In this document: positions 1 to 64,000 of the stretch, piece after piece
Numbering within the stretch: position 1 is the first letter of the stretch
How the letters are laid out: the number at the start of each line of letters is the position of its first letter
Origin: Deltaproteobacteria bacterium
GTDB lineage: Bacteria > Myxococcota > Myxococcia > Myxococcales > Anaeromyxobacteraceae
Assembly: GCA_016214955.1 (NCBI GenBank)
Contig: JACRMN010000012.1
Coordinates: forward strand, 186,001-250,000
Reading direction: 5' to 3'
DNA length: 64,000 nucleotides
Made by a program: the position numbers and the translations under genes
Notes under the pieces: model-generated
Seen by the model: the letters and a program-made list of their open reading frames with translations, nothing else
The model's database searches: none
Told to the model about the DNA's origin: nothing

Positions 1-1
1 G

Positions 2-106
2 CCGGCCGACGTGGCCGCGGTGATGGTGGCCGTGGCCCGGCCCGAGACCGTCTGGCTCACCGGCAACGTGCTGGGCGTGGACGGGACCGAGGATCTGGTC
101 GGGTAG
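2..106 (+). CDS. Short-chain dehydrogenase/reductase, C-terminal fragment
   Basis: Only the last 34 codons lie in the window; the gene begins upstream. The reading frame ends with TGNVLGVDG and a few further residues. This is the C-terminal signature of classical SDR oxidoreductases, where a T-G-x-x-x-x-V-D-G stretch closes the Rossmann fold. Substrate and cofactor preference cannot be judged because the nucleotide-binding and catalytic segments are missing. It converges on the copper ATPase gene, with a hairpin between the two. Confidence 0.65.
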   Translation, partial: PADVAAVMVAVARPETVWLTGNVLGVDGTEDLVG

Positions 107-133
107 CGGCCGGTCCCCCGGGCGAGCCGGCCG
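107..133. terminator. Hairpin between convergent genes
   Basis: CGGCCGG (107-113) and CCGGCCG (127-133) form a 7-bp all-GC stem with a 13-base loop. It sits directly after the SDR stop codon and 16 bases before the stop of the converging copper ATPase. There is no clear U tract, so the terminator role is inferred from position. Confidence 0.45.
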
Positions 134-149
134 TCCCGCGGCACGCCCG

Positions 150-2630
<2,481 letters not shown>

Positions 2631-2675
2631 CGGGACTTCCTCCTTGCCCGGGGAGACGCTGCCGCCCACCGGCTC

Positions 2676-3230
2676 TTACACGCCGGCCCTCGCGGCCTGG
2701 GTCCGGCAGTGGCAGTCGAGGCAGGCGTGCCGGGCGCAGGCGCCGCAGGCCCGGCGCAGCCGCTCGCGGAGCGCCGCCCGGGCCCGGTGGAGCCGGACCG
2801 CGGCGTTGTTGGGCGTGATGCCCTCCTCGGCGGCGACCGCCGGGACCGGGGCCCCTTCCAGGTCCACCCGGCGCACCAGCCGGGCGTGGGCCGGCGACAG
2901 GGTCTCGACCACCTGGCCGACGCAGGCGCAGGCCGCCTCGCGGAGCTGCTCGGGCGGCAGGCCCAGCTCCTCCAGCGCCTCGTCCAGCTCCACCTCCTGC
3001 GGGCCCCGGTGCCGGCGGCGGTGCAGGTCGGCGGCGGCGTTGCGGAGCACCTGGTAGAACCAGGCCTCGGCGCTCTCGCCGCTGCGCAGCGCCGCCGAGG
3101 GCTCGGAGGCGCGGGCGTAGGCGGCCTGGAGCAGCTCCTCGGCCTGGGCCTCGTCGCCGAGGCGGGAGCGGGCGAAGCGCAGGAAGGCCTCGCGCTTCCC
3201 GGCGAGCCGGGCCAGGGCCTCGCCGGTCAC
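2676..3230 (-). CDS. ECF sigma factor with Cys-rich C-terminal tail (CorE-like)
   Basis: A 184-residue sigma-70-family ECF factor. A region-2 helix set (EAWFYQVLRNAAADLHRR, about 55-75) and a region-4 HTH (ITPNNAAVRLHRARAALR, about 135-155) are visible. The C-terminus adds a tail with five Cys and a His (CGAC, HACLDCHC), about residues 161-175. Myxococcus CorE is a known ECF factor whose Cys-rich tail senses copper directly, and the context (copper ATPase downstream, cupredoxin upstream) supports the same job here. No anti-sigma gene is adjacent. Starts at GTG, four bases after the stop of the tiny upstream gene. The CorE assignment is by domain layout, not alignment. Confidence 0.8.
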   Translation of the reverse strand: MTGEALARLAGKREAFLRFARSRLGDEAQAEELLQAAYARASEPSAALRSGESAEAWFYQVLRNAAADLHRRRHRGPQEVELDEALEELGLPPEQLREAACACVGQVVETLSPAHARLVRRVDLEGAPVPAVAAEEGITPNNAAVRLHRARAALRERLRRACGACARHACLDCHCRTQAARAGV

Positions 3231-3231
3231 G

Positions 3232-3336
3232 TCAGCCGGCCCTCCCCAGCGCGCCGGCCACCGCGGCAGCGGCCAGCAGGACCAGGAGCACGATCCAGCG
3301 CGCCCGCCGCGGCGCTCCCTTGCAGCAGTCGTCCAT
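3232..3336 (-). CDS. 34-aa membrane peptide with N-terminal Cys pair
   Basis: A 34-codon gene with a strong ribosome site (AGGAGGTGAGC before ATG). It encodes MDDCCKG, a short basic stretch, then one hydrophobic helix rich in V, L and A. The DDCC head could bind a thiophilic metal. It sits immediately upstream of the ECF sigma gene and is probably translationally linked to it (1 base between its stop codon and the sigma GTG). Function is unknown; a role as metal ligand or small regulator of the sigma factor is a guess from context. Confidence 0.6.
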   Translation of the reverse strand: MDDCCKGAPRRARWIVLLVLLAAAAVAGALGRAG

Positions 3337-3370
3337 GCTCACCTCCTAGCGGCCGGCGAGGCCGTCCGCA

Positions 3371-3396
3371 CGCCCGCGGGCGAGGCCCGGCGGGCG
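3371..3396 (-). terminator. Long GC hairpin between cupredoxin gene and copper ATPase operon
   Basis: CGCCCGC (3371-3377) pairs with GCGGGCG (3390-3396), and GGGC/GCCC extends the stem inside, leaving a tiny loop. It lies in the 93-base gap between the cupredoxin stop and the 34-aa gene. No U tract is present, so it may be a terminator, an attenuator or an mRNA-stability element separating the sigma-54-driven cupredoxin from the downstream genes. Confidence 0.35.
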
Positions 3397-3429
3397 TCCG
3401 GGACGCCGGCGCGCGGGTCGCCGGGCCGG

Positions 3430-3786
3430 TCAGTCGACGGCGATCTCCCCGGCGATCATGTCCATGGCGCAGGCGAAGCGGAGCTTGCCGGACTGCTTCG
3501 GCGTCAGCTCCACCACCACGGGCTTGTCGAGCGGCAGCTTCTGGTTCACCCCGGCCTCCCGGATGACGATCTCGGTGGCGCAGGTCCGCTCGGTCTTCCG
3601 CGTCACCACCAGGCGGAGCTTCTGCCCCTTCCTGGCGCGGATGCGGGAGGGGACGAACCCCTCGCCGGTCACCGCGATCTCCACGGTGGTGGGCGGCGCC
3701 TCCGGGGCCGCGAGCGCGGGCGTGGAGAAGAGGAGGAGGGCGGCGGCTGCGACGAGGCTCCTGGGCATGTTGGTGTTCTCCGGCAT
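3430..3786 (-). CDS. Secreted cupredoxin-domain protein
   Basis: A 118-residue (or 112-residue) periplasmic protein with a signal peptide ending near STPALAA. The mature part is a cupredoxin-like beta sandwich of the EfeO/plastocyanin-related type (EGFVPSRIRARKGQKLRLVV near its start, CAMDMIAGEIAV at the end), plus a further Cys in ERTCATEIV. The final C-x-M-D-M stretch suggests a Cys/Met copper site. Start taken at 3786 (GGGAGG four bases upstream); 3768 is an alternative. A sigma-54 element and a palindromic enhancer-like site lie upstream, so it probably belongs to the copper regulon of the NtrC-type activator at 5863-7266. Confidence 0.82.
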   Translation of the reverse strand: MPENTNMPRSLVAAAALLLFSTPALAAPEAPPTTVEIAVTGEGFVPSRIRARKGQKLRLVVTRKTERTCATEIVIREAGVNQKLPLDKPVVVELTPKQSGKLRFACAMDMIAGEIAVD

Positions 3787-3823
3787 GGGGCCTCCCGCGG
3801 GAGACCGTGGAGGTCGCGTGCAA

Positions 3824-3839
3824 AGCAGGAGTCGTGCCG
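3824..3839 (-). promoter_or_regulatory. Sigma-54 -24/-12 promoter of the cupredoxin gene
   Basis: Read on the minus strand, CGGCACGACTCCTGCT matches the consensus TGGCACG-N4-TTGCW, with the required GG-N10-GC spacing. It lies about 38 bases upstream of the cupredoxin start and 73 bases downstream of the palindrome at 3913-3929. Confidence 0.65.
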
Positions 3840-3912
3840 CTGCCGAGAGCCGCCGCCTTCCCGCGCCGGGACTGGCGATTCCCGCGGCCGGCCGGCGCGG
3901 GGCAGCCGCGCC

Positions 3913-3929
3913 GTGACCGGATCGGTTAC
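3913..3929. promoter_or_regulatory. Palindromic enhancer-like site, copy 1
   Basis: GTGACCG-GAT-CGGTTAC is an inverted repeat with 7-base arms and one mismatch. The same 7-3-7 architecture recurs at 4335-4351 and 8819-8835, each time upstream of a sigma-54 element. It is probably the binding site of the NtrC-family regulator in this locus (inference). Confidence 0.6.
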
Positions 3930-3941
3930 GCGAAGCGGCCT

Positions 3942-4196
3942 CTAGCGGTTGCCGGGGCAGTGACAGGCCAGCCGGGCCTGCCGCGGTGCCGCTCCGTCCG
4001 GCGGATGCGCGGGCGCAGGGCGTTCGGCAGGCACCTGCGTGCCTCCCGGTGCACCGGCCACGGGGTGGCGGGCTGCGGCCGGCCGGCTGCGAGCCCGATC
4101 GAAGCGAGAGTCCACGTCGCCCGCCCGGGCTCGAACGGCAAGGCCCGAAGCAGCGAGCGCGAAGGCAGCGAAGAGCGGCAAGGACCGAGCGGTCAC
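3942..4196 (-). CDS. Small secreted peptide with C-terminal CxC (copy A)
   Basis: An 84-residue product starting at GTG with a textbook ribosome site (GGAGAAG seven bases upstream). A signal peptide of about 25 residues ends in RARA, followed by GDV, then a Pro/Ala/Arg/His-rich stretch, ending in CHCPGNR. The mature protein has only two cysteines, both in the final CxC. The divergent 61-aa gene at 4522 shares this plan (signal peptide, GDV, low-complexity spacer, CxC end), so the two look like diverged paralogues. I recognise no family. Promoter context predicts sigma-54-dependent, metal-responsive expression; copper or thiol-metal binding outside the cytoplasm is a reasonable guess. Confidence 0.68.
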   Translation of the reverse strand: MTARSLPLFAAFALAASGLAVRARAGDVDSRFDRARSRPAAARHPVAGAPGGTQVPAERPAPAHPPDGAAPRQARLACHCPGNR

Positions 4197-4246
4197 GGGA
4201 CTTCTCCTGCAGCCCGAGGGCTGCGTGGGGGGTCGAGTGCAGGTGG

Positions 4247-4262
4247 AGCAGGGCGCGTGCCA
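4247..4262 (-). promoter_or_regulatory. Sigma-54 promoter of CxC peptide A
   Basis: On the minus strand TGGCACGCGCCCTGCT matches the -24/-12 consensus at all conserved positions except one T of TTGC, with GG-N10-GC spacing. It lies about 50 bases upstream of the GTG at 4196. The palindrome at 4335-4351 begins 73 bases upstream. Confidence 0.72.
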
Positions 4263-4334
4263 GCCGCCGCCGCCGTGGATCCCGCCGTGCAGGGCCCCTC
4301 GACGCGCGCTGGCGGTCGCCGGCGCGGTTCCACC

Positions 4335-4351
4335 GTGACCACGCCGGCCAC
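4335..4351. promoter_or_regulatory. Palindromic enhancer-like site, copy 2, shared by divergent promoters
   Basis: GTGACCA-CGC-CGGCCAC is a 12-of-14 match to the arms of the perfect copy at 8819. It lies almost exactly midway between two divergent sigma-54 elements: 72 bases from the one at 4262 and 74 from the one at 4426. One bound activator could serve both CxC-peptide genes. The rest of the 325-base gap 4197-4521 shows only these promoters. Confidence 0.55.
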
Positions 4352-4425
4352 GGTCCGGCGCGTCTCCCGGTGCGCGCCGCGCGCAAGCCCGCGCCGCCAC
4401 GGCCTGACGCCGCCGCTGCGCCGCG

Positions 4426-4441
4426 CGGCACCGGCGTTGCA
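4426..4441 (+). promoter_or_regulatory. Sigma-54 promoter of CxC peptide B
   Basis: CGGCACCGGCGTTGCA has the GG-N10-GC spacing and a perfect TTGCA -12 box. It predicts a leader of roughly 70 bases before the ATG at 4522. Confidence 0.72.
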
Positions 4442-4521
4442 CACTCCGCGGGCAGCCGGCGAGAAGAGCCGGCCGCCGGCGCGAGGGATCGCGCACCGGC
4501 ACCCACCGAAAGGAAGCCACC

Positions 4522-4707
4522 ATGTGGAAGACCGCCCTCGCCGCCACGCTGCTCGCCCTGTCCGCCGGAGCCGCCCTCGCAGGCGACGTCACCCCTTACG
4601 ACAAGGAGCTGGCAGCGCAGATGTCGTCCCCGAAGAAGGCGGCGCAGGATGCCGACCCGGCCCGGCCCGCCGCCGGGAAGGCCGGCGACTGCGCCTGCAA
4701 GCGCTGA
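4522..4707 (+). CDS. Small secreted peptide with C-terminal CxC (copy B)
   Basis: A 61-residue product with an AAGGAAG ribosome site. The signal peptide (MWKTALAATLLALSAG, cleavage after AALA) is followed by GDV, a Lys/Ala/Pro-rich spacer and the end DCACKR. The mature peptide would be about 40 residues with just the two CxC cysteines. It resembles the divergent 84-aa gene at 3942-4196 in layout though not in spacer sequence. Expression is predicted from the sigma-54 element at 4426. A secreted or periplasmic thiol-metal ligand is plausible; no known family was recognised. Confidence 0.75.
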   Translation: MWKTALAATLLALSAGAALAGDVTPYDKELAAQMSSPKKAAQDADPARPAAGKAGDCACKR

Positions 4708-4893
4708 ACGGGGCCAGTCGCACCGGCGGCGCCGAAGACGGGCGGGCCCGACGGCCCCGCGCACGCGGATCACGCCGGCTGCGTCTGCGCCGGCCTCCAG
4801 GCGCCGCAGGTCCCGGACTTCGGCGGGTGAGTGCCCGCTGGCGCGGCGCCGGGCCGGGGTTTCCATCGCCCGGTGGCGCAGGATGCCGCGGCC

Positions 4894-5220
4894 CTACTTG
4901 CCCGACTCCCGCCGCGCCGGAGCCGGCGCCGCGGCCTGGACGGTGACGGCCTCCACCTGGCCGCCGACCTTCCGGGCATGCACCACGACACGGAGGCCCG
5001 GCTTCAGGTCCGCCGCCCTGGCTGCCTGCCCGGCCACGAAGATACGTGTGGCATGGGTCAGGGCGGCGCGGTGCTCCTTCCCTTGGACCCCGCGCACGGT
5101 GAGCTGACCGCCCTCGGCAGACATGACCACGCCGCGGAAGTCGGCCCCGCCCTCATGGGCGACCGCGATCGCGCTCCCCAGCAGCAGAGCGACTGCAGAG
5201 ACGAGAGCTGCTGACCTCAT
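4894..5220 (-). CDS. Secreted DUF5666-like small beta protein
   Basis: A 108-residue exported protein with a signal peptide (MRSAALVSAVALLLGSAIAVA). One compact domain follows, of the form FRGVVMSAEGGQLTVRG...ATRIFVAG...LKPGLRVVVHA, which resembles DUF5666/OB-like metal-resistance accessory domains. Its ATG overlaps the stop of the upstream cytochrome gene (ATGA), so the two are translationally coupled. They probably form the end of a kinase-regulator-cytochrome operon. The domain match is by eye; molecular function is unknown. Confidence 0.65.
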   Translation of the reverse strand: MRSAALVSAVALLLGSAIAVAHEGGADFRGVVMSAEGGQLTVRGVQGKEHRAALTHATRIFVAGQAARAADLKPGLRVVVHARKVGGQVEAVTVQAAAPAPARRESGK

Positions 5221-5858
5221 GGCGACACTTCCTTCCCCTTCCCGTGGTGCTCGTGGCCGCTCCGCGGCGCTGGCGTCGGGTCGTCGCCCTGGAGAAACTG
5301 CTCGTCCTCCTGCAGCTCCCGCCACTCGGCGGGGCTCCTGGGGTTGAGCTTCTCCATCTCCAGGATCTCCTCGGGCCCGAGCCTGGGCAGGTGGCGGATG
5401 AAGTGCACGAGGCCCCAGCTGGCCTCGGGAGGCCCGCCGCCCCAGCCCGGCATTCCGGTGAGCCGTACGCCGTTCTCGATGATGAAGAAGAGCTCCCCGT
5501 CGCTCAGCTCCTGGGTCGCGGGCAGCCGCATGTCCGGGGCGCGCGGATAGAGGCGTCTGCCCAGCGCGGTCGCGCCGCTCCCGTCGTTGGCGTGACAGCT
5601 GGCGCAGTGGTCGGCGTAGTGGGCCCGGGCCTCGGCGAGCACCCGCGGCGTCGGTGGAACGGGGTTGGACCGCAGCCGCTCCTCCGGGTCCATGGCGAAG
5701 CCGCGGACCATGCGCGCCAACCGGGCCTCGGTCGGCCCGGGGTCCGGGCGGGCGCTGAGCCCGCTGCGCCGGACGGCAAGGGCGCCGGCCAGGAGCCCCG
5801 CACCGAGAAGCAGCACGATGAGAGCGGTTCCAGCGCAGCAGGCGCGCCTCGCGGTCAT
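5217..5858 (-). CDS. Membrane-anchored mono-haem cytochrome c
   Basis: A 213-residue protein with an N-terminal hydrophobic helix (about 9-28), probably an uncleaved anchor or signal. A class I cytochrome c domain follows with the haem motif CASCH (about residues 88-92) and distal Met candidates in GMPGWGG. The C-terminus is charged and ends in HEHHGKGK, a possible metal-binding tail. It starts four bases after the stop of the sigma-54 activator gene and overlaps the DUF5666-like gene, giving a compact operon. A role in periplasmic electron transfer linked to metal stress is inferred from context only. Confidence 0.82.
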   Translation of the reverse strand: MTARRACCAGTALIVLLLGAGLLAGALAVRRSGLSARPDPGPTEARLARMVRGFAMDPEERLRSNPVPPTPRVLAEARAHYADHCASCHANDGSGATALGRRLYPRAPDMRLPATQELSDGELFFIIENGVRLTGMPGWGGGPPEASWGLVHFIRHLPRLGPEEILEMEKLNPRSPAEWRELQEDEQFLQGDDPTPAPRSGHEHHGKGKEVSP

Positions 5859-5862
5859 GGTC

Positions 5863-7262
<1,400 letters not shown>

Positions 7263-7266
<4 letters not shown>

Positions 7267-8777
7267 GTGATGCCTCCCGGGAGGCCCGGCAACCGCAGGG
7301 TGAAGCAGGCGCCGCCCGCGGGTGCCGCCCCGGCCTCGATCGATCCGCCGTGGGCGCGGGCGATGGCCAGGGAGACCGCCAGGCCGAGCCCGGTGCCGTG
7401 GTCCTTGGTGGTGAAGAAGGGCTCGAAGAGCCGGCCGGCGGCCTCCTGGCTGATGCCGCGGCCGGAGTCGGCCACCGCGACCTCCGCGGCGCCGGAGGCG
7501 CTCCCCAGGCGGACGTCGACGCGCCCGCCGGTGCCGGCGGCCTCGGCGCCGTTCCGCACCAGGTTGAAGAGCACCTGGCGCAGCTTCTGGGCGTGGCCCC
7601 GGGCGACGGCGCTGCCCTCCACGGTCACGGTCACCCCGTCGAGCAGCTTCGCCTCCCGCAGGCGGGCCAGGACCTCGTCGGTGAGCTCGCGGAGGTCCAC
7701 CGGCTGCGGGTGCGCCGGCAGGGGCCGCGAGAGGTCCAGCAGCCCCTCGACGATCTCGCGGCAGCGGAGCGTCTCCTCCTCGATGATGCGCAGGTCGCCG
7801 GCGGTGCCGTCGTCGGCCCGCTTCCGGAGCAGCTTGGCGTAGCCCAGGATGACGCCCAGCGGGTTGTTGATCTCGTGGGCCACTCCCGCCGCCAGCCGCC
7901 CGATGCCGGCCAGCTTCTCGCTCTGCAGGAGCTTCTCCTGGTGCTCGCGGAGCGAGCGGGTCATGGCGTTGAACTGCTGGGCCAGGGCCCCGAACTCGTC
8001 GGGCGAGTCGACGGCGATGTGGGCGTCGAGGTCGCCGCCCGCCAGCCGGGCCGCGCCGGCCCGCAGCCTGGCGATGGGCCGGGCCACCGAGCGGAGCACC
8101 CACAGCCCCAGGCCCAGGGCCAGCAGCGCCGAGGCCAGCTGCAGCGCCAGCACCCCGCGCACCGTCCCCCGCTCCGAGGCCTCGACCCGGGCCTGGACCC
8201 GGGCGATGGCGGCCTCGAAGCCGTCGACAAGCTGCTCGGTCCGGTCCTGGATCCGGGTCACCAGCAGCTGCGCCCTGTCGTGCTCCAGCTTGACGTCGGC
8301 CCGCTCGCCGCGCAGCACCGCCGGCACGATGCGCTCGCGGAACACCCGGTCCAGCTCTCCGGTGGCGCCGGCGATCTCGTCCACCCAGGCCAGCTCCTCG
8401 GGGGTTGCGGCGCGGGACCGCACCTGCGGCAGGAGGTCCAGCACACGCTTCTGGGCCGCCTCGTAGAAGCCCAGGTGGCTCTCGTCGCCGATGATGATGG
8501 TGTGCGCCTGGTGGGCGTACTGATCGCGCACCGCGCTCGCCAGCTCCAGCGCCAGCCGGACGCTCTCCGCTCCCTCGCGCGCCGTGTCGAGCCCGTCGTG
8601 GACCCGCTGGAAGCCGCGCAGCGTCAGCAGCGCAGCCAGCGCGAAGACGGCGAGCAGCGCCCCGAAGGCGAGCAGCAGGCGGCGGGCGGTTCCGGACCAG
8701 CGCGGCAAGGGGTCTCCCGCAGGAGCCGGAAGCACCTGGCGTGCCGGCCCTGCAGGGTCCGATATCGCCGGAGCCAT
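7263..8777 (-). CDS. Membrane sensor histidine kinase paired with the NtrC-type regulator
   Basis: A 504-residue kinase. TM1 lies at about 33-53, then a roughly 150-residue helical periplasmic sensor, TM2 near 200-220, and HAMP (about 220-275). HisKA carries AAGVAHEINNPLGVI (phospho-His), and HATPase carries NLVRNGAEA and a GTGLGLA loop. Start at 8777 is set by GGGAGGAAG upstream; an ATG 11 codons earlier lacks a ribosome site. It overlaps the regulator start, so the two are co-translated. Signal is probably periplasmic copper or a related metal (context). Confidence 0.88.
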
Positions 8778-8818
8778 GCGCGCTTCCTCCCAGCGCCGCC
8801 GCCCCGGCAATCCGAGGC

Positions 8819-8835
8819 GTGACCGCGCCGGTCAC
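8819..8835. promoter_or_regulatory. Perfect palindrome between kinase and efflux genes, copy 3
   Basis: GTGACCG-CGC-CGGTCAC has perfect 7-base arms. On the plus side it lies 58 bases upstream of the sigma-54 element of the efflux operon. On the minus side it abuts a candidate -10 box (TACACT, 8841-8836) of the kinase-regulator operon, so the same site could activate the pump and repress the regulator genes. Confidence 0.65.
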
Positions 8836-8893
8836 AGTGTAAGCGCTCCGGAGGCACCGCGCCGCCAATCGCGCGGAGTTCCGCGGCCCGTCC

Positions 8894-8909
8894 TGGCATG
8901 GACCGTGCT
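8894..8909 (+). promoter_or_regulatory. Sigma-54 promoter of the CusCBA-type operon
   Basis: TGGCATGGACCGTGCT carries GG-N10-GC and five of six bases of the -24 box. Transcription would begin only a few bases before the ATG at 8922. The upstream ATG at 8898 lies inside the promoter, which argues against that start. Confidence 0.55.
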
Positions 8910-8921
8910 CTCTGCGAGGCC

Positions 8922-10316
8922 ATGATCCGCCCCTCTCCGCTGTGGCTGCTCCTCTGGGCCGCGCTTCCCATGGCCGCCCGCGCCGGTCCCGCCCCGGACC
9001 TGGCCGCCGATCCGCTGCTGGCCTCGCTCGTCGAGGAGGCGCTCCTCCGAAGGCCCGAGGTCCTGCAGGCGCGGGCCGCGGCGCGGGCCGAGCGGGAGCG
9101 GATCCCGCAGGCGGGGGCGCTGCCCGATCCGATGCTGTCGCTCGGGATCCAGAACGACGGCTTCCGCGCCATCGAGGTCGGCAAGATGGAGAGCAGCTAC
9201 TACCAGGCGATGGTCACCCAGCCGCTCTTCTGGCCGGGCAAGCGCGGCCTGCGCACCGAGGTGGCGGAGCGCCAGGCCGGGCTGGTCGAGGCCCAGCTCG
9301 CCCGGGCCGAGCTCGGCGCCGAGGCCGACGTGCGCCGCGCCTACCTGGACCTGCTCCTGGTCCGCGACCAGCTGGCGCTGCTCGCCCGGCAGGAGGCGCT
9401 CTGGGAGCAGTCGGAGGGGCTCGCCCGGGCGCGCTACCAGGTGGGCGCCGGGCCCCAGTCCGACCTCCTGCGGGCCCAGCTGGAGCGCACCCGCCTCAGC
9501 CAGCAGCGGCTCGGGCTCGAGGCCCAGGAGCGGACGCGGCTGCAGTCGCTCAACCGCCTGCGCGGCCACCCGCTCGACGAGCCCATCGCCACCGGCTGGC
9601 ACCTCGCCGACCTGCCGGATCCGGTGCTGCCCGCTGCCGGCGAGGCGCTGGCCGACGCCGAGGTGCGGAGCCCGGAGCTCCGCCAGGCGCGGCTCTCGGT
9701 GCAGCAGGCGCAGAAGCGTGTCGAGCTGGCGGGCCGCGAGCGCTACCCCGACCTGGCGGTCGGCGCCGGCGTGATGTACCGCGGCGCGCTCGACCCCATG
9801 TGGACGCTCTCCGTGAGCGTGGGCCTGCCGCTGTGGAGCGGCCGCAAGCAGGGCCGGGCGGTGGCCGAGGGCGAGGCGCGCCGCGAGGCCGAGGAGGGCG
9901 GCGCCGAGGCGGTTCGCCAGGTGGTGCGGCTGCGCACCGAGGAGCGGCTGGCCCTGCTCGACGGCCTGCTGCGCACCAACCAGCTCTACCGCGGCGGCCT
10001 GCTGGTGCAGTCGGAGGCGGCGGCGGAGAGCACCATGGGCCAGTACCGGGTCGGGCGCGTGACCTTCGCCTCGGTGCTCGAGGCGCTCAACGGGCTGGTG
10101 GCCGACCGCGCCAGCTTCCTCGACTCGATCGCCCAGGCGCACCGCCTGGCCATCGCCCAGTGGGAGCTGTCGCTCGACGCGCCGGCCGGCGGGGCGGCCC
10201 CGATGAGCGCGGGCCCGGTGCCCGGCGCCAAGGCCATGGGCGGCTCCCCGGCCCGGGCCGGGGGAGCCGGCGGCGGCGAGATGGCGGCGCCCGCAGCCTC
10301 GAGCGGTGGGATGTGA
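8922..10316 (+). CDS. cusC: Outer-membrane efflux channel (TolC/CusC family)
   Basis: A 464-residue exported protein with a signal peptide (RPSPLWLLLWAALPMAARAG). Two OEP repeats of long helices follow (EALLRRPEVLQARAAARAE; RAYLDLLLVRDQLALL; AQKRVELAGRERYPDLAVG). It forms the outer-membrane duct of a tripartite metal pump with the next two genes. The C-terminus adds a Gly/Met-bearing low-complexity tail. Start at 8922 (weak GAGG site) is preferred to 8898 because the latter lies in the promoter. Intervals of 23 and 3 bases to the next genes indicate one operon. Confidence 0.88.
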   Translation: MIRPSPLWLLLWAALPMAARAGPAPDLAADPLLASLVEEALLRRPEVLQARAAARAERERIPQAGALPDPMLSLGIQNDGFRAIEVGKMESSYYQAMVTQPLFWPGKRGLRTEVAERQAGLVEAQLARAELGAEADVRRAYLDLLLVRDQLALLARQEALWEQSEGLARARYQVGAGPQSDLLRAQLERTRLSQQRLGLEAQERTRLQSLNRLRGHPLDEPIATGWHLADLPDPVLPAAGEALADAEVRSPELRQARLSVQQAQKRVELAGRERYPDLAVGAGVMYRGALDPMWTLSVSVGLPLWSGRKQGRAVAEGEARREAEEGGAEAVRQVVRLRTEERLALLDGLLRTNQLYRGGLLVQSEAAAESTMGQYRVGRVTFASVLEALNGLVADRASFLDSIAQAHRLAIAQWELSLDAPAGGAAPMSAGPVPGAKAMGGSPARAGGAGGGEMAAPAASSGGM

Positions 10317-10339
10317 ACGGCGCAGCACGGAGACGCGAC

Positions 10340-11878
10340 ATGACCGACGGAACCTCGAAGAGCTCCTCCCCGCGCCGCTTCGGAACCCTGGCGCTCCTGG
10401 CGACGCTGGTGGTGGGCCTCGCCGCAGGCGCCGGCGCCTTCCGGCTCCTGGCCGCGCGCCACGACCACGGCGGCGGCGCCGAGTCCCCGTCGAAGAAGCC
10501 GCTCTACCAGTGCCCGATGCACCCGACCATCACCGCCGATCACCCGAGCGACTGCCCGATCTGCGGCATGAAGCTCGTCGAGGTGAAGACCGGCGGCGGG
10601 GCCGCGGCCGCCGATGCCGCGGCGTCGAAGAAGCCGCTCTACCAGTGCCCGATGCACCCGACCATCACCGCCGACCACCCCAGCGATTGCCCGATCTGCG
10701 GGATGAAGCTCGTCGAGGTGAAGGGCGGCGGGAGCGGCGAGCGGAAGATCTCCTTCTACCGCTCCCCCATGGACCCGAAGCAGACCTCGCACACGCCCCG
10801 CAAGGACGAGATGGGGATGGACTACCTCCCCGTGTACGAGGACGAGGCGCTCGGCGGCGGCTCCGCCGTGGAGGGGCTGGCCACGGTCCAGATCGACCCG
10901 GCGCGCCAGCAGCTCATCGGGCTGCGGACCGCGCCGGTGACCGCCGGCCCGGTGGGCGGGGCCTGGCGCACCACCGGCAAGGTGGCGGTGGACGAGACCC
11001 GGGTCCACCACGTCAACGTCAAGGTGGAGGGCTTCGTCGAGCACATCTACGTCGACTTCGTGGGCAGGCCGGTGCGCCGCGGCGAGCGGCTCTTCTCCAT
11101 CTACAGCCCCGAGCTGCTCTCCCTGCAGAACGAGTACCTGCTGGCCGTGAGGATGCGGAAGGACCTCGCCGGCGGCTCGCTGGCCGCCAGCGGCGACGAG
11201 CTGGTGGCGTCGGCGAGGGAGCGGCTCAAGCTCTGGGACGTGCCCGACTCGGTGATCGAGGAGCTGGCGCGCACCGGGAAGGTCCAGAAGTCGCTCACGC
11301 TGGTCTCGCCCATGTCGGGCGTGGTCACCAAGAAGGACGTGGTGCACGGCCACAAGCTCTCGGCCGGCGACATGCCCTACGAGATCACCGACCTCTCCCA
11401 GCTCTGGGTGCTGGCCGACATCTACGAGTCGGACCTGGCGCGCACCAGGGTGGGCATGCCCGCCACCTTCACGGCGCAGGGCATCCCCGGCAAGGAGTTC
11501 ACGGGCCGGGTGGCCTTCATCGACCCGGTGCTCGACCCCAAGACCCGCACCGTGAAGGTGCGGCTCGCCTTCGCCAACCCGCGCGGCGAGCTCAAGCCGG
11601 AGATGTTCGGCGACGTGGTGCTCCGGGCCGCGGCGCGCGAGGGGCTGCGCATCCCGGCCGACGCCGTCATCGACTCCGGCACGCAGAAGGTGGTCTTCGT
11701 GAGCCTGGGGGAGGGCAAGTTCGAGCCCCGGGTGGTCCAGGTGGGCGCCGCCGACGGCGACCACGTCGAGGTCAAGGCCGGCCTGGCCGACGCGGAGCAG
11801 GTGGTGGTGCGCGCCAACTTCCTCGTCGACTCCGAGTCGCGCCTCAAGGCGTCGCTGGCGGCCATCGGCGGGAAGTGA
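10340..11878 (+). CDS. cusB: Periplasmic adaptor of metal RND pump with tandem metal-binding modules
   Basis: A 512-residue membrane-fusion protein. An N-terminal anchor (about 13-35) precedes two nearly identical heavy-metal-binding modules (YQCPMHP...CPICGMKL, about residues 56-79 and 101-124). A degenerate third follows (SPMDPKQ...DEMGMDYLPVY). Barrel-sandwich, lipoyl-like and beta-barrel regions follow (VHHVNVKVEGFVEHIYVDFVG; LSPMSGVVTKKDVV). It couples the inner-membrane pump to the outer channel and in CusB homologues also hands metal to the pump. The duplicated modules should raise metal loading. Confidence 0.92.
   Translation: MTDGTSKSSSPRRFGTLALLATLVVGLAAGAGAFRLLAARHDHGGGAESPSKKPLYQCPMHPTITADHPSDCPICGMKLVEVKTGGGAAAADAAASKKPLYQCPMHPTITADHPSDCPICGMKLVEVKGGGSGERKISFYRSPMDPKQTSHTPRKDEMGMDYLPVYEDEALGGGSAVEGLATVQIDPARQQLIGLRTAPVTAGPVGGAWRTTGKVAVDETRVHHVNVKVEGFVEHIYVDFVGRPVRRGERLFSIYSPELLSLQNEYLLAVRMRKDLAGGSLAASGDELVASARERLKLWDVPDSVIEELARTGKVQKSLTLVSPMSGVVTKKDVVHGHKLSAGDMPYEITDLSQLWVLADIYESDLARTRVGMPATFTAQGIPGKEFTGRVAFIDPVLDPKTRTVKVRLAFANPRGELKPEMFGDVVLRAAAREGLRIPADAVIDSGTQKVVFVSLGEGKFEPRVVQVGAADGDHVEVKAGLADAEQVVVRANFLVDSESRLKASLAAIGGK
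10488..10717 (+). repeat. Tandem 135-bp in-frame duplication encoding the metal-binding module
   Basis: The stretch from about 10488 recurs at 10623 with a 135-base (45-codon) offset. More than 50 bases at the start are identical and only a few silent changes follow. The near identity at DNA level points to a recent duplication or gene conversion. Confidence 0.8.
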
Positions 11879-11881
11879 GCC

Positions 11882-14800
11882 ATGATCAAGCGAATCATCC
11901 GCTTCTCGGCCGAGAACAAGTACCTGGTCATCGCCGCCACCCTGGTGGCGCTGGCCGGCGCCTACTGGACGATGCGGAACATCCCGCTCGACGCCCTGCC
12001 CGACCTCTCGGACACGCAGGTCATCGTCTACTCCCGGTGGGATCGCAGCCCCGACATCATCGAGGACCAGGTCACCTACCCCATCACCACCGCGCTCCTG
12101 GGGGCGCCGCGGGTCAAGGCCATCCGGGGCTTCTCCGACTTCGGCTTCAGCTACGTGTACGTGATCTTCGAGGACGGCACCGACATCTACTGGGCCCGGA
12201 CGCGGGTCCTCGAGTACCTCTCCAAGATCATCCCCCAGCTCCCGCAGGGGGTGACGACCGAGCTCGGCCCCGACGCCACCAGCGTCGGCTGGGTGTTCCA
12301 GTACGCGCTGGTGGACCGCACCGGCAAGCACACCACCGACGAGCTGCGCAGCTACCAGGACTGGTTCCTGCGCTACGCGGTGCAGTCGGTGCCGGGCGTG
12401 GCCGAGGTGGCCACCGTCGGCGGACAGGTGAAGCAGTACCAGATCACCGTGAACCCGTCGGCGCTGGCGGCCTACAAGCTTCCGCTCGACGCCGTCATCC
12501 AGGCGGTGCGCAAGGGGAACAACGACGTCGGCGGCCGGCTGGTGGAGTTCTCGGGCCGCGAGTACATGGTCCGCGGCCGCGGCTACGTGAAGAAGGTGGA
12601 GGACCTGGAGCAGCTGGTCCTCAAGGCCGAGGGCGGCACCCCCATCACCGTGAAGGACGTGGCCAAGGTCACCATCGGCCCGGAGATCCGGCGCGGGGTG
12701 GCCGACCTCGACGGCCAGGGCGACGTGGTGGGCGGCATCGTGGTGATGCGCTACGGCGAGAACGCCCTCAACCTCATCGAGCGGCTCAAGGCCAGGTTCG
12801 AGGAGCTCAGGCCCTCCCTGCCTCCCGGGGTGGAGGTGGTCACCACCTACGACCGCTCCGAGCTCATCGGCGAGGCCATCCACACGGTGAAGGGGAAGCT
12901 CATCGAGGAGATGATCGTGGTCTCGATCATCATCCTCCTGTTTCTCTGGCACATCCCCTCGGCCATCGTCCCCATCCTCACCATCCCCATCAGCGTCGCG
13001 CTGGCCTTCATCCCCATGTACCTCATGGGCCTGAACGCCAACCTGATGTCGCTGGCCGGCATCGCCATCTCCATCGGCGTCCTGGTGGACGGGGCCATCG
13101 TCGAGGTCGAGAACGCCTACAACAAGATCCACCTCTGGGACGCCGGGGGGAGGAAGGAGGATTTCCACCACGTGCGCCTCGAGGCGCTGATGGAGGTGGG
13201 TCCCTCGGTCTTCTTCTCGCTGCTGGTCATCGCCGTGGCCTTCATGCCGGTGTTCACGCTGGTGGACCAGGAGGGCCGGCTCTTCAAGCCGCTGGCCTAT
13301 TCCAAGAACCTGGCCATGGCCATCGCTGCCTTCCTGGCCATCACGCTGGATCCGGCGATGCGCATGCTCTTCGCCCGCATCGAGCCGTTCTCCTTCAAGC
13401 CCCGTCCGCTGGCGTGGCTCGCGACCCAGGCCCTCGTCGGCAAGTACTACTCGGAGGAGAAGCACCCCATCAGCCACCTGCTCCACCGGCTCTATGAGAA
13501 GCCCTGCCGCTTCGTGGTGAAGCATGCCAAGGCCACCATCGCGGTGAGCGTGCTGCTGGTGCTCTCCACGGTCCCCGTCTACCTGAAGCTGGGCTCCGAG
13601 TTCATGCCGCCGCTCTACGAGGGGAGCATCCTCTACATGCCCTCGGCGGTGCAGCCGGGGATGTCGGTGGCCGAGGCGCAGCGGGCGCTCCAGCTCCAGG
13701 ACAAGATCCTGCGGACCTTCCCGGAGGTGGAGCGGGTCTTCGGCAAGGCGGGGCGGGCTGGCACCTCCACCGACCCCGCGCCGTTCACGATGATGGAGAC
13801 CACCATCATCCTCAGGCCGGAGCTGGAGTGGCGCGAGGTGCCGCGCTGGTACTCCTCCTGGGCGCCGGGCTGGCTCAAGAGCGTGCTCCGCTCCTTCTGG
13901 TGGGACCGCATCACCGTGGAGGACCTCAAGACCGAGATGGACGCGGCGCTCCAGCTCCCCGGCATCTCCAACGCCTGGACCATGCCCATCAAGGGCCGGC
14001 TCGACATGCTCTCCACCGGCATCCGCACGCCGGTGGGCATCAAGATCAGCGGCGCCGACCTGGGCGTCATCGAGAAGACGGCGCTGGAGGCCGAGGCCAT
14101 CCTCAAGAACGTGCCCGGGACCCGCAGCGTCTACGCCGAGCGGGTGGCCGGCGGGTACTTCCTGGACTTCAAGCTCCGCCGCGACCGCCTGGCGCGCTAC
14201 GGCCTGACCATCGACGACGCCAACATGATGGTGATGACCGCGGTGGGCGGCGACAACCAGGGCACCACCATCGAGGGGCGGCAGCGCATCCCCATCAACG
14301 TCCGCTACGCCCGCGACTACCGCGAGGACTTCACGGCCCTGAAGCGGGTGCTCCTGCCCATCCCCGGGGGCGGCCAGATCCCCATGGAGGAGATCGCCGA
14401 CGTGGAGATGGTGAATGGCCCCTCGATGATCCGCGACGAGAACGGGCTCCTGGCCGGCTACATCTACGTCGACTTCGACACCTCCAAGATCGACGTCGGC
14501 AGCTACGTGGACCAGGCCAAGCTGGCGCTCGCCTCCGCCCTGAAGGTGCCCACCGGCTACGCGCTCGCCTGGAGCGGCCAGTACGAGAACATGCTGCGGG
14601 TGAAGGAGCGGCTCAAGGTCATCCTGCCGCTGACGCTGGTGCTGATCTTCGGCCTGCTCTACATGAACACCAGGTCGAGCTTCAAGGCGGCCATCGTGAT
14701 GCTGGCGGTGCCCTTCTCGGCCATCGGGGCGGTGTGGCTCCTCTGGCTCCTCGGCTACAACGTCTCCATCGCCGTCTGGGTGGGCATGATCGCGCTCATG

Positions 14801-15193
14801 GGGCTCGACGCCGAGACCGGCGTCTTCATGCTCCTCTTCCTCGACCTCTCCCACGACGAGGCCAGGAAGGCCGGCCGCCTGCGCACCACCGGCGACCTGG
14901 TCGAGGCCATCATCCACGGCGCCGTGAAGCGGGTGCGGCCCAAGGCCATGACGGTCTTCGCCGCCTTCATCGGCCTGTTGCCCATCATGTGGTCCACCGG
15001 CATCGGGGCCGACCTGATGAAGCGCATCGCCGCACCCATGGTGGGCGGGTTGGTGACCTCGTTCGCGCTGGAGCTGCTCGTCTACCCGGCGGTGTACTAC
15101 CTGTGGAAGAAGAAGGGGCTGGCCGAGGGGCCGCCCGGCGCACCCGAGGTCGAGGTCCCCGCCGCCGGGGAGGCGCTGCCCGCGCACGGGTAG
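11882..15193 (+). CDS. cusA: Heavy-metal RND efflux pump (CusA/CzcA family)
   Basis: A 1103-residue inner-membrane proton/metal antiporter. The HME-RND layout is clear: TM1 near the N-terminus, two large periplasmic loops, and twelve TM helices in all (clusters near residues 340-480 and 915-1075). Family stretches include TYPITTALLGAPRVKAIRG, DVGGR, GLNANLMSLAGIAISIGVLVD and GLDAETGVFMLLFLDLS. Length is typical. It begins three bases after cusB, so it is translationally linked. Copper or silver is the likely substrate given the neighbours, though CzcA-type zinc/cobalt export cannot be excluded. Confidence 0.93.
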   Translation: MIKRIIRFSAENKYLVIAATLVALAGAYWTMRNIPLDALPDLSDTQVIVYSRWDRSPDIIEDQVTYPITTALLGAPRVKAIRGFSDFGFSYVYVIFEDGTDIYWARTRVLEYLSKIIPQLPQGVTTELGPDATSVGWVFQYALVDRTGKHTTDELRSYQDWFLRYAVQSVPGVAEVATVGGQVKQYQITVNPSALAAYKLPLDAVIQAVRKGNNDVGGRLVEFSGREYMVRGRGYVKKVEDLEQLVLKAEGGTPITVKDVAKVTIGPEIRRGVADLDGQGDVVGGIVVMRYGENALNLIERLKARFEELRPSLPPGVEVVTTYDRSELIGEAIHTVKGKLIEEMIVVSIIILLFLWHIPSAIVPILTIPISVALAFIPMYLMGLNANLMSLAGIAISIGVLVDGAIVEVENAYNKIHLWDAGGRKEDFHHVRLEALMEVGPSVFFSLLVIAVAFMPVFTLVDQEGRLFKPLAYSKNLAMAIAAFLAITLDPAMRMLFARIEPFSFKPRPLAWLATQALVGKYYSEEKHPISHLLHRLYEKPCRFVVKHAKATIAVSVLLVLSTVPVYLKLGSEFMPPLYEGSILYMPSAVQPGMSVAEAQRALQLQDKILRTFPEVERVFGKAGRAGTSTDPAPFTMMETTIILRPELEWREVPRWYSSWAPGWLKSVLRSFWWDRITVEDLKTEMDAALQLPGISNAWTMPIKGRLDMLSTGIRTPVGIKISGADLGVIEKTALEAEAILKNVPGTRSVYAERVAGGYFLDFKLRRDRLARYGLTIDDANMMVMTAVGGDNQGTTIEGRQRIPINVRYARDYREDFTALKRVLLPIPGGGQIPMEEIADVEMVNGPSMIRDENGLLAGYIYVDFDTSKIDVGSYVDQAKLALASALKVPTGYALAWSGQYENMLRVKERLKVILPLTLVLIFGLLYMNTRSSFKAAIVMLAVPFSAIGAVWLLWLLGYNVSIAVWVGMIALMGLDAETGVFMLLFLDLSHDEARKAGRLRTTGDLVEAIIHGAVKRVRPKAMTVFAAFIGLLPIMWSTGIGADLMKRIAAPMVGGLVTSFALELLVYPAVYYLWKKKGLAEGPPGAPEVEVPAAGEALPAHG

Positions 15194-15346
15194 GGCGAGG
15201 TGCTCCGGGTCGGCGGGGCCCCGGTGCCCGAAGCGGCCGCGGTGCCGCTTCTGCGTCACCGCCGTGCTCTCACTCGCGGTATCATCCGCGGGCCGCGGGG
15301 GAGGCGGAGCCACCGGTCGGTCCCCCGGAGAGGCACCGAGCTTCCC

Positions 15347-17275
<1,929 letters not shown>

Positions 17276-17336
17276 CCGCCGGGCGCCGCCCGAAGGAGGC
17301 GTGCTACCCTGGCCGCCTCCTGCAGGGGGCCACACC

Positions 17337-17408
17337 ATGCGATCCCGGATGCCGCTCGCCGCGAGGCTCCCCGGCGCCGCCGCCTCCGGCGAGGCGGCGC
17401 GGGCGTGA
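17337..17408 (+). CDS. Candidate 23-aa leader peptide overlapping speD
   Basis: An ATG with an AGGGGG site opens a 23-codon frame (MRSRMPLAARLPGAAASGE...). It lies just downstream of a -10-like TGcTACCCT at 17303-17311, and its TGA overlaps the GTG start of speD (GTGA). The coupling suggests a leader that sets speD translation. It could also be chance in GC-rich DNA. Confidence 0.35.
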   Translation: MRSRMPLAARLPGAAASGEAARA

Positions 17409-17776
17409 CGGCGTCCGGCGCGCCAGGGGTGGAGTGGATCGTCGAGGCCTCGGGGTGCCTGCCCGAGGCGCTGCGCTCCGAGGAGACCCTCCGGGCCCTC
17501 TTCGACAGGGTGGTGGCCGAGCTCGCCCTGAGGCCGGTGGCGCCGCCCGTCTTCCACCGCTTCCCGCCCCCCGGCGGCATCACCGGCGTGCTGCTGCTCT
17601 CGGAGTCGCACCTCACCTGCCACACCTTCCCGGAGTCGGGCTACGCCGCCCTCAACCTCTACTGCTGCCGCCCGCGGCCGCGCTGGGACTTCGCCGCCGG
17701 CTGCCGGGAGCTGCTGGGCGCCGCGCAGACCCGCGTGCTCGAGGTGGCCCGCGGCGGCCTCCCGGAGGCGCCGTGA
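17405..17776 (+). CDS. speD: S-adenosylmethionine decarboxylase proenzyme
   Basis: A 123-residue bacterial-type pyruvoyl enzyme that supplies decarboxylated SAM, the aminopropyl donor for polyamine synthesis. The self-cleavage and catalytic motif LSESHLTCHTFPESGYAALN is present; the Ser of ESH becomes the pyruvoyl group. Length and motif match the short class 1B family. It starts at GTG. The stop overlaps the next gene's GTG, so it is coupled to the DUF4178 gene. The putative acceptor enzyme is the spermidine-synthase-like protein at 20057. Confidence 0.92.
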   Translation: MTASGAPGVEWIVEASGCLPEALRSEETLRALFDRVVAELALRPVAPPVFHRFPPPGGITGVLLLSESHLTCHTFPESGYAALNLYCCRPRPRWDFAAGCRELLGAAQTRVLEVARGGLPEAP

Positions 17777-19659
17777 GCACCGGCGTCGCCTCGGCCTGCC
17801 CGCAGTGCGGCGCCCCGCTCCGCTTCGGCGGGGGCGCCAGCCTGGCGGCGGTCTGCTCCCACTGCCGCTCCTCGGTGCTGCGCAGCGGCGCCCGGCTCGA
17901 GCTGGCGGGCCGGGTCCCCGACCTGGTGGCCACCGACACCCGCCTCGCCCTCGGCGCCACCGGCCGGCTGCAGGGCCGCTCCTTCGTGGTGCTGGGCCGG
18001 CTCCAGCTCTCGCAGGGTGCCGCCCCGTGGAACGAGTGGTACCTCGGGCTCGACGACGGGAGCTGGGCCTGGCTGGCCGAGGCGCAGGGACGGCTCTACC
18101 TCACCCGGCGCGTGGACGGGGCCGGCGCGCTGCCGCGCCTGGACGAGCTGCGCCCCGGGCTCGGGCTGGAGCTGCCGGGGGCTGGGCCGGCCACCGTCGA
18201 GGAGGTGGGCGAGGCGCGCCTGCTCTCCTTCGAGGGCGAGCTGCCGGTGGCGCCGCGGCCGGGCGAGGCCTGGGGCTTCGCCGACTGCTCCACCGGCGGC
18301 GAGGGCTTCGCCACCATCGACTACGGCGGCGACGAGCCGGTGCTCTACGCCGGCCGGGAGATCGGCTACGCCGACGCCGGCCTCGAGGGCCTGGCCCCGC
18401 CTCCCCAGGTCGGCGACGAGCCGGCCCGGGCCCTGGCCTGCCCGGGCTGCGGCGCGGCCGTGCTCCTCCGCCAGGCCGACGCCCGCTCCTTCGGCTGCCC
18501 CTCCTGCCGCTCGCTGCTCGACGTGAGCGCCGGGGACCTGCGGGTGCTGCAGGTGATGGAGGCCCGCTCCGATCCGCCCCTCCCGCTGGGCAGCAGGGGC
18601 ACGCTGCGCGGCGAGCCGCTCACGGTGCTGGGCTTCCTGGTCCGCAGCATCGACGTGGACGGCGAGCGCTACCCCTGGCAGGAGCTGCTCCTCCACGGCC
18701 CTGGCGGCTACCGCTGGCTCTCGGTCTACGGCGGCCACTGGCTGCTGCTCCGGCCGGTGGCCGGCGCGAAGCTGAGAGAGGTGGCCGGCCGGATCCGGTT
18801 CGAGGGGCGCACCTTCAAGCACTTCCAGGGCGGCAAGGCGCGCTACGACGAGATCCAGGGGGAGCTGCCGTGGGAGGTGCGCGCCGGCGAGGAGGTCGAG
18901 ACCGCCGACTTCGTGGCCCCGCCCTTCCTGCTCTCGGCCGAGACCACCGGCCAGGAGAGGTCCTGGAGCCACGGCGAGCACCTGTCCGGCGCGGAGCTCT
19001 GGAAGGCCTTCGGCCTCCCCGGCGGGCCGCCGCGGGAGGTGGGGGTGGGGGCCGCCCAGCCCAACCCCCACGCCGCGGTGCTGGGCCGGACCTGGGCCGC
19101 GTCGGGCCTGGCGGCGGCCGCCCTGCTGGCCCTGGCGCTGGCGACCTGGCTCCTGCTCCCGCGCCAGCCCGTGCTGGCGGTGCAGGTGCCGCTCGACGAG
19201 GGCCAGGTGACGCTCTCCCCGCCCTTCGAGCTCACCGGCGGGCCGCAGGCGGTGGAGATCGAGGCCCGGGCCGACGTCTCGCAGGCCTGGATCGGCCTCG
19301 ACGTGGCCCTGATCCACGACGAGAGCGGCGAGAGCGAGGCGGTGGCCTTCGAGCTCTCCCACTTCTCGGGCGTGGACGGCGGCGAGAGCTGGAGCGAGGG
19401 CTCGCGCGAGGGCAGCGCGGTGGTGGGCCAGGTGGCCGACGGCCGCTACCTCCTGCGCGTCGAGCCCCACGCCGAGCGCGGGCGCGGCACCCTTCCGCCG
19501 GCGGCGCAGGTGCGGGTGGTGCGCGGCCCCTTCCTGCTGGCGCCGCTGCTGCTGGCCCTGCTGCTGCTCTCGATCCTCCCGGTGTGGCGCAGCGTCCGCG
19601 CCGTGGGGTTCGAGAAGCGGCGCTGGGCGGAGAGCGACCACCCCTGGAGCGGTGAATGA
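17773..19659 (+). CDS. DUF4178 protein with two zinc ribbons and membrane anchors
   Basis: A 628-residue protein. Zinc ribbon 1 (CPQCGAP...CSHCRS, about 9-35) precedes a DUF4178-type beta domain (LQGRSFVVLGRLQLS...WNEWYLGLDDGSWAWLAEAQG). Zinc ribbon 2 (CPGCGA...CPSCRS, about 222-248) precedes a second DUF4178 domain (LTVLGFLVRSIDVDGERYPWQELLLHG). TM helices lie near 439-460 and 584-605 with a jelly-roll-like segment between. DUF4178 proteins are repeatedly found with SpeD, DUF350 and polyamine aminopropyltransferase-like genes; that literature places them in an uncharacterised membrane-linked polyamine or peptide-modification system. Function unknown. Confidence 0.82.
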   Translation: MSTGVASACPQCGAPLRFGGGASLAAVCSHCRSSVLRSGARLELAGRVPDLVATDTRLALGATGRLQGRSFVVLGRLQLSQGAAPWNEWYLGLDDGSWAWLAEAQGRLYLTRRVDGAGALPRLDELRPGLGLELPGAGPATVEEVGEARLLSFEGELPVAPRPGEAWGFADCSTGGEGFATIDYGGDEPVLYAGREIGYADAGLEGLAPPPQVGDEPARALACPGCGAAVLLRQADARSFGCPSCRSLLDVSAGDLRVLQVMEARSDPPLPLGSRGTLRGEPLTVLGFLVRSIDVDGERYPWQELLLHGPGGYRWLSVYGGHWLLLRPVAGAKLREVAGRIRFEGRTFKHFQGGKARYDEIQGELPWEVRAGEEVETADFVAPPFLLSAETTGQERSWSHGEHLSGAELWKAFGLPGGPPREVGVGAAQPNPHAAVLGRTWAASGLAAAALLALALATWLLLPRQPVLAVQVPLDEGQVTLSPPFELTGGPQAVEIEARADVSQAWIGLDVALIHDESGESEAVAFELSHFSGVDGGESWSEGSREGSAVVGQVADGRYLLRVEPHAERGRGTLPPAAQVRVVRGPFLLAPLLLALLLLSILPVWRSVRAVGFEKRRWAESDHPWSGE

Positions 19660-19838
19660 GACCCTACGCCATCTTCTGCGCGGCGGTGGTGGCCGCCTTC
19701 GCGGCCGCGGAGTACCGCGGCGTGAACCTGATCCCGCAGACGCAGCACGTCAGCGTCCCGTCGTCGGTGCGCGCCGCGCCCGGCGGCTACCGCACCTTCC
19801 GCACCTGGGGAGGCGGCGGATTCCGAGGAGGAAAGTGA
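19656..19838 (+). CDS. 60-aa secreted peptide, Gly-rich end
   Basis: The ATG overlaps the stop of the DUF4178 gene and the stop overlaps the next ATG, so it sits inside a translationally coupled operon. It encodes a hydrophobic N-terminus (AIFCAAVVAAFAAAEYRGV), a short polar stretch and the end RTWGGGGFRGGK. It resembles the small genes that accompany DUF4178/DUF350 loci. Because it sits beside aminopropyltransferase-like and ligase-type systems, it could be a substrate peptide; this is speculation. Confidence 0.65.
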   Translation: MRPYAIFCAAVVAAFAAAEYRGVNLIPQTQHVSVPSSVRAAPGGYRTFRTWGGGGFRGGK

Positions 19839-20050
19839 TGAGCTACCTGAACGTGCAGAACATCCTGGGGAGCGTTGTCTACTCGGCCATCGGGGTGGTG
19901 ATCTTCGCCGTCGCCTACAAGCTCATGGCGCTGGTGTTCCCCTTCGACATCGCCAAGGAGCTCTCCGAGGACCACAACACCGCGGTGGGCGTCCTGCTCG
20001 GCTCGGTGATGATCGGCCTGGCCATCATCATCGCCGCCGCCATCCACTGA
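19838..20050 (+). CDS. DUF350 membrane protein
   Basis: A 70-residue protein with two hydrophobic helices (about 8-30 and 48-69) separated by a charged loop (KELSEDHNTAVGVLLG). This is the typical half-length DUF350 unit. AGGAGGAAAG is the ribosome site. DUF350 proteins are small membrane proteins of unknown function, commonly next to SpeE-like and DUF4178 genes as here. Confidence 0.8.
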   Translation: MSYLNVQNILGSVVYSAIGVVIFAVAYKLMALVFPFDIAKELSEDHNTAVGVLLGSVMIGLAIIIAAAIH

Positions 20051-20056
20051 GCCGCG

Positions 20057-21598
20057 GTGACCTCGCCATCCCCTCCCGCGGCCCGCCCCGCCGCGGCGCG
20101 CACCACCGCGCTCTTCACGGCGGTGCTCCTGGTCTCGACCTGCGGCCTCGTCTACGAGCTCGCGGCCGGGGCCCTGGCCTCCTACGTTCTCGGCGACTCG
20201 GTGACCCAGTTCTCGCTGGTCATCGGCCTCTACCTGTCGGCCATGGGGCTGGGCGCCTGGCTCTCCCGCTGGATCGACGGGCAGCTGGCCCGGCGCTTCG
20301 TGGACCTGGAGCTGGCGGTGGCGCTGGTGGGCGGCTTCTCGGCGCCGCTCCTGTTCCTCACCTTCGGCCGGGTGGCCCACTTCCGCCCGGTGCTCTTCGC
20401 CCTGGTGGTGCTGGTGGGCACGCTGGTGGGGCTGGAGATCCCGCTCTTCCTCCGCATCCTGCGGCAGCGGCTGGAGTTCAAGGAGCTGGTGGCCAAGGTG
20501 CTGTCGGTGGACTACCTGGGCGCGCTGGTGGGCTCGCTGCTGTTCCCGCTGCTGCTGGTGCCGCGCCTGGGCCTGGTGCGGACCTCGCTCGCCATCGGCC
20601 TCGTGAACGCGCTGGTGGGGCTGTGGACCACCTGGCTGCTGGCCGAGGAGATCCGCGGCCTCCCCTGGGTGCGGGCCCGCTGCGGCGCGGTGGTGGTGCT
20701 CCTGCTCCTGGGGCTGGCCGGCGCCGACCGGCTCACCAGCCTGGGGGAGGAGGCGCTCTTCTCCGACCCGATCATCTACTCGCGCCAGTCGGCCTACCAG
20801 CGCATCGTGGTGACCGCCGGGCGCGGCAGCTTCCAGCTCTTCCTCGACGGCAACCTGCAGTTCTCCTCCCTGGACGAGTACCGCTACCACGAGGCCCTCG
20901 TGCACCCGGCCTTCGCCGCCGCCGGCCGGCGCGAGGAGGTGCTGGTCCTCGGGGGCGGCGACGGCCTGGCGGTCCGCGAGGTGCTGCGCCACCCCGAGGT
21001 CCGCCGGGTCACGCTGGTGGACATCGACCCGGCCATGACCGCGCTGGCGGTGGACGTGCCCATGGTGCGCCAGCTCAACGGTGGCGCCCTCCTCGACCCG
21101 CGGGTCCAGGTGGTCAACGAGGACGCCATGGCCTGGCTTGCGGCGCTGCCGCCCGGGCGCCGCTTCGACGTGGTGGTGGTGGACTTCCCCGACCCCAACA
21201 CCTTCTCGGTCGGCAAGCTCTACACCACCCGCTTCTACCGGCTGCTGCACGACCACCTGGCGCCCGAGGGGGCGGCCGCCATCCAGAGCACCTCGCCGCT
21301 CCTGGCCCGCACCTCCTTCTGGTGCATCGCCACCACGCTGGAGCGGGCCGGCCTCTTCGTGCGCCCCTACCACGCCGCGGTCCCCTCCTTCGGCGAGTGG
21401 GGCTTCTCGCTGGTGCGCCGGGTGCCCTTCGCCGTGCCCTCGGGCCTGCTGCCGGGCCTGCGCTACCTCTCCGACGCCGTCCTGCCCGGCCTCTTCGAGT
21501 TCGGGCCCGATCTCTCGCGGGTGCCGGCCGAGGTCAACCGGCTCGACAACCAGATCCTGGTCCACTACTACGAGGCCGAGTGGAGGCGGCTCGAGTGA
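20057..21598 (+). CDS. Membrane spermidine-synthase-like aminopropyltransferase
   Basis: A 513-residue protein: about seven TM helices in the first ~205 residues, then a spermidine-synthase fold. The SAM-binding glycine motif LVLGGGDGLAVREVLRH (about 297-313) is present, with an acidic strand end (VTLVDIDPAMTALA) and VVVVDFPDPNTFSVGKLYTTRFY. Membrane-fused SpeE proteins are established in polyamine-type loci, where acceptor and product are often unknown. With SpeD four genes upstream supplying decarboxylated SAM, this operon is self-contained for aminopropyl transfer. Starts at GTG and overlaps the flavin-enzyme gene. Confidence 0.88.
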   Translation: MTSPSPPAARPAAARTTALFTAVLLVSTCGLVYELAAGALASYVLGDSVTQFSLVIGLYLSAMGLGAWLSRWIDGQLARRFVDLELAVALVGGFSAPLLFLTFGRVAHFRPVLFALVVLVGTLVGLEIPLFLRILRQRLEFKELVAKVLSVDYLGALVGSLLFPLLLVPRLGLVRTSLAIGLVNALVGLWTTWLLAEEIRGLPWVRARCGAVVVLLLLGLAGADRLTSLGEEALFSDPIIYSRQSAYQRIVVTAGRGSFQLFLDGNLQFSSLDEYRYHEALVHPAFAAAGRREEVLVLGGGDGLAVREVLRHPEVRRVTLVDIDPAMTALAVDVPMVRQLNGGALLDPRVQVVNEDAMAWLAALPPGRRFDVVVVDFPDPNTFSVGKLYTTRFYRLLHDHLAPEGAAAIQSTSPLLARTSFWCIATTLERAGLFVRPYHAAVPSFGEWGFSLVRRVPFAVPSGLLPGLRYLSDAVLPGLFEFGPDLSRVPAEVNRLDNQILVHYYEAEWRRLE

Positions 21599-23214
21599 CG
21601 CGCCTCTCGCGGCGCGAGCTGCTCCTCACCTTCCTGGGCCCGCTGGTCGCGGCCGGCTGCCGGAGCGGCCGCGCCCCCGCCCTGCCCTTCGAGGGGACCG
21701 TCGCCGGGGCCGACGATGGGCTCGGCCACCGGCTTCGCCAGGCCGCGGGCCCCGAGCCGGCGCGGAGCTCGCGGGCCGAGGTGGTGGTGGTGGGCGGCGG
21801 GCTGGCCGGCCTCTCCGCCGCCTGGCGCCTCTCGCGAGCCGGGCTCGAGGACTACCGCGTGCTGGAGCTCGGCGCCGCTCCCGGCGGCACCTCGGTGGGC
21901 GGCACCGGGCCGGTCACCGCCTTTCCCTGGGGAGCCCACTACCTGCCCTGCCCGCAGCCCCACGCCCGCGCCGTGGAGCTGCTCGCCGAGGAGCTGGGCG
22001 CCGCGCGGCGCGGGAGCGACGGCCGCCTGGTCTTCGACGAGGCCCAGCTCTGCCGCGCGCCGCAGGAGCGGGTCTTCGTGGGGGACCGCTGGTACGAGGG
22101 GCTCTATCCCCGCGCCGGGGCCACGGCCCGCGACCGCGAGGAGCTGGAGCTCTTCCAGGCCGAGGTGCGGCGGCTCTGTGCGCTGCGCGACGCCCGCGGG
22201 CGGCGCGCCTTCGCCGTGCCCATGGCGCACGGGTCGGACGACGCCGACCTCACCGCCCTCGACCGCATCTCCATGGCCGAGTGGCTGGAAACCCGCGGGC
22301 TGCGCGGGGAGCGCATCCGCTGGTTCGTGGAGTACGGCTGCCGCGACGACTACGGGCTCGGGCTCGCCGACACCAGCGCCTGGGCGGCGCTCCACTACCA
22401 CGCCTCGCGCACCGACGACGGTGGCCCCGACGACCTGCTCACCTGGCCGGAGGGCAACGCGCGCATCGTCGCCCACCTGGCTCGCCGGGCCGGGCCGCGC
22501 CTCGCCACCGGGGCGCTGGTGACCTCGGTGCGGCCCCTGGCTCGCGGCGCCGAGGTGGTGGTGGCGCCGGCCGGGGGCGGCCCGGCGGAGCGCATCACCG
22601 CCGGCCAGGTGGTGCTGGCGGTGCCGCGCACGGTGGCGGCGCGGCTCCTGCCCCACCCGCGGCTCCAGGCCGAGGCCCGGGCGTTCGAGGCGGGCGCCTG
22701 GCTGGTGGCCAACCTCGGGCTCCGCCGCCGGCCACGCTCCCGCGGCTTCCCCGAGGCCTGGGACAACGTGCTCCACGGCAGCCGCAGCCTGGGCTACGTG
22801 GTGGCCACCCACCAGGTCGACCGGCACGGCGGCCCGCCCGGCGCCACGGTCTGGACCTGGTACCTCTCGCTCACCGCGCGCGACGCCGGAGAGGCCCACC
22901 GCTGGCTGCTGGGCCTCTCCTGGCGCGAGGCGGCGGAGCTGGTGGTGGCCGACCTGCGCCGCGCCCACCCCGACATCGAGCAGTGCATCGAGCGGCTCGA
23001 CGTCTGGCGCTGGGGCCACGCCATGATCCGGCCGCGGCCCGGCTTCGTCTTCGGGCCGCTGCGCCGCGGCGCCGCCGAGCCGCTGGGCGACGTCCACTTC
23101 GCCCACACCGACCTCTCGGGCCTGCCGCTGGCCGAGGAGGCGCAGTGGCACGGCATCCGCGCCGCCGAGGAGATCCTGGCGCGGCGCCGGGTGAGGACCG
23201 ACAGCCTCCTCTGA
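21595..23214 (+). CDS. Exported FAD-dependent amine-oxidase-like protein
   Basis: A 539-residue protein. Its N-terminus (SRRELLLTFLGPLVAAGC) combines a twin-Arg pair with a lipobox, suggesting Tat export and lipid anchoring. A dinucleotide-binding motif follows (VVVVGGGLAGLSAAWRLSRAG), then a flavin amine-oxidase/phytoene-desaturase-like fold with a C-terminal DVHFAHTDLSG...EEAQWHGIRAAEEIL that fits the FAD-binding tail. It overlaps the aminopropyltransferase stop codon (GTGA). In this context it may oxidise a polyamine-type product outside the cytoplasmic membrane. Substrate not known. Confidence 0.8.
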   Translation: MTRLSRRELLLTFLGPLVAAGCRSGRAPALPFEGTVAGADDGLGHRLRQAAGPEPARSSRAEVVVVGGGLAGLSAAWRLSRAGLEDYRVLELGAAPGGTSVGGTGPVTAFPWGAHYLPCPQPHARAVELLAEELGAARRGSDGRLVFDEAQLCRAPQERVFVGDRWYEGLYPRAGATARDREELELFQAEVRRLCALRDARGRRAFAVPMAHGSDDADLTALDRISMAEWLETRGLRGERIRWFVEYGCRDDYGLGLADTSAWAALHYHASRTDDGGPDDLLTWPEGNARIVAHLARRAGPRLATGALVTSVRPLARGAEVVVAPAGGGPAERITAGQVVLAVPRTVAARLLPHPRLQAEARAFEAGAWLVANLGLRRRPRSRGFPEAWDNVLHGSRSLGYVVATHQVDRHGGPPGATVWTWYLSLTARDAGEAHRWLLGLSWREAAELVVADLRRAHPDIEQCIERLDVWRWGHAMIRPRPGFVFGPLRRGAAEPLGDVHFAHTDLSGLPLAEEAQWHGIRAAEEILARRRVRTDSLL

Positions 23215-23222
23215 GGCCGGAA

Positions 23223-23253
23223 GCGCCGGACCCCGCGGTGCGGGATCCGGCGC
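23223..23253. terminator. Strong bidirectional hairpin terminator
   Basis: GCGCCGGA-CCCCGC-ggt-GCGGG-a-TCCGGCGC forms a stem of about 13 bp with a 3-base loop and a single unpaired base. It lies between the converging flavin-oxidase and amtB genes. There is no U tract, but the stability and position fit a shared terminator. Confidence 0.65.
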
Positions 23254-23285
23254 GGCGCCTCCCCGGAGAGGGAAGGGCGGGTGGC

Positions 23286-24827
23286 CTACATGCCGTGGGC
23301 CGAGCCCGCGTGGTAGCCCTCCTCGCCGTGCTCGGCGAGGTCGAGGCCGACGGTCTCCACGTCCTCGCTGGCGCGCAGGCCCACCAGCGCGCCCACCACC
23401 TTGGCGATGACGAAGGTCATCACCACCGAGAGCACGACGGTGAAGGCCATGGCGGCGAGCTGGTGGAGCCACAGCGACTTGCCCACCACGTCCTTCAGGT
23501 TGGTGGCCAGGTTGGCGTTGACGTCGGCGGTGGCCAGGAAGCCGGTGACGAGCGCGCCCAGCGTGCCGCCCACGGCGTGGACGCCGAAGGTGTCGAGGGC
23601 GTCGTCGTAGCCGACGATGCCCTTCAGCTTGGTCACCGCCAGGAAGGGGATGATGCCGGCCAGGATGCCGATGACCACCGCGCCTCCGGTGGTGATGAAG
23701 CCGGTGGCCGGGGTGACGACCACCAGGCCGGCCACGGCGCCGGAGCAGAAGCCCAGCACGCTGGGCTTGCCGCGGAGCACGTACTCGGCCAGCGCCCACA
23801 CGAAGGAGGCCACGGCCGCGCCGATGGTGGTGGTCATGAAGGCGTTGGCGGCCACGCCGTCGGCGGCCACGGCACTGCCGGCGTTGAAGCCGTACCAGCC
23901 CACCCAGAGCATGCCGGTGCCCACCATGCAGAGCACCATGCTGTGCGGCGGCATGGGCTGCGAGGGGTAGCCGAGCCGCTTGCCGAGCAGCAGGGCCAGC
24001 ACCAGGGCCGACCAGCCCGAGGACATGTGCACCACGGTGCCGCCGGCGAAGTCGATGGCCTTGATGGTGGCGCCGGCATTCCAGACGCCGTTCATGAAGC
24101 CGTTGATGCCCCAGACCATGTGGGCGAGCGGGAAGTAGACCAGGAACATCCACAGCAGCACGAAGAGCATCACCGCCGCGAACTTCATGCGCTCGGCGAT
24201 GGCGCCGATGATCAGGCCCGGCGTGATGATGGCGAACATCATCTGGTACATCGCGAAGACGTTGTGCGAGACCCAGTAGGCGTAGTTGGTGTTGGGCCTG
24301 GAGTCGACGCCGCGGAGGAAGGCGTGCTTCAGGCTGCCGATGAAGGCGTTTCCGTCGTCGGCGAACACCAGGCTGTAGCCCACCGCCCACCAGAGGATGG
24401 TGACCAGGCCGGCGATGCCCATGCACTGGGCCAGCACCGAGAGCACGTTCTTGCGCCGCACCAGGCCGCCGTAGAAGAGGGCCAGGCCGGGCAGGGTCAT
24501 GAAGAGCACCAGCGCGGCGCTGGTCAGCATCCAGCCGTTGTGGCCGGGGCCGGGCAGGTCGGCGAGCCTGGAGCCCACGGTGGCGTTGGGGGCGTCGGAG
24601 CCGCGGGCGGCGTTGCCGATGTAGGCCTCGAGGTCGGCCACCCGCTGCGCCAGGTCGGGCTCCGCCCTGGCGCCCGGGGCCGGCGCGGCGGGGGAGGGCG
24701 CTGCGGCCTGGGCCGGGGCGGGGGCGGCCGCCGGGGCGGGGGCGGGCGCGTCGGCGGCGCGTGCCAGGGGGGCGTGCAGCGCGAGGATGACGGTGAGTGC
24801 GGCGGCGCTCGTGAGCTTCCTCAGCAT
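23286..24827 (-). CDS. amtB: Ammonium transporter
   Basis: A 513-residue inner-membrane channel. A signal peptide (MLRKLTSAAALTVILALHA) is followed by an unusual Ala/Pro repeat linker (about 28-60), a short coiled segment (DLAQRVADLEAYIGN), and then the eleven-helix Amt domain (about 95-500) with FYGGLVRRKNVLS, the twin-His region and HAVGGTLGALVTG. Conducts ammonium/ammonia and is gated by PII. Start at 24827 is fixed by GGAGGACAC upstream. The PII gene lies 240 bases upstream in the same direction, and a sigma-54-like element lies between the two. Confidence 0.93.
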   Translation of the reverse strand: MLRKLTSAAALTVILALHAPLARAADAPAPAPAAAPAPAQAAAPSPAAPAPGARAEPDLAQRVADLEAYIGNAARGSDAPNATVGSRLADLPGPGHNGWMLTSAALVLFMTLPGLALFYGGLVRRKNVLSVLAQCMGIAGLVTILWWAVGYSLVFADDGNAFIGSLKHAFLRGVDSRPNTNYAYWVSHNVFAMYQMMFAIITPGLIIGAIAERMKFAAVMLFVLLWMFLVYFPLAHMVWGINGFMNGVWNAGATIKAIDFAGGTVVHMSSGWSALVLALLLGKRLGYPSQPMPPHSMVLCMVGTGMLWVGWYGFNAGSAVAADGVAANAFMTTTIGAAVASFVWALAEYVLRGKPSVLGFCSGAVAGLVVVTPATGFITTGGAVVIGILAGIIPFLAVTKLKGIVGYDDALDTFGVHAVGGTLGALVTGFLATADVNANLATNLKDVVGKSLWLHQLAAMAFTVVLSVVMTFVIAKVVGALVGLRASEDVETVGLDLAEHGEEGYHAGSAHGM

Positions 24828-24941
24828 CGCGGGTGTCCTCCGAGGGGATGGCGCGGGTGGGGCACGGGTGAGGCTGCGTTCACTGCAGGTGATCAGCGGT
24901 CCGTGGGGAGCCGCCGGCACCGGGTTCGGCCCAGCCCGATC

Positions 24942-24957
24942 TGCAAGCCATGCGCCG
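24942..24957 (-). promoter_or_regulatory. Sigma-54-like promoter ahead of amtB
   Basis: On the minus strand CGGCGCATGGCTTGCA has GG-N10-GC spacing and a perfect CTTGCA -12 region; the -24 box has one mismatch in GGCAC. It lies about 115 bases upstream of amtB, inside the gap after the PII gene. Nitrogen control of amtB by sigma-54 is common. Confidence 0.45.
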
Positions 24958-25067
24958 TCCCGGCGAGGGCTCCTGACACCCGTCGCGGCGGGGGTGTAGG
25001 GGCGGCGCTGCTCGCGGCGGGCGCAGCCCGTGCCCGCAGGGCGGGCAGGGGATGCTCGCGATCCAGG

Positions 25068-25406
25068 CTAGAGGGCGCCCTCGCCGCGCTCCCCGGTGCG
25101 GATGCGAATGACCTCGTCCACAGGGGTGACGAAGAGCTTGCCGTCGCCGATCTCGCCCCTGCGCAGGTAGCGGCAGAGATCCTCCACGAGGCGCGGGACG
25201 AGGGGCGTGGGGACGATGATCTCCACCTTGAGCTTGGGCCGCATCTCCGCGGCATACTCGCCGCCGCGGTAGACCAGCCCGTGGCCGCGCTGCCGGCCGT
25301 GGCCCTTCACCTCCACCACGGTCATGCCGGCGACCCACTCGTGCGTGAGGATCCGCTTCACCTCCTCGAGCGCCCAGGGCTGGATGATGGCCTCGATGCG
25401 GGTCAC
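25068..25406 (-). CDS. glnB: PII nitrogen regulatory protein
   Basis: A 112-residue PII signal protein, the exact family length. The T-loop carries VYRGGEY (Tyr51 uridylylation position present), and the C-terminal signature is GEIGDGKLFVTPVDEVIRIRTGERG. It binds ATP/ADP and 2-oxoglutarate and gates AmtB, which lies downstream in the same orientation. Start GTG at 25406 is supported by GAGGAGG upstream and by the canonical length. Because it pairs with amtB it could equally be named glnK. Confidence 0.93.
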   Translation of the reverse strand: MTRIEAIIQPWALEEVKRILTHEWVAGMTVVEVKGHGRQRGHGLVYRGGEYAAEMRPKLKVEIIVPTPLVPRLVEDLCRYLRRGEIGDGKLFVTPVDEVIRIRTGERGEGAL

Positions 25407-25600
25407 GCGGAGCCTCCTCTCCCGGGCCTCTTGCACGGCCTGCGCCCGCCGGGCGCGCTCGTGCGGGACCCGGCTGCCGGGGCGGCTCCGCCCGCGTGTG
25501 CCCTTGCTGCACGGGGCGTCTTCGGCCCCCGGGTATCTATTCGGCTCGAATGGGTCCAGGGTGGAGGGAACGGCCATCCATCCATGCCGGAAGGAGCACC

Positions 25601-25720
25601 ATGTCTGCAGTTCGGAGCACGAGTTCCTGGAGCAGCATATCCTCGGGCACCAAGGTCGCGGTGATCCTGGGCGGCGCCGTCGCCGCGGCCGTGATCGTCT
25701 GGCTCAACTTCTTCTCCTGA
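25601..25720 (+). CDS. 39-aa single-helix membrane peptide
   Basis: A perfect AAGGAG ribosome site precedes the ATG. The peptide has a Ser/Thr-rich head (SAVRSTSSWSSISSG) and one C-terminal helix (KVAVILGGAVAAAVIVWLNFF). It is followed at once by a terminator hairpin, so it is probably a complete monocistronic gene. No family recognised; its function cannot be inferred from neighbours. Confidence 0.6.
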   Translation: MSAVRSTSSWSSISSGTKVAVILGGAVAAAVIVWLNFFS

Positions 25721-25757
25721 CGAACCGCACCACCCGGGCGCCAGCCGCCCATGTGAG

Positions 25758-25781
25758 AGGGGCCCCCTTGCCGGGGGCCTC
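25758..25781 (+). terminator. Hairpin after the 39-aa gene
   Basis: GGCCCCC (25761-25767), loop TTGCC, GGGGGCC (25773-25779), with extension by a wobble and a GC pair. It lies 37 bases past the stop codon. Confidence 0.6.
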
Positions 25782-25821
25782 GGCGCTTCCGGTTCGAGGG
25801 CGCGGCGAGGCCGCGGCGGTG

Positions 25822-25980
25822 TCAGGCCTCCGGCGGGTCCTCGGCCAGCGGCCGGAGGTCGAGCGACGGGCAGCCCACCACCGCGCCGTACCGCAGCGCC
25901 CAGGGGCGGGCCTCGGCCAGCGACGGCAGCTCGAGGACGACGTAGCCGCCGAGCAGCTCCTTCGACTCGGCGAATCGGGG
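25822..25980 (-). pseudogene. C-terminal remnant of a YCII/DGPF-domain protein
   Basis: On the minus strand the frame reads RFAESKELLGGYVVLELPS and ends in LDLRPLAEDPPEA. This matches the second half of DGPF/YCII proteins (DGPFAESKE...GGY...WA...vEvRP). The first half is missing: upstream the frame becomes an Arg/Pro low-complexity run. A 5'-truncated relic is likely. The rest of the gap 25981-26327 shows no convincing gene, only GC-rich low-complexity sequence. Confidence 0.45.
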
Positions 25981-26327
25981 CTCGGGTCGCGGTTTCGGTC
26001 GCGGTTGTGGTGGCTGCGGCCCGGTCGCAGTCGAGGCCGGGCCGCTCCTCCGCGCCCCTCGGCGGGCCGGGTCTTCACGGCGATGATCGGCGACCGGTTC
26101 CGTCCGCAGACCCCGTGCAACGCAACGCGCCGCGCGCCGTCCCGGCGCTCTCGCCTTCAACGCGCGTCGCCGGCGTTGCATCGGCTCATGGGAGCAGCGG
26201 CCTTCGTCCGCACGCCCTTACCCCGCCTCGGGGTGCGGAGGAGCGGCCCTTGCTTCAGAGGTGAACGAACTCCGCGCGCCGAGGCGCGTCGGAGGTCCCG
26301 TCCCGCTCGTCTGCGCCTCGCCCCCCG

Positions 26328-27887
26328 CTACCTCGCCGCCGCGAACCTCTCCCGCAGCACCCGGTGCAGGATCTTCCCGGTGGCGGTCCGCGGCATCTCC
26401 TCGTCGCGGATCACCTTCACCTGGCGCGGGCACTTGTAGCCGGCGAGCGAGCGGCGGGCGTGCTCCAGGAGCGCCTCGGCGGAGGGCTCGCGGCCCGGCG
26501 CCGGCACCACCACCGCCGTCACCGCCTCGCCCCACTTGGCGTCCGGCAGCCCGATGACCGCCACCTCGCGCACGTCCGGGTGGGCGCCCAGCACCTGCTC
26601 CACCTCCGAGGGGTACACCTTCTCGCCGCCGGTGATGATCATGTTGCTCTTGCGATCCACCAGGCTGTAGAAGCCGTCGCCGTCGCGCCGGGCCATGTCA
26701 CCCGCGGTGCAGTAGCCGTCGCGGAAGGCGCGGGCGCTCTGGTCGGGCAGCCGCCAGTAGCCGTCGAAGGCGGTGGGGGTGCGGGCCCAGAGCTCGCCCA
26801 CCTCGCCGTCCGGCACCTCGCGCCCGTCGGGATCGAGCAGCCGCAGCCGCCCGGTGCCCACGATCTCGCGGCCGATCGAGCCCAGCTTCTCGAACTGCTG
26901 CTCCGGCCGGAGCAGCGTGACCAGCCCCGCCTCGGTGGAGCCGTAGGCCTCGAAGAGGCGCGAGCTGGGGAAGGCCTCCATGATGGCCAGCTTGGTCTCG
27001 CGCCGCGCCGGCGCCGAGGAGACGAGCAGCTTCTGCACCCGCCCGAGGTCGCGCCGGGCCCGCGCCTCGGCGGGGAGGCCCAGCATCATGGTGTAGTGCG
27101 TGGGCACGAGCGACGTGAAGGTGATGCGCTCCTCGGCCAGCACGCCCAGCAGGTGGTCCGGGTCGAAGCTCCTGCGGTCGTAGACCACCGTCGAGGCGCC
27201 CAGGTAGGTGAAGACGAAGCCGTAGAACACCGAGTTCACGTGGCAGAGCGGCATCACCGAGAGGCCGACGTCGTCGCGGCCGAAGCCGAACTCGATGGCG
27301 TTGAAGAGGTAGAAGAGCGCGTAGCTCCGGTGGCTGCGGATGGCCCCCTTGGGACGGCCGGTGGTGCCGGAGGTGTACATGATGGTCCAGGGGTCCTCCG
27401 GCCGGACGTGCACCGGGGGTGGCCGCGCCGCGCCGGTGGCCAGGAGCTCCTCGTAGCCGCGGAAGCCCGGCGCCAGCGCCTGCCCGCCGATCTGCACCCA
27501 GGCCCGGGCCGGGATGGGCAGCGCCTGCTGCAGCGGCGCGATCACCTCGGCGAGGTCGTGGCCCACGAAGACCGCTGCCGCGCCCGAGTCCTCGAGCTGG
27601 TAGCGGACCTCCGGCGCGGTGAGCCGGAAGTTCACCGGCACCGCCACCGTGCCGCTCTTGGCGCAGGCCGCGTAGAGCTCCATCCACTCCAGGCAGTTGT
27701 AGGCGTAGATGGCGACCCGGTCGCCCTTCGAGAGCCCCAGGCCGGCGAAGGCGTTGGCGAGCCGGTTGGCCCGCTCCTCCCACCGGGCGTAGGTGAGGGC
27801 GCGCGAGAGGTCCCTGGCAGCCGGGCGATCCGGGTAGAGCTGGGCGTTGACCGACAGGATCTGGCCGACGTTCAGGATCTCGCTCAC
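26328..27887 (-). CDS. AMP-forming acyl/aryl-CoA ligase
   Basis: A 519-residue ANL-superfamily enzyme that activates a carboxylic acid to its CoA thioester via an acyl-AMP. The P-loop TSGTTGRPKG (about 167-176), the A5 motif YGSTEAG, DMARRDGDGFY with SLVDRKSNMIITGGEKVYPSEVE, and the terminal Lys motif PRTATGKIL are all intact. The GTG start overlaps the stop of the reductase ATPase subunit gene (GTGA), so it is last in a five-gene minus-strand operon. An aromatic or alicyclic acid is the expected substrate; identity cannot be fixed from sequence. Confidence 0.88.
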   Translation of the reverse strand: MSEILNVGQILSVNAQLYPDRPAARDLSRALTYARWEERANRLANAFAGLGLSKGDRVAIYAYNCLEWMELYAACAKSGTVAVPVNFRLTAPEVRYQLEDSGAAAVFVGHDLAEVIAPLQQALPIPARAWVQIGGQALAPGFRGYEELLATGAARPPPVHVRPEDPWTIMYTSGTTGRPKGAIRSHRSYALFYLFNAIEFGFGRDDVGLSVMPLCHVNSVFYGFVFTYLGASTVVYDRRSFDPDHLLGVLAEERITFTSLVPTHYTMMLGLPAEARARRDLGRVQKLLVSSAPARRETKLAIMEAFPSSRLFEAYGSTEAGLVTLLRPEQQFEKLGSIGREIVGTGRLRLLDPDGREVPDGEVGELWARTPTAFDGYWRLPDQSARAFRDGYCTAGDMARRDGDGFYSLVDRKSNMIITGGEKVYPSEVEQVLGAHPDVREVAVIGLPDAKWGEAVTAVVVPAPGREPSAEALLEHARRSLAGYKCPRQVKVIRDEEMPRTATGKILHRVLRERFAAAR

Positions 27888-28696
27888 GGCGTCCTCCCGG
27901 CCGGCGCCTCCGCGGAAGGCGCGCCCGCCTCGCGCGCCGCCACCGCCACGCCCACCGCGCCGATCTCCTGCGGGTTCCGGGGAACGATCACCTCGCGCCC
28001 GATGGCCTTCGTGAGCAGCTCCACCACCATGGGGTGGTGGGCCACCACGCCGCCGGTGGCCACCACCTTTCCCTCCACCCGCTCCATCTCCAGCACCCGC
28101 TTCACCACAGAGCGGTAGGCGGCCCGCGCCAGGTCGGCGGGCCGCTTGCCCTGGCGGATGAGCCCCAGCACCTCGGTGCCGGTGAAGACGGTGCAGAAGG
28201 AGCCGAGCTCGATCTCCTCCTTCGCGTCCCGGGCCAGGGCCGGGAGCTGGCCGATGGGCACGTCGAGGCGCAGCGCCATCTCCTCCAGGAAGGAGCCGGT
28301 GCCGGCGGCGCACTTCCGGTTCATCTTGTGGGAGATGCGGCGTCCCTCGGCGTCCACCAGGATGATCTTGGCGTCCTGGCCGCCGATGTCGATGACGGTG
28401 AGCGGCCCGCTCACGTACTGCAGCGCCCCGCGGGCGTGGCTGTCGAGCTCGGTGCGCGAGGCCCCGGCCAGCGGGATGGCGTGGCGGCCGAAGCCGGTGG
28501 ACCAGATGGCGCCCACCTGGTCGCGGGCGGCGCCGGCGCGGGAGAGCAGCTCGGCGAAGGCCCGCTCCGAGGCGCCGGCCACGTCGGCGCCGGTGCGCAC
28601 CACCGCCGTGGCCAGGAGCGCCCCGTCGGCGTCCACCAGCGCGGCCTTGGTGTTCCAGGAGCCGCAGTCGATGCCGGCGTAGAGCGGGGCCCTCAT
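27884..28696 (-). CDS. Benzoyl-CoA reductase ATPase-type subunit (BcrD-like)
   Basis: A 270-residue BadF/BadG/BcrA/BcrD-family activator ATPase. Features are GIDCGSWNTKAALVD at the N-terminus, DIGGQDAK (about 104-111), the KCAAGTGSF region and GSFCTVFTG, whose Cys residues ligate the subunit-bridging [4Fe-4S] cluster in this family. It hydrolyses ATP to drive low-potential electrons into the catalytic subunits. Overlaps its neighbours on both sides (ATGA and GTGA). A second, more divergent ATPase lies at 29965, giving the two-ATPase arrangement of class I benzoyl-CoA reductases. Confidence 0.86.
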   Translation of the reverse strand: MRAPLYAGIDCGSWNTKAALVDADGALLATAVVRTGADVAGASERAFAELLSRAGAARDQVGAIWSTGFGRHAIPLAGASRTELDSHARGALQYVSGPLTVIDIGGQDAKIILVDAEGRRISHKMNRKCAAGTGSFLEEMALRLDVPIGQLPALARDAKEEIELGSFCTVFTGTEVLGLIRQGKRPADLARAAYRSVVKRVLEMERVEGKVVATGGVVAHHPMVVELLTKAIGREVIVPRNPQEIGAVGVAVAAREAGAPSAEAPAGRTP

Positions 28697-29955
28697 GCGT
28701 GCGCCGCGGGGCTGCGGGGCGCCTGGCCCTCGAGCTGCTCCACGAACCCCTCGATGTTGGTGCGCGCCTGCTCGTCGGAGAAGCAGCGCAGGTCGTTGAG
28801 GTCGCCGTCGATGGTGAGCACCGGGAGGCCCAGCGTGCGGCGCAGCCGCTGCGGCATGCCGAAGCGGGCGTTGGAGTTGTTGGGGCAGGTGCGGGAGTCG
28901 TGGAAGATGACGCCGTCCACCGAGAACTGCCGGACCATCCGCTCCAGGTAGCGCTGCTTCGGCTCCTCGGAGCGGGCGATGAACAGCTCCAGCGAGGCCC
29001 GGGCCATGGAGGGGAGGGGATCGCGGGGGTCGAGCGCCTCGAAGACCCAGCTGTTGCAGTAGGTGCTGGCCACCACGCTGGTGTCGAGCCCGGCGAAGAG
29101 GGTGGCGAGGTCGCGGAGCTTGCCCCACACCGGCATGCCGTCCCAGTAGATGCGGAAGCGCTCGCGCGGCAGCGCCCCCTTGCCGCCCTTCACCCGCTCC
29201 TGGAGCTCCGCCAGCAAGAGCCGGTAGAAGTCGCAGGCCTCCACCGTGCCGCGCAGGATCACCGCCGGGCCCATCTGGATGGTGCCGTCGAAGAAGGTGA
29301 GCGCCGCCGGCCGCGCCGCGGCGGTGGCCAGCACCTCGCGCCACAGGTCGCTGCACTCCTTGGAGCGGGCCACCGACTCCTCGAGCCGGGCGGCGTCGAG
29401 CTTCCGGCCGGCCACCGCCTCCAGGGTGGGCACCAGGTCCTCCATCTGGCGCACGATGGCGTCCACGTGGGAGCGCTGCACCTCGCCGATCTCGCGGAAG
29501 CTGGTGACGCCCACCACCGGCACGTTCCACTCCCGCCCGTAGAACTCGAACCAGTCCTTCACCTCGCGGCACTGGTTGGTGTTGTAGAGGAGCAGGTCGG
29601 CCCGAGGCGCGGTGCTCATGCCGTAGCGCGAGAGCGGCGTCCTCTTCTGCAGGTAGGAGCCGATGTCGCTCGTCAGGTAGGAGCAGATGTCGGGCGAGTA
29701 GCCGAGGGCGTGGGCGCTGCCCATGGTCTCGTTGGCCACGCGGCTGGCGCCCAGCAGGGCGCCGTGGTTCTCGGGGAAGAAGACCTGGTAGCCCAGCGCC
29801 CGGAGGAGCTCCACCGGGCCCACGCTGGTGCACCAGGCCACCGGCGCGGTGTGCTCCCGCGAGGCCCGGTCCACGCCCACGAAGTGGGCGGCCATGATCT
29901 CCTTCAGGCGTGCGGAGGAGGCGAGGGGCGCCTCGGAGGTGCGGGGGCTGGCCAT
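28693..29955 (-). CDS. Benzoyl-CoA reductase / 2-hydroxyacyl-CoA dehydratase-type subunit
   Basis: A 420-residue HgdB/BcrB/BcrC-family protein. Three Cys at family ligand positions are seen: AWCTSVGP (about 42), STYCNSWVFE and SRTCPNNSN. They would hold a [4Fe-4S] cluster facing the substrate CoA thioester. Together with the ATPase subunits and the fusion subunit at 30754 it would form the ring-reducing complex. Whether it corresponds to B or C cannot be decided by eye. The start has a weak ribosome site; it lies 9 bases after the upstream ATPase gene. Confidence 0.86.
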   Translation of the reverse strand: MASPRTSEAPLASSARLKEIMAAHFVGVDRASREHTAPVAWCTSVGPVELLRALGYQVFFPENHGALLGASRVANETMGSAHALGYSPDICSYLTSDIGSYLQKRTPLSRYGMSTAPRADLLLYNTNQCREVKDWFEFYGREWNVPVVGVTSFREIGEVQRSHVDAIVRQMEDLVPTLEAVAGRKLDAARLEESVARSKECSDLWREVLATAAARPAALTFFDGTIQMGPAVILRGTVEACDFYRLLLAELQERVKGGKGALPRERFRIYWDGMPVWGKLRDLATLFAGLDTSVVASTYCNSWVFEALDPRDPLPSMARASLELFIARSEEPKQRYLERMVRQFSVDGVIFHDSRTCPNNSNARFGMPQRLRRTLGLPVLTIDGDLNDLRCFSDEQARTNIEGFVEQLEGQAPRSPAAHA

Positions 29956-29964
29956 CCGGTTCTC

Positions 29965-30738
29965 CTAGCCGCGGGCGGCGTCGAGGGCGTAGAGGGTGGC
30001 CCCCAGCGCGCCCGCCATGATGGGCTCGGGCACGATCTCCACCGGGCAGCCGGAGCGCTCGGCCAGCGCCCGCACCACGCCGGGGAAGTATTCGCAGACG
30101 CCGCCCGAGACGAGCACCTGCCCCTGCAGCCTGTCCATCTCCATGATGCGGTCGGCCACCGAGTACATGGCGCCGAGCGCGATCTCGCCGGCGCTGGCGC
30201 CGGCCCGCAGCAGCTCGATGACCTCCACCTCGGCGAACACCGAGCAGTAGCTCCCCACCGGCGCCGGCTTGCCGGCGTTGGTGGCGATGTCCATGAGCCG
30301 GGTGGGGTGTACGTCGAGGTGGCGCGAGGTGAACATCAGGAAGGTGCCGATGCCCACGGCGCACTTGCGCACGCTCTTCACCGAGGTGACGGCGCCGCGC
30401 TCGTCGATGCGCACCACCTTGGGGTCGCGGCCGCCGATGTCCACCAGCGTCATGGGCTTCTGGAGCTGGTGGAAGGCGCCGCGGGCGTGGCACACCGTCT
30501 CGGTGAGCGTCTGGGTGGCGATGGATGCGCAGCTGGCGCCGAAGCCGGTGACGGCCACCTGCCCGAGGTCGGCCACCCTGGTCTGGGCCTCCTGGGTGGC
30601 GTTGTGGAGCGCCTCCTGGAAGCAGTCCTGGAAGTAGCCGCGGGTGGGCACAGTGGCCCGGCCCACGATCTTCCCCTCGCCGTTGGCCACCATGGCCTTC
30701 ACGCACTCGGTGCCGACGTCTGCGCCTGCCACGAACAT
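29965..30738 (-). CDS. Benzoyl-CoA reductase ATPase-type subunit (BcrA-like)
   Basis: A 257-residue second BadF/BcrA-type ATPase. It has GADVGTECVKAMV, DIGGRDPKVV (about 99-108), KCAVGIGTFL and GSYCSVFAEVEV; the two cluster Cys positions are retained although surrounding residues differ from the 27884 paralogue. Class I benzoyl-CoA reductases use two non-identical ATPase subunits, so the pair fits a heterotetramer. It begins 15 bases after the stop of the PanE-fused subunit. Confidence 0.86.
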   Translation of the reverse strand: MFVAGADVGTECVKAMVANGEGKIVGRATVPTRGYFQDCFQEALHNATQEAQTRVADLGQVAVTGFGASCASIATQTLTETVCHARGAFHQLQKPMTLVDIGGRDPKVVRIDERGAVTSVKSVRKCAVGIGTFLMFTSRHLDVHPTRLMDIATNAGKPAPVGSYCSVFAEVEVIELLRAGASAGEIALGAMYSVADRIMEMDRLQGQVLVSGGVCEYFPGVVRALAERSGCPVEIVPEPIMAGALGATLYALDAARG

Positions 30739-30753
30739 GGTGTCGACCTCGGG

Positions 30754-33042
30754 CTAGTGGGTGAGCGCGTCGCGGAGGCCGTTGTGCCGGCCCGCCTGGC
30801 TGCGGCGCACCTCCAGGAACTCCTGGAGCTGGCCGCGGATGTGGTCCACCGAGACCAGCCGCAGGTCGTGGGTGTCGCCCTCGAAGACGATGGCCGGGAT
30901 GCCGGTGTCGCGCTGCAGCCGCATGTGCACGCCGTGGCGCACGCCGCTGTGCTCCGGCGAGGTGCGGGCGTCGTGGAACACCGCCGCCTCGACGCCGAAG
31001 CGCTCGAACTCGCGGGCCAGGTAGCGCACCTTGTACTCGCGGGAGCGGTTCTCGTAGATGGAGGTGTAGACCTCGGCCATGCTCTCGATGGGGTTCTGGG
31101 GCTGCAGCCCCTCGAAGGCGTAGTTGTGGCCGTAGGTGCTGGCCACCACCGCGATGCCCTGGTCCAGGAAGAGGCTGGCCAGCGGCCGCAGCGCGCACCA
31201 GACCGGGGGCCCCTCCCAGTAGACCCGCATCCGCTCGCCGGGCACCGCCGCCACCTTGGCGGCCACCCGCTGCTTCAGCTCCGAGAGCAGGATCTCGTAG
31301 TACTGCACCGCCTCCTCGGTGCCGCGCATGAGGAGGATGGGCGCCACGTGGATGAGGGTGTCGAAGTAGGTGAGCGGGCTGGGCACCTGGCAGGCGAGAT
31401 CGAGGATCTCGCTCCAGAGCCGCGCCGCCCGGGCCGAGCGCTCCACCACCTCGGCGAGCCGGTCCTGGGAGAGCTGCCGGCCGGAGAGCTTCTCCAGCCG
31501 CTGCACCATCCGCAGCATCTGCTGCACGCCGCAGTCGATCTCGGCCTTCTCCACCGCGTCGAGGTCGGTGGGGGGGTTGAGCCCGAGCAGCGGGGCCTTC
31601 ATGCGGTTGGCGTAGAACTGGAACCAGCGGCCGATGTAACGGCCCAGGTTGGTGGAGTAGACGAGCACCTCGGGGCGGGGGATGGCCTCGAGCCCGTGGA
31701 GGCTGGCGAGCGGGCTCTCACCGGCCATGGTGGCGCCGATGTCGCTGGTCATCTCGCTGTTGGCGAAGGGCGAGAAGCCGTCGGCCAGCGCCTTGGTGAT
31801 GTAGCGGCCGGTGAGGCGGCTGGCGCCGATGAGGGCGGCGTTGTTCTCGGGGAAGTAGGGCGTGTAGCCCATGGCCCGGACGATCTCCACCGGCCCCAGC
31901 GCCGAGCACCAGGCCACGTGGCGGTCGGGGTCGCGGCCGGCGGCGGCCAGGTCGGTGTAGTAGCCGTGGACGATCTCCTTGAGCCGCGGCGCGCTCTCCA
32001 GCGGCACCCGGCCGCTGGGCATGCCGCCGAAGCGGGAGCGGCCCAGCGGCTTCACCGGCGTCTCGCCCTGGCTGGCCTTCACCTGGGCCAGGGTCTCGGC
32101 CCCCTTCTCCTGCTTCCTGCGGGCCTGGCGCTCGCGGGAGTGGATCAGCTGGACGATGGCCCAGTTGAGCGGGGCCTTCATCCCCAGCCGCTCGGCCTCG
32201 TCCACCACGCCGCCGTTCATGGCGTCGATCTCGGTGCGGAAGCCGCGCACCAGGTCCTGCCACATCGAGGGGCGGTTCTTGGCCAGCGCCTTCTGGCTGC
32301 GGACGATGGGGACGTAGGGGTCCTGCGGGTCCTCCAGCGGCGTTCCCCGCGCCTGCATCACCCCGGCGATCTCCAGGCAGAGGCCGCGCATCAGCGTCTG
32401 CATGTCCTCGTCCTCGAGGAGCTCGGAGCAGCTCATCCCGGTGAGGGCCGAGACGGGGTTGACCACCGCGTTGTGCACCAGCTTCTGCCAGACCACGTCG
32501 TCGACCCGCTCCACCACCTCGCACTTCAGGCCGGCGGCGTTGAACATGGCGCCGATGGCCCGCACCTCGTCGTCGATGGGGAGGCCGGCCGGCGACATCT
32601 GGATCGGCTTCACCCCGGTGCGGTAGCGCATCCGGTTGGGGCCGGTGTGCTGGATGGAGTGGTAGGTGATGCCGGTGAGGACGCGGGCCCGGGGCGCCAC
32701 CTTGCGGATGCGCTCCACGTTGCCGATGCCGTTCTGCGTCGAGAGGATCCAGGTGCGCGGCCCCATGGCCGGCAGGCCGGCGCGCACCGCGTCCTCGGTC
32801 TGGTAGCTCTTCACGGCCACGAAGAGCAGGTCCACCGGCTCCATGCCCTCGCAGCTGGTGACCACCTTCAGGCGGACCTGGCGCTCGCCCTTGTCGGCCT
32901 CGGAGAGGAACAGCCCCTCCTCCGCCAGCAGGCGGGCCCGCGCCACGTTGACCTCGAGCAGGGTGACGTCCTGCCCGGCCTCGGCCAGGCGGGCGCCGAA
33001 CAGGCCGCCGAGGGCGCCAGCGCCCAGCACCAGGATGCGCAT
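30754..33042 (-). CDS. Fusion: ketopantoate-reductase-like dehydrogenase + benzoyl-CoA-reductase-type subunit
   Basis: One uninterrupted 762-codon frame. Residues 1 to about 310 are a PanE/ApbA-type NAD(P) dehydrogenase (MRILVLGAGALGGLFGARL, STQNGIGN, WQKLVHNAVVNPVSALTGM with family Lys and Asn). A basic linker follows (RERQARRKQEKGAETLAQ). Residues from about 345 to the end form a full HgdB/BcrB/C-type subunit (HVAWCSALGPVEIVRAMGY). An internal ATG at residue 341 has no ribosome site, so a true fusion is favoured. Two of the three cluster Cys seen in the 28693 paralogue are replaced (STYGHN, ARTSPE). First gene of the minus-strand operon. Confidence 0.8.
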   Translation of the reverse strand: MRILVLGAGALGGLFGARLAEAGQDVTLLEVNVARARLLAEEGLFLSEADKGERQVRLKVVTSCEGMEPVDLLFVAVKSYQTEDAVRAGLPAMGPRTWILSTQNGIGNVERIRKVAPRARVLTGITYHSIQHTGPNRMRYRTGVKPIQMSPAGLPIDDEVRAIGAMFNAAGLKCEVVERVDDVVWQKLVHNAVVNPVSALTGMSCSELLEDEDMQTLMRGLCLEIAGVMQARGTPLEDPQDPYVPIVRSQKALAKNRPSMWQDLVRGFRTEIDAMNGGVVDEAERLGMKAPLNWAIVQLIHSRERQARRKQEKGAETLAQVKASQGETPVKPLGRSRFGGMPSGRVPLESAPRLKEIVHGYYTDLAAAGRDPDRHVAWCSALGPVEIVRAMGYTPYFPENNAALIGASRLTGRYITKALADGFSPFANSEMTSDIGATMAGESPLASLHGLEAIPRPEVLVYSTNLGRYIGRWFQFYANRMKAPLLGLNPPTDLDAVEKAEIDCGVQQMLRMVQRLEKLSGRQLSQDRLAEVVERSARAARLWSEILDLACQVPSPLTYFDTLIHVAPILLMRGTEEAVQYYEILLSELKQRVAAKVAAVPGERMRVYWEGPPVWCALRPLASLFLDQGIAVVASTYGHNYAFEGLQPQNPIESMAEVYTSIYENRSREYKVRYLAREFERFGVEAAVFHDARTSPEHSGVRHGVHMRLQRDTGIPAIVFEGDTHDLRLVSVDHIRGQLQEFLEVRRSQAGRHNGLRDALTH

Positions 33043-33125
33043 GCTCTCCGGCTCCTCTCCCCCTCCGGGGCACCGCGCGGTCGCGGTGCGGGCCGCTTCC
33101 TGCAGCGCTTGGATCCTTTGGAGAC

Positions 33126-33154
33126 ATTCTGGTACGCTTTGGCGGAATTGTCCA
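33126..33154. promoter_or_regulatory. Overlapping divergent promoters of the two aromatic operons
   Basis: Minus strand: TGGACA (33154-33149), 17-base spacer, CAGAAT (33131-33126), driving the reductase operon. Plus strand: TTGGAT (33109-33114), 18-base spacer, extended -10 TGgTACGCT (33130-33138), driving the beta-oxidation-type operon. The two -10 regions overlap, so both directions could be controlled by one event. Confidence 0.5.
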
Positions 33155-33263
33155 TCCGCGATCGGAGAACCGCCCCAAGGCGGCTTTCCCCCGGCCCGCG
33201 CCGCCCGCCCGGCGGCCTGGCGATCGGGGGATCCGGCCGCGACAGCCGCCACCCGGAGAGGCC

Positions 33264-35228
33264 ATGAACGTCGCCGTCATCGGATCGGGCTCCATCGGGC
33301 CGGACCTCGCCTACGGCTTCCTCAGCGCCGGAGCACGGTCGGGCACCACCGTGTTCCTCCACGACATCAAGCAGGAGGCGCTCGACGCCGGCGTGGCCCG
33401 CATCGAGGGCTACATCGGCAAGGCCCGCAAGAAGGGCAAGGTGTCGGCCAAGGAGGCCGAGGCGCTCCGGGCGCGGCTGGTGCCCACGCTCGAGATCCAG
33501 AAGCTGGCCGCCTGCGACTACGTGCTCGAGGCGGCCACGGAGGACCTGCGCACCAAGCAGGCCATCCTGGCCAGGCTCGAGGAGGTGGTGAGCCCCACCT
33601 GTCTGGTGGGCTTCGCCACCTCGGGCCTGCCGCGGGCGCGCATCGCCGAGCGGGCCAGGCACCCGGCCCGCTGCTTCGTGAACCACCCCTTCTTCCCCGC
33701 CTGGAAGGCGCTGCCGATGGAGATCGTGCTCTCCGGCGACGAGGCCCAGGGCGCGAAGATGGTGGCGCTCATGAAGCAGCTCGGCAAGGTGCCCATCGTC
33801 ACCGCCGACGTGCCCTGCTTCGCCGCCGACGACATCTTCGTGAACTACTGCGCCGAGGCGGTGCGGCTCCACGCCGAGGGCCTGGGCAGCCCGGCCCAGA
33901 TCGACGAGGTGGTGGACCGGGCGGTGGGCGGAGGCGGGCCGTTCTGGGTGATGGACCTGACCCGCGGCAACCCGCTCAACGTCCACTGCCTGGAGCTGAT
34001 GCGCCACGCCCCCACCGGCAGCCCCTGGTTCGACCCGCCGCCGCTCCTGGTCTCCCAGGGCGTGAAGCCCTGGCACCCGGGCGGCAAGCCGGCCCGCGAG
34101 CCGGCGCCGGCCGCCGCGGCGAAGCAGATCCGCGACCGCATCCTGGCGGTGCTCCTGGCCCGCACCTACTTCGTGGCCGACCAGGGCATCTGCGATCCCT
34201 CCGACCTCGACTGGCTCACCCGCAACGCCCTCGGCTTCTCCACCGGCCTCCTCTCCCTCGCCGAGCAGCTCGGCGCCGACGAGGTCCACCGGGTCTGCAC
34301 CGCGTACGCCGCCGCCCACCCCGGCTTCGAGGTGCCGAGGAGCATCCGCGAGAAGAAGCTCCTCCGCTTCCACCGCAACGTCACCGTGGAGAGGGACGGC
34401 GAGCTGGCGGTGGTGGCGGTGCGCCGCCCCGAGGTGAAGAACGCCCTCTCGGAGCGCACCGTCCGCGAGCTCTCCGAGGTCTTCGCCGCCCTCGAGGCCG
34501 ACGCCGCCGTGAAGGGCGTGGTGCTCACCAGCTACGACGGCGCCCTCGCCGGCGCCGACATCACCGAGCTGGCGGTGCTCGCCGACGTGGCCGCCTGCGA
34601 GGCCTCCTCCTCCGGCGGGCAGCGGGCGCTGGACCGCATCGCCGCCTGCAAGAAGCCGGTGGTGGCGGCGGTGGACGGGCCGGTGATGGGCGGCGGGGCC
34701 GAGCTCTCCATGGCCTGCCACGCCCGCGTCGTCGGGCCCGGCCTGGCGCTGGGCCAGCCCGAGGTGAACCTGGGCATCATCCCCGGCTACGGCGGGACGC
34801 AGCGGCTGCCGCGCCTCATCGGCTTCGAGCGGGCGGCCGACCTGCTCCGCACCGGCCGGCCGGTGGGGGCCCGGGAGGCCTGCGCCTGGGGCTGGGCCAC
34901 CGGCGAGCCGGCTGCCGACTTCGTGGGCGCCGCCAAGGCGCTGGTGCGCCGCCACCTCCGCGGCGAGGTGAAGCTCCAGCCGGTGGACCCGGCGCCCATG
35001 GCGGTCCCGGCCGCCTTCCCGCCGGTGGACCTGGGCCACCGCTCGCTGGCCATCGACGCCATCCTGGTGGAGGTGATCCGCGAGGGGCTCCAGAGGCCGC
35101 TGCCCGAGGGGCTGGCGGTGGAGACCCGCGGCTTCGGCCGCTGCAAGGCCACCGTGGACATGGACATCGGCATGAAGAACTTCATCCAGAACGGCCCGCG
35201 GGTTCCCGCGGTGTTCCTCAACGAGTAG
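33264..35228 (+). CDS. 3-hydroxyacyl-CoA dehydrogenase / enoyl-CoA hydratase fusion
   Basis: A 654-residue bifunctional enzyme with the dehydrogenase first, the reverse of FadB. Residues 1-360 carry the NAD-binding GSGSIG (about 7-12), the catalytic region FVNHPFFPAWK and 3HCDH helices. Residues about 370-560 are a crotonase domain with oxyanion-hole ALAGADITEL and both family Glu positions (MGGGAEL, GQPEVNLGIIPGYGG). The C-terminal ~90 residues (DMDIGMKNFIQNGPR) look unlike FadB. It probably hydrates and oxidises the cyclic or ring-opened acyl-CoA made by the reductase. Divergent from that operon; thiolase 18 bases downstream. Confidence 0.86.
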   Translation: MNVAVIGSGSIGPDLAYGFLSAGARSGTTVFLHDIKQEALDAGVARIEGYIGKARKKGKVSAKEAEALRARLVPTLEIQKLAACDYVLEAATEDLRTKQAILARLEEVVSPTCLVGFATSGLPRARIAERARHPARCFVNHPFFPAWKALPMEIVLSGDEAQGAKMVALMKQLGKVPIVTADVPCFAADDIFVNYCAEAVRLHAEGLGSPAQIDEVVDRAVGGGGPFWVMDLTRGNPLNVHCLELMRHAPTGSPWFDPPPLLVSQGVKPWHPGGKPAREPAPAAAAKQIRDRILAVLLARTYFVADQGICDPSDLDWLTRNALGFSTGLLSLAEQLGADEVHRVCTAYAAAHPGFEVPRSIREKKLLRFHRNVTVERDGELAVVAVRRPEVKNALSERTVRELSEVFAALEADAAVKGVVLTSYDGALAGADITELAVLADVAACEASSSGGQRALDRIAACKKPVVAAVDGPVMGGGAELSMACHARVVGPGLALGQPEVNLGIIPGYGGTQRLPRLIGFERAADLLRTGRPVGAREACAWGWATGEPAADFVGAAKALVRRHLRGEVKLQPVDPAPMAVPAAFPPVDLGHRSLAIDAILVEVIREGLQRPLPEGLAVETRGFGRCKATVDMDIGMKNFIQNGPRVPAVFLNE

Positions 35229-35246
35229 CCGGAGGGAGACGGGACC

Positions 35247-36527
<1,281 letters not shown>

Positions 36528-36554
36528 TCCCAGCCACCGCACCGGAGGGCCGTC

Positions 36555-36645
36555 TTGTTCGGCCCCCGGCTCCAAGGGTATATTGGTACCACTTGGCGTA
36601 TTGAGCGCAGCAAAGCGCCTTCCCGAGGGGGGAGGTGCCCTCGGG
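36555..36645 (+). promoter_or_regulatory. Promoter and hairpin leader of the ior-paaK operon
   Basis: TTGTTC (36555-36560), 18-base spacer, TATATT (36579-36584) form a sigma-70-like promoter. Downstream in the leader CCCGAGGG (36622-36629) and CCCTCGGG (36638-36645) form a perfect 8-bp hairpin 31 bases ahead of the ATG, possibly a regulatory or stabilising leader element. Confidence 0.45.
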
Positions 36646-36675
36646 GCGCGCCCCGGGGGCTAAGGAGTCGGCCGC

Positions 36676-38292
36676 ATGGAACGCAAGCTCCTCTCCGGCG
36701 ACGAGGCCGTGGCACTGGCGGCGCTCGACGCCGGCGTGGCCCTCGGCACCGGCTACCCCGGCACCCCCTCCACCGAGATCCTGGAGACCCTCGCCGAGCT
36801 CGGCGGCCGCGCCCAGTGGGCCCCCAACGAGAAGGTGGCGCTCGAGGTCGGCATCGGCGCCGCCTTCGCCGGCGCCCGGGTCCTCGTCACCATGAAGCAC
36901 GTGGGCGTGAACGTGGCCGCCGATCCGCTCTTCACCGCCGCCTACACCGGCGTCTCCGGGGCGCTGGTGCTGGTCTCGGCCGACGACCCGGGCATGGCCT
37001 CGTCGCAGAACGAGCAGGACAACCGGCGCTACTCGGTGGCGGCCGGCGTGCCCATGCTCGAGCCCTCCGACTCGCAGGAGGCCTACGACTTCCTGCTGGC
37101 GGCCATGTCGCTCTCCGAGCGGCACAAGATGCCGGTGATGCTCCGCATGACCACCCGGGTCTGCCACTCCAAGACGCTGGTGGAGCGGCGCGGCGGCTTC
37201 CCGGCCGCCCGGGCCCCGAGCTTCGAGCGCGACATCGCCGGCCGGGTGATGGTCCCCGGCTACGCCCGCCCGGCCCACAAGAAGCTGCGCGCCCGGCTCG
37301 ACGAGATCCAGAAGGAGAACGAGAAGAGCCCGCTCAACCTCTGGAAGAAGGGCGACCCCAGGCTCGGCATCATCACCCACGGCATCACCTGGGAGCACGT
37401 GCAGGAGGCGGCGCCCGGCGCCTCGGCCTTCCGCATCGGCACCGTCTACCCGCTGCCGCTGGAGCAGCTCCGCGCCTTCGCCCGGAGCGTGGAGCGCTGC
37501 CTGGTGATCGAGGAGGGCGACCCCTTCTTCGTGGAGCAGCTGCGGTCGGCCGGCATCGCCGTCGAGGGCAAGCCGGAGATGTACCGCTTCGGCGAGCTGA
37601 ACGTGGAGCGGGTGCGGCGCATCGTGGCCGGCGACGTCTCGCCCGAGCCGCCGCCGCTCAAGGCGACGCCGCCGCGCCTCTGCGACGCCTGCCCCTACCA
37701 CCCGGTGTACGGCACCCTGGCCCGCCTCGACTGCATCGTGGCCGGAGACATCGGCTGCTACACCCTGGGCGTGATGGAGCCCTACCGCGCCATGGACTCC
37801 TGCGTGGCCATGGGCGCCTCCATGGGCGTGGGGCTCGGCCTGCGCCACGTGCTCCCCGAGCAGCAGGCCCGCCGGGTGGTCTCGATCATCGGCGACTCCA
37901 CCTTCGTCCACTCGGGCATCAACGGCCTGGTGGAGATGGTCTACAACCCGCCCGCGACCGGCCACGTGGTCATCGTCCTCGACAACGGCACCACCGCCAT
38001 GACCGGGCAACAGGAGCACCCCGGCACCGGCCGCACCATCGAGCACGACGCCACCAACAAGTTCTCCATCGAGGGCTTCGCCCGCGCCAGCGGCGTGAAG
38101 CACGTGGACACCGTCGATCCGGTGGCCGACCCCGGCGGCTTCGAGCGGCTGCTCAAGGAGCGGCTGGCCGGCAACGACATCTCGATGATCGTGGCGCGCC
38201 GCGCCTGCATCCTGGCGGCCGCCGACATCCGCAAGTGGGACAAGCAGAACGCCGAGAAGGCCGAGGCCGGCGGCTGCGGGGGAGCCTGCTGA
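36676..38292 (+). CDS. iorA: Indolepyruvate:ferredoxin oxidoreductase alpha-like subunit lacking ferredoxin domain
   Basis: A 538-residue TPP enzyme alpha subunit. The N-terminal pyrimidine-binding half (GYPGTPSTEI, PNEKVALEVGIGAAFAGARV) and C-terminal TPP/Mg half (GDIGCYTLG, MGASMGVGLG, DNGTTAMTGQQEHPGTG) are intact. IorA proteins usually end in two [4Fe-4S] ferredoxin motifs; here the chain stops at GGCGGAC with no CxxCxxCxxxC. Electrons must therefore leave through another subunit or a different carrier. It would oxidise arylpyruvates to arylacetyl-CoA or an analogous 2-oxoacid. ATG of the beta subunit overlaps its TGA. Confidence 0.85.
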   Translation: MERKLLSGDEAVALAALDAGVALGTGYPGTPSTEILETLAELGGRAQWAPNEKVALEVGIGAAFAGARVLVTMKHVGVNVAADPLFTAAYTGVSGALVLVSADDPGMASSQNEQDNRRYSVAAGVPMLEPSDSQEAYDFLLAAMSLSERHKMPVMLRMTTRVCHSKTLVERRGGFPAARAPSFERDIAGRVMVPGYARPAHKKLRARLDEIQKENEKSPLNLWKKGDPRLGIITHGITWEHVQEAAPGASAFRIGTVYPLPLEQLRAFARSVERCLVIEEGDPFFVEQLRSAGIAVEGKPEMYRFGELNVERVRRIVAGDVSPEPPPLKATPPRLCDACPYHPVYGTLARLDCIVAGDIGCYTLGVMEPYRAMDSCVAMGASMGVGLGLRHVLPEQQARRVVSIIGDSTFVHSGINGLVEMVYNPPATGHVVIVLDNGTTAMTGQQEHPGTGRTIEHDATNKFSIEGFARASGVKHVDTVDPVADPGGFERLLKERLAGNDISMIVARRACILAAADIRKWDKQNAEKAEAGGCGGAC

Positions 38293-38780
38293 TGGGCCGG
38301 GTGACCAACGTGGTGGTGGCGGGGCTGGGCGGGCAGGGGGCCATCAAGGCCTCCGACATCCTGGCCGACGCCGCCTGCCGCGCCGGGTTCGACGTCAAGA
38401 AGGCCGAGATCCACGGCATGAGCCAGCGCGGCGGCTCGGTGACGAGCGACGTGCGCTTCGGCGACGAGGTGCTCTCGCCCATGGTGCCGCGCGGCGAGGC
38501 CGACTTCGCCGTGGTGCTGGAGGCGACGCAGGTGGAGGTGGTGCGCCCGGTGCTGCGGCAGGGCGGGCTCTGCTTCGGGCCCGACTTCCTCGACGAGAAG
38601 GCCCTGCCCAACCGGAAGAGCCTCAACGTGGCGCTGCTGGGAGCCCTGTCGCACCACCTCGACATCCCCGAGCCCTGCTGGCTCGAGGCGGTCAAGGCGG
38701 CGCTGCCGGAGCGGTTGCACGAGCTCAACGAGAAGGCCTTCGCCGCGGGCCGAGAGGCGGCCGCGCGCCAGGGCCGCTGA
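38292..38780 (+). CDS. iorB: Indolepyruvate:ferredoxin oxidoreductase beta-like subunit
   Basis: A 162-residue gamma-type (POR-gamma) domain: VVVAGLGGQGAIKASDILADAA at the N-terminus, KAEIHGMSQRGGSV, then a Rossmann-like remainder. This matches the short IorB form. Partner of the overlapping alpha gene upstream; together they make the two-subunit 2-oxoacid oxidoreductase. The phenylacetate-CoA-ligase gene follows after 55 bases, which suggests metabolism of phenylalanine-derived or other arylacetic acids feeding the benzoyl-CoA route. Confidence 0.87.
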   Translation: MGRVTNVVVAGLGGQGAIKASDILADAACRAGFDVKKAEIHGMSQRGGSVTSDVRFGDEVLSPMVPRGEADFAVVLEATQVEVVRPVLRQGGLCFGPDFLDEKALPNRKSLNVALLGALSHHLDIPEPCWLEAVKAALPERLHELNEKAFAAGREAAARQGR

Positions 38781-38835
38781 CCTCGCCCGCGCCCGGCCGT
38801 CCCGCGCCCGGGCGCGCGGAGGGGGAGGAGGCAAC

Positions 38836-40161
38836 GTGAGGTCGAACTGGAACGACGCACCGGGCGGCTTCCATCCGGCCAGCGCCCCGGACTACCTCCC
38901 GCGCGAGCAGCTGCGCGCCGTGCAGCTGCAGCGGCTCCAGGCCACGGTGAAGCGGGCCTACGAGGGGCAGAAGCTCTTCCGGCAGCGCATGGACGAGCGC
39001 AAGCTGACCCCGGCCCACGTCAAGCGGCTCGAGGACGTGGCCCAGCTCCCCTTCATGGTGAAGACCGACCTGCGGGACACCTACCCGTTCGGCCTCTTCG
39101 CCAGCCCCATGGAGGAGGTCGTCCGCCTCCACGCCTCCTCCGGCACCACCGGCAAGCCCATCGTGGTGGCCTACACCGCGGCCGACGTCGAGGTCTGGAA
39201 GGAGGTCATGATCCGGGCCTTCGCCGCCTGCGGCGTCTCCCGCGCCGACGTCATCCAGAACGCCTACGGCTACGGTCTCTTCACCGGTGGCCTGGGCGCC
39301 CACTACGGCGCCGAGGCCCTGGGCGCCACCGTCATCCCCATCTCCGGCGGCAACACCGAGCGGCAGCTCATGGTGATGGCCGACTTCGGCGTCACCGTCA
39401 TCTGCTCCACGCCCTCCTACTTCCTCCACCTGCTGGAGCGGGCCAAGGAGGCCAAGCTCGACTTCGGCCGGCTGCGGGTGGGCATCTTCGGGGCCGAGCC
39501 CTGGAGCGACGCCATGCGCCTGCGCATCCAGCAGGAGAGCGGCATCCGGGCCCACGACATCTACGGCCTCTCGGAGATCATCGGCCCCGGGGTGGGCAGC
39601 GAGTGCCACCGGCAGGACGGCCTGCACCTCTTCGAGGACCACTTCCTCCCCGAGATCGTCGATCCGCAGACCGGCCAGGTGCTGCCCGACGGCACCGAGG
39701 GCGAGCTGGTGCTGACCACGCTCTCCAAGCAGGCGATGCCGATGATCCGCTACCGGACCCGCGACGTCACCTCGCTCAACCCCGAGCCCTGCGCCTGCGG
39801 CCGCACCATCCGCCGCATCCGCCGCATCTCGCGCCGCTCCGACGACATGTTCATCATCCGCGGCGTCAACGTCTTCCCCTCGCAGGTGGAGACCGCGCTG
39901 CTGCAGGTCGAGGGGACGCTGCCGCACTACCAGATCGTCCTCACCCGCGAGAAGGGGCTCGACAACATGGAGGTGCAGGTCGAGGTCACGCCCGAGATCT
40001 TCTCCGACAAGGTGCGGGCGCTGGAGGCGCTGCACGCCCGGCTGGAGGACGCCCTGGAGCAGGTGCTGGGCATCCGGGTGATGGCCACGCTGGTGGAGCC
40101 GCGCTCCCTGGCCCGCAGCGAGGGCAAGGCCAAGCGCGTCATCGACAACCGCAAGATGTGA
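38836..40161 (+). CDS. paaK: Phenylacetate-CoA ligase
   Basis: A 441-residue AMP-forming aryl-CoA ligase of the PaaK family. The nucleotide loop ASSGTTGKP (about 100-108) is intact, as are YGLSEIIGPG, EDHFLPEIVDP, LSKQAMPMIRYRTRD, CACGRT (zinc-type Cys pair) and the C-terminal MFIIRGVNVFPSQVE. It activates phenylacetate or a related aryl acid. GTG start preceded by GGAGGAGG. Next is an ACT protein nine bases on, an arrangement common for PaaK. Confidence 0.92.
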   Translation: MRSNWNDAPGGFHPASAPDYLPREQLRAVQLQRLQATVKRAYEGQKLFRQRMDERKLTPAHVKRLEDVAQLPFMVKTDLRDTYPFGLFASPMEEVVRLHASSGTTGKPIVVAYTAADVEVWKEVMIRAFAACGVSRADVIQNAYGYGLFTGGLGAHYGAEALGATVIPISGGNTERQLMVMADFGVTVICSTPSYFLHLLERAKEAKLDFGRLRVGIFGAEPWSDAMRLRIQQESGIRAHDIYGLSEIIGPGVGSECHRQDGLHLFEDHFLPEIVDPQTGQVLPDGTEGELVLTTLSKQAMPMIRYRTRDVTSLNPEPCACGRTIRRIRRISRRSDDMFIIRGVNVFPSQVETALLQVEGTLPHYQIVLTREKGLDNMEVQVEVTPEIFSDKVRALEALHARLEDALEQVLGIRVMATLVEPRSLARSEGKAKRVIDNRKM

Positions 40162-40170
40162 GGAGGCAGG

Positions 40171-40608
40171 ATGCGCCTGCACCAGCTTTCGCTCTTCCTC
40201 GAGAACCGGCCCGGGCAGCTCCGGGCGCCGTGCCAGGTGCTGGCCCAGGCCGGCGTCGACATCCTCACCACCTCGCTGGCCGACACCGCCCAGTTCGGCA
40301 TCCTGCGGCTGGTGGTGAGGGACTGGCAGAAGGCCAAGGCGGCGCTGGAGGCCGCCGGCATGGTGGTCAACGTCACCGAGGTGGTGCCGGTGGAGGTGGA
40401 GGACCGGCCCGGCGGGCTGCTGGCGGCCCTCTCGGCCATCGATCAGGCCGGCCTGGGCATCGAGTACATGTACGCCTTCGCCGCCGGAACCAAGGCCGGC
40501 AAGGCCGCCGTGGTGCTGCGCTTCCAGGACGTGGGCAAGGCCGAGAAGGCCCTCCTGGAGGCCGGCATCCGCGTGCTGGCCGAGGAGGAGCTCCTGGGCC
40601 GGATGTAG
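40171..40608 (+). CDS. Tandem ACT-domain protein
   Basis: A 145-residue protein with two ACT folds (about 4-68 and 72-140): LSLFLENRPGQL and VEVEDRPGGLLAALSAIDQAGL each begin a ligand-binding unit. Such small proteins often follow PaaK and are thought to bind amino acids or aromatic effectors. Here it may sense the aromatic substrate and modulate the ligase or oxidoreductase; this is inferred from position only. Confidence 0.85.
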   Translation: MRLHQLSLFLENRPGQLRAPCQVLAQAGVDILTTSLADTAQFGILRLVVRDWQKAKAALEAAGMVVNVTEVVPVEVEDRPGGLLAALSAIDQAGLGIEYMYAFAAGTKAGKAAVVLRFQDVGKAEKALLEAGIRVLAEEELLGRM

Positions 40609-40620
40609 CGCCCCCGGGGG

Positions 40621-40641
40621 GCCGGGTCTACAGGGCCCGGC
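40621..40641 (+). terminator. Hairpin between the ligase operon and the transporter genes
   Basis: GCCGGG (40621-40626) and CCCGGC (40636-40641) enclose a 9-base loop, followed by GTTCCCTTTGTT. It is a plausible partial terminator. A TATCGT -10-like box at 40653-40658 follows, so the transporter may have its own promoter. Confidence 0.4.
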
Positions 40642-40707
40642 GTTCCCTTTGTTATCGTGACCGCAACCCCGCGCAGTCGGCTTCCCCACAGAAATCCAGG
40701 AGTGGAC

Positions 40708-41850
40708 ATGCGAAATCCGATCCTCCCGCTGGTGACGTGCCTCCTCGCGCTCGTCTCGACCCCGGCCCGCGCCGCCGATCCCATCAAGGTGGGCGCCATC
40801 CTCTCGGTGACCGGCCCGGCGTCGTTCCTCGGCGCCCCCGAGTCCAAGACCATCCAGATGTTCGCCGAGGACCTCAACGCCAAGGGCGGCCTCCTCGGGC
40901 GCAAGGTCGAGGTCATCGTCAAGGACTCGGGCGGCTCGCCCGAGAAGGCCCTCTCCTTCGCCAAGCAGCTCATCGAGGAGGACAAGGTGCTGGCCATCCT
41001 CGGCCCCTCGACCTCGGGCGAGACCATGCAGATCAAGGGGCTCTGCGAGGAGCAGAAGACCCTGCTCATCTCCTGCGCCGCCGCCGAGGTCATCGTCAAC
41101 CCGGTGGCCAAGTGGGTCTTCAAGACGCCGCAGAAGGACAGCGACGCGGTGGTGAAGATCTTCCAGCACATGAAGTCGAAGGGGCTCACCAAGGTCGGCG
41201 TGCTCTCCTCCAACACCGGCTTCGGCAAGGCGGGCAAGGAGCAGCTCGAGAAGCTGGCCCCGAACTTCGGCGTGCAGATCGCCGCCAGCGAGGTCTACGA
41301 CAAGGCCGCCACCGACCTGACCGCCGAGGTCACCAAGATGAAGGGGGCCGGCGTCCAGGCCATCGTGAACTGGTCCATCGAGCCGGCCCAGGCGCTGGTG
41401 ATCAAGAACGCCCGCCAGATCGGCCTCACCATCCCCATCTACCAGTCCCATGGCTTCGGCAACATCAACTACGTGAAGGCCGCCGGCGCCGCCGCCGAGG
41501 GCGTCATCTTCCCGGCCGGCCGCCTGCTGGTGGCCGACGTGCTCTCCGACAAGCACCCGCAGAAGCAGGTGCTCGTCGCCTACAAGAAGGGGTACGAGGC
41601 CCGGTTCAAGGAGGACGTCTCCACCTTCGGCGGCCACGGCTACGACGCCATGCTGCTGCTCGCCGAGGCGGTGAAGAAGGCCGGCAGCACCGACAAGGAA
41701 AAGGTGCGCGCTGCGCTCGAGGGCCTCACCGGCCTGGTGGGCACCGCCGGCGTGTTCAAGATGTCGGCCACCGACCACAACGGCCTCGACGTGGAGGCCT
41801 TCGAGCTCTTGACCGTGAAGGACGGGCGCTTCGTCACGCTGGCGCAGTAG
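40708..41850 (+). CDS. Branched-chain-amino-acid-type ABC substrate-binding protein
   Basis: A 380-residue periplasmic protein with a signal peptide (NPILPLVTCLLALVSTPARA). The Peripla_BP_6 lobes include VGAILSVTGPASFLGAPE, ILGPSTSGETM and GGHGYDAMLLLAEAV. Liv-type binding proteins in aromatic loci often bind benzoate, hydroxybenzoate or phenylacetate derivatives, which suits the genes on both sides. Start chosen for the CAGGAG site; an ATG-less extension upstream lacks a signal peptide. First gene of a five-gene Liv transporter. Confidence 0.9.
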   Translation: MRNPILPLVTCLLALVSTPARAADPIKVGAILSVTGPASFLGAPESKTIQMFAEDLNAKGGLLGRKVEVIVKDSGGSPEKALSFAKQLIEEDKVLAILGPSTSGETMQIKGLCEEQKTLLISCAAAEVIVNPVAKWVFKTPQKDSDAVVKIFQHMKSKGLTKVGVLSSNTGFGKAGKEQLEKLAPNFGVQIAASEVYDKAATDLTAEVTKMKGAGVQAIVNWSIEPAQALVIKNARQIGLTIPIYQSHGFGNINYVKAAGAAAEGVIFPAGRLLVADVLSDKHPQKQVLVAYKKGYEARFKEDVSTFGGHGYDAMLLLAEAVKKAGSTDKEKVRAALEGLTGLVGTAGVFKMSATDHNGLDVEAFELLTVKDGRFVTLAQ

Positions 41851-41907
41851 CGCGCCGCCCGCGGACGTGAGCCTGCCGAGGACGCTCGCCGGACCGGAGC
41901 CCTGACC

Positions 41908-42789
41908 GTGGCCGGCGAGCTCTTCTTCCAGTACCTCATCGCCGGCCTGACCTACGGCACCATCTACGCCGTGGTCGGGATGGGCTTCAACATCATCTAC
42001 AACGCCACCGGCATCATCAACTTCGCCCAGGGCGAGTTCGTGATGCTGGGCGGCATGACGGCGGTGAGCCTGCACGCCTTCCTGCCGCTGCCGCTGGCCA
42101 TCGTGGTGGCGGTGCTGGTCACCATGGTGGTGGGGGCGCTCATCGAGGTCACCTTCATCCGCTGGCTCTCGCGCCCCTCGGTGCTGCGGATGATCATCAT
42201 CACCATCGGCATCTCCATCCTCATCCGCGAGGCGGCCCTGCTCCTCTGGGGCCAGGACGTGCGGGCGCTGCCCTACTTCACCGGCAACGAGATCACCTCC
42301 ATCGCCGTGGGCGGGGCCCGGATCTCCCCGCAGGTGCTCTGGACGCTGGGCGCCTGCGCCGGGCTGGTGGTGCTGGTGACCGCCTTCTTCCGCTTCACCA
42401 TGCTGGGCCGGCAGATGCGGGCCTGCGCCGCCAACCGGGTGGCGGCCTCGCTCTGCGGCCTGCCCACCCGGAACCTCATCACCCTCTCCTTCGTGCTCAG
42501 CGCCGGCATGGGGGCGCTGGCCGGCTGCGTGGTCAGCCCCATCACCCAGACCCAGTACGGCATCGGCACCGGCCTGGCCATCAAGGGCTTCACCGTCGCC
42601 ATCCTCGGCGGGCTGGGCAACAGCCTGGCGGCGGTGGCGGCCGGCCTGCTCCTCGGGATCATCGAGAGCTTCTCGGTCTCGCTGCTGCCCACCGCCTTCA
42701 AGGACGCGGTCTCCATCGCCGTCCTCCTCGCCATCCTCTTCGCCCGGCCCAGCGGCCTCTTCGGCGCCAGGGCCGCCACGCGCCCCTAG
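41908..42789 (+). CDS. livH: ABC transporter permease (LivH type)
   Basis: A 293-residue membrane permease with about eight helices. Family stretches include YAVVGMGFNIIYNATGIINFAQGEFVML near the N-terminus and GGLGNSLAAVAAGLLLGIIE near the end. GTG start; no strong ribosome site is visible. The LivM gene starts four bases after its stop, so both permeases are translated together. Confidence 0.9.
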   Translation: MAGELFFQYLIAGLTYGTIYAVVGMGFNIIYNATGIINFAQGEFVMLGGMTAVSLHAFLPLPLAIVVAVLVTMVVGALIEVTFIRWLSRPSVLRMIIITIGISILIREAALLLWGQDVRALPYFTGNEITSIAVGGARISPQVLWTLGACAGLVVLVTAFFRFTMLGRQMRACAANRVAASLCGLPTRNLITLSFVLSAGMGALAGCVVSPITQTQYGIGTGLAIKGFTVAILGGLGNSLAAVAAGLLLGIIESFSVSLLPTAFKDAVSIAVLLAILFARPSGLFGARAATRP

Positions 42790-42793
42790 AGAG

Positions 42794-43899
42794 ATGCGCT
42801 CCGTCCGCTTGCGCCAGGTGGCCGTCTTCCTCGTCCTGGCGGGCGCGCTGCAGCTCGGTGCCATCGCCGTCGGCAAGCCCTTCTGGCAGACGCAGCTCAC
42901 CATGTCGGCCTACTACGCGCTGGTGGCGGTGGGCCTGTCGCTGCTCATGGGCTACGCCGGCCAGATCTCGCTGGGCCACGCCGGTTTCTTCGCCGTCGGC
43001 GGCTACGGCTCGGCGCTCCTGACCACCTGGGACCTCTCGGCCCACAAGGCCGCCGGCGTGCTCCAGGCGCTGCAGGCCATGGGAGCGGTGGTCGCCCGGC
43101 CCGATCCCTTCGGCGGCACCGTGCTCACCGTGCACCCCTGGCCGGCGGCGGTGGTGGCGGTGCTGCTGGCGATGGCGGCCGCCTGGCTGGTGGGCATCCC
43201 GGTGCTGAAGCTCAGCGGCCACTACCTGGCCATGGCCACCCTGGGCGTGGGCACCATCATCGCCGCCATCGCCGTGGGCACGCAGGCCCTGGGCGCCGCC
43301 GACGGCATCTCCGGCGTGCCCCCGCTGCCGCTCCTGCTGGGCGTGGGGGTGGGCGGCGCCACCAGCCAGCGGGTGGCCAACTACTGGGTGGCCATCGGGC
43401 TGCTGGCGGTCTGCATGATCCTGCTGCTCAACCTGGTGGACTCGCGGGTGGGCCGGGCCCTGCGCGCCATCCACGGGGCCGAGGACGCCGCCGACGCCAT
43501 GGGCGTCGACACCGCCCGCTACAAGCTCCACACCTTCGTGGTCTCGGCCGGCCTGGCGGCGCTGGCCGGCGTCTTCCTCACCCACTTCAACGGCGGCATC
43601 GGACCCTCCGAGGCCTCGATCATGAAGTCGGTGAAGTACGTGGCCATGGTGGCCGTGGGCGGCATGGGGAGCCTGTGGGGCACGCTGGGCGTGAGCCTGC
43701 TGCTCAACTTCCTCTCGCTGCGCGGCTACTTCGGCACCCTCGACGACGCCGTCTTCGGCGCCATCCTCATCGGCATCATGCTCTTCTCGCCCGACGGCAT
43801 CATGTCGCCCGACCTGCGCCGCATCCTGGTGGCCGGCTGGCGGAGGCTGCGCCCGGCGCCGGCCTCGGTGGAGAAGGGCGCCAGCGAGGAGGGCCGCTG

Positions 43900-43900
<1 letters not shown>
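42794..43900 (+). CDS. livM: ABC transporter permease (LivM type)
   Basis: A 368-residue permease. It carries the LivM hallmark GYAGQISLGHAGFFAVGGYGSALL (about 52-75) and ESMKSVKYVAMVAVGGMGSLWGTL-like region near the end (begins IMKSVKY). A Pro/Gly-rich periplasmic loop near 80-115 and one near 165-195 are slightly longer than usual. Pairs with LivH; its stop codon overlaps the ATG of the ATPase gene. Confidence 0.9.
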
Positions 43901-44657
<757 letters not shown>

Positions 44658-44664
<7 letters not shown>

Positions 44665-45401
44665 GGATCCGCAACCTCGACGTGGCCTACGGCCCGGTCA
44701 CGGTGCTGCGCCGCGTGTCGCTGCACGTCAACAAGGGCGAGGTGGTGGCCATCGTAGGCGCCAACGGAGCCGGCAAGACCACGCTCCTCAAGACCATCAC
44801 CGGCCTGGTGCGACCGCGCGCCGGCGAGATCGCCCTCGAGGGCCAGGACGTGGTGCGCACCTCGACCGAGCAGACGGTGGCCATGGGCTGCTCGCTGGTG
44901 CCCGAGGGGCGGCAGGTGTTCGCCTCCATGTCGGTGCGGGACAACCTCCTCATGGGGGCCCACGTCCAGTACCGCCGCGGCAAGAAGGACGAGGTGGCCG
45001 CCGACCTGCAGCGGGTCTACGGCCTCTTCCCGGTGCTGGAGAAGCGCCGCGATCAGTTCGCCGGGACGCTCTCCGGCGGCGAGCAGCAGATGCTGGCCAT
45101 GGGCCGGGCGCTGATGGCCCGCCCCTCGCTGCTGATGCTGGACGAGCCCTCGATGGGCCTGGCGCCGCTGGTGATGAGGGACATCTTCGCCACCGTGTCG
45201 CGGGTGGCCTCCGAGGGGTGCACGGTGCTGCTGGTGGAGCAGAATGCCCGCAGCGCCCTCAAGATCGCGGACCGCGGCTACGTGCTCGAGACCGGGCGCA
45301 TCGTGCTCCAGGGCACGGCGGAAGAGCTGCTCGCCAACCAGGACGTGCAGCGGGCCTACCTGGGGCGGGACGTCAACGAGGAGCAGGAGGGGCGGCCATG
45401 A
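44658..45401 (+). CDS. livF: ABC transporter ATPase (LivF type)
   Basis: A 247-residue ATP-binding subunit. Walker A GANGAGKTT (about 36-44), signature LSGGEQQMLAMGRAL, Walker [29 protein letters not shown] lies before the ATG inside livG. Its stop overlaps the ATG of the second PaaK-like gene, which ties the transporter to aryl-acid metabolism. Confidence 0.92.
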
Positions 45402-46717
45402 CGACCAAGGAGCTCCCGGCCTACTGGCAGCCGGACGCCGAGTGCCTGGACAGGGAGGAGCTGGCCCAGCTGCAGCTGGAGCGGCTCGAGGCCACGCTCT
45501 CGCGCGTCTACCGGAACGTGCCCTTCTACCGGAAGTACTTCGACGACGTGAACTTCGACACCGACGCGGTCCGCTCCACCGACGACCTGCGCCGGCTGCC
45601 CTTCACCGCCAAGCGCGACCTGGCCGCCAGCTACCCCTACGGCCTCTTCGCGGTGCCGCTGCGCGAGGTGGTGCGGCTCCACGCCTCCGGCGGCAGCGCC
45701 GGCCACGCGCTGGTGATGGGTTACACCCGCAACGACCTGAAGACCTGGGCCAACCTCATGGCCCGGGTGCTGGTGGCCGGCGGCGTGACCAAGGACGACG
45801 TCGTCCAGATCACCTTCGACTACGGCCTCTTCACCGGCGCCTTCGGCGTCCACCAGGGGGCCGAGCGGCTCGGGGCCTCGGTGATCCCGGCCTCCAGCGG
45901 CAACAGCAAGCGCCAGCTCAAGATCATGCGCGACTACCGCACCACGGTGCTGGTGGCCACCCCCAGCTACGCCCTCCACCTCATCGACGCCATGGCCGAG
46001 GCCGGGGTGGTGGCCAACCAGCTCTCGCTGCGGCGGGCGCTGCTGGGCGGCGAGAACTGGACCGAGGAGCAGCGGCAGCGCATCGAGCAGGAGCTGCACG
46101 TCACCGCCACCGACAACTACGCCCTCTCCGAGGTGATGGGGCCCGGCATCGCCGGCGAGTGCCTGGAGCGCAACGGCCTGCACGTCTTCGAGGACCACTT
46201 CCTCGTGGAGGTGGTGGACCCGCTGACCATGGAGCGCGTCCGGCCCGGCGACCGCGGCGAGCTGGTGCTCACCACCCTCACCAAGGAGGCCTTCCCGCTG
46301 GTGCGCTACCGCACCGGCGAGCTCACCAGCCTCATCCCCGAGCCCTGCCCCTGCGGCCGCACCTCGGTGCGCATGCGGCCGGTGCGGGCCCGCTCCGACG
46401 ACATGCTCACGGTGAAGGGCGTCAACGTCTACCCCTCGCAGGTGGAGGAGGTGCTGGAGGGGATCCAGGGCCCGGAGCCGCGCTTCCAGCTGGTCGTCGA
46501 TCGGCCGCAAACGCTCGACGAGGCCACGGTGCTGGTGGAGGTCTCGGAGGACGTCTTCTTCGACGAGATGAAGAAGCAGTCGGAGTTCCGCGAGAGGATC
46601 GTGCGCCGCCTGGCCTCGGAGCTGGGCGTGGGCTTCGAGGTGAAGCTGGTGACGCGCAAGACGCTCGACGACGCCGTGGCCCAGGGCGGCAGGGTGGTGG
46701 ACCGGCGGCGGAAGTAG
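45398..46717 (+). CDS. PaaK-family ligase homologue with degenerate nucleotide loop
   Basis: A 439-residue relative of the ligase at 38836 with nearly the same length and domain order (FDYGLFTGAFGVHQGAE, YALSEVMGPGIAGEC, CPCGRTSVRMRPV, MLTVKGVNVYPSQVEEV). The loop that reads SSGTTGKP in the paralogue is ASGGSAGHA here (about 96-104): both Thr and the Lys are lost. It may therefore be inactive in adenylation, act as a CoA-ester handling or regulatory protein, or use an altered mechanism. It overlaps livF, so it is translated with the transporter. Confidence 0.85.
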   Translation: MTTKELPAYWQPDAECLDREELAQLQLERLEATLSRVYRNVPFYRKYFDDVNFDTDAVRSTDDLRRLPFTAKRDLAASYPYGLFAVPLREVVRLHASGGSAGHALVMGYTRNDLKTWANLMARVLVAGGVTKDDVVQITFDYGLFTGAFGVHQGAERLGASVIPASSGNSKRQLKIMRDYRTTVLVATPSYALHLIDAMAEAGVVANQLSLRRALLGGENWTEEQRQRIEQELHVTATDNYALSEVMGPGIAGECLERNGLHVFEDHFLVEVVDPLTMERVRPGDRGELVLTTLTKEAFPLVRYRTGELTSLIPEPCPCGRTSVRMRPVRARSDDMLTVKGVNVYPSQVEEVLEGIQGPEPRFQLVVDRPQTLDEATVLVEVSEDVFFDEMKKQSEFRERIVRRLASELGVGFEVKLVTRKTLDDAVAQGGRVVDRRRK

Positions 46718-46767
46718 CCGCCGCCCCGGCGCCGGAGGCGGGTGGCCCCGTCCGGGGGCGGGAGGGA

Positions 46768-46932
46768 CTCGCCACCACCCTCGTCCGCATCGAGCTCACG
46801 CCAGAGGGCGCCGGCGCGCGGCTGCGGCTGCGGCTGCACCACACCGGGTTCGCCTCGGCCGAGCCTTGCCAGGGCCATGCCCAGGGGTGGGAGCGGGTGC
46901 TGGGCTGGCTGGCGCGGCAGGGGCTGGGCTGA
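46768..46932 (+). pseudogene. C-terminal fragment of an AHSA1/SRPBCC-domain protein
   Basis: From 46768 the frame reads LATTLVRIELTPEGAGARL and continues LRLHHTGF...AQGWERVLGWLARQG before TGA. This is the final beta-strand and helix of AHSA1-type START-fold proteins. The N-terminal two thirds are missing: the paaK-like stop lies 51 bases upstream and no start or ribosome site is seen. A gene relic left after a deletion is the simplest reading. Confidence 0.5.
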
Positions 46933-47014
46933 GGATGGCTCCGCCGGGCCCACTCGTCAGGGGGCCACGCCCGGGGCGCAGCCGGCGCGGTCCGGGCCGG
47001 CTAAGCAACCCTGC

Positions 47015-47602
47015 GTGAACGGCCTCGACCCCGCCCCGGTGGCGGCCGCCATCGCCGCGCGCCGCCGTGCCCTCGGCGACCCGCGGCCCCTGGTCGCCGC
47101 CATCGACGGGCACAGCGGGGCGGGCAAGTCCACCCTGGCGCACCGCCTCGCGGCGCTGCTCCCGGCCGCGGTGATCGACGGCGACGACTTCTTCGCCGGC
47201 GGCGTCCTCCTGCGGAGCGACTCGCCCGCCGAGCGCGCCGCGGCCTGCGTCGACTGGCAGGCGCAGCGGTCGGTCCTGGCGACGCTGCGGGCAGGACGGC
47301 GAGCCACCTGGCACGCCTTCGACTGGGAGGCCTTCGACGGCCGCCGGGAGGCGGAGGCGTCGGCCTGCGAGCCGGTGCCGGTGATCCTGCTCGAGGGGGC
47401 CTACAGCGGGCGCCCGGAGCTCGCCGACCTCCTGGACCTGCGCATCCTCCTGCGGGCGCCCGACGCGGTCCGGCTCGCCCGGCTGCACCGCCGCGAGGGA
47501 GGGCTCGGCCCCTGGGATCTGCAGTGGCACGAGGCCGAGGAGCACTACTTCGGGAGCGTGGTCTCACCCGCAGGCTTCGACCTGGTGCTCGAGACGGGCT
47601 GA
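47015..47602 (+). CDS. Uridine-kinase-like P-loop protein
   Basis: A 195-residue P-loop kinase. Walker A GHSGAGKST (about 32-40), substrate acid IDGDDFF, an HAFDWEAFDGR segment typical of the Udk/PRK group, and VILLEGAYSGRPEL. It probably phosphorylates a nucleoside or small alcohol; family members are often annotated only as uridine kinase-like. Starts at GTG with no clear ribosome site and stands alone between a gene relic and a kinase gene. Confidence 0.72.
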   Translation: MNGLDPAPVAAAIAARRRALGDPRPLVAAIDGHSGAGKSTLAHRLAALLPAAVIDGDDFFAGGVLLRSDSPAERAAACVDWQAQRSVLATLRAGRRATWHAFDWEAFDGRREAEASACEPVPVILLEGAYSGRPELADLLDLRILLRAPDAVRLARLHRREGGLGPWDLQWHEAEEHYFGSVVSPAGFDLVLETG

Positions 47603-47645
47603 GCGCGCCTTCCACGCGGGCCGTCTCTGGCCGCCCCGGCGCCGG

Positions 47646-49259
47646 GTGCTAGACTCGGGCCGGAGGTGCGTCCTGGGCGCCGACGACCGCCGATCCAGGG
47701 GAGAGCCGGGGCCGGATCCGCCGGCCGCCGCGCCGGCTGCGCCTCCGCGCGGCGAGGCCTTCTTCCGCAAGGTGCTCGAGGACGCCGCCGACATCACCAG
47801 CGTGCTGGCCCGCGACGGCCGCCGCATCTTCATCTCCAGCGGGATCGCCCGGGTGCTGGGCTTCACCGAGGAGGAGGCCCTGGCCGTGAAGATGGGCGAG
47901 TCCACCCATCCGGACGACCGGGCGCGGGTGGCCGCCTCCTTCCGGGCGCTGCTGGCGACGCCGGGCGCGGGCACGCGGGTGCGCTTCCGGCAGCTGCACA
48001 AGGACGGCAGCTACCGCGTGGTGGACGCCGTCGTGCGCAACGCCTGCGACGACCCCGACGTGGGCGGTGTGGTGGTCAACACCCGCGACGTCACCGAGCA
48101 GCTCAAGCTCGAGGAGCAGTTCCTGCAGGCGCAGAAGCTGGAGACCGTGGGGCGCCTGGCCGGCGGCGTGGCCCACGACTTCAACAACCTCCTCACGGTG
48201 ATCCTCTCCTGCGCCGAGCTGCTCGGCGAGCTGCCCGGGGTGGCCGCCGGGGGCGGGTCGGAGTACGTGGAGGAGATCGTCACCGCCGGTGAGCGGGCCC
48301 GCGACCTCACCGGGCAGCTGCTGGCCTTCGCCCGCAAGCAGGTGGCGGCCCCGGTGGCGCTCGACGTGGGCGCCCAGGTGCGCGCCACCGAGAAGATCCT
48401 CCGCCGGCTGGTGGGCGAGGACGTGGCCATCGAGGTGAGGGTGGAGCAGGGGCTGTGGCCCGTCCTCCTGGACCCGGCGCAGCTCGACCAGGTGCTCTTC
48501 AACCTGGTGGTGAACGCCCGCGATGCCATGCCCGGCGGCGGCCACATCGTCATCGAGGCCGCCAACGTGCCCGGGCCGGAGGCCGCGGCCGACGCGGTGC
48601 GGCTGGCGGTGCGCGACACCGGCAGCGGCATGAGCCCCGAGGTGCAGCGGCACCTCTTCGAGCCCTTCTTCACCACCAAGGCGGCCGGGAAGGGCACCGG
48701 CCTGGGGCTGGCCACGGTGCACGGCATCGTCCAGCAGCACGGGGGCCGGGTGCGGGTGGAGACCGCGCCCGGCGCAGGCGCCACCTTCGAGCTCGTCTTC
48801 CCCCGCTGCGCGCCCGGCGCGCCGCCCGAGGAGCGGCGGCGGGAACGCAGCGCCCACGCCGGCGCCGAGACCGTCCTGCTGGTGGAGGACGACCCGGCGG
48901 TCCGCCACCTGGCGGCCCGCGCCCTGCGGGGGGCCGGCTATCGCGTGACCACCGCGGCCGACGGCGCGGAGGCCATCCGCCTGCTCGGCCAGGCCGCCGC
49001 ACCACCCGACCTGGTGGTCACCGACGTGGTGATGCCCAACCTCGACGGCCGCAAGCTCGCCGAGCACCTGCGCAACCACTTCCCGGCGACGCCGGTGCTG
49101 TTCACCTCCGGTTACAGCGCCGATCGGCTCGCCTCCGGGGGCCTGCTCCAGGCCGACATCGACCTCCTGCCCAAGCCCTTCACCCCGTCGCTGCTCCTCC
49201 AGCGCGTCCGCGCCGCGCTCGATCGCTCGATGCCGGCGCCGCCGGGCGGGGCTCGGTAG
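47646..49259 (+). CDS. PAS hybrid histidine kinase with receiver domain
   Basis: A 537-residue soluble sensor: PAS (about 38-150; FFRKVLEDAADITSVLA, RRIFISSGIARVLGF), HisKA (GRLAGGVAHDFNNLLTVI), HATPase (NLVVNARDAMPGGG, GTGLGLATVHG) and receiver (VEDDPAVRH, LVVTDVVMPNLDG, KPF). No transmembrane helix is present, so it senses an internal signal. The start is uncertain: TGcTAGACT at 47647-47655 looks like a -10 box and could place the real start further in. Target unknown. Confidence 0.8.
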   Translation: MLDSGRRCVLGADDRRSRGEPGPDPPAAAPAAPPRGEAFFRKVLEDAADITSVLARDGRRIFISSGIARVLGFTEEEALAVKMGESTHPDDRARVAASFRALLATPGAGTRVRFRQLHKDGSYRVVDAVVRNACDDPDVGGVVVNTRDVTEQLKLEEQFLQAQKLETVGRLAGGVAHDFNNLLTVILSCAELLGELPGVAAGGGSEYVEEIVTAGERARDLTGQLLAFARKQVAAPVALDVGAQVRATEKILRRLVGEDVAIEVRVEQGLWPVLLDPAQLDQVLFNLVVNARDAMPGGGHIVIEAANVPGPEAAADAVRLAVRDTGSGMSPEVQRHLFEPFFTTKAAGKGTGLGLATVHGIVQQHGGRVRVETAPGAGATFELVFPRCAPGAPPEERRRERSAHAGAETVLLVEDDPAVRHLAARALRGAGYRVTTAADGAEAIRLLGQAAAPPDLVVTDVVMPNLDGRKLAEHLRNHFPATPVLFTSGYSADRLASGGLLQADIDLLPKPFTPSLLLQRVRAALDRSMPAPPGGAR

Positions 49260-49340
49260 CCGCACCGCCGGAGGGTCGGTGGCCCTGCCACATCGGCCCA
49301 CGTGGCCGCCGATCCGCACCGCTGGTACCTTCGGGTCGCC

Positions 49341-50576
49341 ATGCGCCTCGCCCACCTGGCCGCGCTCCTGCTGCCGCTCCTGGCGGCCGGCTGCAACCTC
49401 GAGAGGACCTGCCGCACCACGCAGCGCTGCGACACGCAAGGCTTCCAGTGCGGGGCCTTCGTGGACGGCTGCGGCGTGCGCCACGACTGCGGGAGCTGCG
49501 GCGCGGGCCGGAGCTGCAGCCGCTCCGACGGCACGGCCGGCTTCTGCGCCCTCGCCGGCCCGCTGCCGCGCGCCGGCAACCCCGACGGCCACTGCCTCTC
49601 CACCCTGCCGCCGGAGGCCATGCCGGCCGACGCCTCCCACCCCACCGCGGTGGTGGGCACCGGCACCGCCGCGAGCTGCACCCACGACGCCCTGGCGGCG
49701 GCGGTGGCCGCGGGCGGCGTCATCACCTTCGACTGCGGCGCCGACCCGGTGACCATCCCGGTGACGGCCACGATCCGGCTCCGCACCGATCGCGACACCG
49801 TCATCGACGGCGGCAACCGGGTCACCCTCGACGGCGGCTTCGCGGTGCAGATCCTCCGCTGGGAGGACGGCAACTGGCTCACCAGCGACCGCGTCCTCAC
49901 GCTCCAGCACCTGGTGCTCCAGAACGGCAAGGCCACCGGCACGCGGCTCCTGGCCCCGCTGCCCGCGCCCTGCTCGCAGGGGTGGGTGGACGGCCAGGGC
50001 GGCGCGCTCTTCATGCGCAACGGAATCCTCCGCGCCGTGGACGTGACCTTCGCCGGCAACCAGGCCGCGCTCGTCGGCCCCGACACCGGCGGCGGCGCCG
50101 TCTACCTCCTGGGCGCCAGGCCGGCCACCTTCTCGAGCTGCAGCTTCCTCGCCAACCGGGCCAGCAACGCGGGCGCGCTGGGCGGCCTCTTCGCCACCCT
50201 CTCCGTCTACGACAGCCTGTTCGACGGCAACGACGCCACCGGGAGCGGCGCCAACTCCGACGACGCCGCCCGCTGCCCCTACGTCAACGAGAACGGCCAG
50301 CACCAGGTGGGCTCGGGCGGCAACGGCGGCGCCATCTACAGCGACGGCGTGGCCATGGACGTGACCGTCTGCGGCACCCAGGTGCGGAACAACCACGCCG
50401 GCGCCTTCGGGGCCGCCATCTTCTTCACCAGCAACGACCAGAGCCGCCGCGGCACCCTCGCCATCCGCGACGCGCTGATGTTCCAGAACGTCCAGGACGA
50501 GGCGGCCTGGCAGTGGCGGCCCGGCATCTCCACCAACGCCGCCACCGTGGAGCCGGTGAACTCCGACATCCGCTGA
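49341..50576 (+). CDS. Cys-rich lipoprotein with right-handed beta-helix domain
   Basis: A 411-residue surface or periplasmic lipoprotein: lipobox LLAAGC puts the lipidated Cys at residue 18. It is followed by a Cys-dense EGF-like stretch (CNLERTCRTTQRC, CGVRHDCGSCGAGRSC). The rest is a parallel beta-helix of the pectate-lyase/polymorphic outer-membrane type (TVIDGGNRVTLDGG, GGALFMRNGILRAVDVTFAGNQA, GGAIYS). Proteins of this design are common in myxobacteria and usually uncharacterised. Expression may start from TGgTACCTT at 49324-49332. Confidence 0.72.
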   Translation: MRLAHLAALLLPLLAAGCNLERTCRTTQRCDTQGFQCGAFVDGCGVRHDCGSCGAGRSCSRSDGTAGFCALAGPLPRAGNPDGHCLSTLPPEAMPADASHPTAVVGTGTAASCTHDALAAAVAAGGVITFDCGADPVTIPVTATIRLRTDRDTVIDGGNRVTLDGGFAVQILRWEDGNWLTSDRVLTLQHLVLQNGKATGTRLLAPLPAPCSQGWVDGQGGALFMRNGILRAVDVTFAGNQAALVGPDTGGGAVYLLGARPATFSSCSFLANRASNAGALGGLFATLSVYDSLFDGNDATGSGANSDDAARCPYVNENGQHQVGSGGNGGAIYSDGVAMDVTVCGTQVRNNHAGAFGAAIFFTSNDQSRRGTLAIRDALMFQNVQDEAAWQWRPGISTNAATVEPVNSDIR

Positions 50577-50623
50577 CGCGCCGGCCGCACCGGTGGGACG
50601 AGCCCCGCGCCTCGAGCCCACGC

Positions 50624-51718
50624 CTAGAGCAGGTACGGCGCCCCGCAGCGGCCGCAGATGGCCCGGATCTGCTCGGCCAGCGGCGCCGGGACGGCGAGGG
50701 TGCCCGCGGTCCGCGCGGCGCGCGCCGCCTCCTCCGGATCGCCCGCCACCAGCACCGGGAGCGACGGCTCGGCCGGCGGCGTGGCCCGCAGCGCGTCGAG
50801 CACCAGGTCGGCGTCGGCCTCGAAGGCCCCCTCCTCGCGGAAGGCCCGCGGATCCAGGGCCAGGAAGAAGTGGCCGATGTCGTCGGGGCTGCCCGCGGGG
50901 CGGGTGCGGTTGCGGACCGGCGAGAAGGAGGCGCCGGAGAGGGTGGAGGAGAGGAGCTGCACCATCACCCCGAGCCCGTACCCCTTGTGGCTCGCCATCT
51001 CGGCGGTGCCGCCCAGCGGCGTGAGGCCGCCCCCGCCGGCGCTGCGGCGCCGCCACACCAGGTCCATGGCCTGCCCCGGGTCGGTCACCGGCCGGCCCCG
51101 CTCGTCCACCACCCAGCCGCCCGGCACCGGCCAGCCGTTGAGCTCGTGCACCTTCACCTTGTTGGCGGCGGCGGTGCTGGTGGACATGTCGAGCAGGAAG
51201 GGCCGGTTGCGCCCGGCCGGCGCCGCGAAGGCCAGCGGATTCGTGCCCAGCACCGGGGCCGTGCCGCGGGTGGGGACCACGGTGACGTCGCGGGTGGAGC
51301 TGGTCACCAGGCCCAGGAGGCCGCGCGGCGGCGCCAGGGCCGCGTAGTAGCCGAGTGCGCCGAAGTGGTGCGAGTTGCGCACCGCCACCGCCCCCACGCC
51401 CACTGCCAGCGCCTTCTCCATGGCGAGCCGCATGCCGGCCACGCCGGCCGGGTGGCCCAGCCCGGCGCCGGCGTCGACGAGCGCGGTGGCCGGCCCCTCC
51501 CGCACCACCCGCGGCCGGGCCCGGAGGTCGAGCTTGCCGGCGCGCCAGCCGCCCTCGTACATCATCAGCATCGAGAGGCCGTGGGAGTCGATGCCGGCCA
51601 GGTCGGCGTAGACCATGGCCTCCACGGTGGTCTCCAGGAGATCCGGCGCCAGGCCCCAGGCGCCGAGCACCGCTCCGATCTGTGCCCGCACCCGCTCCAG
51701 CGGGACGTCGGTGCTCAC
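50624..51718 (-). CDS. Malate/lactate/ureidoglycolate-type dehydrogenase (Ldh2 family)
   Basis: A 364-residue NAD(P)-dependent oxidoreductase of the Ldh2/YiaK family. Catalytic His is in VRNSHHFGALGYY (about 115-127), with LGTNPLAFAAPA, LLDMSTSTAAANKV and MASHKGYGLGVMVQLL. The GTG start overlaps the stop of the dehydratase gene. In a sugar-diacid operon it could oxidise or reduce a 2-hydroxy/2-keto acid intermediate; substrate not determined. Confidence 0.87.
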   Translation of the reverse strand: MSTDVPLERVRAQIGAVLGAWGLAPDLLETTVEAMVYADLAGIDSHGLSMLMMYEGGWRAGKLDLRARPRVVREGPATALVDAGAGLGHPAGVAGMRLAMEKALAVGVGAVAVRNSHHFGALGYYAALAPPRGLLGLVTSSTRDVTVVPTRGTAPVLGTNPLAFAAPAGRNRPFLLDMSTSTAAANKVKVHELNGWPVPGGWVVDERGRPVTDPGQAMDLVWRRRSAGGGGLTPLGGTAEMASHKGYGLGVMVQLLSSTLSGASFSPVRNRTRPAGSPDDIGHFFLALDPRAFREEGAFEADADLVLDALRATPPAEPSLPVLVAGDPEEAARAARTAGTLAVPAPLAEQIRAICGRCGAPYLL

Positions 51719-53250
51719 CCCACCACCCCGATCTGCCAGGGCAGGAACTCGTGGTCGCCCATGCCCAGCGCCTCGCTCTTGGTCCGCTCCCCAGAGGCGG
51801 TGGCCAGCAGGCGGGCGAAGATCCGCTGGCCCATCTCCGGGATGGAGCAGGTGCCCTCCAGGATCTCGCCGCAGTCGAGGTCCATGTCCTCCTCCAGCCG
51901 CCGGTACATGGGGGTGTTGGTGGCCAGCTTCAGCGTGGGCGCCGGCTTGGAGCCGAAGGCCGAGCCGCGGCCGGTGGTGAAGGCGATGAGGTTGGCGCCG
52001 CCGGCGATCTGGCCGGTGGAGGAGACCGGGTCGTAGCCGGGCGTGTCCATGAAGACCAGGCCTCGGGACGTCACCGGCTCGGCGTACCGGTACACCGCCA
52101 TGAGCGGGCCGGTTCCGCCCTTCATCGCCGAGCCCAGCGACTTCTCGAAGATGTTGGCCAGGCCGCCCTTGTCGTTGCCCGGGCTGACGCGGCCGTTGAT
52201 CTGCACGTCGCGGCCGGCGGCGTACTCGTGCTTCCACCACCGCACCCGCTCCAGCAGCGCCTCGCCCACCGCCCGGCTGGCGGCGCGGCGGGTGAGGGTG
52301 TGCTCGACGCCGTAGATCTCCGGCGTCTCGGAGAGGATGGCGGTCCCGCCGTGCCGGACCAGCAGATCCACCGCCGCGCCCAGCGCCGGGTTGGCGGTGA
52401 CCGAGGAGAAGGCGTCGGAGCCGCCGCACTGGAGCCCCACCGTGAGGTGGCTGGCCGGCACCGTCCGCCGCGCCACCCGGCTGGCCGCGGGCAGCATCTC
52501 CTGCACCGCGGCGATGCCGGCCTCGATGGTCCGGCGCGTGCCGCCCGACTCCTGCATGGTGAAGGTGCGCACCGTGGGCCCGGTGACGAGCCGCCCGGCG
52601 GCACAGAAGCCGGCCAGGTCGTTGCGCTCGCACCCCAGCGACACCACCAGCACCGCCGCCAGGTTGGGGTGCCGGGCCACGCCCCCCAGGGTGCGCCGCA
52701 GCAGCGCCATGGGCTCGCCGGTCATCTCCATGGCGCAGCCCAGCGGGTGGGAGAAGGCGGCCACGCCGTCCACGCCGGGGTAGGCGGCGAGCCGCTCGGG
52801 CGTGAACCAGTCGGCGATGCGCCGCACCACCGTGGCCGAGCAGTTCACCGTGGAGACGATGCCCACGTAGTTGCGGGTGCCCACGCGCCCGTCGGGCCGG
52901 ACGATGCCCTGGAAGGTGGCTCGCTCCGCCTCGGGGAGCAGCGCCACCGGGGCGAAGTCGCGCCCGATGGCCGGGTCGCGCTCGAACTCCTCGAAGGCAA
53001 CGTTGTGGCTGTGCACCCAGGTGCCAGGCGCGAGGTCGGCGCCTGCGAAGCCGATCACCTCGGCGTACTTGCGGATGGGCTCGCCGCGCCGGATGGCGGC
53101 GGCCGCCACCTTGTGGCCGGCGGCCACGTCGCTCGAGGTGACGAGGCGCTCCTCCGGGACCGCGGTGCCGGCCGGGACGTCGGTGCGGGCCACCAGCACG
53201 TTGTCGGCGGGGTGGAGCCGGAGGAAGGGGCGGTGGAGGGGCTGGGACAT
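51715..53250 (-). CDS. Altronate/galactarate dehydratase family protein
   Basis: A 511-residue UxaA/GarD-family enzyme: N-terminal SAF domain (about 10-85; DNVLVARTDVPAGT, GHKVAAAAIRRGEPIRKY), then the catalytic dehydratase part (GTRNYVGIVSTVNCSATV, SLGCERNDL, LQCGGSDAFSSVTANPALG, SPGNDKGGL). It dehydrates a sugar (di)acid to a 2-keto-3-deoxy acid. Because glucarate dehydratase lies in the same locus, galactarate is a likely substrate, but altronate is possible. GGGAG site; a LacI-type operator lies 41 bases upstream. Confidence 0.88.
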   Translation of the reverse strand: MSQPLHRPFLRLHPADNVLVARTDVPAGTAVPEERLVTSSDVAAGHKVAAAAIRRGEPIRKYAEVIGFAGADLAPGTWVHSHNVAFEEFERDPAIGRDFAPVALLPEAERATFQGIVRPDGRVGTRNYVGIVSTVNCSATVVRRIADWFTPERLAAYPGVDGVAAFSHPLGCAMEMTGEPMALLRRTLGGVARHPNLAAVLVVSLGCERNDLAGFCAAGRLVTGPTVRTFTMQESGGTRRTIEAGIAAVQEMLPAASRVARRTVPASHLTVGLQCGGSDAFSSVTANPALGAAVDLLVRHGGTAILSETPEIYGVEHTLTRRAASRAVGEALLERVRWWKHEYAAGRDVQINGRVSPGNDKGGLANIFEKSLGSAMKGGTGPLMAVYRYAEPVTSRGLVFMDTPGYDPVSSTGQIAGGANLIAFTTGRGSAFGSKPAPTLKLATNTPMYRRLEEDMDLDCGEILEGTCSIPEMGQRIFARLLATASGERTKSEALGMGDHEFLPWQIGVVG

Positions 53251-53290
53251 GGCGGGCTCCCGCCGGGCCCGTGGACGGGCGGGCCCGTAG

Positions 53291-53306
53291 ATGGTAACGC
53301 TATCAT
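53291..53306. promoter_or_regulatory. LacI-type operator between dehydratase and aldolase genes
   Basis: ATGGTAACGCTATCAT is a near-palindrome with the central CG typical of LacI-family sites. Its partner at 55280-55295 agrees at 14 of 16 positions in reverse complement. It lies in the 93-base gap between two divergent genes. Confidence 0.65.
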
Positions 53307-53343
53307 ACCGGGCGCCGAGGCGCCCGTCCCCGAGGAGGCCCCC

Positions 53344-54114
53344 ATGGAGATGCCCCGGAACGCCCTCAAGGCCGCCCTGCGGGAGGGGCGGCGGCAGGTC
53401 GGCCTGTGGAGCAGCCTGGCCACGCCCCACACCGTGGCGGTGGTGGCCGGCGCCGGCTTCGACTGGATCCTCCTCGACGCCGAGCACGCCCCCGCCGACC
53501 TGGCCGCCACCCATGCCCAGCTCCAGGCGATGGCCGGGGGCACGGCCACCCCGGTGGTGCGCCCGCCCTGGAACGACGCCGTGCTGCTGAAGCGCTACCT
53601 CGACCTCGGGGCCCAGAGCTTCCTGGTGCCCATGGTGCAGGACGCCGACGAGGCGCGCCGGGCGGTGGCCGCCACCCGCTACCCGCCCCAGGGCGTGCGC
53701 GGCGTCTCGGTGGCCATGCGCGCCAACGCCTGGGGCCGCGTGAAGGACTACCACCACCGCGCCAACGCCGAGATCTGTCTGCACGTGCAGCTCGAGACCC
53801 GGCGCTCGCTCGAGAACCTGGAGGCCATCGCCGCGGTGGAGGGCGTGGACGGCCTCTTCATCGGGCCGAGCGACCTGGCCGCCGACCTGGGCCACCTGGC
53901 CGACGGCGCCCACCCCGAGGTGCGCGCCGCCATCGACGGCGCCATCCGGCGCATCGCCGCCACCGGCAAGGCGGCCGGGATCCTGGCGCCGGTGGAGGCC
54001 GACGCGCGCCACTGGATGGACCTGGGCGCCACCTTCGTGGCGGTGGGCAGCGACCTGGGGATCCTGGCGCGCCAGAGCGAGGCGCTGGCCCGGAAGTTCC
54101 AGCCCGGCGCCTAG
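53344..54114 (+). CDS. HpcH/HpaI-family 2-keto-3-deoxy-acid aldolase
   Basis: A 256-residue class II aldolase of the GarL/RhmA type. DWILLDAEHAPADL, the base region PVVRPPWNDAVLLKRYLDLGAQSFLVPMVQ, metal ligands in CLHVQLETRRSLEN and FIGPSDLAADLG, and VAVGSDLGIL are all present. Cleaves 2-keto-3-deoxy- or 5-keto-4-deoxy-glucarate to pyruvate (or tartronate semialdehyde plus pyruvate). This supplies the substrate for the reductase at 61078. Preceded by a GAGGAGG site. Confidence 0.88.
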   Translation: MEMPRNALKAALREGRRQVGLWSSLATPHTVAVVAGAGFDWILLDAEHAPADLAATHAQLQAMAGGTATPVVRPPWNDAVLLKRYLDLGAQSFLVPMVQDADEARRAVAATRYPPQGVRGVSVAMRANAWGRVKDYHHRANAEICLHVQLETRRSLENLEAIAAVEGVDGLFIGPSDLAADLGHLADGAHPEVRAAIDGAIRRIAATGKAAGILAPVEADARHWMDLGATFVAVGSDLGILARQSEALARKFQPGA

Positions 54115-54138
54115 GAGGCCGCGCCGGGCCGGCGCCGG

Positions 54139-55224
54139 TCAGGTGGTCTCGCGCTCGATGATCTGGAAGCCCACGTCCACCACCTTGGGGCCGGCCGGCT
54201 TGCCCTCGATGCGGGCCAGCAGCGCCTCGGCCGCCAGCCGCCCGATGCCGTGCCTGTCGATGCGCACCGAGGAGAGCGCCGGCACCGTCTCCGCCGCGAA
54301 TTCCAGGTCGCCGAAGCCCAGCACCGCCAGCCGGGAAGGGATGGCGATGCCCCGCACCTGGGCCTCGGCAAGCACGCCGTGGGCGAAGGCGTCGGAGGAG
54401 CAGACCACGGCGTCGGCGTCGGTGCCCCGATCGAGCAGCGCAGCGAAGGCCTGGCGGCCGCCGCGCAGGGTGGAGGGGGCCGGAACCAGGCTGGCCCCGG
54501 CCTCGCCGAGCCCGTGGCGGGCCAGCGACTCGAGCAGCCCCTTGCGCCGGCGCAAGGCGCGCTCGTCGTCGGCCCAGACGCTGGCGATGCGCCGGTAGCC
54601 CTTGCCCACCAGGTAGTCGCCCACCGCCGCGCCCACCTGCTCGTGCGAGAAGCCGATGACCATGTCGATGGGGCTGGTGGTCAGGTCCCAGACCTCGACC
54701 ACCGGGACGTGGGCGGTGAGCAGGCGCCGGCGGCTGTCGCGAGAGTGGTTCACGCCCACCACGAAGACGGCGTCCGGGCGCCGGCTGAGGATGGCGCTCA
54801 CCAGCGCCTCCTCGCGCGAGCCGTGGCTGGCGTAGCCGGTCATCCCCAGCACCACCTGGTAGCGCGCCTCCCAGAGCGTGTCGGTCAGCGACTGGATGGT
54901 GTCGACGAAGATGGAGTTCACTACCGTGGGCACGAGCGCCGCCACCAGCCGGCTGCGCCGCGAGGCCAGCCCGCCGGCCAGCATGTTGGGCACGTAGCCG
55001 GTGCGGGCGATGACGCGCTGCACCTGGGCCACGGTGTCGGCGTGCACCAGCTCGGGCCGGTTCACCACCCGGGAGACGGTGATGGGGGAAACGCCCGCGA
55101 TCTTGGCCACGTCGGCCAGCGTCACCGCGTTGGTGGAGCGGCTGGCGCGCCGCCGGCCGCGGCCCCTCGGGGCGCGGCGCTCCGGCCGGGGGTGCGGCGC
55201 GGTGACTGGGGGCTTCCGTCTCAT
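54139..55224 (-). CDS. LacI-family transcriptional regulator
   Basis: A 361-residue repressor-type protein: basic N-terminal extension (about 1-33), HTH (TLADVAKIAGVSPITVSRVVN, about 34-54), hinge, and periplasmic-binding-protein-like effector domain (LVAALVPTVVNSIFVDTI, DAVVCSSDAFAHGVLAEA, LAVLGFGDLEFAA). Start at 55224, since a longer frame would read through the operator at 55280-55295. It probably represses the flanking sugar-acid genes and responds to a diacid or its dehydration product. Confidence 0.9.
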   Translation of the reverse strand: MRRKPPVTAPHPRPERRAPRGRGRRRASRSTNAVTLADVAKIAGVSPITVSRVVNRPELVHADTVAQVQRVIARTGYVPNMLAGGLASRRSRLVAALVPTVVNSIFVDTIQSLTDTLWEARYQVVLGMTGYASHGSREEALVSAILSRRPDAVFVVGVNHSRDSRRRLLTAHVPVVEVWDLTTSPIDMVIGFSHEQVGAAVGDYLVGKGYRRIASVWADDERALRRRKGLLESLARHGLGEAGASLVPAPSTLRGGRQAFAALLDRGTDADAVVCSSDAFAHGVLAEAQVRGIAIPSRLAVLGFGDLEFAAETVPALSSVRIDRHGIGRLAAEALLARIEGKPAGPKVVDVGFQIIERETT

Positions 55225-55279
55225 GGCTGCAGTGTGCCCTTGACAAGCCCGGCGGGAAACCGTCACAGTGTGCCACGGA

Positions 55280-55295
55280 ATGATAGCGTTGTCAT
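55280..55295. promoter_or_regulatory. LacI-type operator between regulator and transporter genes
   Basis: ATGATAGCGTTGTCAT is a close inverted repeat centred on CG. A TTGACA box (55240-55245) 35 bases upstream could be the -35 of the plus-strand tct operon, placing the operator just downstream of its -10. The same site also lies ahead of the regulator gene, allowing autoregulation. Confidence 0.65.
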
Positions 55296-55361
55296 TCCGC
55301 GCAGCCCACGGCAATCGAGCGCGGTTCCCTGGTCCCCCCGCAGCGCATCGAGGAGGCCGAC

Positions 55362-55811
55362 GTGAACGCCTGGTACCGGACCACCGCGGTCCTGCTGCTC
55401 CTGGTCTCGGGCCTGGTGCTGCAGCAGTCGGTGCAGGTGCTGCGCATCCACGAGGACGGGCAGCCCGGGTCGGGCTTCATGCCCTTCGGGCTGGGGCTGG
55501 CGCTGGCCGCGCTCTCCCTGGCGCTCCTCGTCAAGCACCGGCGCCGCGACGCCGAGCGCCGCCCGTTCTGGGAGAGGCGCGCCTGGCTGCACCCGCTCCT
55601 GGCCGTCGCCCTCACCGCCGGGTTCATCGTGGTGTTCGACGACGTGGGCGCCATCACCAGCGTGGCCGTGCTGGTGACCTGCTGGCTCTGGCTGGTGTCC
55701 CGGAAGTCGCTCCCGATCTCGGCCCTCACCGGCGTCCTCACCGCCGCCGCGGTGCACGTGATCTTCGAGCGCTTCCTCCAGACCCCCTTCCCCCGCGGCT
55801 TGCTGTTCTAG
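55362..55811 (+). CDS. tctB: Tripartite tricarboxylate transporter small permease
   Basis: A 149-residue protein with four predicted helices (about 5-25, 38-58, 73-93, 97-135). It carries the DGQPGSGFMPFGLGLAL segment characteristic of TctB. GTG start with GAGGAGG upstream. First gene of the transporter operon, 18 bases before tctA. Confidence 0.88.
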   Translation: MNAWYRTTAVLLLLVSGLVLQQSVQVLRIHEDGQPGSGFMPFGLGLALAALSLALLVKHRRRDAERRPFWERRAWLHPLLAVALTAGFIVVFDDVGAITSVAVLVTCWLWLVSRKSLPISALTGVLTAAAVHVIFERFLQTPFPRGLLF

Positions 55812-55829
55812 CGCCGGGAGACCGCCCCC

Positions 55830-57329
55830 ATGTTCGACCTCGCTGGGCTGGCGCAGGGCTTCGGGATCGCCTTCACCTCCGTCAACCTGCTCTGGGCCTT
55901 CATCGGCGCGCTGCTGGGCACGGCGGTGGGCGTGCTCCCCGGCCTGGGGCCGGCGGCCACCATCGCGCTGCTGCTCCCGGTGAGCATGAAGATGGGCTCG
56001 CCGGTCACGGCCATCATCCTGATGTCGGGCATCTTCTACGGCGCCATGTACGGCGGCTCGACCACCTCCATCCTGCTCAACATCCCGGGCGAGGCCGCCT
56101 CGGTGGTCACCTGCATGGACGGCCACCAGATGGCCAGGAAGGGGAGGGCGGGCGCGGCGCTGGGCATCGCCGCCATCGGCTCCTTCGTCGCCGGCACCGT
56201 CGGCGTCATCGGCCTCTCGGCGGTGGCCCCGCCGCTGGCCTCCTTCGCGCTGCGCTTCGGGCCGCCGGAGTACTTCTCGCTCACCGTGGTGGGCCTCTTG
56301 CTGGCCACCTACCTGGCCGGCGACCAGCCCCTGCGCGGCTTCATCATGGCGGTGCTGGGGCTGATCCTGGGCTGCATCGGCCTCGATCCGCTCTCGGGCG
56401 CCGTGCGCTTCGCCTTCGGCGTGCCCGACCTGATGAGCAACCTCGACTTCGTCACCCTGGCCATGGGGCTCTTCGGCGTCGGCGAGATCCTCGTCAGCCT
56501 GGAGGAGGGCAGCGCCGCCTCGATCCTCACCACCACCGTGAAGAACGTCTTCCCCACCCTCGCCGATCTGGCCCGCAGCGGCTGGGCCATGGTGCGGGGC
56601 TCGGTGATCGGCTTCTTCGTCGGCATCCTGCCCGGCGGGGGCGCGGTGCTCTCCTCGCTGGTCTCCTACGCCGTCGAGAAGCGGGTCTCGAAGCACCCCG
56701 AGGAGTTCGGGCAGGGGGCCATCGAGGGCGTGGCCGGGCCCGAGGCGGCCAACAACTCCGCCGCCTCCGCCTCCTTCATCCCGCTCCTCACCCTGGGCAT
56801 CCCGGGCAACGCCTCCACCGCCATGATCTTCGCGGCGCTGCTCATCCACGGCGTCACGCCCGGGCCGTTCCTGATCAAGGAGCACCCGGACGTCTTCTGG
56901 GGCGTGGTGGCCTCCATGTACATCGGCAACGTGATGCTGCTGGTGCTCAACCTCCCGCTGGTGGGGATGTGGGCCAAGCTGCTCAAGGTGCCCTACGCCT
57001 TCCTGGCGCCGATGATCATGGTGCTCACGCTGGTGGGCGTCTTCAGCGTGGGCAACAGCGTCTTCGACATCTGGGTGATGCTGGCGCTGGGCGTGCTCGG
57101 CTACCTGGCCCGCAAGCTCGCGTTCGACCTCGGGCCGCTGCTCCTGGCCTTCGTGCTCGGGCCCATCATGGAGCGCTCGCTGCGCCAGTCGCTGCTCATG
57201 AGCGGCGGCCGGCCGGGGATCTTCCTGGCCCGCCCCATCAGCGCCACGCTGCTGGCCGCCGCCGCGCTCTTCCTGGCCTTCGGCGCCTGGTCGGGGCGGC
57301 GCCGGCGGCGGCAGGCCGCTCCGGCCTGA
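55830..57329 (+). CDS. tctA: Tripartite tricarboxylate transporter large permease
   Basis: A 499-residue permease with about twelve helices and the TctA hallmarks [22 protein letters not shown] (about 29-50), [22 protein letters not shown], a second half-repeat [20 protein letters not shown], and [22 protein letters not shown]. Works with TctB and the TctC binding protein to take up organic (di)acids by sodium or proton symport. GGGAG lies upstream of the ATG. Confidence 0.93.
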
Positions 57330-57385
57330 GGGCCGGGAGCTCTGGATTCACCGAAGGTGCATCAACCCCAAGGAGGAGGCAGGAC

Positions 57386-58354
57386 ATGCGAAGGCTCGTG
57401 TGGAGGCTCGGAGCGGTGGTGGCGGCCCTGGCGGCCGCGGGCGCGGTGGCGGCAGCGGAGTTCCCGGACAAGCCGGTGCAGCTCATCGTGCCTTACGGGG
57501 CCGGCGGCTCCACCGACCTCCTGGCGCGGGCGGTGGCCCAGGTGGCGCCCAGGTACTTCTCCCAGCCGCTGGTGGTGGTGAACAAGCCCGGCGGCGGGGC
57601 CATCCCCGGGCGGCTCGACGTCACCCGCGCCAAGGCCGACGGCTACACCCTGCTCTTCGGCTACGGCTCGGGAGAGGACCTGGTGGTGCCGCACCAGCGC
57701 CAGATCCCCTACGACGTCTTCAAGGACTTCGAGACCGTGGCCCGCATCTCCATCCACTCCATCGTCATCGCCGTCCCGGCCGAGTCGCCCTACAAGTCGC
57801 TCGCCGACCTGGCCAAGGCCGGCAAGGAGAAGGGCTCCCTCACCGCCGCCGTCTCCACCAAGGGCGCCGCGGTGGACATCACCTTCCTGCTCTTCGGAAA
57901 GGCCGCCGGCATCAAGGTGGTCACCATCCCGGGCTCGGGCGGCGCCGACGCCGTCACCCGGCTCATCGGCGGCCACGCCGACTTCGGCGGCGGCCACCCC
58001 AGCGAAGTCATCCCCCACATCAAGGCCGGCCGGCTCCGTGCGCTGGGCGTGGCCCTGGAGAAGCGCGACGGCACGCTCCCCAACGTGCCCACCTGCAAGG
58101 AGCAGGGCTACGACGTGGTCACCGCCGGCTCGGTGAAGGGCATCGCCGCGCCCAAGGGGACGCCCAGGGAGGTCGTGGCCGCGCTGGAGAGCCGCTTCCA
58201 GAAGATCGCCGCCGACCCCGAGTTCCACCGGATCATGGCCGACCTCTCCCAGCCGGTGGACTTCATGACCGCGGCCCAGTACCGCCCCTGGCTCGAGGCG
58301 GCCTCGGCGCAGTACGCCGGCCTCATCAAGACCCTCGGCGTGGAGACCAAGTAA
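57386..58354 (+). CDS. tctC: Tripartite tricarboxylate transporter binding protein (Bug family)
   Basis: A 322-residue periplasmic receptor: signal peptide ending AAGAVAAA, then FPDKPVQLIVPYGAGGSTDLLAR (the Bug-family N-terminal motif) and PAAKGTP-like region (AAPKGTPREVV). Strong AAGGAGGAGG ribosome site. Given the dehydratase genes around it, the ligand is probably glucarate, galactarate or a related diacid. Confidence 0.92.
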   Translation: MRRLVWRLGAVVAALAAAGAVAAAEFPDKPVQLIVPYGAGGSTDLLARAVAQVAPRYFSQPLVVVNKPGGGAIPGRLDVTRAKADGYTLLFGYGSGEDLVVPHQRQIPYDVFKDFETVARISIHSIVIAVPAESPYKSLADLAKAGKEKGSLTAAVSTKGAAVDITFLLFGKAAGIKVVTIPGSGGADAVTRLIGGHADFGGGHPSEVIPHIKAGRLRALGVALEKRDGTLPNVPTCKEQGYDVVTAGSVKGIAAPKGTPREVVAALESRFQKIAADPEFHRIMADLSQPVDFMTAAQYRPWLEAASAQYAGLIKTLGVETK

Positions 58355-58411
58355 GGAGGCGCGGCCCGCGCGCCGGCCCCGGCCGGCGTGCGGGGCCCCC
58401 CGGGACCGCCC

Positions 58412-59683
58412 ATGGGCGTCATCCAGGATCTGCTCGCCGGCGTGCCGCTGCCGCGCCTCGTGCCGGTGCGCCAGCGCTTCCCGGCCACCGAGGTGCCCGA
58501 CCTCGAGCGCGCGGTGCGCGACGAGCTCGGGCGACCCGGCGTCGGCGACACCGTCCGGCCCGGCGCCTCCATCGCCGTGGCGGTGGGAAGCCGGGGCATC
58601 GCCGAGCTGCCGCGCGTCGTGGCCGCCCTGGTGGCCGGGCTGCGGGCCCGGGGCGCCGTGCCGTTCCTGGTCCCGGCCATGGGCAGCCACGGCGGGGCCA
58701 CCGCCGAGGGGCAGGTGGCGGTGCTCGCCAGGCTCGGCGTCACCGAGGCCAGCGCCGGCTGCCCCATCCGCGCCACCATGGAGGTGGTGGAGGTGGGCCG
58801 GCTCGACAACGGCCTGCCGGTGCTGGTGGACCGCCTCGCCCACGAGGCCGACGGCATCGTGGTGGTCAACCGGGTGAAGCCCCACAACGCCTTCCGCGGG
58901 CCCAACGAGAGCGGGCTCGCCAAGATGATCGCCATCGGCCTGGGCAAGCAGCGGGGCGCCGACGAGTACCACGTGCTCGGCTTCGGCCCCATGCCAGGGC
59001 ACATCGCCGCCGCCGCGGCGGTGAGCGTGGCCCGCACCCGCATCCTCTTCGGCCTGGCGCTGGTGGAGAACGCCTACGACAGGCCGGCGCTGGTGGAGGC
59101 GGTGCCCGCCGCGGCCATCGTGGCCCGCGACCGGGAGCTCCTGGCCATCGCCCGGGCCAGCATGCCGCGCCTGCTCCTCGACCCCCTCGACGTCCTGGTG
59201 GTGGACCGGGTGGGGAAGGAGTTCTCCGGCGGCGGCATGGACGGCAACGTCACCGGCCGCTTCTCCACGCCCTTCGCCTCCGGGGGCGCGCGGGTGGGGA
59301 AGCTGGTGGCGCTCGACCTCTCCGAGGCCACCGCCGGCAACGGCAACGGAGTGGGGCTCGCCGACTTCACCACCCGCCGCCTGGTCTCGCGCCTCGACTA
59401 CGTGGCCATGTACGCCAACGCCCTCACCTCGCGGGTCACCACCTCGGTGCGGATCCCCGCGGCGCTCGACACCGACCGCGAGGCCATCCAGGCGGCGGTG
59501 AAGACCTGCGGGGTGCGCGACCTCCCGCGGGTGCGGCTGGTGCGCATCCCCGACACCCTGCACCTCGGGCAGGTGCGCATCTCCGAGGCCCTGCTCGACG
59601 AGGCCCGGGCCCACCCGGCGCTGGAGATCGCCGGGCCGGCGGCGGAGATGGCCTTCGGGCCCGACGGCAGGCTCCTCGACTGA
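58412..59683 (+). CDS. LarA-like DUF2088 protein
   Basis: A 423-residue protein related to lactate racemase (LarA): ASIAVAVGSRGIAELPRVVAALVAGL, FLVPAMGSHGGATAEGQ (the G-x-H strand turn), and VVNRVKPHNAF with a candidate cofactor Lys. LarA enzymes use a nickel-pincer nucleotide, and family members epimerise various 2-hydroxy acids. No larBCE cofactor genes are in the window. In this operon it may epimerise a sugar acid carbon. Start at 58412 is uncertain; GTG at 58388 is the alternative. Confidence 0.65.
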   Translation: MGVIQDLLAGVPLPRLVPVRQRFPATEVPDLERAVRDELGRPGVGDTVRPGASIAVAVGSRGIAELPRVVAALVAGLRARGAVPFLVPAMGSHGGATAEGQVAVLARLGVTEASAGCPIRATMEVVEVGRLDNGLPVLVDRLAHEADGIVVVNRVKPHNAFRGPNESGLAKMIAIGLGKQRGADEYHVLGFGPMPGHIAAAAAVSVARTRILFGLALVENAYDRPALVEAVPAAAIVARDRELLAIARASMPRLLLDPLDVLVVDRVGKEFSGGGMDGNVTGRFSTPFASGGARVGKLVALDLSEATAGNGNGVGLADFTTRRLVSRLDYVAMYANALTSRVTTSVRIPAALDTDREAIQAAVKTCGVRDLPRVRLVRIPDTLHLGQVRISEALLDEARAHPALEIAGPAAEMAFGPDGRLLD

Positions 59684-59701
59684 AGCGGGAAAGGAAGCAC
59701 C

Positions 59702-61048
59702 ATGAGCGCAGGCGCGGCAGGCGGCGGCACCCCCAGGGTGAAGGACATGCGGGTGGTCCCGGTGGCGGGGTGCGACTCCATGCTCCTCAACCTCTCCGGC
59801 GCCCACGCCCCCTTCTTCACCCGCAACGTGGTGACGCTGCGCGACGACGCCGGCCACACCGGCCTCGGCGAGGTGCCGGGCGGCGAGGCCATCCGCAAGA
59901 CGCTGGAGGAGGCCCGGCCCCTGGTGGAGGGGTGCTCCATCGGCGCCTGGCAGGCGGTGCTCAACGCCACGCGCGCCCGCTTCGCCGACCGCGACGCCGG
60001 CGGGCGCGGGGCACAGACCTTCGACCAGCGCGTGGCCATCCACGCGGTCACCGCGCTGGAGTCGGCGCTCCTCGACCTGCTGGGCCAGCACCTGGGCGTC
60101 CCGGTGGCGGCGCTGCTCGGCGAGGGGCAGCAGCGCAGCGCCGTGCCCATGCTCGGCTACCTCTTCTACGTGGGCGACCGGCGGCGCTCGACGCTCCCCT
60201 ACGCCGGCGAGCCCGGGGCCCAGGACGACTGGCTCCGGCTGCGCCGCGAGGAGGCGCTCACCCCGGCGGCAGTGGTGCGCCTGGCCGAGGCGGCGCAGGC
60301 CCGCTACGGCTTCCAGGACTTCAAGCTCAAGGGCGGCGTGCTCCGCGGCGAGGAGGAGATGGAGGCGGTGACCGCCCTGGCCCGCCGCTTCCCCACGGCC
60401 CGCATCACCCTCGACCCCAACGGCGCCTGGTCGCTCGCCGAGGCCGTCCGCCTGTGCCGGGGCAAGGCCGACGTCCTGGCCTACGCCGAGGATCCCTGCG
60501 GCGCCGAGCAGGGCTACTCGGGGCGCGAGGTGATGGCCGAGTTCCGCCGCGCCACCGGCCTCCCCACGGCCACCAACATGATCGCCACCGACTGGCGCCA
60601 GCTGGGCCACGCCCTCCAGCTCGGCTCCGTGGACATCCCTCTGGCCGACCCGCACTTCTGGACCATGCAGGGCTCGGTGCGGGTGGCGCAGCTCTGCGAC
60701 GTCTGGGGGCGCACCTGGGGCTCCCATTCCAACAACCACTTCGACATCTCGCTTGCCATGATCACGCAGGTGGGCGCGGCGGCCCCGGGCGAGATCACCG
60801 CCCTCGACACCCACTGGATCTGGCAGGACGGGCAGCGGCTCACCCGCGAGCCGCTCCGCATCGCCGGCGGCCGGATCGAGGTTCCTGACCGCCCCGGCCT
60901 GGGCGTCGAGGTCGACCCGGAGGCGCTGGAGCAGGCCCACCGGCTATACCTGGAGCACGGGCTCGGGGCCCGCGACGACGCCCTGGCCATGCAGGCCCTG
61001 ATCCCCGGATGGAAGTTCGACCCCAAGCGCCCCTGCCTCGTCCGCTGA
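59702..61048 (+). CDS. gudD: Glucarate dehydratase
   Basis: A 448-residue enolase-superfamily enzyme, the usual GudD length. K-x-K in FKLKGG (about 206-211), metal Asp/Asn in [39 protein letters not shown], and the catalytic His region [10 protein letters not shown] are all present. Dehydrates D-glucarate (and often L-idarate) to 5-keto-4-deoxy-glucarate, which the aldolase at 53344 can split. Preceded by AAAGGAAG. Confidence 0.94.
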
Positions 61049-61077
61049 GGGGCCCACCGCAGGACAAGGAGAGCGTC

Positions 61078-61971
61078 ATGAACGTCGGATTCATCGGCCT
61101 CGGCATCATGGGCCGGCCCATGGCCGGCCACCTGGCAAAGGGCGGCCACAAGGTCCACGGCTACGACCTCAAGCCCGTGCCCCCGGACCTGGTGGCCGCC
61201 GGCGTGGTGGCCTGCGGCTCCTCCCGGGAGGTGGCCGAGCGCTCGGAGGTGATCATCACCATGGTGCAGGACACCCCGCACGTGGCCGCGGCCCTCTTCG
61301 GCCCCGGCGGCGTGGCCGAGGGGCTCGCGCCCGGCAAGCTGGTGGTGGACATGAGCTCCATCTCGCCCATGGACACCAAGAGCTTCGCCCAGCGCATCGG
61401 GGAGAAGGGCTGCCTGTACCTCGACGCCCCGGTCTCCGGCGGCGAGGTGGGCGCCAAGAACGCCACCCTGACCATCATGGTGGGCGGGCCCCAGGCCGCC
61501 TTCGACCGGGTGAAGCCGCTCTTCGACCTCATGGGGAAGAACATCACCCTGGTGGGCGGCAACGGCGACGGCCAGACCTGCAAGGTGGCCAACCAGATCA
61601 TCGTGGCCCTCAACATCGAGGCGGTGGCCGAGGCGCTGCTCTTCGCCTCCAAGATGGGCGCCGACCCGGCCAAGGTGCGCCAGGCGCTCATGGGCGGCTT
61701 CGCCTCGTCCAAGGTGCTGGAGGTCCACGGCGAGCGGATGATCAAGCGCACCTTCGACCCGGGCTTCCGCATCGAGCTGCACCAGAAGGACCTGAACCTG
61801 GCTCTCGGGAACGCCCGCCAGGTGGGCCTCTCCTTGCCCAACACCGCCACCGCCCAGGAGCTCTTCAACGCCTGCGCCGCCCACGGCGGCAAGGGGTGGG
61901 ACCACTCGGCCATGCTGAAGGCGCTCGAGCTCCTCGCCGCCCACGAGGTCGGGGGCAAGACCGGCGGGTAG
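61078..61971 (+). CDS. garR: Tartronate semialdehyde reductase
   Basis: A 297-residue 3-hydroxyisobutyrate-dehydrogenase-family enzyme: GFIGLGIMGRPMAGHL (NAD(P) motif, about 4-19), substrate motif LDAPVSGGEVGAKNATLTIMVGG, catalytic Lys in GDGQTCKVANQI (about 170). Reduces tartronate semialdehyde released by the aldolase to D-glycerate, the last step of diacid catabolism. Last gene of the operon; AAGGAG site. Confidence 0.9.
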   Translation: MNVGFIGLGIMGRPMAGHLAKGGHKVHGYDLKPVPPDLVAAGVVACGSSREVAERSEVIITMVQDTPHVAAALFGPGGVAEGLAPGKLVVDMSSISPMDTKSFAQRIGEKGCLYLDAPVSGGEVGAKNATLTIMVGGPQAAFDRVKPLFDLMGKNITLVGGNGDGQTCKVANQIIVALNIEAVAEALLFASKMGADPAKVRQALMGGFASSKVLEVHGERMIKRTFDPGFRIELHQKDLNLALGNARQVGLSLPNTATAQELFNACAAHGGKGWDHSAMLKALELLAAHEVGGKTGG

Positions 61972-61976
61972 CGCCC

Positions 61977-62816
61977 TCAGCGCCAGGCCACCGCGCCCGC
62001 GCTCACCTCGCCGGGCGCGGGCGGCCGCGGCCCCTTCATCCCGGCGAAGGCCCGCTCCAGCTCCTGGACCCGAGAGAGGTAGCGGGCCAGCTCGTGGTCG
62101 CCGCAGCGCTCGCCGGGCCGGAGCCTGAAGCCACGCCCGGCGAAGGAGGAGCCCCGCTCGCGGCCGCAGAGGTGGATCACCGCGGCCAGCCGCGATCGAT
62201 CCTCGGGGCGCGCCCGCCCGCCGCGCCGCGCCGCCAGCGCCTCCTCGACCGCCAGGTGGAGGCGCGCCGAGGTCATCTCGATGGCGTCGCCGGGCAGGAG
62301 GCGGAAGTAGAGGGCGTTGAGCCAGCAGGAGTCCGGGTCGTACCAGGGGCCGTCGCGCGCCACGGCGTGGTCGTGGATGCAGAGCCGCCGCGCCTCGGCG
62401 AAGGTGCCGTCGGTGATCTGCAGGAGCCCCACCGCGCTGGAGGCGGGCCGGTAGAGCTGCAGCGGGTTCCAGCTCCACTGCCAGCGCCAGTAGGTGCGGG
62501 CCAGGGGATCGCCGGAGCTCTCCACCTGGGCCAGCGCCGCCAGCAGCTCCGCCGGGATGGTGCCGGTGGCGTGGGACTCGAAGTGGTGGCGGTAGGCCTC
62601 CCAGGTGGCGGCCGGCGCGCGGGGGTGGGCCGGCAGCACCGCGCCGGCGAGCTCGGTGGGCTTCCTGGCCACCTGCCAGGCGACGTCGGCCACCGCCCAG
62701 AGGGCCACGAGGAGAAGCACCAGCGCGGCCGGCGGCAGGGACCGAACCCCGCCGGCAAGGCGGCGGAGCCGGGGGAGGAGCGCGGGCTTTCGGCGGCGGG
62801 GCATGGGAGGCCCCAT
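61977..62816 (-). CDS. Membrane-anchored lytic-transglycosylase-like protein
   Basis: A 279-residue protein with an N-terminal helix (about 28-48, AALVLLLVALWAVADVAW). Its SLT/lysozyme-like domain has a catalytic Glu in LLAALAQVESSGDPLA (about 97-112) and SAVGLLQITDGTF. The long insert CIHDHAVARDGPWYDPDSCW and a C-terminal helical part set it apart from Slt70-type enzymes. It likely cleaves peptidoglycan in the periplasm. An ATG four codons in (MPRRRK, 62804) may be the true start because TGgTACCAT just upstream looks like a -10 box. Confidence 0.75.
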   Translation of the reverse strand: MGPPMPRRRKPALLPRLRRLAGGVRSLPPAALVLLLVALWAVADVAWQVARKPTELAGAVLPAHPRAPAATWEAYRHHFESHATGTIPAELLAALAQVESSGDPLARTYWRWQWSWNPLQLYRPASSAVGLLQITDGTFAEARRLCIHDHAVARDGPWYDPDSCWLNALYFRLLPGDAIEMTSARLHLAVEEALAARRGGRARPEDRSRLAAVIHLCGRERGSSFAGRGFRLRPGERCGDHELARYLSRVQELERAFAGMKGPRPPAPGEVSAGAVAWR

Positions 62817-62886
62817 GGTACCAGGGCGCTCCGGCGGCGCTTTCTCCCGGCCCCTCCTGGCCCGCCCCGCTACACCCCACGCGGGC

Positions 62887-62924
62887 TTGCACCCCCGAAG
62901 GCTATTCTGGTACGCAATTACCAG
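62887..62924 (+). promoter_or_regulatory. Promoter with inverted repeat ahead of the hydroxybenzoyl-CoA-reductase-like genes
   Basis: TTGCAC (62887-62892), 18-base spacer, extended -10 TGgTACGCA (62908-62916). Overlapping the -10 is CTGGTA-CGCAAT-TACCAG (62907-62924), a perfect 6-base inverted repeat well placed to be a repressor site. It lies 26 bases before the ATG. Confidence 0.45.
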
Positions 62925-62949
62925 TTAAGCCCCAACCCCGAGGCCGACA

Positions 62950-63513
62950 ATGGGCGGTTCCCTCGTCACCCTGCCCGCCGGAGCGCGCGACAAGATCCGG
63001 CTCGCCGTCACCGTCAACGGCGAGGCGCGCGACCTGCTCGCCGATCCCTACAAGACGCTGCTCGAGGTGCTGCGCGAGGACCTGGGGCTCACCGGCACCA
63101 AGCACGGCTGCGAGCTGGGCGAGTGCGGCGCCTGCGCGGTGCTCCTGGACGGCGAGCTGCAGCTCTCCTGCCTGGTGCCGGCGGTGGAGTGCGAGGGGCG
63201 CCAGGTCACCACCGTCGAGGGGCTCAAGATCGGCCCCGAGCTCTCCCCTCTGCAGGAGGCCTTCGCCGACCACGGCGGCTCCCAGTGCGGCTACTGCACC
63301 TCGGGCATGCTGATGGCCGCCACCTGGCTGCTGGGGCGCAAGCCCGACCCCACCCGCCAGGAGATCCAGGAGGCGCTCGCCGGCCAGCTCTGCCGCTGCA
63401 CCGGCTACCAGCAGATCTACGAGGCCGTCGAGTCGGGCGCCCGGGTGCTGCGCGGCGAGAAGCCGCTGCCGCCCACGCTCTCCACGGTGGTGGAGGGAGG
63501 CGGCCATGGCTAG
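62950..63513 (+). CDS. hcrC: [2Fe-2S] small subunit of a molybdenum hydroxylase, 4-hydroxybenzoyl-CoA-reductase-like
   Basis: A 187-residue xanthine-oxidase-family iron-sulfur subunit. The plant-ferredoxin-type cluster ligands CELGECGACAVLLDG (about 56-70) and the second cluster CGYCTSGM...CRCTGY (about 115-155) are intact. An N-terminal extension of about 15 residues is unusual. Overlaps the large-subunit gene. Proximity (17 kb) to benzoyl-CoA reductase and aryl-CoA ligases supports reductive dehydroxylation of 4-hydroxybenzoyl-CoA, but other substrates (nicotinate, purine) cannot be excluded. Confidence 0.8.
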   Translation: MGGSLVTLPAGARDKIRLAVTVNGEARDLLADPYKTLLEVLREDLGLTGTKHGCELGECGACAVLLDGELQLSCLVPAVECEGRQVTTVEGLKIGPELSPLQEAFADHGGSQCGYCTSGMLMAATWLLGRKPDPTRQEIQEALAGQLCRCTGYQQIYEAVESGARVLRGEKPLPPTLSTVVEGGGHG

Positions 63514-64000
63514 CGAGAAGGAGGGCGGCACCACCACCGTCCCGGCCCGCCCCGGCGACGAGGCGCAGGACCGGAGCTTCCACTCCGTCGGCAAGCCCAT
63601 CCGCCGCGTGGACGCCCGCGGCAAGGTCACCGGCGAGACCCGCTTCGCCGACGACCTCTCCCTGCCCGGCATGCTGCACATGAAGCTCAAGCGCTCCACG
63701 GTGCCCCACGCCCGCATCCTGGCCGTGGACGCCACCCGGGCGCTGGCGCTCCCCGGCGTGCGGGCGGTGCTCACCGGCAAGGAGTTCCCGGTCCCCTACG
63801 GCATCCTGCCGGTGTCGCAGGACGAGAACGCCCTCTGCACCGACAAGGTGCGCTTCGTCGGCGACCCGGTGGCCGCGGTGGTGGCGGTGGACGAGCTCAC
63901 CGCCGAGGAAGGGGCCCGCCTCGTCGAGGTGAAGTACGAGCCGCTCACCACCATCGGCTCTCCCGAGGAGGCGCTCCGCAACCCGGAGCCGCAGATCCAC
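63506..64000 (+). CDS. hcrA: Molybdopterin large subunit of molybdenum hydroxylase, N-terminal part
   Basis: The first 165 codons of an open frame that runs off the window. It starts at ATG within the last codons of the small-subunit gene, after GGAGGGAGG. Residues SVGKPIRRVDARGKVTGETRFADDL and FVGDPVAAVVAVDELTAEEGARLV match the N-terminal ald_Xan_dh domain of this family. Gene order small-then-large subunit is seen in several hydroxybenzoyl-CoA reductase and related loci. The FAD subunit is not in the window. Confidence 0.85.
   Translation, partial: MASEKEGGTTTVPARPGDEAQDRSFHSVGKPIRRVDARGKVTGETRFADDLSLPGMLHMKLKRSTVPHARILAVDATRALALPGVRAVLTGKEFPVPYGILPVSQDENALCTDKVRFVGDPVAAVVAVDELTAEEGARLVEVKYEPLTTIGSPEEALRNPEPQIH

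Follow-up and report, generated by a model that had tools for sequence, protein, structure and literature searches.

What are two very short divergent open reading frames (ORFs) in the middle of a copper-gene locus for, and are both of them genes? The ORFs, of 84 and 61 amino acids (the 84-mer and the 61-mer), each combine a signal-like N-terminus with a CxC close to the C-terminus. The window, that is, the whole stretch of 64,000 nucleotides that was analysed, belongs to a genome of 5.3 Mb in 30 contigs (G000), and the comparison set consisted of 24 Anaeromyxobacteraceae genomes. The genes around the two ORFs are arranged as follows.

150-2669, minus: P-type ATPase with HMBD and YHS domains (domain scan)
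2676-3230, minus: ECF sigma factor with a Cys-rich tail
3433-3786, minus: cupredoxin (PF13473, Pfam), placed in the same regulon with its own predicted promoter
3942-4196, minus: 84-aa ORF, GTG start, ending ACHCPGNR; predicted mature form GDVDSRF...
4522-4707, plus: 61-aa ORF, ATG start, ending DCACKR; predicted mature form GDVTPYDK...
4894-5217, minus: small secreted protein with a weak likeness to DUF5666, below the Pfam cut-off
5217-5858, minus: cbb3-type cytochrome (PF13442, domain scan)
5863-7266, minus: NtrC-type sigma-54-dependent response regulator, CorR-like, the presumed activator
7263 to about 8810, minus: histidine kinase (HAMP, HisKA, HATPase_c), CorS-like, start codon uncertain
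From 8898, plus: TolC, then CusB and CusA, named by inspection of ORF translations

Two further observations concern the ECF sigma factor. Its tail, CGACARHACLDCHC, has the spacing C-x2-C-x7-C-x-C, the same as in the copper sigma factor CorE. Directly upstream of its gene lies a 34-aa ORF (MDDCCKG..., 3234-3336, minus) with one hydrophobic segment, perhaps a further tiny copper-locus peptide.

The preliminary description of this DNA had placed the two ORFs, their sigma-54-like elements and a palindrome between them, and all were confirmed in place. Its claim of one shared enhancer in a copper-gene setting also held, with the palindrome at 4335 situated between two sigma-54-like promoters at distances of exactly 72 and 74 bp. 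The control elements of the locus are listed below.

3913-3929, minus: second enhancer-like site, GTAACCGATCCGGTCAC, one mismatch, before the cupredoxin
4200-4207, minus: ribosome-binding-like site of the 84-mer, GGAGAAGT, read from the sequence
4247-4262, minus: sigma-54-like 16-mer of the 84-mer, TGGCACGCGCCCTGCT
4335-4351: enhancer-like palindrome common to both peptides, GTGACCACGCCGGCCAC, within ACCGTG-N11-CACGGT
4426-4441, plus: sigma-54-like 16-mer of the 61-mer, CGGCACCGGCGTTGCA
4510-4516, plus: ribosome-binding-like site of the 61-mer, AAGGAAG, read from the sequence
8819-8835: third enhancer-like site, perfect, between the kinase and TolC

Whether such an arrangement could arise by chance was assessed with 4000 dinucleotide-preserving shuffles of each promoter-plus-gene stretch. 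A shuffle was counted when it contained an ORF of 40-130 aa with a ribosome site, a signal-like N-terminus and a start 45-109 bases from the -24 element. This occurred in 1/4000 shuffles of the 84-mer stretch and 0/4000 of the 61-mer stretch, and no shuffle of either (0/4000 and 0/4000) also had a CxC in the last 12 residues. A ribosome site and a signal-like N-terminus at promoter distance are thus very unlikely to coincide by chance. Signal peptides were judged by a crude script and by eye, and the GDV at both mature N-termini presupposes cleavage after ARA and ALA, placed in the same way.

Codon composition separates the two ORFs. The GC content of the 61-mer at codon positions 1, 2 and 3 (0.69/0.61/0.90) is normal for coding sequence here, whereas that of the 84-mer (0.84/0.71/0.75) is atypical, so that the case for the 84-mer draws on its promoter, ribosome site, signal-like N-terminus and CxC and not on codon bias. 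Coding evidence is good for the 61-mer and weaker for the 84-mer. The 61-mer might accordingly be the only gene of the pair, and the 84-mer a frame that arose by chance downstream of a functional or defunct promoter, as its third-position GC without any excess over position 1 would suggest. Against this, the 84-mer starts at a fitting distance behind a good sigma-54-like element and has a ribosome site, a signal-like N-terminus and a CxC at its end. None of its shuffles showed this combination, and we regard a chance frame as rather unlikely.

The 4335-4351 palindrome is of the GTGAC-N7-GTCAC type, with one mismatch to GTCAC in its right arm, and is repeated elsewhere in the locus. The cupredoxin is preceded by a sigma-54-like element, CGGCACGACTCCTGCT, as well as by the enhancer-like site at 3913-3929, and therefore seems to have its own promoter. 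The site at 8819 likewise separates divergent genes, which means that a position between divergent genes is not special to the peptides. For four of the five sigma-54-like elements in the window, the gap to the enhancer-like site is 72-74 bp; for the TolC element it is 58 bp. The palindrome is likely the enhancer of the whole locus, including the cupredoxin, kinase-regulator and TolC-CusBA operons. With a loose pattern, the window contains four matches against 1.03 expected, a number reached by 1/100 shuffles. A tighter pattern, devised after the sites were known, gives five matches against 0.25 expected (0/100 shuffles); the 8819 site is counted on both strands in both patterns.

This control anatomy extends to related genomes. 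A search with the cytochrome returned 18 matches in 16 of the 24 family genomes and gave access to the upstream regions of the relatives' copper genes, in which GTGAC-N7-GTCAC recurs, often 70-75 bp before the -24 element (about 52-85 bp across scans). A combined pattern of upstream activating site (UAS) and sigma-54 element found 28 sites in 17/24 family genomes and none when reversed, 15 of the 28 preceding cupredoxins by manual count. Across 195 genomes, the pattern with the correct spacer occurred 27 times in 20 genomes (reversed control, 1), namely 22 times in 15/24 family genomes and as five single sites in five genomes outside the family; a spacer one base longer was found in 0/195 genomes. 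A version with a shorter palindrome gap returned mostly coding noise and missed the window's own sites, and a relaxed enhancer pattern, with many matches within coding sequence, served only for choosing regions.

The same palindrome with identical spacing also stands ahead of type IV pilin-like genes in other taxa (21 among the 80 loci listed, L212-L281 included). The motif alone therefore does not mean copper, and was dropped as a marker of copper genes; copper is inferred from the setting. The pilin-associated palindrome may be a site of PilR type that shares the half-site, and pilus regulation was rejected for the peptide locus in view of its neighbouring genes.

Which regulator would act at these sites is suggested by the locus itself. 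In Myxococcus xanthus, CorSR controls copper genes with predicted sigma-54 promoters, according to part of PMC3707914. Identity between the window's regulator and its counterparts in four loci of a different genus of the order, probably Myxococcus, is 70-71%; in these loci the CopA-type ATPase and the cytochrome reach 65-67% and 49-52%. The palindrome precedes the CorS-like kinase gene in two of these four probable Myxococcus loci, the two whose stretch was fetched. Several features of a CorSR-type system were found together, including a CorR-related NtrC-type regulator beside copper genes, a domain make-up as in curA, and, for both peptide genes, a sigma-54-like promoter with the regulon's enhancer-like site. 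Control of the peptides by the CorR-like protein is a well-supported prediction from this arrangement.

Similar peptides in relatives were found through control sites and copper loci and not by sequence. Searches of the 24 family genomes with either peptide gave nothing convincing besides the peptides themselves; the best other E-values of two such searches were 0.007 and 0.002, amid hundreds of low-complexity matches. Plasmids had no match to the 61-mer, and neither peptide had a Pfam match (E 0.1) or an NCBIfam match over the cut-off. The second-ranked foreign match of the 61-mer (genome G022, E 0.025) was later recognised as one of the CxC peptides, situated among copper genes. When a script strictly demanded CxC in the last 15 residues, it found only the window's own peptides in 16 cytochrome-anchored regions. 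CxC peptides surfaced once the position of the CxC was relaxed and copper loci were read by promoter, giving 15 short signal-like CxC ORFs (the window's two included) in 11/24 family genomes and 5/6 genera.

G000: two
G018: two
G008, G009 and G022: one each
G014: two
G001, G002 and G007: one each, ending MACACTR or MACACMR
G006: one, ending VACGCAHGCAHHG
G010: two, one of 54 aa (mature SDASYDK..., ending ACGCQKHQS) and one ending ACGC

The class proposed from these ORFs has a signal-like N-terminus, a length of at most about 120 aa, a CxC, an enhancer-like site and a sigma-54-like promoter. All of these traits are present in 12 of the 15, if the enhancer-like site may have one mismatch at most and the sigma-54-like score must be 13 or higher; one control element is weak in the G009 peptide, the G018 91-mer and the G010 120-mer. 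Copper genes adjoin 13/15 in the stretch read. Counted by genome, CxC ORFs with the same promoter anatomy occur in ten other family genomes and stand beside copper genes in eight of these; the 19-kb region fetched for G001 and for G002 had no match to the copper proteins of the window. For example, G009 and G010 each have one peptide directly after an RND-pump (cusA-type) gene, while the G007 peptide is followed on the same strand by a small secreted protein and then by a P-type ATPase with a His-rich N-terminus.

These results modify the layout first proposed, a signal peptide, GDV, a spacer and a lone C-terminal CxC. The signal-like N-terminus, low-complexity body and CxC are common to all 15 ORFs, but exact GDV is present in only three (five have [GS]D[VA] where cleavage is predicted) and the CxC is near the C-terminus in eight, and the original definition was too narrow. 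In the same way, the expectation of homologues with the same layout near copper genes was borne out for the layout but not for homology by sequence. An alignment of 11 of the 15 had three invariant residues, an Ala where the signal region ends and both Cys of the CxC, cysteines that aligners tend to line up in any case, and the pairwise similarity of the compared peptides was not significant (E 3.2 and 18). Common descent is therefore putative, and ORFs of this type may have originated on several occasions. The idea of a new peptide family survives in that further signal-CxC ORFs share the promoter anatomy, although they are invisible to sequence similarity and were seen in one bacterial family only.

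An association between CxC and the enhancer was also evident in numbers. Among small signal-like ORFs of the loci compared, 11/39 behind the enhancer had a CxC against 11/157 elsewhere (Fisher p 7e-4, an optimistic value because close homologues were unthinned). The 11 in the enhancer group include a cupredoxin whose N-terminal extension carries the CxC and omit the 84-mer, while the 11 in the background include one G014 peptide, whose locus end was clipped, and several CxC ORFs of copper loci. For the three closest peptides (G001, G002 and G007), dN/dS values of 0.49, 0.32 and 0.79, with 21-31 differences each, are compatible with weak constraint at most.

The distribution of the peptides is narrow. 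Thirteen of the 24 family genomes yielded no CxC peptide; some of their copper loci were read, and several of the assemblies are incomplete. Twenty cytochrome-anchored regions, drawn from four further families of the order, yielded no comparable short signal-CxC peptide, with the qualification that L347 and L356 matched the cytochrome alone and L346 is shorter than 4 kb. Three ORFs outside the family that passed the script were set aside, namely Met-rich CPC proteins in L352 and L355 and a poor ORF in L345. The first two, at 4734 in L352 and 4683 in L355 (probable Myxococcus copper loci), are Met-rich secreted proteins of 126-133 aa with a CPC.

Other small secreted proteins were encountered in these loci. 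Cysteine-free examples with TDEARA-type motifs occur behind the enhancer or adjoining CxC peptides (L074, L078 at about 9165, L143, L145 and L187). In L150 (9211, minus), an enhancer-like site precedes a small secreted protein with three TTGxW-type repeats, whose gene diverges from those of a sigma factor-ATPase pair. Some family cupredoxins bear CxC or CxxC in N-terminal extensions.

The reading we prefer, at a probability of about 0.5, is that the 61-mer and the 84-mer are small extracytoplasmic Cu(I)-thiolate peptides of a CorSR-type copper regulon, copper-induced and lineage-specific. Copper would activate the CorS-like kinase, and the phosphorylated CorR-like regulator would bind the 4335 palindrome and activate sigma-54 polymerase in both directions. 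The peptides would then leave the cytoplasm by the Sec route, have their signal peptides removed and remain unfolded in the periplasm or outside the cell, where the CxC dithiol would bind Cu(I) and either buffer it or hand it over to the regulon's cupredoxin and Cus-type efflux pump. Because a CxC disulfide is under strain and its cysteines are more readily kept in the reduced form, CxC would suit an oxidising compartment better than CxxC. Copper binding by the CxC is inferred from place, chemistry and precedent, the last comprising the CorE tail, the spacing in the ECF sigma factor tail and the CxC or CxxC of the cupredoxins. A broader and more tentative possibility, to which we give somewhat less than even odds, is that these ORFs form a fast-evolving class of secreted peptides in which the CxC is the only lastingly selected feature. 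They would buffer Cu(I) in the periplasm in an unfolded state, escape similarity searches and be traceable only by their CorR/sigma-54 sites, and a thiol tag of the same kind would also be carried on cupredoxins of the regulon.

Other functions have to be weighed against this. With a copper-sensing leader peptide like CutF or CruR, copper would be sensed while the nascent peptide is translated and exported, and the gene that follows would be controlled in cis. The peptides resemble such leaders in size, in their signal-like N-terminus, in carrying a cysteine motif and in lying among copper genes (PMC9973294 and PMC9426467, each in part). The 84-mer has the cupredoxin downstream on its own strand, and the G007 peptide is followed on its strand by a small secreted protein, then a P-type ATPase. 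However, the 61-mer is without a convincing same-strand gene before TolC at 8898, and the cupredoxin, about 155 bp beyond the 84-mer, has an enhancer-like site and sigma-54-like element of its own. Moreover, neither peptide has a PP in its last 15 residues, a criterion taken from part of PMC9973294, or a match to DUF2946 (Pfam, E 0.1). A leader of this type was rejected for the 61-mer and, less firmly, for the 84-mer, and is unlikely as an account of the peptides.

CxC dithiols can also act as small isomerase mimics. The peptides could in that case be redox helpers, small disulfide exchangers that repair envelope proteins misoxidised under copper stress, a role that the compartment and the regulon would fit. 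No link to a Dsb-type gene was found in the loci read, and the CxC and CxxC on family cupredoxins point to metal work and not to redox work, which leaves this role with little probability.

That the peptides are precursors of a modified, RiPP-type metal-binding peptide is very improbable: bufferin precursors do have Sec signal peptides, cysteines and a role in copper stress (PMC12452194, in part), but the locus contains no MNIO gene, the only PF05114 match in G000 (G000:C26:958970-959749) lies about 770 kb away, none was found in 7/11 CxC-peptide genomes (two of these 66% and 74% complete), and the peptides scanned had no Pfam match and no NCBIfam match over the cut-off. MNIO modification was rejected as a general explanation, and the earlier suggestion that the peptides are targets of further modification has no support.

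Should the copper-thiolate reading be true, these peptides would represent an unannotated layer of bacterial copper handling, made up of small unfolded thiol peptides under an enhancer-driven promoter, and the palindrome would supply a predicted enhancer for the CorSR regulon. It would also follow that fast-evolving small proteins can be found through their control sites rather than their sequence, and the defined peptide set would make the role of copper-induced tiny ORFs a testable question. A limited search of the open-access literature, with subscription literature mostly outside it, found no description of such peptides.

Several known systems nevertheless resemble this one in part. CutF of Rhodobacter and CruR (DUF2946) of Bordetella are likewise short, carry a cysteine motif and are linked to copper genes, and CutF is exported; as described in parts of PMC9973294 and PMC9426467, their C-termini bear proline-rich or RAPP stalling motifs and they act in cis on the gene that follows, whereas the peptides here are without PP near the end. 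Bufferins (MNIO-modified, DUF2282 and others), as far as the same part of PMC12452194 describes them, share the Sec signal peptide, the cysteines and copper stress, and differ from the peptides here, which have no neighbouring MNIO gene, fewer cysteines and no family match. By the sequence features compared, the predicted peptides are neither CutF/CruR leaders nor bufferins.

A precedent for the CxC itself is found in CorE, in which a C-terminal CxC is needed for proper copper control; the substitutions C192A and C194A, which affect this CxC, disturb it (PMC3107203, in part). The window's ECF sigma factor shares the cysteine spacing of CorE. Unlike a secreted peptide, the Cys-rich domain of CorE is a cytoplasmic sigma-factor domain with six cysteines, according to the same part of that paper. 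The closest parallel in regulation is provided by CorSR and curA of M. xanthus. The nine-gene curA table in PMC3707914 lists no CxC peptide, unlike the locus here, and sections 5-6 of that paper give no enhancer sequence for CorSR. In other respects the two systems are alike in what that part of PMC3707914 describes: both combine an NtrC-type regulator and a kinase with sigma-54-like promoters, and the PF13473 cupredoxin, the ATPase with YHS and the PF13442 cytochrome of the window all have their counterparts in curA.
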